A DNA stretch of 20,058 nucleotides, from the IMG/VR virus record IMGVR_UViG_3300042365_000054, positions 1 to 20,058 of that record; one strand, written 5' to 3'. The notes under the pieces were generated by a model. The model was not told the origin of the DNA. It made no database searches and saw only the letters and a program-made list of their open reading frames with translations. Both the position numbers and the translations under genes were made by a program. Source of the DNA: a virus. Shown here piece after piece: positions 1-20,058 of this stretch (its first letter is position 1; each line of letters begins with the position of its first letter).

Positions 1-2302
1 TTATTGTGACGGTTAAGTTTTCTGAGAATGTGTTGGTGTATGACTGGATATCATTGACAGTTTGCATTAGGCCTTCCAGGAACCCGTAAGTTAGACAGGT
101 GCTGTAGAGAGAGACAGGTTCAGTTACCCCTCCGGTCGTCGTTAAGAACTCAACCGTTACGCTGTAACAGAATAGGTTTTGCTCTCCTGAGCAAGCCGTA
201 ACCACAGTATTAGATGGCCAATATCTAATCAGCCTATATGCCTTGGCTGTGCCAGGGGATGTTACGCCGGCTATAGTCCATGTGTCACTGAACCCCGCCT
301 GGTAAGGGGTTCCGTCAGAGCAACGGATGCCTTGCGATTGCGTCCGATTCCACGTTCCACTTATGGAATAAATACCAATTCCCGTGCTTGTCCACGCCGA
401 AGATGGTATTGAAGACGAAGTAAAAGCTAACCCATACCCGGTATAGGATCCTGAATCAGGGCACCTGCCTCTTGCGTAAACAGTTTTACCGGAATCTTCA
501 AGCTGCCACGTATATGTGGCCGCGACGCCTTCAGATACGATCGTCTCCTCGCCCGTGTCTGGATCAACCAGCACCCATTCTGTGTACATACCAGGGCATG
601 ATTCTTCTAGCTCCAATTCGTCGCCTGGCAGTGGCTCACCGCCTGGGCCAGTTGGGCCTGTTATCTCAGGATCAACCGGCTGATCTAGCGGGTCGGTTGG
701 ATTACTAGGTCCGTTATCAGGATTGGGCGGCGCTTCGGTCAACGGATCAGGCGTCTCGCCAGGTGGTGTTGTCTCTGGCGCATCCGGTACGTTGTATTCA
801 AGATCCTCTGGGTCTGGCAGATTAGGGTCAACATACGGATCCGTTCCTATTGGCGTCGTATTACCCGCCCGTCCCGGAATATCACACGTGAATGCGCCGC
901 GACCTGTTGGCAGCGTATAGCCAGGCGCTGTAGCGTCATTAACGATCAATGCAAGAATGCTTTGGCCAGAGCCATTGACTGGAAAGTGCGTGAGGTCAAG
1001 CTCAACAATGCCTTCGATGTTGCGATTGATGCGCTCCACTTCGTATAGATAGTCGTGCATACTAATCACATCGACATCTGTCTCACGGCGTAGCAACACG
1101 CGCACAATGTCGCCCAATGCAAGAGTGCTATTAAATGCAGCAGGGCGCACACGCAACCGCAGGTTGTGCTTGATATATCTGCGCCGCGCCGCGAAATAAG
1201 CGCCGACTTTGACTGCGTGCAATTCGTTTGTGCAGAACTGACTTAGGTCATACTGCTCGAATGGACCATTCAATGCTTGACCATCAATGCGCACCTCGGT
1301 GGTGCGGACGATTCCAATATCGCCATCTGGCTGTTGCCGCCAGATCATTTGAGCACAGATCGGCTTGCGCTCAGCCAGGGGGATGTACTCAATTTCGAAC
1401 CCATCCGGCAGGATGTCTTCTTCGGAAAAGGTATAAACCCAACTAACAGCAGCAGTTGAAATGGCGCCGCCTGCTGTTACCGGCAACCGTGGACGAAATG
1501 CCTTCTTGCCATTCTTGTCTGTGATGCGAAGCAGGAACAGAGTGGAAATCTGCTCCATCCATTCTTCAAGATTAGTCGATTGATCAAAAATGCCGTTGAA
1601 GTGAAGGCCGTTGGTATCAGTGAACTCTGCGGCATTCTCCATCTCCACCAAGTCCAGCATTGCCTCGGGGAATCGGCTGCTCTGGCGGATCAAATACAAC
1701 GCCAAATCAATCAGATTATTGCTTGAGCCAAGCGTGTTATCAAGGATGCGCGTAACTTCCATTCCATCGCGCACAAAGCAATGAACTTGCTTATCCCATG
1801 TGTCGTCACCATCAGGATGCATGTTGAGGTAGCTCAGCGTCGTCATGTTGGCATAGCTGCCACCAGTGCCGCAGAATGCCGGGCAGTCCCATGGCGTTGT
1901 GCCTGCAACGATGGTGGTCAGGTTGCCAGGTTGCCAGTTGCCGGTACGCGCATTGTAGGACTGCTGCCAGACGCCGACGCGGCAGCCGCGTTGAAACAAA
2001 TCACGCAACTGCTGTTGCGGCAGGTCGCCTTCACTGAGCACTAGTTGCAGCTTTACCGTTAGTTCATTCGTGATAGGGTTATTTTCATAGCGGCCTTCAG
2101 TGGCACCAGGGCTGACAAATGCGCCACCGATTTCACCAACACGCCTGCAGAACACAATCGGCACAGGCTCTCCTACTACGATTGAGCGCTGCCTGGTATC
2201 CAATGGGTTCTGGCCGACAGCAGCAGCTTCCTGCAGTGGCGTAACAATTAACCCCGTCTGGTATGGCAGAAGCGCAATCGGATCGGTGATGTTGCTGCTC
2301 AT
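1..2302 (-). CDS. Tail-tip / host-specificity protein (gpJ-like), C-terminus cut by window edge
   Basis: An open frame of 767 codons starts at ATG 2302 and runs without a stop off the left edge. Its ATG overlaps the stop of the preceding minor tail gene as ATGA, which fixes the start. It lies last in the tail cluster, where lambda J sits, so I infer the central tail-tip or receptor-contact protein. Residues 1-130 begin IALLPYQTGLIV and resemble the start of other large phage tail proteins. Residues about 240-450 look like the hub region of gpJ-type proteins (for example LRLRVRPAAFNSTLALGDIV). Residues about 485-565 are a Pro/Asp/Glu/Gly-rich linker. After it comes a Ser/Thr/Tyr-rich, cysteine-containing beta-type region of at least 200 residues. 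The DNA for that last part looks more AT-rich, as expected for an exchangeable receptor-binding end. The hub assignment is from memory of the family; the exact ligand is unknown. Confidence 0.8.
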   Translation of the reverse strand, partial: MSSNITDPIALLPYQTGLIVTPLQEAAAVGQNPLDTRQRSIVVGEPVPIVFCRRVGEIGGAFVSPGATEGRYENNPITNELTVKLQLVLSEGDLPQQQLRDLFQRGCRVGVWQQSYNARTGNWQPGNLTTIVAGTTPWDCPAFCGTGGSYANMTTLSYLNMHPDGDDTWDKQVHCFVRDGMEVTRILDNTLGSSNNLIDLALYLIRQSSRFPEAMLDLVEMENAAEFTDTNGLHFNGIFDQSTNLEEWMEQISTLFLLRITDKNGKKAFRPRLPVTAGGAISTAAVSWVYTFSEEDILPDGFEIEYIPLAERKPICAQMIWRQQPDGDIGIVRTTEVRIDGQALNGPFEQYDLSQFCTNELHAVKVGAYFAARRRYIKHNLRLRVRPAAFNSTLALGDIVRVLLRRETDVDVISMHDYLYEVERINRNIEGIVELDLTHFPVNGSGQSILALIVNDATAPGYTLPTGRGAFTCDIPGRAGNTTPIGTDPYVDPNLPDPEDLEYNVPDAPETTPPGETPDPLTEAPPNPDNGPSNPTDPLDQPVDPEITGPTGPGGEPLPGDELELEESCPGMYTEWVLVDPDTGEETIVSEGVAATYTWQLEDSGKTVYARGRCPDSGSYTGYGLAFTSSSIPSSAWTSTGIGIYSISGTWNRTQSQGIRCSDGTPYQAGFSDTWTIAGVTSPGTAKAYRLIRYWPSNTVVTACSGEQNLFCYSVTVEFLTTTGGVTEPVSLYSTCLTYGFLEGLMQTVNDIQSYTNTFSENLTVTI

Positions 2303-2763
2303 AGCCTGATTGGCGCTCCGACGAGCTGTGATGTGTATTTACGTGGTGGCGCCTGCGCACCAATAGGAGCAAGGCTTGACCCTAACGATACTTCCAGAAC
2401 TGAGAACGATCCTGACACGCCAACCACCTCGCCCACAAATGAACCAATCAATAGCTGACCGGACTGCGGAATGACCTGCGACAAGCGGCTATCAAACTCA
2501 TAAACACGCAGTTCAATCAGATGGTTTTCGTTTAATGCAGATTCAAACAATGAGACTGCTGCCGCAGTTGCAGGCACTGAGATAGAAACGTCCGCATCGT
2601 TGCCGACGCTGCCGCCAATCAAGCCATTGCCGACGAATGGGAAGTAACTCCATGAATTGCTTTCCCATGTCACAGTCTGCCCGACATAATACGATTGCCA
2701 GCGCAGATAGGTTGTAGCGCCGCTGTAAATTCTGAGATACTGTGACTGGGCTCTATTGCTCAT
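2299..2763 (-). CDS. Minor tail protein between tape measure and tail tip
   Basis: This 154-residue protein begins MSNRAQSQYLRIYSGATTYL and overlaps both neighbours by ATGA: the tape measure stop at 2760 and the gpJ-like start at 2302. Its slot, directly after the tape measure gene, is that of lambda gpM/gpL or of distal tail proteins, which link the tail tube to the tip complex. The sequence is mostly short beta-type stretches rich in Ser, Val and Gly, with no cysteine cluster of the kind expected for an iron-sulfur gpL. The role is inferred from position; I do not recognise a specific family motif. Confidence 0.75.
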   Translation of the reverse strand: MSNRAQSQYLRIYSGATTYLRWQSYYVGQTVTWESNSWSYFPFVGNGLIGGSVGNDADVSISVPATAAAVSLFESALNENHLIELRVYEFDSRLSQVIPQSGQLLIGSFVGEVVGVSGSFSVLEVSLGSSLAPIGAQAPPRKYTSQLVGAPIRL

Positions 2764-5120
2764 CGGACTCCTGCGTAACGACGGCCGCCGCTGGTGCGGT
2801 TGCTGCTGAGCAGTTGATTGGCGAGACCCTGAAGGCCACGTTCAAAGTCTTGCATGGTGACATAGTTCTGCCCACCTTGCTGCATGACTGGTCCCGTTTG
2901 AATGTTTACTTGTGCGGTTGCAGGTGCAACTACACCGCCCTCTGCAAAGCGTGGAATTGCAGCAGGGCCACGAACACCAGCCATCCAGTTAGCAGCAAAC
3001 GTACTAGCCTTTGATTGCGGCACGATATATTCAGGTTCGCCGCCTTCTCCAACCATCGCCAAGGTTGGTCCGCTGACAACGCCGCCTTCAGCAAAACGCG
3101 GAAGGGATACCTGCGGAACCGTTGGGATAGACGGAAGCTTCAATGCAGTCAAAGCTTGATTGGCGCCTTGAATCAGCGCATTGATTGCGTTGATTGCGCC
3201 ATTGATGGTGTTCTCAATGCCGCCAAGAATACCGTTTAACACGACTTTGATCATGTTGGCAACTGCGACAAACGGTGCTTTCAGAGCATTCGCCAGGTTT
3301 GACATTGTAGCGACGATGCTTTCGTACAACCCACCAAACCAATCAATTACTGGTTTAATGAATGTTTCATAAAGTCCTTGCGCTGCAATTTGCACCATCT
3401 GGCCAATGGCTCCAAATGCTTGTCCGATTTGATCGCGAAAGGTAAAGATCGCCACGCCCGCCGCAACAATCAATGCAATCCAGCCAACCGGCCCAGTAAA
3501 CACTGCAGCCAGGATCGGCAACAGTCCGCTCAATGCGCTGCCTACTGCGGTGACTGCAGGCACAACGGCGCCCATGTAGCCGGCAATAGTGGCAAAGATC
3601 GCACCGCCAGCAAACACGCCGCTGAGCGCGCTAAAGATCGTCATGACTGCAGTGATGGCTGGTGCCAGCAATACAAATGCAGCGGCCAATGCACCTATCG
3701 CTGCGATTGCACCCTGTAGTGGTTGCGGCAGCGTGCCAAACCACTGCGCAAAACCAGCAATGCCTTGAGCGACCTGCGTAATTAGAGGCAGTAGGGCTGT
3801 TACAGCATTGTTGAACGGACCAGCGAGTGCGAGTCCAATGGCATTTAGGGAATCATTGAATTTATCCGCAGATTGCGCCATGCCGGTATCAATCGTGGCT
3901 GCATACTGATTGATCGCCTCTCGACCACCGTTCAACATTGGGATCAGGTTGGCGCCAGACTTGCCAAATAGCTGCATAGCCAGTGCCGTCTTTTCGGCGC
4001 CATCTGGCATCTTAGAAAACTTGTCGGCAACGTCGAGCATGATCTGATCGACCGGGCGCAGGCGATTTTGCGAATCAACAGCGGCGATTCCGAGCCTCGC
4101 AAGCGCATCCGCCATGCCTTGCGATCCAGTCTCCATGGCGTCTGCCGCCCTCTTATAGTTATCTTGAATACCGCGCAGCTGTTCAGCGGTAGCAGCTTCA
4201 AGTACCCTAGCTTGAGACTTTGAGTTGTTTTTGATAATCGTTTCTTCAGCCCTTCTTCTTTCTTCAAGTGCGTCCTCTTCAAGCCTCCTAGCATCACGCA
4301 ACTGCCTATCGCGCAGCTTTTGGGCGCTGGTGAATCTCCTTTGCAGGGCGCTCAGTTCATCTTCCTCTTGCCTTTTCAAGTTATCTAAACTTCGGCTGCT
4401 TTGCTGATCAGACAATGTTTCGTCATCCTGAATCGACTGTCGCATCAGGTTGTAACGTGAGCTAATTTGCCGCTCCATTTCTCGAAGCGACTGATCAGCA
4501 GCCTCTCGCTCAACGTCGGCTTGATCGTTGTACCTATCATCTAGAAGCGTCTGCTCGCTTCTATATCTCTTGTTGAGTTCGCGCAGCCTCGAATCTGTTT
4601 CGTTTTGCAACGCATCGAGCCGCTCTATGCCTTGCGCTTTAACAAGTTCGGTTTGTTCGCGCTCGCCTCTTTTAATTGCCTCTAATGCGGATTCGCTGGA
4701 TGCTTTGACTTTCCGCGCGTATTCGTCAGAGCCAGATGTTGCGGCGACCAAGCCCTTGCTCAACTTGCCCAATGCTTTGCCGACTTCTTCGACACTACTG
4801 CCACTGTCAGCAGCAGCAGCACCGAATCGGCTAAGAATGGGAACAGAGACGCCAGTGCGCTGGTTTAGATCGTTCAGATTGTCCGCGGCATCGATCGCAT
4901 TCTTCCCCAGCGCCAAAAGGCCTCCAATCCCCGCTGCTGGAATCAACGCACCAAGGGCGCCACTTAGGCCGCCGGCTACTCCTTTAATGCGGCTAAGCGC
5001 GCCCCCTGTTTCTTTGGCTTGTCTTTCAGTATTACTTAGCGCTTTGACTAAGTCATTGATCTCGCCAAGGCCGTCGACGATGGCCTTAATCCTGATGGCA
5101 GCATCCATGTTTAAGGCCAT
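2760..5120 (-). CDS. Tape measure protein with a long coiled-coil segment
   Basis: A 786-residue protein that would set tail length and be ejected with the DNA. Residues 330-400 carry the pattern typical of phage tail tape measure proteins: LGI, then RPVDQIMLDVADKF, then LFGKSGANLIPML. Residues about 133-328 form a highly charged Arg/Glu/Gln-rich segment that should be coiled coil. Residues about 465-560 are a long Ala/Ile/Val-rich hydrophobic stretch with several possible membrane segments, also normal for this family. The C-terminus has two copies of PRFAEGGVV (residues 674-682 and 723-731) with MVGEGGEPEYIVPQSK between them, a frequent tape measure ending. At about 1.5 angstrom per residue the tail would be near 120 nm; this is a rule of thumb. 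ATG 5120 lies just after the chaperone stop at 5123; ATG 5108 is an alternative start. Confidence 0.93.
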   Translation of the reverse strand: MALNMDAAIRIKAIVDGLGEINDLVKALSNTERQAKETGGALSRIKGVAGGLSGALGALIPAAGIGGLLALGKNAIDAADNLNDLNQRTGVSVPILSRFGAAAADSGSSVEEVGKALGKLSKGLVAATSGSDEYARKVKASSESALEAIKRGEREQTELVKAQGIERLDALQNETDSRLRELNKRYRSEQTLLDDRYNDQADVEREAADQSLREMERQISSRYNLMRQSIQDDETLSDQQSSRSLDNLKRQEEDELSALQRRFTSAQKLRDRQLRDARRLEEDALEERRRAEETIIKNNSKSQARVLEAATAEQLRGIQDNYKRAADAMETGSQGMADALARLGIAAVDSQNRLRPVDQIMLDVADKFSKMPDGAEKTALAMQLFGKSGANLIPMLNGGREAINQYAATIDTGMAQSADKFNDSLNAIGLALAGPFNNAVTALLPLITQVAQGIAGFAQWFGTLPQPLQGAIAAIGALAAAFVLLAPAITAVMTIFSALSGVFAGGAIFATIAGYMGAVVPAVTAVGSALSGLLPILAAVFTGPVGWIALIVAAGVAIFTFRDQIGQAFGAIGQMVQIAAQGLYETFIKPVIDWFGGLYESIVATMSNLANALKAPFVAVANMIKVVLNGILGGIENTINGAINAINALIQGANQALTALKLPSIPTVPQVSLPRFAEGGVVSGPTLAMVGEGGEPEYIVPQSKASTFAANWMAGVRGPAAIPRFAEGGVVAPATAQVNIQTGPVMQQGGQNYVTMQDFERGLQGLANQLLSSNRTSGGRRYAGVR
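2928..3101 (-). repeat. Duplicated PRFAEGGVV coding motif in the tape measure C-terminus
   Basis: Two copies encode the identical nonapeptide PRFAEGGVV, at 3101-3075 and 2954-2928, 49 residues apart. The nucleotide copies differ at synonymous positions, so this is a conserved protein motif repeat and not a recent DNA duplication. Similar glycine-rich motifs near the end of tape measure proteins are common. Confidence 0.7.
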
Positions 5121-5122
5121 GG

Positions 5123-5446
5123 CTACTTACCCTTCTCGCAAACGGCCTGCAGGATCTCGCCCTCAATTACTTGGATGTCTTCCAGCATCGCGGCAGAGCC
5201 CTCCACTCCATACAGTCTAAACGCCATGTCGAGCGCTAGGTAGTCAAGCCCAATCAAACCAGTCGGGCCGCTGCGCCATTGCGTCTGACATCGCAGGAAC
5301 ATCAGAACAGCAGACCACGCATCGGGTTCTACCTCAAAAAAGTCTGGCGTTTTTGGCAGGTCAATGTCAAGGCCAAAGGCTGCAGCGTCTTCAGCGGTCT
5401 GATCAATCACGCCACCTCTTATCCAATAACGCGCAGCCTCGATCAG
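5123..5446 (-). CDS. Tail-assembly chaperone C-terminal part (DUF1799/gpT-like), made by -1 frameshift
   Basis: This frame is entered by -1 slippage at 5446-5452 at the end of the upstream gpG-like gene. It adds 107 residues beginning LIEAARYWIRGGVIDQ, giving a G-GT fusion of about 233 residues. The segment TQWRSGPTGLIGLDYLAL is typical of DUF1799 phage proteins, which sit before the tape measure gene. In lambda the equivalent gpGT chaperone binds the tape measure protein and recruits tail tube subunits; it is not found in the finished tail. The frame has no good start of its own: a GTG at 5410 exists, but starting there would lose the conserved LIEAARYW segment. Separate translation from GTG 5410 is the main alternative. 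Confidence 0.85.
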   Translation of the reverse strand: MIEAARYWIRGGVIDQTAEDAAAFGLDIDLPKTPDFFEVEPDAWSAVLMFLRCQTQWRSGPTGLIGLDYLALDMAFRLYGVEGSAAMLEDIQVIEGEILQAVCEKGK

Positions 5447-5823
5447 TTTTTTGTTTTCTTGCCCGCAATGCTCTCAAAATAAGCCTCGATAATCGAGCCC
5501 GCAAGGCCAGGCACATTCAGCAGTTCGGCCTTAGTCGTTTTGCTGAACACGACCTCATCGCCTTCGTCATCAACGATGCCAGACCAACCTGCCAGCACTT
5601 CATCGGCGATTGAGATATCAGAGATGTCGCCTTCATACTGACGGCCAAGATCCGCAGCCCTTAGACGCGCTTGAACCTCAGTCTGGATTTCATTGATCCG
5701 AGACTGAGGCAAGCGGCAAAAGTCTGCTTCAAATGACTGCCGCTCATATTTGCCGCCATCCGTCGGTACGCGAAAACTTACCGGCCACTTATAGGTGGCA
5801 GATTGGTTGAGGACAAACGCCAT
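5443..5823 (-). CDS. Tail-assembly chaperone, gpG-like
   Basis: A 126-residue acidic protein between the major tail gene and the tape measure gene, the fixed place of tail-assembly chaperones in siphoviruses. It begins MAFVLNQSATYKWPVSFRVP and ends in AGKKTKN. The last codons before the TGA contain the slippery heptamer A-AAA-AAC, so most ribosomes would make this short form and a minority the extended G-GT form. ATG 5823 follows the major tail stop (5830) after 6 bases, and I see no strong Shine-Dalgarno sequence. The family call rests on position, size and the frameshift signal more than on recognised residues. Confidence 0.85.
   Translation of the reverse strand: MAFVLNQSATYKWPVSFRVPTDGGKYERQSFEADFCRLPQSRINEIQTEVQARLRAADLGRQYEGDISDISIADEVLAGWSGIVDDEGDEVVFSKTTKAELLNVPGLAGSIIEAYFESIAGKKTKN
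5446..5452 (-). promoter_or_regulatory. Programmed -1 ribosomal frameshift site, A AAA AAC
   Basis: On the minus strand the codons ACA AAA AAC TGA end the gpG-like frame. The heptamer A AAA AAC fits the X XXY YYZ rule in the correct phase, immediately before the stop. A -1 slip continues as CTG ATC GAG GCT into the DUF1799 frame, which is open to 5123. I see no strong hairpin or pseudoknot just downstream. Location, phase and target frame all agree with the conserved siphovirus tail-chaperone frameshift. Confidence 0.87.
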
Positions 5824-5829
5824 GCAGGA

Positions 5830-6765
5830 TCAGGTGAAAACGATGCTCACCTCATCATTACCCGAACTGCTCGGAATTGCAACAACGGGAATCGACAGCA
5901 TCGTGATGCCATCCTGGTCGGCATAGCTGACATCACCGATATCGACCGTGCTGCTGCTCACCGTAACAATGTTGCCAGCGGCCGTGCCATGCGTGAACTG
6001 CAGATTCCCCAGGGTGCTGTCCGACAAAGCGGCCGTGAAATAGTTCTTCGTGGCGAGCGCCACGGCTTCGATCGTCACGTTGCCACTCACCTTGCGATCA
6101 GTAATCAGCACTTCCTTGGTGCAACCGACCAGCTCGCGGTAGGCAACCTCATTGCCCATGTCCATCTCGATGGACTGCAGACAGCCGGCGTAGCTCAGCA
6201 GCTGAAAACTGCTGGTATTGCCATCCTTGAACACCAGCGGCACAGCTTGGTTGGTGTAGGTGGCGGAGGGCAGTGCTGTGTCGGTTGGTGCGTTGTAGAT
6301 TCCCGTCATCGTGAACTCGATGTAGGGAATCTCACCAACCGTGCCATTCAGGGTCAAGGTGCCGCGGCAGCCAGTCAACTTGTGGCGCACACCATCCACG
6401 TTGTAGTAGAGCGTGACCGAGCTGAAGCTGCTGCTCACCGGCGCATAAGTAACGCTGGTGCTACTCACAACGGTTTCGCTAAAGCCACAAGCCTTCAGGA
6501 TCGAGCCAAACCGAGGTGCGGTACCTGCAGTGCCAGAGCCGGCTAGTTCAACTTGAAAAGTAATCTCGACGCGAGTATTGGCCAGCAGCGTTTGCGACGC
6601 GCCAAGGTAAGGGCGGATTAGTTCACGCTCTACCGTGTCGCTCTGCAGCGGAGTGATTTCGAGCTCGCGCACCAACACCGCATCAGTGCCGGCAGGGGAG
6701 CTATCTGTGCCGTAGGTCGCTTCTGCCTTAGCGAGCAGCAGGCGTTTCCGGGTCAGCAGAGCCAT
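5830..6765 (-). CDS. Major tail (tube) protein
   Basis: A 311-residue protein beginning MALLTRKRLLLAKAEATYGT, an opening frequent in siphovirus tail tube subunits. It is followed by ITPLQSDTVERELIRPYLGA, and a GLY-type SFSSVTLYYNVDGVRHKLTG segment as found in these beta-sandwich tube proteins. The sequence is Ser/Thr/Val-rich with no signal peptide or membrane segment. It would form the hexameric rings of the tail tube. It stands between the gpU-like terminator block and the chaperone pair, exactly where lambda V lies. ATG 6765 has a GAGGA Shine-Dalgarno sequence about 8 bases upstream; that ribosome binding site lies inside the end of the small 57-aa gene, suggesting coupling. Confidence 0.9.
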   Translation of the reverse strand: MALLTRKRLLLAKAEATYGTDSSPAGTDAVLVRELEITPLQSDTVERELIRPYLGASQTLLANTRVEITFQVELAGSGTAGTAPRFGSILKACGFSETVVSSTSVTYAPVSSSFSSVTLYYNVDGVRHKLTGCRGTLTLNGTVGEIPYIEFTMTGIYNAPTDTALPSATYTNQAVPLVFKDGNTSSFQLLSYAGCLQSIEMDMGNEVAYRELVGCTKEVLITDRKVSGNVTIEAVALATKNYFTAALSDSTLGNLQFTHGTAAGNIVTVSSSTVDIGDVSYADQDGITMLSIPVVAIPSSSGNDEVSIVFT

Positions 6766-6901
6766 CGCTTAATTCCTCAGCTTGAGGGTTGAGAGGTTGC
6801 GCCGGTTCGGTTCGCTCAGTGAGCTTGCGCTTGCCGGTTTCTGGGTTCAGCAGATAGGAACCGCCTTGCCCTTGGTATTCATCAGTCATCATAGCCGTCA
6901 T
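6728..6901 (-). CDS. Small (57-aa) tail-cluster protein of unknown function
   Basis: ATG 6901 overlaps the TGA of the gpU-like gene (ATGA), and TAA lies at 6728, so the end of the gene overlaps the start of the major tail gene in another frame. The product starts MTAMMTDEYQGQGGSYLLNP and continues ETGKRKLTERTEP, then a Pro/Ala/Glu-rich tail. The GQGGSYLLNPETGKR-type motif is one I associate with small proteins found near tail genes in other siphoviruses, though I cannot name a family. It fills what would otherwise be the only sizeable gap in the tail block. Function unknown; a head-tail or tail-tube accessory role is only a guess. Confidence 0.75.
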   Translation of the reverse strand: MTAMMTDEYQGQGGSYLLNPETGKRKLTERTEPAQPLNPQAEELSDGSADPETPAAR

Positions 6902-7326
6902 GCTGTTGTCAGATTACTGACGCCGGTGCGATACCTGATCAGGTAACCACAGCTGATCACACCTGCTGGCTGATCAGCTTCGACCATTTCAAAATTGACC
7001 GACTGCGGCTGCACATCGATGGCATAGCCATTAAGCGTCAGATCCGCCATCAGCTTACTGTGCAGGCTTTCAATGATCGGATCAGCCTGCTGATCTGGCA
7101 CGTTGCCACGCACGATCACAGCGATCCGTACCGTCAGGCTCCAGTCCAGCGTGGGGAGGCTGGTGTTCTGCTCAGCTGTGTCGTTGATGGGTTCGATCAC
7201 GATGGCCGGGCTTTCACCCCTTGTTAGCGGCTCCACCCTGCTGCGGTAGATGCGCGTGCTGACGCCAGTGGTACCTGCCAGCGTTGTAGCGATCTGAGCC
7301 AGGATTGATTCGCGCTTGGTTGTCAT
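6898..7326 (-). CDS. Tail terminator / minor tail protein, gpU-like
   Basis: Starting at ATG 7326, which overlaps the previous stop as ATGA, the product has 142 residues and begins MTTKRESILAQIATTLAGTT. An upstream in-frame start at 7353 would add nine residues but lacks this coupling. The pattern (N-terminal helix, TRIYRSRVEPL, SPAIVIEP, a central beta strand LTVRIAVIVRG, then a helix LHSKLMADL) is typical of small gpU/gpZ-like tail completion proteins. These cap the tail tube and provide the surface that joins the head. Its place two genes before the major tail protein supports gpU. Confidence 0.8.
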   Translation of the reverse strand: MTTKRESILAQIATTLAGTTGVSTRIYRSRVEPLTRGESPAIVIEPINDTAEQNTSLPTLDWSLTVRIAVIVRGNVPDQQADPIIESLHSKLMADLTLNGYAIDVQPQSVNFEMVEADQPAGVISCGYLIRYRTGVSNLTTA

Positions 7327-7961
7327 GCTGACGCCACCTGAACCACTGTGCAAATGATGCCTGGGATGCTGGGATGCGTGGGAGTGCTGCCACCTGGCTC
7401 TGCGTGGATATAGGCGGCAACGTTGGTCGTTGACCAGATCAGCTCGATGTAGTCGTTGGTGGTCAAGCCCAGCACGAAGTTCACTGTTCCGATCACGTTG
7501 CCATCAACGCCGCCGTGCCTTGAGATGATGCTAAAGCGGCTGTCACTGGCAGGCACATCACCAAGGCTGCCTGCGTTGTTCTTGCGAAGCCAAACGTTGA
7601 TGTCGTGGATCTGAGCGTCGCTATTGCTGAACTGGATCGAGAAGGTGAAGCTATAGATGCCCGGATGATCAACAGTGATCTGGCCATCTGAAATGATCCT
7701 TACACCACGACTGGCTGTGTCTGATTGCCGCAGCTTGATGGGATAGGCCGTGTTGACCAGGGTTGCTACCTGCGAGGTTTCATCCCAGAAGGATCCCCAG
7801 TACCCAGGACAGCCGTGATACGGCAACTTGTCCCATGAGGATCGTCCATCGCCAATCTTCAGATTCTTGGTGTCGCTTTCAAGGCCAGGTTCTCCCGCCA
7901 TCAGCACAGGATTCAGCGATGCCCACTGGCTGCGAGTGTTGACCTTGAAAGGACCGCTCAT
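7323..7961 (-). CDS. Adhesin-like protein: Mtd N-terminal-type domain plus C1q/TNF-like jelly roll
   Basis: A 212-residue protein. Residues about 8-48 read QWASLNPVLMAGEPGLESDT followed by LKIGDGRSSWDKLPY. This is the short repeat-like domain at the start of the Bordetella phage major tropism determinant (Mtd) and of many phage fibre proteins. Residues about 52-210 look like a C1q/TNF-type beta jelly roll: SGQI-like ISDGQITVDHPGIYSFTFSI, then a strand NVWLRKNN, then NDYIELIW. Such folds usually form trimers that bind receptors or surfaces. The gene is unusual in sitting between the gpFII-like and gpU-like genes, with ATGA overlaps at both ends. It may decorate the capsid, neck or tail top; host binding is inferred from the folds only. 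Confidence 0.8.
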   Translation of the reverse strand: MSGPFKVNTRSQWASLNPVLMAGEPGLESDTKNLKIGDGRSSWDKLPYHGCPGYWGSFWDETSQVATLVNTAYPIKLRQSDTASRGVRIISDGQITVDHPGIYSFTFSIQFSNSDAQIHDINVWLRKNNAGSLGDVPASDSRFSIISRHGGVDGNVIGTVNFVLGLTTNDYIELIWSTTNVAAYIHAEPGGSTPTHPSIPGIICTVVQVASA

Positions 7962-8236
7962 GTCTTCTGCAGTGCGATTTCAACAAACTTGCCGTCGCTG
8001 ACAAGCATCGTCTCTCTCACGGTGTAAGCAGTCCCATCCACGGTAATTGAATCGCCGCGAACGAGACTGCCGAAGTTAGAGAATCTGGCAGTCAGCGTGA
8101 AGTCAGTGGTGAGCACCATTCCATCGCTGATTACCTGGCTTGGCATGTCCAGGATGCCTTTAGCCGTAATGGCGCCAGCCGTACAGGTGACGCCAAAATC
8201 AGCCAAGAACCCATCCAGATTCTCTGTGAACGCCAT
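7958..8236 (-). CDS. Head-tail joining protein, gpFII-like
   Basis: This 92-residue protein begins MAFTENLDGFLADFGVTCT and ends SDGKFVEIALQKT. It has the pattern of small gpFII-type joiners: an N-terminal helix, a strand-rich middle, and a DSITVDGTAYTVRE hairpin. Such proteins bind the bottom of the portal/gpW complex and let the tail attach. The start overlaps the preceding stop as TGATG, and the stop overlaps the next gene as ATGA. The family call is by size, order and the DGTAYTVRE motif. Confidence 0.8.
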   Translation of the reverse strand: MAFTENLDGFLADFGVTCTAGAITAKGILDMPSQVISDGMVLTTDFTLTARFSNFGSLVRGDSITVDGTAYTVRETMLVSDGKFVEIALQKT

Positions 8237-8625
8237 CAGCTGTACTTCTTGGAGCCGAGGGCCTGCACCGACACAGCACCAGTGCCGCTGCCACCGGTCA
8301 CGGTGAAGAGCACGCGAACGTAACGACGCAGGTCGTTGCTGTCCAGGTAGATCTTCTGACGGAATGCGGTGTTAGCAGCAGCAGCAGTGAAGCCGCCACC
8401 GGTCACATCAACGAAATCACCGGCAGTGGTGGTGTTGCTGTGTTGGATCTTGGCGGTCAGGGTGACGCCAGAGCCAGCGGCAGCAGCATCAATGATGAAG
8501 GCGACATCACCTTCGTAATCCACCAGATCAACGTTGGCGGGGGTGCCAGCGCCTGTGGCGGACACCACTGCGTTGTTGTGAATGCTCAGCAGATCGGTCT
8601 TAGAACCGAGGTTGTGGATGGTCAT
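8236..8625 (-). CDS. Capsid decoration-like protein
   Basis: A 129-residue protein with a Gly/Ala/Thr/Val-rich beta pattern: DLLSIHNNAVVSATGAG, TLTAKIQHSNTTTAGDFVDV, then SNDLRRYVRVLFTVTGGSGT, ending QALGSKKYS. The layout of variable loops followed by a conserved RRYVRV strand is common in small proteins encoded just after HK97-type capsid genes, where they are often annotated as hypothetical or as head decoration proteins. ATG 8625 overlaps the preceding stop as ATGA and has GGAGG about 8 bases upstream. That is one of the clearest Shine-Dalgarno sites in the window and would suit a protein needed in capsid-like copy number. Function inferred. Confidence 0.72.
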   Translation of the reverse strand: MTIHNLGSKTDLLSIHNNAVVSATGAGTPANVDLVDYEGDVAFIIDAAAAGSGVTLTAKIQHSNTTTAGDFVDVTGGGFTAAAANTAFRQKIYLDSNDLRRYVRVLFTVTGGSGTGAVSVQALGSKKYS

Positions 8626-8828
8626 TGCTTAGTCCTCCGTCGGGGGGATGGTGGTTTTGGTATGGGTTGATCAATGGTCTCAACCAGATCTGCCACTGCG
8701 GCAGTTGTCTCAATCGCTTTGCCGATACCGATCAGCAGCTTGGCGTCAGAGGAGGAAGCCTCAAGGACTTCCCCAACTTTGACGACCCGGCCCGCCAGCA
8801 TCGTTTGCCGTAGGACCTTGATCAACAT
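8622..8828 (-). CDS. Small head-cluster protein (68 aa), hypothetical
   Basis: ATG 8828 follows the capsid stop (8831-8833) after two bases, and the stop overlaps the decoration-like gene as ATGA. The product begins MLIKVLRQTMLAGRVVKVGE, then VLEASSSDAKLLIGIGKAIE, and ends in a Pro/Arg/Lys-rich tail. The first 45 residues resemble a common small phage protein with a VKVGEVLELP-type turn and a KLLI.IGKA helix, found right after capsid genes. Its role is not known to me; a head completion function is inferred only from position. Confidence 0.75.
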   Translation of the reverse strand: MLIKVLRQTMLAGRVVKVGEVLEASSSDAKLLIGIGKAIETTAAVADLVETIDQPIPKPPSPRRRTKQ

Positions 8829-8830
8829 GA

Positions 8831-11197
8831 TCAGAGGGTGTCGTTGCCGCGGCTGAAGGATTCAGGGTGGCGAACGGCGATGTCCACATCCTGCATTGCA
8901 ACCACGCGGACGGTGCCGGAGGTGCTGTGGGTGTAGGGGTCAACCATCAGATCCAAGCCAGAGAAGTAGCCAATGATTAGATCAGCAAAGTTGCCGAACC
9001 ACAGATCACCAGATTCAACTTGGTTGGACAGCACACCGCGGTAGCCGTTCACCTCGTTGCCTTCCATGACGAACAGGCCGGAACCTGCGTCCTTGGCCTT
9101 GGTCTTGAGACCGCCGCGCATAGCAGCGTTCATCAGGTAGACGGGGCTGCCGAGCAGTGCGTTGGCGGTTGCCACGTCGCTCTCCAGTGCCACCACCTCA
9201 GCGAATGTGGGGATTGCAGCGGCGAAGTTCTCGGTGCCGATGCCGGTGGTCAGCTTCAGGCCAAGGGGCTCACCGTTGGAGCCAGTGCCATAGAGACCAG
9301 CCAAGTCGATCTTGAGTGCCAGCACACGGGCCAGATCGCTGCGCACCATGTTCTCCACATCAATGGAGGACTGGATCATCAGGCGACGGCTGTAGTCGGT
9401 GAAGGCCGCAACAGTCTTAGGGGTCAGGCTGACCTGATCCACAGTCTGCTGGCTCTCGGTGGGCGAGCCGGATTCAGCCACCCAGTAAGCGGTACCAGCG
9501 CCGGACTGGCGGGGGATGGCAACGTTGCCGGTCAGGCCGGTCAGCACGGTGGCGCCAGCTTGATCCAGAGCGGATGCATTGCGCAGCAGATCGATGAAGC
9601 TGCCGGCATCAAGCTCAGTGGCCACCAGGTTGCCACCAGCGGTTGCAGCGCCAACGGTCAGATCACGGCGCAGCACATCCTGAGGAATGGTGATGCCACG
9701 GGACTGGCGGCCGAGCTTGGCAGCAGCAGCATCAGATGCCTCGATCTCGAATGCAGCAGCATCACGAGCCGAGCGATCGGTTGGGTTGGCCAGATAGTTG
9801 ATGGCACGCAGGAAGGAGAAGCTGCGGCTCTCCTTCTCGGTGAGGCCGATTTCAGCGGCGCTCATGGTCACAGGCTCCTGTTTGATGTCGAGTTTGTCGA
9901 GCACAGCAGCGCGAGCCTCGTCGATAGAACGACCAGACTCGATCAGCTGGCGGCCGAGATCGGCCATGTTGTGCTTGTCGCACAGTGCAGAAATGCCAGC
10001 GATGCGGGAGCGCTCAGCCTCAGCGGCTTCGGCCCGCACCACGGCCAGATCAGTGGTGGTGTTTTCCATTGAAGGAATGGGATCGGGTGTTGGTGCTGCC
10101 GGAGCAGCGGACTCGGCCTCAAGGGCTCGGCCAATGCCGACGCCGGGATCAGCCGGCACCGACACAACCGAAACCTCATAAGGAGACCAGGCAGTAGCAA
10201 CAAAGTCGCCGCTGCCGCGTTCCTCCATTTTGTCAATGGAGTAACCAAAGGAGACGTTTCGTAGAACGCCATCCTTGACATCGCTCAAGACTTCCTGAGC
10301 GAATGGGTTGCGGCTGAACCGCACTCGAGCGTAACCGCGTCGTTTCTTGCCATCGATATAGGCGCGTTCAACAACACCAATCACGCGATCAGGGTTGTGG
10401 TTGAACAGCAGCGGTGCGCCATCGTTCAAGCGGCTGAGATCAGCAGCCTTGATGTCATGGCTCAGAATCTCGTTGCCGAAGTAACGGGCAACAGGAAACT
10501 CAGAGCTGAAGGGGAATTCATAGGTGCGATCCTCCACCTCATCGAAGGTGGTGAGCTCTGCACGCTGGTGGCGACCGATGCCGGGCATGGTGCGCTCCTC
10601 GCCAGTGGCCTCCTCAAACATGATGGGATCCATCTCGTTGTCAGCCAGCCATTGCCGTGCCTCGTCAGGCGTGAACTGCTGCGCATCGAACCGCACTGCT
10701 TGAATCTCGCTCTCGCCTTCCTTGATGCCATAGATGAAATCAACGCCTTCACCACCAGCGTTGTTCTCACGACGCAGTTCGTCGTACTGATCGGGGTCAG
10801 TCATACGGGCAGCGTGCTCATTTGGATAAGGCCGCGCCTCTTCCATCTTTCTATCCTGCAATGCCTTGATTCTATCGGCCTTTGCGTTAGCCCAACTCTG
10901 ACCGGGATCGCCGCCCCATGCCGCCCATGCAACGCGGCCGGGTGATGGGTATCCATCCTCATCAGGGCTAAAGCCTTCGCCCTGCTTGTCAACCTCATGG
11001 CGCGCAAACCATGCCGCCATCGTGATCACAGTGTCGGCGCTCAATTCATCACCGCTCAGGATCTGACGCGCTCTGGCCGCGGCCACTTCAGTGCCGCCAG
11101 CTTCGCCATCATCCTTCCAGTCGCGGTAACGCTGCGCCTCTTCCCTCATGCCATCAGTTGGCATCAGGTCGATCTGCTCGCCAGCAACGATTGCCAT
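8831..11197 (-). CDS. Prohead protease fused to HK97-type major capsid protein, with extra N-terminal domain
   Basis: A single 788-residue frame. Residues about 15-105 form a compact domain with GGTEVAAARARQILSGDELS, FARHEVDK and WAAWGGDPG, seen in various phage proteins but without a role known to me. Residues about 165-200 contain RFDAQQFTPDEARQWLADNE. Residues about 222-360 are a caudoviral prohead protease: candidate catalytic His267 in LLFNHNPDRV and Ser316 in NVSFGY, with YEVSVVSVPAD following. Residues about 383-445 are helical and delta/scaffold-like. Residues about 450-788 are the HK97-fold capsid protein (GGNLVATELDAGSFIDLLRN, then IPRQSG, then YGTGSNGEPLGL). Protease, scaffold and shell subunit are therefore made together and presumably cut during maturation. 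The start overlaps the portal stop as TGATG. A possible internal start lies at 9865. Confidence 0.9.
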   Translation of the reverse strand: MAIVAGEQIDLMPTDGMREEAQRYRDWKDDGEAGGTEVAAARARQILSGDELSADTVITMAAWFARHEVDKQGEGFSPDEDGYPSPGRVAWAAWGGDPGQSWANAKADRIKALQDRKMEEARPYPNEHAARMTDPDQYDELRRENNAGGEGVDFIYGIKEGESEIQAVRFDAQQFTPDEARQWLADNEMDPIMFEEATGEERTMPGIGRHQRAELTTFDEVEDRTYEFPFSSEFPVARYFGNEILSHDIKAADLSRLNDGAPLLFNHNPDRVIGVVERAYIDGKKRRGYARVRFSRNPFAQEVLSDVKDGVLRNVSFGYSIDKMEERGSGDFVATAWSPYEVSVVSVPADPGVGIGRALEAESAAPAAPTPDPIPSMENTTTDLAVVRAEAAEAERSRIAGISALCDKHNMADLGRQLIESGRSIDEARAAVLDKLDIKQEPVTMSAAEIGLTEKESRSFSFLRAINYLANPTDRSARDAAAFEIEASDAAAAKLGRQSRGITIPQDVLRRDLTVGAATAGGNLVATELDAGSFIDLLRNASALDQAGATVLTGLTGNVAIPRQSGAGTAYWVAESGSPTESQQTVDQVSLTPKTVAAFTDYSRRLMIQSSIDVENMVRSDLARVLALKIDLAGLYGTGSNGEPLGLKLTTGIGTENFAAAIPTFAEVVALESDVATANALLGSPVYLMNAAMRGGLKTKAKDAGSGLFVMEGNEVNGYRGVLSNQVESGDLWFGNFADLIIGYFSGLDLMVDPYTHSTSGTVRVVAMQDVDIAVRHPESFSRGNDTL
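9863..9879 (-). promoter_or_regulatory. Possible internal ribosome binding site and ATG for the capsid domain
   Basis: Within the protease-capsid gene, AGGAG at 9879-9875 lies 9 bases before an in-frame ATG at 9865 (Met445). Initiation here would give a 344-residue protein beginning MSAAEIGLTEKESRSFSF, just the capsid subunit. The spacing is slightly long and the match could be chance. It would let the phage make more shell protein than protease. Confidence 0.35.
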
Positions 11198-12774
11198 CAG
11201 TCCTCAGGCGCCTCAGTTGGATCCTCAATCACGGACTCCTCTTCGTATTCCTCTTCCTCCATCGGTGGGTCGGTCTCGCCAAAGGGATCAATGGATCCTG
11301 ATGGTCTTACCTGTGTCAGACCAGCGTTGCTCACCTCGCTCGGATCGGTATCCGTCACGATGTCCATCTCATCGAGCATGGCCAGCTCCGCCTGACGTGC
11401 CACCAGCACATCATCAAGGTCACCGCCCTGCTCTGCGATCACTTGGCCCAGCGTCTTGAAGCCGCAACGCACCGCGGTCTTGTAGGCATCCACCTCACGC
11501 TGCGGATCCACCCACTCCCAGCTGCGCGGCACCCACCGGCTGGCGCGGTAGCGATCCGGGTTGGTCTCATAGCCCGGCAGATTCAGCGTGCCGCTGAGCA
11601 CGGCCATGTCAAGCCATGCCTCAAACACCTGCTGGTGGAAGTTCTCCACCATGTAGCGCTGCAGCACCCGGTACGTGTCGCGCTCCTCTAGCAGGCTCAG
11701 CCGGCTGCTGCTGTAATTGCTCTCTGAGAAGTTCTTGCTGATGCTCTCGAAGCTGACGCCAACGCCGGCTGCCACAGCACGCAGCATCGAGCGCGTGAAC
11801 GGTTCCAGCTGTCCATCAGGTGCATTCAGATCCGGCACCGATACCGACTCACCAGGGGCCAGATACTTGAACACACCGGGCGTGAACTCGCTCACCCGGT
11901 CGCCCTCGTAAACCTCATCACCGATCAGCTCACCTTCAGGGCTGCTGATGAAGCCCATCAGTGCGGAGCTGGCACGGGCGCGCACCACCTCAGCCTCCTC
12001 GTACCCCTGCAGCATGTGCAGCCGCATCAGCGCTGACGCGAACCAGGTCACACCACGGGTCTGTCCTGGTCGTTCGGGCAGAAACAGATGGATCACCTCA
12101 TCAGCAGGAACACGCACGCGGCGGCCGTTGGTGCGCGGGTTGCCGGCGTAGGTATCACCAGGATGGTTCGCGTAAAAGTGGTAAGCCTGCGGCCGCAGGT
12201 AGCCATCCACCTCGATGCCCATCCGCACAGTGTTGCCTTCAGCAGCATGCGGGATGTCGTCGTCGATCAGGTAATCAGCCTCGAGCACCTGCAACGCAAA
12301 CGGCACCTTGCTATCGCCGAACGGCCGGCGGATCATCCTGATGAACACCTCGCCGCTCTCGGCCAATGAGCGCACCAGCAGGCGCTCGATGTCATGGAAG
12401 CCAAGGATGCCGCTCACATCACAGCGGCTCTTGTGCATCCACTTCTCCCATGCCTCGTGGATCTGGCCGTTGATTGCCTCATCCAAGCGGCCACCACGCA
12501 GCATCCGCACCTGCCCCTGATGGCGGATGCCATGACCGATCACGTTGTTCTGGATCGCCCGTAATGCCTGCCGCGCATAGTCGTTATCGCGGCACAGCTG
12601 CCGCGCACGATTGCGCAGCGCCTTGAAGCTGCTCTTGATCTCGCTGTCAGCACTCGTGCCACTGGTCACCCAGTCAGCCGTCAACCTGCTGACACGCGCA
12701 CCCTGATACGCACGCCGCTGGGGTCGTACCGGCTCAAACCCCATTGCCTTGAACAGCCGCGTGCGCAATCCCAT
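11197..12774 (-). CDS. Portal protein, lambda gpB family
   Basis: A 525-residue protein beginning MGLRTRLFKAMGFEP. The N-terminal part has SFKALRNRARQLCRDNDYAR followed by IQNNVIGHGIRHQG, the signature opening of lambda-type portals. It is followed by EKWMHKSRCDVSGILGFHDI and GEVFIRMIRR. Further on come VIHLFLPERPGQTRGVTWFA and SNYSSSRLSLLEERDTY, both typical of this family. The C-terminus is acidic (runs of Glu), as in many portals. The dodecameric portal forms the DNA entry vertex and docks the terminase. Start and stop are joined to the neighbours by TGATG overlaps. Length agrees with lambda gpB (533). Confidence 0.95.
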   Translation of the reverse strand: MGLRTRLFKAMGFEPVRPQRRAYQGARVSRLTADWVTSGTSADSEIKSSFKALRNRARQLCRDNDYARQALRAIQNNVIGHGIRHQGQVRMLRGGRLDEAINGQIHEAWEKWMHKSRCDVSGILGFHDIERLLVRSLAESGEVFIRMIRRPFGDSKVPFALQVLEADYLIDDDIPHAAEGNTVRMGIEVDGYLRPQAYHFYANHPGDTYAGNPRTNGRRVRVPADEVIHLFLPERPGQTRGVTWFASALMRLHMLQGYEEAEVVRARASSALMGFISSPEGELIGDEVYEGDRVSEFTPGVFKYLAPGESVSVPDLNAPDGQLEPFTRSMLRAVAAGVGVSFESISKNFSESNYSSSRLSLLEERDTYRVLQRYMVENFHQQVFEAWLDMAVLSGTLNLPGYETNPDRYRASRWVPRSWEWVDPQREVDAYKTAVRCGFKTLGQVIAEQGGDLDDVLVARQAELAMLDEMDIVTDTDPSEVSNAGLTQVRPSGSIDPFGETDPPMEEEEYEEESVIEDPTEAPED

Positions 12775-13343
12775 CAGAACCTCACGAATAGGTTGTGCGG
12801 ATTGCCGAGACCATTGGCCATCAGCTGCGCCATCTGCTCTCGCTTCACCTCAGCCTTCAGCTTAGATTCCAGCGCCATCAGATCATTCAAGCTGTAACGG
12901 CTCAGGCTGCGGTTGCCGATGCTGTACTGCTGCACTGCACCACCGCTGATCAGCGATCGGATTGCAGCCTGCACAGCCGCCAGATCCTGCTCGAGCTGCG
13001 TGCGGCCATCAAACGCACCGGGTGTGCCTGCATAACTCAGCGCCCGCTCAACTGTCAGCTGCCCTGCACCCAGCGTGATCACTGAGCCGGCCTTGCTCGC
13101 AATCGCCTGCCAATACCACTGGCCTGCATCGAATCCGCCGCTGGTGGCCGCCGAGATCGTGAACTCCCAGCCCGTGCCATATGCCGTGCCAGTTACGTTT
13201 GAACCCTCGCTGGCCGCGTCAAATCTCAACCAGTAGATCAGCGAATAGTCCGCGCTGCTAACGGTGTTGCCCAGGTTGTCGACACCAGCATCATCACGCC
13301 ACTGGATCGTGTCGCCGGATCGGATTGATGCAGGGATCTTCAC
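12774..13343 (-). CDS. Ig-like/gpW-like fusion: head-tail joining protein
   Basis: A 189-residue protein from GTG 13343, with GGTGAGG just upstream; the large terminase stop is five bases before. Residues 1-98 look like a beta-sandwich: SGDTIQWRDDAGV, LIYWLRFDAASEG, GTGWEFTISAATSGGFDAGQ, QLTVERAL. Residues about 110-172 match the gpW head-tail joining family: LEQDLAAVQAAIRSLISG, then QYSIGNRSLSRYSLNDLMAL. In lambda, gpW (68 residues) lies between the large terminase and portal genes, as here, and plugs the portal channel after packaging. The added N-terminal domain nearly triples the length. Its function is unknown; binding to capsid, tail or cell surface are options. Confidence 0.8.
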   Translation of the reverse strand: MKIPASIRSGDTIQWRDDAGVDNLGNTVSSADYSLIYWLRFDAASEGSNVTGTAYGTGWEFTISAATSGGFDAGQWYWQAIASKAGSVITLGAGQLTVERALSYAGTPGAFDGRTQLEQDLAAVQAAIRSLISGGAVQQYSIGNRSLSRYSLNDLMALESKLKAEVKREQMAQLMANGLGNPHNLFVRF

Positions 13344-13347
13344 GGCC

Positions 13348-15207
13348 TCACCAGTTGCTGACGAACGCTGGCGCAGCCGCAGGTGCTGCTCTCTTCTTTG
13401 ATCTTAGCGGTGCTCTCTTGCCTTCCTCCAGTTGCACTCTTAACTGATCCCACATCGTCGCCTGATTCATCCTCCGGCCATACAGCAACATCGCCGCATA
13501 GGCATAGACCATGCAATCAAGCGCCTCGTTGCGATCGCCTGCCTTCTTCACCCATTCTCGGATCGGGAACCCGCGGTGATACCGCAATGCCTGCCGTTCG
13601 CTCGTCACCTGCCTGAAGTATTCATCATCAGCAGCCATGCCGAAGTTCAACCCGCCAGCCTGTTGGTTGTGGCGCAGCCGACCGAACAGCGTCGTCTTGA
13701 TCGTGTCGGTGCCCAGCTGATACAGCGTCACGCCACGCTTCAGCACCTTGCCACGCCAGTTCACGTCAACCTTGCTGCCCTTGCCAACGGCTGGGCTATT
13801 GCGCCTGCTGCTGCCCTTGATCGCTACCACGCCTTGGCCCACACGATCTCGCACGTAGCGGTACACCTCATGCGTGCAGTGGCCGCCAGAGTCCACAGCC
13901 ATCTGCGCGACCTTCAACGTCTTGCCGTTCTCCGTGTCCCACTCAGTCGCCAGCGCCTGATCCAGCTGGCCCCATACCTCCGTCTGCGTCGGGTCACCCA
14001 TCAGCTCCTGGTGCCAGATCATCCAGCCCGTCTCGCCTTCACCCCATCCCCAGACCGTCACCGCTAGCCGGTTGTCCTGCACGTCAACGCCAGCAGTGAG
14101 CAGTACCACACCAGCAGGGCACAGCCCACTGCGATACGCGAGCCGGCGTTCCATCAATCCATCGGCGCTGATCTTCGCCGCATAGTCCTCCTCCCATGTC
14201 TCCGCCAGTCGCGTGTTTACGAACGCCTTAAGCGCCGGTGCATCGCCCTTGGCCCGCAGGAAGTCATCAACAAGCTGCTCCCAGCTGCACCATCCCAGTG
14301 GGCTATACAGCCCGCTCAGCTGGAAGCCAGCCGTTCGGCCATTGCCGGCCGGTGCCGTTGCACGCCACTCACCAGCGCGCAGCATCGCCGGCTTGTGGAG
14401 CTCCTCGAATCGCTCGCTGCAGTGCTCGCACTGATAGCGCACCGTCTCCGGCTTGCGCTCATCCCATTTCAGCTGGCCCCACTTCAGCCATTCCATCGCG
14501 CCGCACTTCGGGCATGGCACATAGAACCGCCGCTGATCGCTGCGCAGATACTCCGCTTCGATCCGACTGAAGTCTTTCACGGTTGGCGTGCTGGTCAGCA
14601 GGATCTTCCGCCGCGCGAACGTCGTCGTCCTGCGCTCCGCCAGCGCTACCGGGTCGCCCTCGCCGTCCACATCACTGGGGAAGCCGTCCACCTCATCGCA
14701 GAACAGGTACCGACAAGGCGCTGATCGCAAGCCAGTCGCACTGTTGGCCCCGGTCAGCAGCATGATGCCGCCGCTGAATTCCTTGCTGAACATCGTGTTG
14801 CCGGAGTCCCGCGCGCGCGCAGGTGCGATCTTCTCCGCCAGACACGGTGTCTCCGTGATCATGCTCTCCAACCGTTGCTTGCTCAGCCGCTTCGCCATCT
14901 CCACCGTCGGCTGCACGCACAGCATCGGGCCTGGTGCATGGTCGATCACGTAGCCCAGCCAGTTGCTGCCGGCTTCCGTCTTACCCGTCTGCGCCGCGAA
15001 CATCATCACCACCCGCTGCACCGTGCTCTCGCTGCTCAGGCAGTCCATCGGCTCGCGCAGGTACGGCGTCCGATCGGTGCGCCACGGCCCCGGCTCCGCG
15101 CTTGCCTTGCTGCTCAGCCGCCGATACCGATCAGCCCACTCGCTCACCGTTAGCGGCTGCTCAGGCCGCAGCCCATCGAAGAACCCATCACGCCACGCGC
15201 TATTCAT
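13348..15207 (-). CDS. Terminase large subunit, lambda gpA family
   Basis: From ATG 15207 the product has 619 residues, close to lambda gpA (641). This ATG overlaps the small terminase stop (ATGAATAG) and has GGAG 7 bases upstream. A GTG at 15231 is less likely. ATPase motifs: deviant Walker A AAQTGKTE (71-78), Walker B LFCDEVDG (168-175), coupling motif TSTPT (205-209). Zinc-type pairs CPKC and CEHC lie at 232-235 and 260-263. The nuclease domain shows the acidic residues expected of an RNase H fold: GVDVQ (Asp375), VDSGG (Asp439) and ALDCMVYA (Asp564). The protein pumps DNA into the prohead and cuts concatemers, most probably at cos. All key residues look intact. Confidence 0.96.
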   Translation of the reverse strand: MNSAWRDGFFDGLRPEQPLTVSEWADRYRRLSSKASAEPGPWRTDRTPYLREPMDCLSSESTVQRVVMMFAAQTGKTEAGSNWLGYVIDHAPGPMLCVQPTVEMAKRLSKQRLESMITETPCLAEKIAPARARDSGNTMFSKEFSGGIMLLTGANSATGLRSAPCRYLFCDEVDGFPSDVDGEGDPVALAERRTTTFARRKILLTSTPTVKDFSRIEAEYLRSDQRRFYVPCPKCGAMEWLKWGQLKWDERKPETVRYQCEHCSERFEELHKPAMLRAGEWRATAPAGNGRTAGFQLSGLYSPLGWCSWEQLVDDFLRAKGDAPALKAFVNTRLAETWEEDYAAKISADGLMERRLAYRSGLCPAGVVLLTAGVDVQDNRLAVTVWGWGEGETGWMIWHQELMGDPTQTEVWGQLDQALATEWDTENGKTLKVAQMAVDSGGHCTHEVYRYVRDRVGQGVVAIKGSSRRNSPAVGKGSKVDVNWRGKVLKRGVTLYQLGTDTIKTTLFGRLRHNQQAGGLNFGMAADDEYFRQVTSERQALRYHRGFPIREWVKKAGDRNEALDCMVYAYAAMLLYGRRMNQATMWDQLRVQLEEGKRAPLRSKKRAAPAAAPAFVSNW

Positions 15208-15733
15208 TGCACAGCTCCACCAGTGCTGCACGGTGCTCCTGCGTCAGCACCTGATGGATCACGGTCGGATCCGTCTCACCAGCCAACTGGTGGCTCAACC
15301 GATCCGCCAAATTCGCCAATGCTTCCCGCACGCCGCGGCCAACCTTAAACGCCTCCTTCTTCACCTCATCAGCAGGTACCAGCTCACCGCGCTGCTGCGT
15401 CACCTGCAGCTTCGCCAGCTCAGCCTGATAGTGCTCACGCCGTGCCCTGCTCTCATTCAGGTCTGGGATCGCATCATCCGGCAGCCCATTCACGCGGCGC
15501 TTCAGTTCATCCGCGTCACGTGGTGGTGGCACGATCGGATCGGCCTGCCGCACCTTGCTGTTGTGCGTTGCCCTGGTGTTCTTGTCCCATAGCTCGATCG
15601 CCAGATCACGATCCAACCAGCGCTTGCCGTCCTTCTCCACCACTGCTGCAGCGATCCGCGCTTTGCTCGCTGCTGTCACAGTGCCCTTCGCGCATCCTTT
15701 GATCGCTGCAAACTCACTAAACGTGACTAGCAA
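15200..15733 (-). CDS. Terminase small subunit, Nu1-like
   Basis: A 177-residue protein (lambda Nu1 is 181) from TTG 15733, with AGGAG 10 bases upstream at 15747-15743. Residues about 3-45 form a winged-helix-type DNA-binding domain: TFSEFAAIKGCAKGTVTAAS, then EKDGKRWLDRDLA. Residues 88-115 are a charged helix with ARREHYQAELAKLQV, followed by RGELVPADEVKKEAF and LADRLSHQLAG, the conserved assembly part. It would bind the packaging start site and bring in the large subunit. The following gene is the large subunit, overlapping by 8 bases. The DNA just before this gene is the expected binding region. Confidence 0.92.
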   Translation of the reverse strand: MLVTFSEFAAIKGCAKGTVTAASKARIAAAVVEKDGKRWLDRDLAIELWDKNTRATHNSKVRQADPIVPPPRDADELKRRVNGLPDDAIPDLNESRARREHYQAELAKLQVTQQRGELVPADEVKKEAFKVGRGVREALANLADRLSHQLAGETDPTVIHQVLTQEHRAALVELCNE

Positions 15734-15915
15734 CCCTTAAACACTCCTAGTTCAGTTCAATACTATGCAGTTATTGAACTCTCAAACTGGGAAAGGGGTA
15801 AGATTGATGAGATCCCTTGCGCTGCAAGGGTTTGAGAGGTTCGGGCTCTGACGCTAGCTGAAGCGGGTGCGAACGAACGACCCATATGTGTTGAGTGTGG
15901 AAGGACCCGTTCGTG
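15734..15915. other. Dyad-rich intergenic region before the terminase genes; candidate cos site / late control region
   Basis: I find no gene in these 182 bases. Three perfect inverted repeats crowd into 15754-15838: AGTTCAATA/TATTGAACT (15754-15762 and 15772-15780), CTCTCAAAC/GTTTGAGAG (15779-15787 and 15830-15838), and CCCTTGC/GCAAGGG (15814-15820 and 15824-15830, 3-base loop). A weaker pair, ACGAACG/CGTTCGT, lies at 15873-15879 and 15908-15914. In lambda-type phages cos and the terminase-binding sites lie directly upstream of the Nu1 gene, as here. None of the hairpins is followed by a T-run on the minus strand, so a classic terminator is not supported. I could not define a convincing -35/-10 pair. 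Confidence 0.45.
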
Positions 15916-16605
15916 TCATCGCGCGGTCGCGATGGCTTTGTCGAGCGCAGCACTAAGCATGTCGTTGAAGTTGCGCTGCACGATCTTCTCGCCGATGTCT
16001 TGAATGGGGAAGCGGCCTGTGTAGCGCGGTGCTGCTGATGCTGCGATGAAGTAGGGGAACAGCTGCTCGCGTGAGCGGCGATAGATGCCAGGCGGTCTGT
16101 TGCCGCCCTTTGGTGTGCCAACGAAGAAGCCGCCGCGCTTGTTGGTGGTGCTCAATCCTTTGCTGATGGATCGCAGGGTTGCGAGGCTGACGTTGCCTGC
16201 GTCTGTGATCTTGACCAGGGAGGTGGGTACCAGGGCGGTGCCCGGGGCGAGGGTGCCGTCGTTGTCAACACCAGCGAAGTAGCGCTCAAAGCCCTTGGCT
16301 ACACGCTGGCCACCTTGGATGCCATAGCGGAGATAGCGGGCACGGTTGCGGCCCTCTTGGTTGTTGGCGAAGACGTAGGCGGTGAGGTCGGCCTTCTTTG
16401 ACTTCTGGACGAGGAAGGCGGACTGGGTGAACTTGACGGGTGAGTGGAAGTATTGCCGGGTTGCGCCGTTGAGAGAAGTGCGTGCCTTGAAGGCCACGTC
16501 GTTGAGCGCGACTGACGTGGCAAAGGGCAGTTGCTTGGCGACGGCAGCAGACCATCGCGACGCCTGCTGCAGGCCCTGCTGATCGATCTCAAGGGTGATG
16601 GCCAT
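15916..16605 (-). CDS. Minor tail protein, gpZ-like (displaced position)
   Basis: A 229-residue protein beginning MAITLEIDQQGLQQASRWSA. The segment AVAKQLPFATSVALNDVAFK, followed by a basic stretch and KFTQSAFLVQKSKKADL, resembles the opening of phage minor tail protein Z: a helix, an A-x-N-x-V-A core, then a basic region with a KADLTAYVF strand. Gly-rich RYGIQGGQRVAKGFERY and FFVGTPKGGNRPPGIY follow. Proteins of this group help complete the tail top before head joining. Lambda Z lies between FII and U; here the gene lies upstream of the small terminase, behind the replication genes. I see no good Shine-Dalgarno before ATG 16605. Family call moderate. Confidence 0.62.
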   Translation of the reverse strand: MAITLEIDQQGLQQASRWSAAVAKQLPFATSVALNDVAFKARTSLNGATRQYFHSPVKFTQSAFLVQKSKKADLTAYVFANNQEGRNRARYLRYGIQGGQRVAKGFERYFAGVDNDGTLAPGTALVPTSLVKITDAGNVSLATLRSISKGLSTTNKRGGFFVGTPKGGNRPPGIYRRSREQLFPYFIAASAAPRYTGRFPIQDIGEKIVQRNFNDMLSAALDKAIATAR

Positions 16606-16642
16606 GGCCCAAGGGTAGGCGGAGCGGAGTCATTCCCCTATT

Positions 16643-16734
16643 GCCAAGCTGCCAACCTGCCAACCTCGCGCGAAGACTGACGCGCGAATTGGCGTGGATG
16701 GGATCAACTGTCAACCTGCCGACCTTGTCAACGT
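16643..16734. repeat. Two clusters of tandem 8-bp repeats, consensus GYCAACCT
   Basis: First cluster: GCCAAGCT, GCCAACCT, GCCAACCT in direct tandem at 16643-16666. Second cluster: GATCAACT, GTCAACCT, GCCGACCT in tandem at 16702-16725, plus GTCAACGT offset by one base at 16727-16734. The strict 8-base phase outside any convincing gene argues against codon effects. The clusters are about 35 bases apart. Confidence 0.8.
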
Positions 16735-16788
16735 TGCCCCTATAGCTCCTTTTTCTACCCTCTCCCCTTTTTATTAAATCCTTTAGAA

Positions 16789-16812
16789 AGGTTGGGAGGT
16801 TAGTAAGGTTAG
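16789..16812. repeat. Inverted-orientation cluster of the same 8-bp repeat
   Basis: AGGTTGGG (16789), AGGTTAGT (16797) and AGGTTAGG (16806) are close to the reverse complement of GCCAACCT and are spaced 8 and 9 bases apart. They lie on the other side of the AT-rich patch from the forward clusters, so the whole makes a loose palindromic arrangement. Confidence 0.7.
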
Positions 16813-16837
16813 GGGAGTCGCTGCGCTGCAATGGATC

Positions 16838-18892
16838 TCAGCCTGCCAACCTCTCCGCTGAGGTTGGAAGGAATACCCATCTGGAGCGTCCATCGACCCA
16901 TTGGCGCTGTTTGGCAAAGCCGAGCTCGCGCATGATCGATGCGACCTGCATCTGATCAGCGCGGCTTTGGCGCTCCACTGGTTTGCTGATCGCTTCGGTC
17001 AGCAGCAGCTCGCTGGTGATGGGTCGACCGTCATTGCGGGGTGCGTTGAGCCATTCTTGGATGGCGGCCTTCCATGGGGAGTCGACGAGGTAGGACTCGT
17101 TTTCGGCGTCGACCTGTGCGCTGTGTTCGCGTGATAGGTGGTTGGGTTCGCCTGCGCGGTATGCGGCCACCGCTGCGGACCAGATGGCGTCACGCTCCAG
17201 CAGAAGGCCATCAACGGGGATGTGCGGGGCGGCTGTGACGGGTATCACCCAGAACCGGCGGTTGCCGGTGTCGTCGACTAGGAAGCCGGTGTCGCGGTTG
17301 GTGGAGCCGACGATGATCGAGCGGCGTGGGTATGCCTCAGTGGTGCGCTGGTATGGCGCGCGGAACATGTCGGTCTGTTGGGTGAGAAAGGCTTTGACCT
17401 GGCCTGCGTGCTTGCGGTTGGTGATGTGATCGAGCTCGGCCCATTCCATGAGCCATGAGCGGTGGAGCACCATGAGATCGTCTTTGGAACCGATGTCGCG
17501 TAGGGCATCACTGAACCAAAGGCCGCCGAGGTTGCGCCAGAAGGTGGACTTACCGCAGCCTTGCGGACCCATCAGGACGCAGGCGGAGTCGTGCTTGCAG
17601 CCGGGCTCAAAGATGCGGCGCACGGCGGCCACGAGCGTGGCCTTGAGCATGGCGTCATAGAGGGTGCCGGGCTGATCTGCTGGGCGGAGGTAGGCGGTCG
17701 CGATGTGATCGATGGGAACGGGCTGCACGTGATCAGCGACGTGCTCGAGGTAGTTGCGGACGGGGTCGTATGGGTTCTCGAGTGCGACGACGTGGACGGC
17801 ATCAGCGGCTAGGTCTTTGGTGACCTTGACGCCTTGCTGTGAGAGCTGTAGGTAGAAGTGCTCGATGTGCTCGAGGGGTTTTTCGTCGAGCTCGATCACC
17901 TTGGTGAACAAGTTCCAGCGGAGGCGATCGCCTAGCTGCTGACGCAGGAGCTCGAGAAGCTCATTGGATTCGAGCTTGAGGAGCTTGCCGTGAGCTGCGG
18001 TAGGGTTTGGCGCGCTGCGTTGTTGCGGCGGAGATGGCGGCTGCCCGGCTGGAGACGGGCGGCTTTTCTCATGACCTGCTAGGTGCGCGAGGGTGCCGAT
18101 GCTGACGCCACCTGCTGCTGATGAGAAGGTGCGCCATTTGGCTTCGCAGACACCGGGCTCGAATTTGCCGGATGCGGTGGACCAGCTGATCCAATCGGAT
18201 AGCAGCGAGTCGTCGCCAACGCTGTGAAGCGCCATGCCAACGCGCAGCCATGCGTCGTAGTCGTCGGCATCGGCTGCTGGGATGGATGCGAGGTAATCGC
18301 GTGCGCGCTGTGCGTCGGTGTCTGGTAGGCGCAGCAGCGGCGCTGGTTCAGGCTTGTGGCGCTGCATCTGCTGCAGCAAGAGTGAGGGCGCCTCAGCAAG
18401 AGGCAGATCACCTGGTGCGCGACCTTTGAGCCAGCGGTAGACGCCGGTGATGGGGTGAGCGCCTGCAACGACGGACTGACAGCCGGACCAGCGGAGCTCG
18501 AGCTGCTCACCCTTGATGCTGCTGCGCAGCTTGGTGGTCTTGATGGTGGCCCAGAAGGGTTCTGGGACTTGATAGATGATCTGTACGCGGCCATCACGGC
18601 CTGAGGTGACGGCCCATGACTTGGGTAGGTCACGGAGTGGTGCGCCGATCTGCTCGAGCACCTCTGATGCGCCGAGACCATCGTGATCGACGAAGAGCAG
18701 GCCACCGGACTGCGGGCCAGCGATGACGCCAATGGCTACGGCACGGCCTGCGGTGATCTCAGCGGTGAGCTGATCTCGGGAGATGGGGTGCTTTTGCCAT
18801 TCGGGCTGATATGGGCGCTTGTCGTTGCCGACGGCTACCAGGGCCCAGTGGTCGGGGATATTGGCGAGCTGTTGAAGGAGATCGGCTGCCAC
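16838..18892 (-). CDS. Primase-polymerase / VapE-type P-loop helicase fusion protein
   Basis: A 684-residue replication protein. Residues about 10-175 form a primase-polymerase domain with the metal-binding motif LLFVDHDG (Asp69, Asp71), then AVTSGRDGRVQIIYQVP and ELRWSGCQSVVAGAHP. Residues about 193-272 look like a primase C-terminal (PriCT-type) domain with YDAWLRVGMALHS and CEAKWRTFSS. After a Pro-rich linker (275-300) comes a virulence-associated-protein-E-type ATPase: Walker A GPQGCGKST (442-450), Walker B LMEWAELD (481-488), sensor GSTNRD (529-534), Arg finger GNRRFW (543-548). Residues 605-676 look like a winged helix. It should open the origin and prime synthesis. GTG 18892 is the most likely start; no ATG is available in frame and no strong Shine-Dalgarno is seen. 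Repeats lie on both sides of the gene. Confidence 0.93.
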   Translation of the reverse strand: MAADLLQQLANIPDHWALVAVGNDKRPYQPEWQKHPISRDQLTAEITAGRAVAIGVIAGPQSGGLLFVDHDGLGASEVLEQIGAPLRDLPKSWAVTSGRDGRVQIIYQVPEPFWATIKTTKLRSSIKGEQLELRWSGCQSVVAGAHPITGVYRWLKGRAPGDLPLAEAPSLLLQQMQRHKPEPAPLLRLPDTDAQRARDYLASIPAADADDYDAWLRVGMALHSVGDDSLLSDWISWSTASGKFEPGVCEAKWRTFSSAAGGVSIGTLAHLAGHEKSRPSPAGQPPSPPQQRSAPNPTAAHGKLLKLESNELLELLRQQLGDRLRWNLFTKVIELDEKPLEHIEHFYLQLSQQGVKVTKDLAADAVHVVALENPYDPVRNYLEHVADHVQPVPIDHIATAYLRPADQPGTLYDAMLKATLVAAVRRIFEPGCKHDSACVLMGPQGCGKSTFWRNLGGLWFSDALRDIGSKDDLMVLHRSWLMEWAELDHITNRKHAGQVKAFLTQQTDMFRAPYQRTTEAYPRRSIIVGSTNRDTGFLVDDTGNRRFWVIPVTAAPHIPVDGLLLERDAIWSAAVAAYRAGEPNHLSREHSAQVDAENESYLVDSPWKAAIQEWLNAPRNDGRPITSELLLTEAISKPVERQSRADQMQVASIMRELGFAKQRQWVDGRSRWVFLPTSAERLAG
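16846..16867. repeat. Perfect inverted repeat made of two repeat units at the primase gene 3' end
   Basis: CCAACCTC (16846-16853) and GAGGTTGG (16860-16867) form an 8-bp stem with a 6-base loop, inside the last codons of the primase gene. Each arm is one copy of the 8-bp repeat seen in the adjoining gap, in opposite orientations. No T-run follows on the minus strand. It may be a paired protein-binding site or an mRNA hairpin. Confidence 0.65.
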
Positions 18893-18926
18893 ATGGCTAC
18901 GGAGAGGCCGGCAGAGTTTGGCAGAT

Positions 18927-18942
18927 AGGTTGGCAGGTTGGT
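18927..18942. repeat. Tandem pair of the 8-bp repeat upstream of the primase gene
   Basis: AGGTTGGC (18927-18934) and AGGTTGGT (18935-18942) are direct tandem copies of the reverse complement of GCCAACCT, in the 52-base gap between the nuclease stop and the primase GTG. A looser copy, AGTTTGGC, lies just before them at 18915-18922. Binding here could both mark the origin and control primase expression. Confidence 0.7.
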
Positions 18943-18944
18943 AG

Positions 18945-19325
18945 TTATCTCAGCAATTCGTTTGCGTCTTGCACTGAGCGTGCGATGCCTGCGATGCCAC
19001 CTGCCGCCGATACGGTGCGTTGCCATGCGTGTTGCTCGGGTCTGACGCGACCATTGGGCAGCTTGATTTCGATGCTGGTGAACACAGCAATGCGTTGCCC
19101 GACCATCTCTGGCGTGACCGTGACGGTGCGCCAGCCGATCAGATCAGCAGAACCCTTGGCAAGGCCGAATGTGACGAGCCGGCCGGTGCGTGGATCGGGC
19201 AAAGATCCGACCTGGTTGCGGAACAGCCTCAGATCAGATCGCGTGCCAACGGCTAGGCGGATTTGCTGCTGGAGGGTGGTCTCAGCGTTGGCCACGGGCG
19301 AAGTAGACGTGCTTCGCCCATCCAA
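18945..19325 (-). CDS. VRR-NUC family nuclease
   Basis: A 126-residue protein if TTG 19325 is used (GAAG 7 bases upstream), or 116 residues from GTG 19295. Both overlap the helicase end. The stand-alone VRR-NUC pattern is complete: Glu15 in AETTLQQQIRL, the N-x-G-type RNQVG (36-40), Gly-Leu-x-Lys-Gly-x-x-Asp as GLAKGSADLIG (Asp61), the active-site EIK (Glu86, Lys88) and RPEQHAWQ (Gln98). These small PD-(D/E)XK-like nucleases are frequent in phages beside replicative helicases, where they probably process branched DNA. Lying between helicase and primase, it is part of the replication cassette. The exact substrate is not known. Confidence 0.92.
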   Translation of the reverse strand: MDGRSTSTSPVANAETTLQQQIRLAVGTRSDLRLFRNQVGSLPDPRTGRLVTFGLAKGSADLIGWRTVTVTPEMVGQRIAVFTSIEIKLPNGRVRPEQHAWQRTVSAAGGIAGIARSVQDANELLR

Positions 19326-20058
19326 CAGGATTCTTCATGCCTCTGGCTTGCCCGAGGTGGATCAGCTCCTTGAGCGTGCGTGCTTGACCTTGCTGCTGGC
19401 GTTGCTGGGTGCGGCGCTTCATCTCTTGCAGTTCACCTGCCAGCTCACGTATCACGCGTGATTTGATCGGCACGCACTGCGCGCCACAGACCGGGCATTG
19501 CGGCTGTGGCTTGAATGCTGCGAAGCATTCCGGGCATGTACGTACAGATGGCGCTGGTGTGCCTTTGCTGCGGCGCATACGGTCATCCAGCGACCAGTCG
19601 CGCGAATCATCGGGGAATCCGTGGCGCGTGACGTTGCCCACATGGTCGAGGATCACGGCGTGTTCCTTGCCAGGTGCTGGCCGTAGCACACGGCCCACCT
19701 GCTGCAGGTAGAGGCCGAGCGATTGCGTGGGCCTGAGCAGGATGGCGCAGCTAGCGGCTGGCACGTCGAAGCCCTCGCTGACCACGTCGACGGTGACGAG
19801 CACGCGGATGCGATGCGCGGCAAAGTCGGCCACCACCTGCTCGCGGCCTGGAGTATTGCCTAACAGCAGTTCCGCGGCAATACCTGCCGTCTTAAATGCG
19901 TCGCACACTGAGATGGCATGGGCGACATTGCAGCAAAAGGCGATCGCTTGCTGGCCTGCTGCTAGGCGCTGGTAGTGGGCGATGGCATCGCCGGTAACGG
20001 TTGGCCGATCCATAGCGGCCGCGGCCTGATCGTTGGCGTAGTCACCACCACGGCTGCG
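19282..20058 (-). CDS. SF2 DEAD/DEAH-type helicase, C-terminal half (N-terminus beyond window)
   Basis: The frame is open to the right edge: 15 codons (beginning RSRGGDYANDQAAAA) precede the first internal ATG at 20013, so the true start lies outside. The visible 258 residues hold the second RecA-like domain: AIAFCCNVAHA (motif IV area), then VLVTVDVVSEGFDVP (motif V area) and LYLQQVGRVLRP (motif VI with the Arg fingers). A likely zinc-binding pair CPEC and CPVC follows, then a basic Arg/Gln-rich segment and the ending GMKNPVGWAKHVYFARGQR. The MDRP-x-x-TGDAI-x-HY opening is common in phage Rad25/SSL2-type helicases. It probably unwinds DNA during phage replication. The Walker A and DEAH box lie outside the window and cannot be checked. 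Confidence 0.92.
   Translation of the reverse strand, partial: RSRGGDYANDQAAAAMDRPTVTGDAIAHYQRLAAGQQAIAFCCNVAHAISVCDAFKTAGIAAELLLGNTPGREQVVADFAAHRIRVLVTVDVVSEGFDVPAASCAILLRPTQSLGLYLQQVGRVLRPAPGKEHAVILDHVGNVTRHGFPDDSRDWSLDDRMRRSKGTPAPSVRTCPECFAAFKPQPQCPVCGAQCVPIKSRVIRELAGELQEMKRRTQQRQQQGQARTLKELIHLGQARGMKNPVGWAKHVYFARGQR

Follow-up and report, generated by a model that had tools for sequence, protein, structure and literature searches.

Between the genes for an FII-like head-tail attachment protein and a gpU-like tail terminator, a viral DNA of 20,058 nucleotides (IMG/VR record IMGVR_UViG_3300042365_000054, here called the window) carries a gene for a 212-residue protein in which an Mtd_N domain is followed by a predicted C1q/TNF-like jelly roll, and relatives keep, replace or lack this gene at the same site. 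From these observations we infer, with a probability of roughly 55%, that the protein is an accessory adhesin of the virion, a trimer anchored through Mtd_N on the head-neck side with its jelly roll turned outward onto a glycan or slime of the host surface.

The gene encodes an Mtd_N domain and a predicted C1q/TNF-like jelly roll

The open reading frame runs on the minus strand, as do the structural genes of the window, from an ATG at 7961 down to 7323 (the preliminary description named no strand). Residues 9-40 (7842-7937, minus strand) match the Pfam family Mtd_N (PF18454; E 3.2e-8, 33.8 bits against a cut-off of 26.3), in agreement with the Mtd-type N-terminal domain claimed earlier, and we presume this domain to be the anchor. 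PHROG matches of the protein cover its first 50-70 residues and come chiefly from tail fibre, tail spike and hyaluronidase families, and a profile comparison with solved structures paired Mtd_N with the N-termini of Streptococcus-type phage hyaluronidases (best match 6x3m, E 1.5e-4). Besides these N-termini, the sequence search of solved structures returned two weak unsupported matches only.

The remainder of the protein (residues 53-212, 7326-7805, minus strand) is the presumed binding domain. Although Pfam sequence matches alone stay below threshold there (BclA_C 15.7 of 38 bits, C1q 13.1 of 23.7), the structure predicted with AlphaFold2 (model mb780dcfef026, from 46 sequences) bears out the earlier claim of a C1q/TNF-like jelly roll. 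The model has a mean pLDDT of 86.0, with most of the jelly-roll part at 88 or above and block means of 57-71 over residues 1-50; it represents a monomer. Comparison of residues 51-212 with solved structures, a segment that barely covers the Mtd_N part, gave BxpB as the best match (Z 17.1, rmsd 2.4 over 137 residues), followed by BclA (Z 16.3) and the C1q heads (Z ~14). Phage domains scored similarly, namely 9eul (Z 15.0), cyanophage A4 9k09_A (15.0) and A-1(L) 8ke9_A (14.9), and 486 of the 1000 compared chains reached a Z of at least 8, which places the predicted model among the C1q/TNF-like jelly rolls. The A4 and A-1(L) domains share this fold with the window protein at an identity of only 13-16%, and 8ke9 is the CBD of the A-1(L) baseplate short tail fibre, unlike the window gene with its connector-block position; a literature search on the A4 structure returned nothing relevant. 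Matches in a viral structure library included phage proteins named C1q, collagen repeat and side tail fibre, together with many unnamed ones. A C1q fold by itself is no proof of sugar binding. A jelly roll of the window type is also encoded in phage genomes from spring water (L087, 11785-12570), where it directly follows a gene annotated as phage stabilization protein, again a connector-type position.

The gene is coupled to connector genes on both sides

The upstream neighbour (7958-8236, minus strand, 92 residues) belongs to the FII family by its match to PF05354 Phage_attach (37.8 bits, cut-off 26) and also matches the head closure Hc1 family phrog_82 (3.8e-4). The downstream neighbour (6898-7326, minus strand, 142 residues) is a gpU-like tail terminator that matches phrog_4204 (1e-39) and is 73% identical to S-CBS1 gp11, with the Pfam family Phage_tail_U remaining sub-threshold (13.9 of 25 bits). 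Beyond the FII-like gene lies a gene for a Bbp16-like, cement-type protein (8236-8625, minus strand; PF21190, 22.6 bits, under the cut-off of 27.1). In the same window, protease and major capsid protein form a single 788-residue reading frame (8831-11197) with about 200 extra N-terminal residues.

An ATGA at 7958-7961 on the minus strand joins the stop of the FII-like gene to the start of the gene under study, and a second one at 7323-7326, likewise on the minus strand, joins the stop of the latter to the start of the gpU-like gene. The second overlap indicates that the gpU-like protein begins at the ATG at 7326 and not at the TTG at 7353 that opens the longer reading frame. The location between these two genes with ATGA overlaps, as first described, is therefore correct, and the two overlaps support the translational coupling that had been invoked for production together with the connector proteins. 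Where the gene was found in relatives, the upstream ATGA was present in 98/98 slots, and the downstream junction was ATGA in 79 and ATGG in 17 of the 98. Since the collection comprises 96 distinct full-length proteins of this type, among them that of the window, and the upstream ATGA is invariant among these slots, the arrangement exceeds what chance would produce.

The slot between the FII-like and gpU-like genes is refilled and emptied among relatives

Occupancy of the slot was surveyed with queries from the gpU-like and FII-like neighbour families, to which loci collected earlier were added. In total, 142 distinct slots were obtained. The neighbour queries reached 110 of these and took the best 80 of 577 and the best 80 of 569 candidates, drawn in turn from no more than 600 stretches, so that the shares describe close relatives only. 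Slots of identical DNA were merged, and because the merging window varied slightly the number of slots with the gene is 101 or 98. Among the 110 slots, 72 held the gene under study, 15 a 109-residue reading frame and 4 an Mtd_N protein with a second, different jelly roll; 15 were empty, and the remaining 4 held long cassettes, three plain and one that includes the gene under study. In every empty slot (15/15) both neighbours were in place, with the FII-like stop and the gpU-like start joined by a single ATGA. The gene is hence dispensable, an accessory that is not needed in every relative. The 109-residue frame that stands in its place in L093 and 14 other slots is F5/8C-like at sub-threshold score.

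Nearly all of the turnover falls at this junction. The gap between the cement-type and FII-like genes is nearly invariant (0-99 b in 111/114), and that between the gpU-like and tube genes is below 200 b in 137/138; capsid-to-cement distances were bimodal, presumably from split capsid matches, and were left unused. In a tree built from both neighbours (137 rows), 21 changes of slot state were counted, where shuffling gave 39.2; for the empty state, well-supported branches require a minimum of 7 changes. Together with the near-constant flanking junctions, these changes indicate that the cassette comes and goes. Between the cement-type and FII-like genes of L105, a 2.5-kb cassette was seen (1755-4235; frames of 112, 618 and 95 residues), the sole environmental case in 114 junctions, besides S-CBS1 and S-CBS3.

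The survey of gene order that the preliminary description had called for shows that the connector-block position is real; it is not peculiar to this phage, as S-CBS1 and S-CBS3 share it. Gene order and fibre annotation for the slot are already deposited for these two isolates. No account of the slot as a site of swapping was found in the literature searched, including the available part of PMC6157547, with the original S-CBS genome paper outside the scope of the search.

Occupancy of the slot is indifferent to tail-tip type

An alternative is an ordinary tail-tip fibre whose gene drifted upstream and whose product docks on the distal tail, in the manner of other fibres with Mtd_N. The domain is widespread among tail fibres, as the mostly tail-derived PHROG families attest, the proteins behind the tail tip of relatives carry it too, and the slot occupants of the isolates are annotated as tail fiber proteins. 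We nevertheless regard this explanation as unlikely, because of the coupling to neck genes described above and because of the tail-tip modules with which the gene is found. The gene occurred with a CBS-type tail-tip module in 33 slots and with a lambda-type module in 30 (63 readable of 101). Tip type was unreadable in 47/142 slots, mostly where a contig or stretch ended, the unreadable ones comprising 38/101 slots with the gene, 3/15 empty slots, 4/15 with the 109-residue frame, 1/6 with the other jelly roll and the single long cassette with the gene (1/1). The tree of the gene itself (62 rows) shows 10 switches of tip type, no fewer than 5 of them forced by supported branches; the types are nonetheless clustered relative to shuffles (10 vs 20.8 switches).

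Relatives also have other fibre-type genes behind the tip. Among 29 whole records, all those with the gene (16/16) have Mtd_N in the slot, and 10/16 encode a further Mtd_N protein that exceeds the cut-off and lies about 8 kb downstream; where the slot is empty, an Mtd_N protein occurs downstream only, in 3/10. Eight of nine fetched stretches have a reading frame of at least 440 residues behind the tip, and the largest there in the ninth (L319) has 298. Given the two tip modules, the switches between them and the additional fibre-type genes downstream, docking at the tail tip is unlikely, and so is a role of the gene product as the sole adhesin. Optional occupancy, indifference to tip type and the separate fibre genes of relatives thus give indirect support to an adhesin on the head or neck side over one at the tail tip. 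The window itself ends inside the tail-tip gene, so that any tip fibres of its own would lie outside the stretch. About the first 628 residues of this tail-tip protein (2-2302) match isolates and the C-terminal part diverges; the latter may be a further binding region.

The length of the FII-like protein was compared across slot states with regard to docking. It has 92 residues in 15/15 empty slots, 14/15 slots with the 109-residue frame and 99/101 slots with the gene, and it is extended at its C-terminus to 140-145 residues in 6/6 slots with the second jelly roll and to 111-206 residues in 5/5 long slots. This suggests that the extension is a fibre dock in the relatives with the second jelly roll or a long cassette. 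As 99/101 gene-bearing slots go with an FII-like protein that has no extension, the extension names no dock for the gene under study. C-terminal extensions of the FII-like protein were noted in L121, L112, L131, L140 and L136, some of them fibre-domain-like to the eye.

The jelly roll evolves no faster than its gpU-like neighbour, with a mean pairwise distance of 0.222 versus 0.218, and accordingly nothing points to an arms race over a receptor. Hypervariability was considered as a sign of receptor binding and set aside, the mean per-position variability being 0.60 bits in the jelly roll and 0.59 in Mtd_N. Spearman correlations of the distance matrices were 0.06 between jelly roll and gpU-like protein, 0.12 between jelly roll and FII-like protein and 0.29 between the two neighbours; with the neighbours themselves correlating at only 0.29, we draw no inference from the two lower values.

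Isolates and other slot occupants point to fibre-type proteins

The closest head-neck DNA in the phage collection came from the Synechococcus phages S-LBS1, S-CBS1 and S-CBS3. S-CBS1 gp10 and S-CBS3 gp09, each of 202 residues and annotated as tail fiber protein, occupy the slot between the FII-like and gpU-like genes. They resemble the window protein in slot, length class and N-terminal Mtd_N (55.7 and 52.5 bits, respectively), and they differ from it in the sequence of the jelly roll, blastp similarity covering about 47 N-terminal residues. Moreover, the FII-like protein of S-CBS1 and S-CBS3 has the C-terminal extension, whereas that of the window has none. In S-LBS1 the second jelly roll follows a different N-terminus, and the junction also contains a long fibre gene and an integrase. 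A model of this second jelly roll based on five relatives from the environment (pLDDT 64.5 overall, ~80 in the domain) likewise has a TNF/C1q fold; the TNF-like lectins BC2L-C (Z 13.1, the best match) and PLTL (12.7) are among its closest solved structures.

These occupants bear on a second explanation, that the protein is a capsid or neck cement or decoration protein that stabilises the particle, its jelly roll being structural and without a binding role. Optional decoration proteins are common, a Bbp16-like gene lies nearby, and the 109-residue F5/8C-like occupant may itself be such a protein. A fibre-type Mtd_N and, as alternative occupants, fibre-like cassettes and a jelly roll that among solved structures matches lectins best make this explanation quite unlikely in our view. 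A product that is no part of the virion and works within the infected cell or beyond it, for instance a released lectin, would agree with a junction that is an insertion hot spot, taking up an integrase too in S-LBS1; strict coupling to structural genes, an anchor domain of fibre type and the fibre annotation of the S-CBS1 and S-CBS3 equivalents render it very improbable.

The slot also corresponds to that of gene Z in lambda, which sits between the FII and U positions. The preliminary description had set a normal tail-completion fold against its own reading; the predicted fold is C1q-like, and no match of the gene to tail completion families was found in PHROG or Pfam, so that membership in a gpZ/Neck1-type family is not indicated. 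A separate candidate for this role lies at 15916-16605 (minus strand), which matches phrog_1924 (minor tail, 2.6e-49) and phrog_27 (tail completion or Neck1, 1.5e-6) and has no Pfam match. Relatives of this protein were present in 22/29 records: 11/13 with the gene under study, 6/10 with an empty slot, 1/1 with the 109-residue frame, 2/2 with the second jelly roll and 2/3 isolates. The gene at 7323-7961 therefore need not fill the tail-completion role, and a protein of the lambda gpZ position that joins head and tail is hardly credible, given 15/110 slots empty with intact neighbours, the Neck1-type gene elsewhere and the predicted C1q fold.

Comparison with known adhesins

Bordetella-type Mtd carries a C-terminal C-type lectin domain and is diversified by a reverse transcriptase. 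The window protein has Mtd_N in common with it and gave no match to its second domain (PF21916) at E up to 1; a C1q/TNF jelly roll is predicted in place of the C-type lectin domain. No reverse transcriptase was named among the window genes covered by a general gene scan. In S-CBS1 and S-CBS3 the modules of Bordetella Mtd are split over separate genes. The second domain occurs in proteins annotated mtd, S-CBS1 gp07 (L082, 16844-17905; 85 bits) and S-CBS3 gp06 (L084, 13004-14164; 74 bits), which are devoid of Mtd_N, and Mtd_N is found on gp10 and gp20 of S-CBS1 and gp09 of S-CBS3.

Accessory fibres on the head-neck side are documented elsewhere. According to PMC10966104, the Anabaena myophage A-1(L) has a neck accessory fibre of three proteins (gp82/gp81/gp80) with a distal carbohydrate-binding module; a pentadecameric ring bears five such fibres, each long and shaped like a chain of beads, and the module did not bind the host. 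The likeness to the putative adhesin of the window is one of kind, an accessory fibre with a distal binding module at the neck of a phage of a cyanobacterium. Among 936-group lactococcal siphophages an optional neck passage structure occurs in 73/113 phages; in some groups it includes a carbohydrate-binding module, and one neck module bound its host, as stated in PMC6669499. By the same account, the 936-group neck protein has a BppU-like anchor and a coiled coil in ~500-900 residues, in contrast to the 212 residues with Mtd_N of the window protein. The head spike fibre of RcGTA is head-side and binds the host capsule, as described in PMC10218006, and is likened to the window protein by the head-side position proposed for the latter.

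A putative neck adhesin and its implications

For the accessory adhesin that we favour, the following course of events is proposed. The adhesin gene occupies a cassette site, flanked by the FII-like and gpU-like genes, that relatives fill, refill or empty, and ATGA coupling would have the adhesin made together with the neck proteins. Mtd_N would anchor a trimer on the head-neck side of the particle, at neck or capsid, and the C1q/TNF-like jelly roll would face outward and bind a glycan of the host, which is probably cyanobacterial, or host slime. Such binding would provide a second, reversible attachment besides that of the tail-tip fibres. Bacterial genomes gave no clue to the host: 20 stretches fit a pattern, and none of these codes for a relative. 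L086 (PQ492659.1), Limnohabitans phage DC33 of 39 kb, bears an Inoviridae label that looks like a taxonomy error.

If the protein is such an adhesin, the tail tip would not be the only determinant of attachment, and predicting hosts from tail fibres would overlook a second module. More tentatively, the slot may represent a swappable adhesin socket at the neck, an ATGA-bounded one-gene site where C1q/TNF-type lectin trimers would be exchanged or dropped independently of the tail tip and where the FII ring would be extended with other fibre types. Were this so, the head-tail junction would hold a second, separately evolving recognition point. The empty slots, those with this jelly roll, those with the other jelly roll and those with long cassettes form a natural series with otherwise matching neighbours, by which the role of a neck adhesin is testable in existing isolates.
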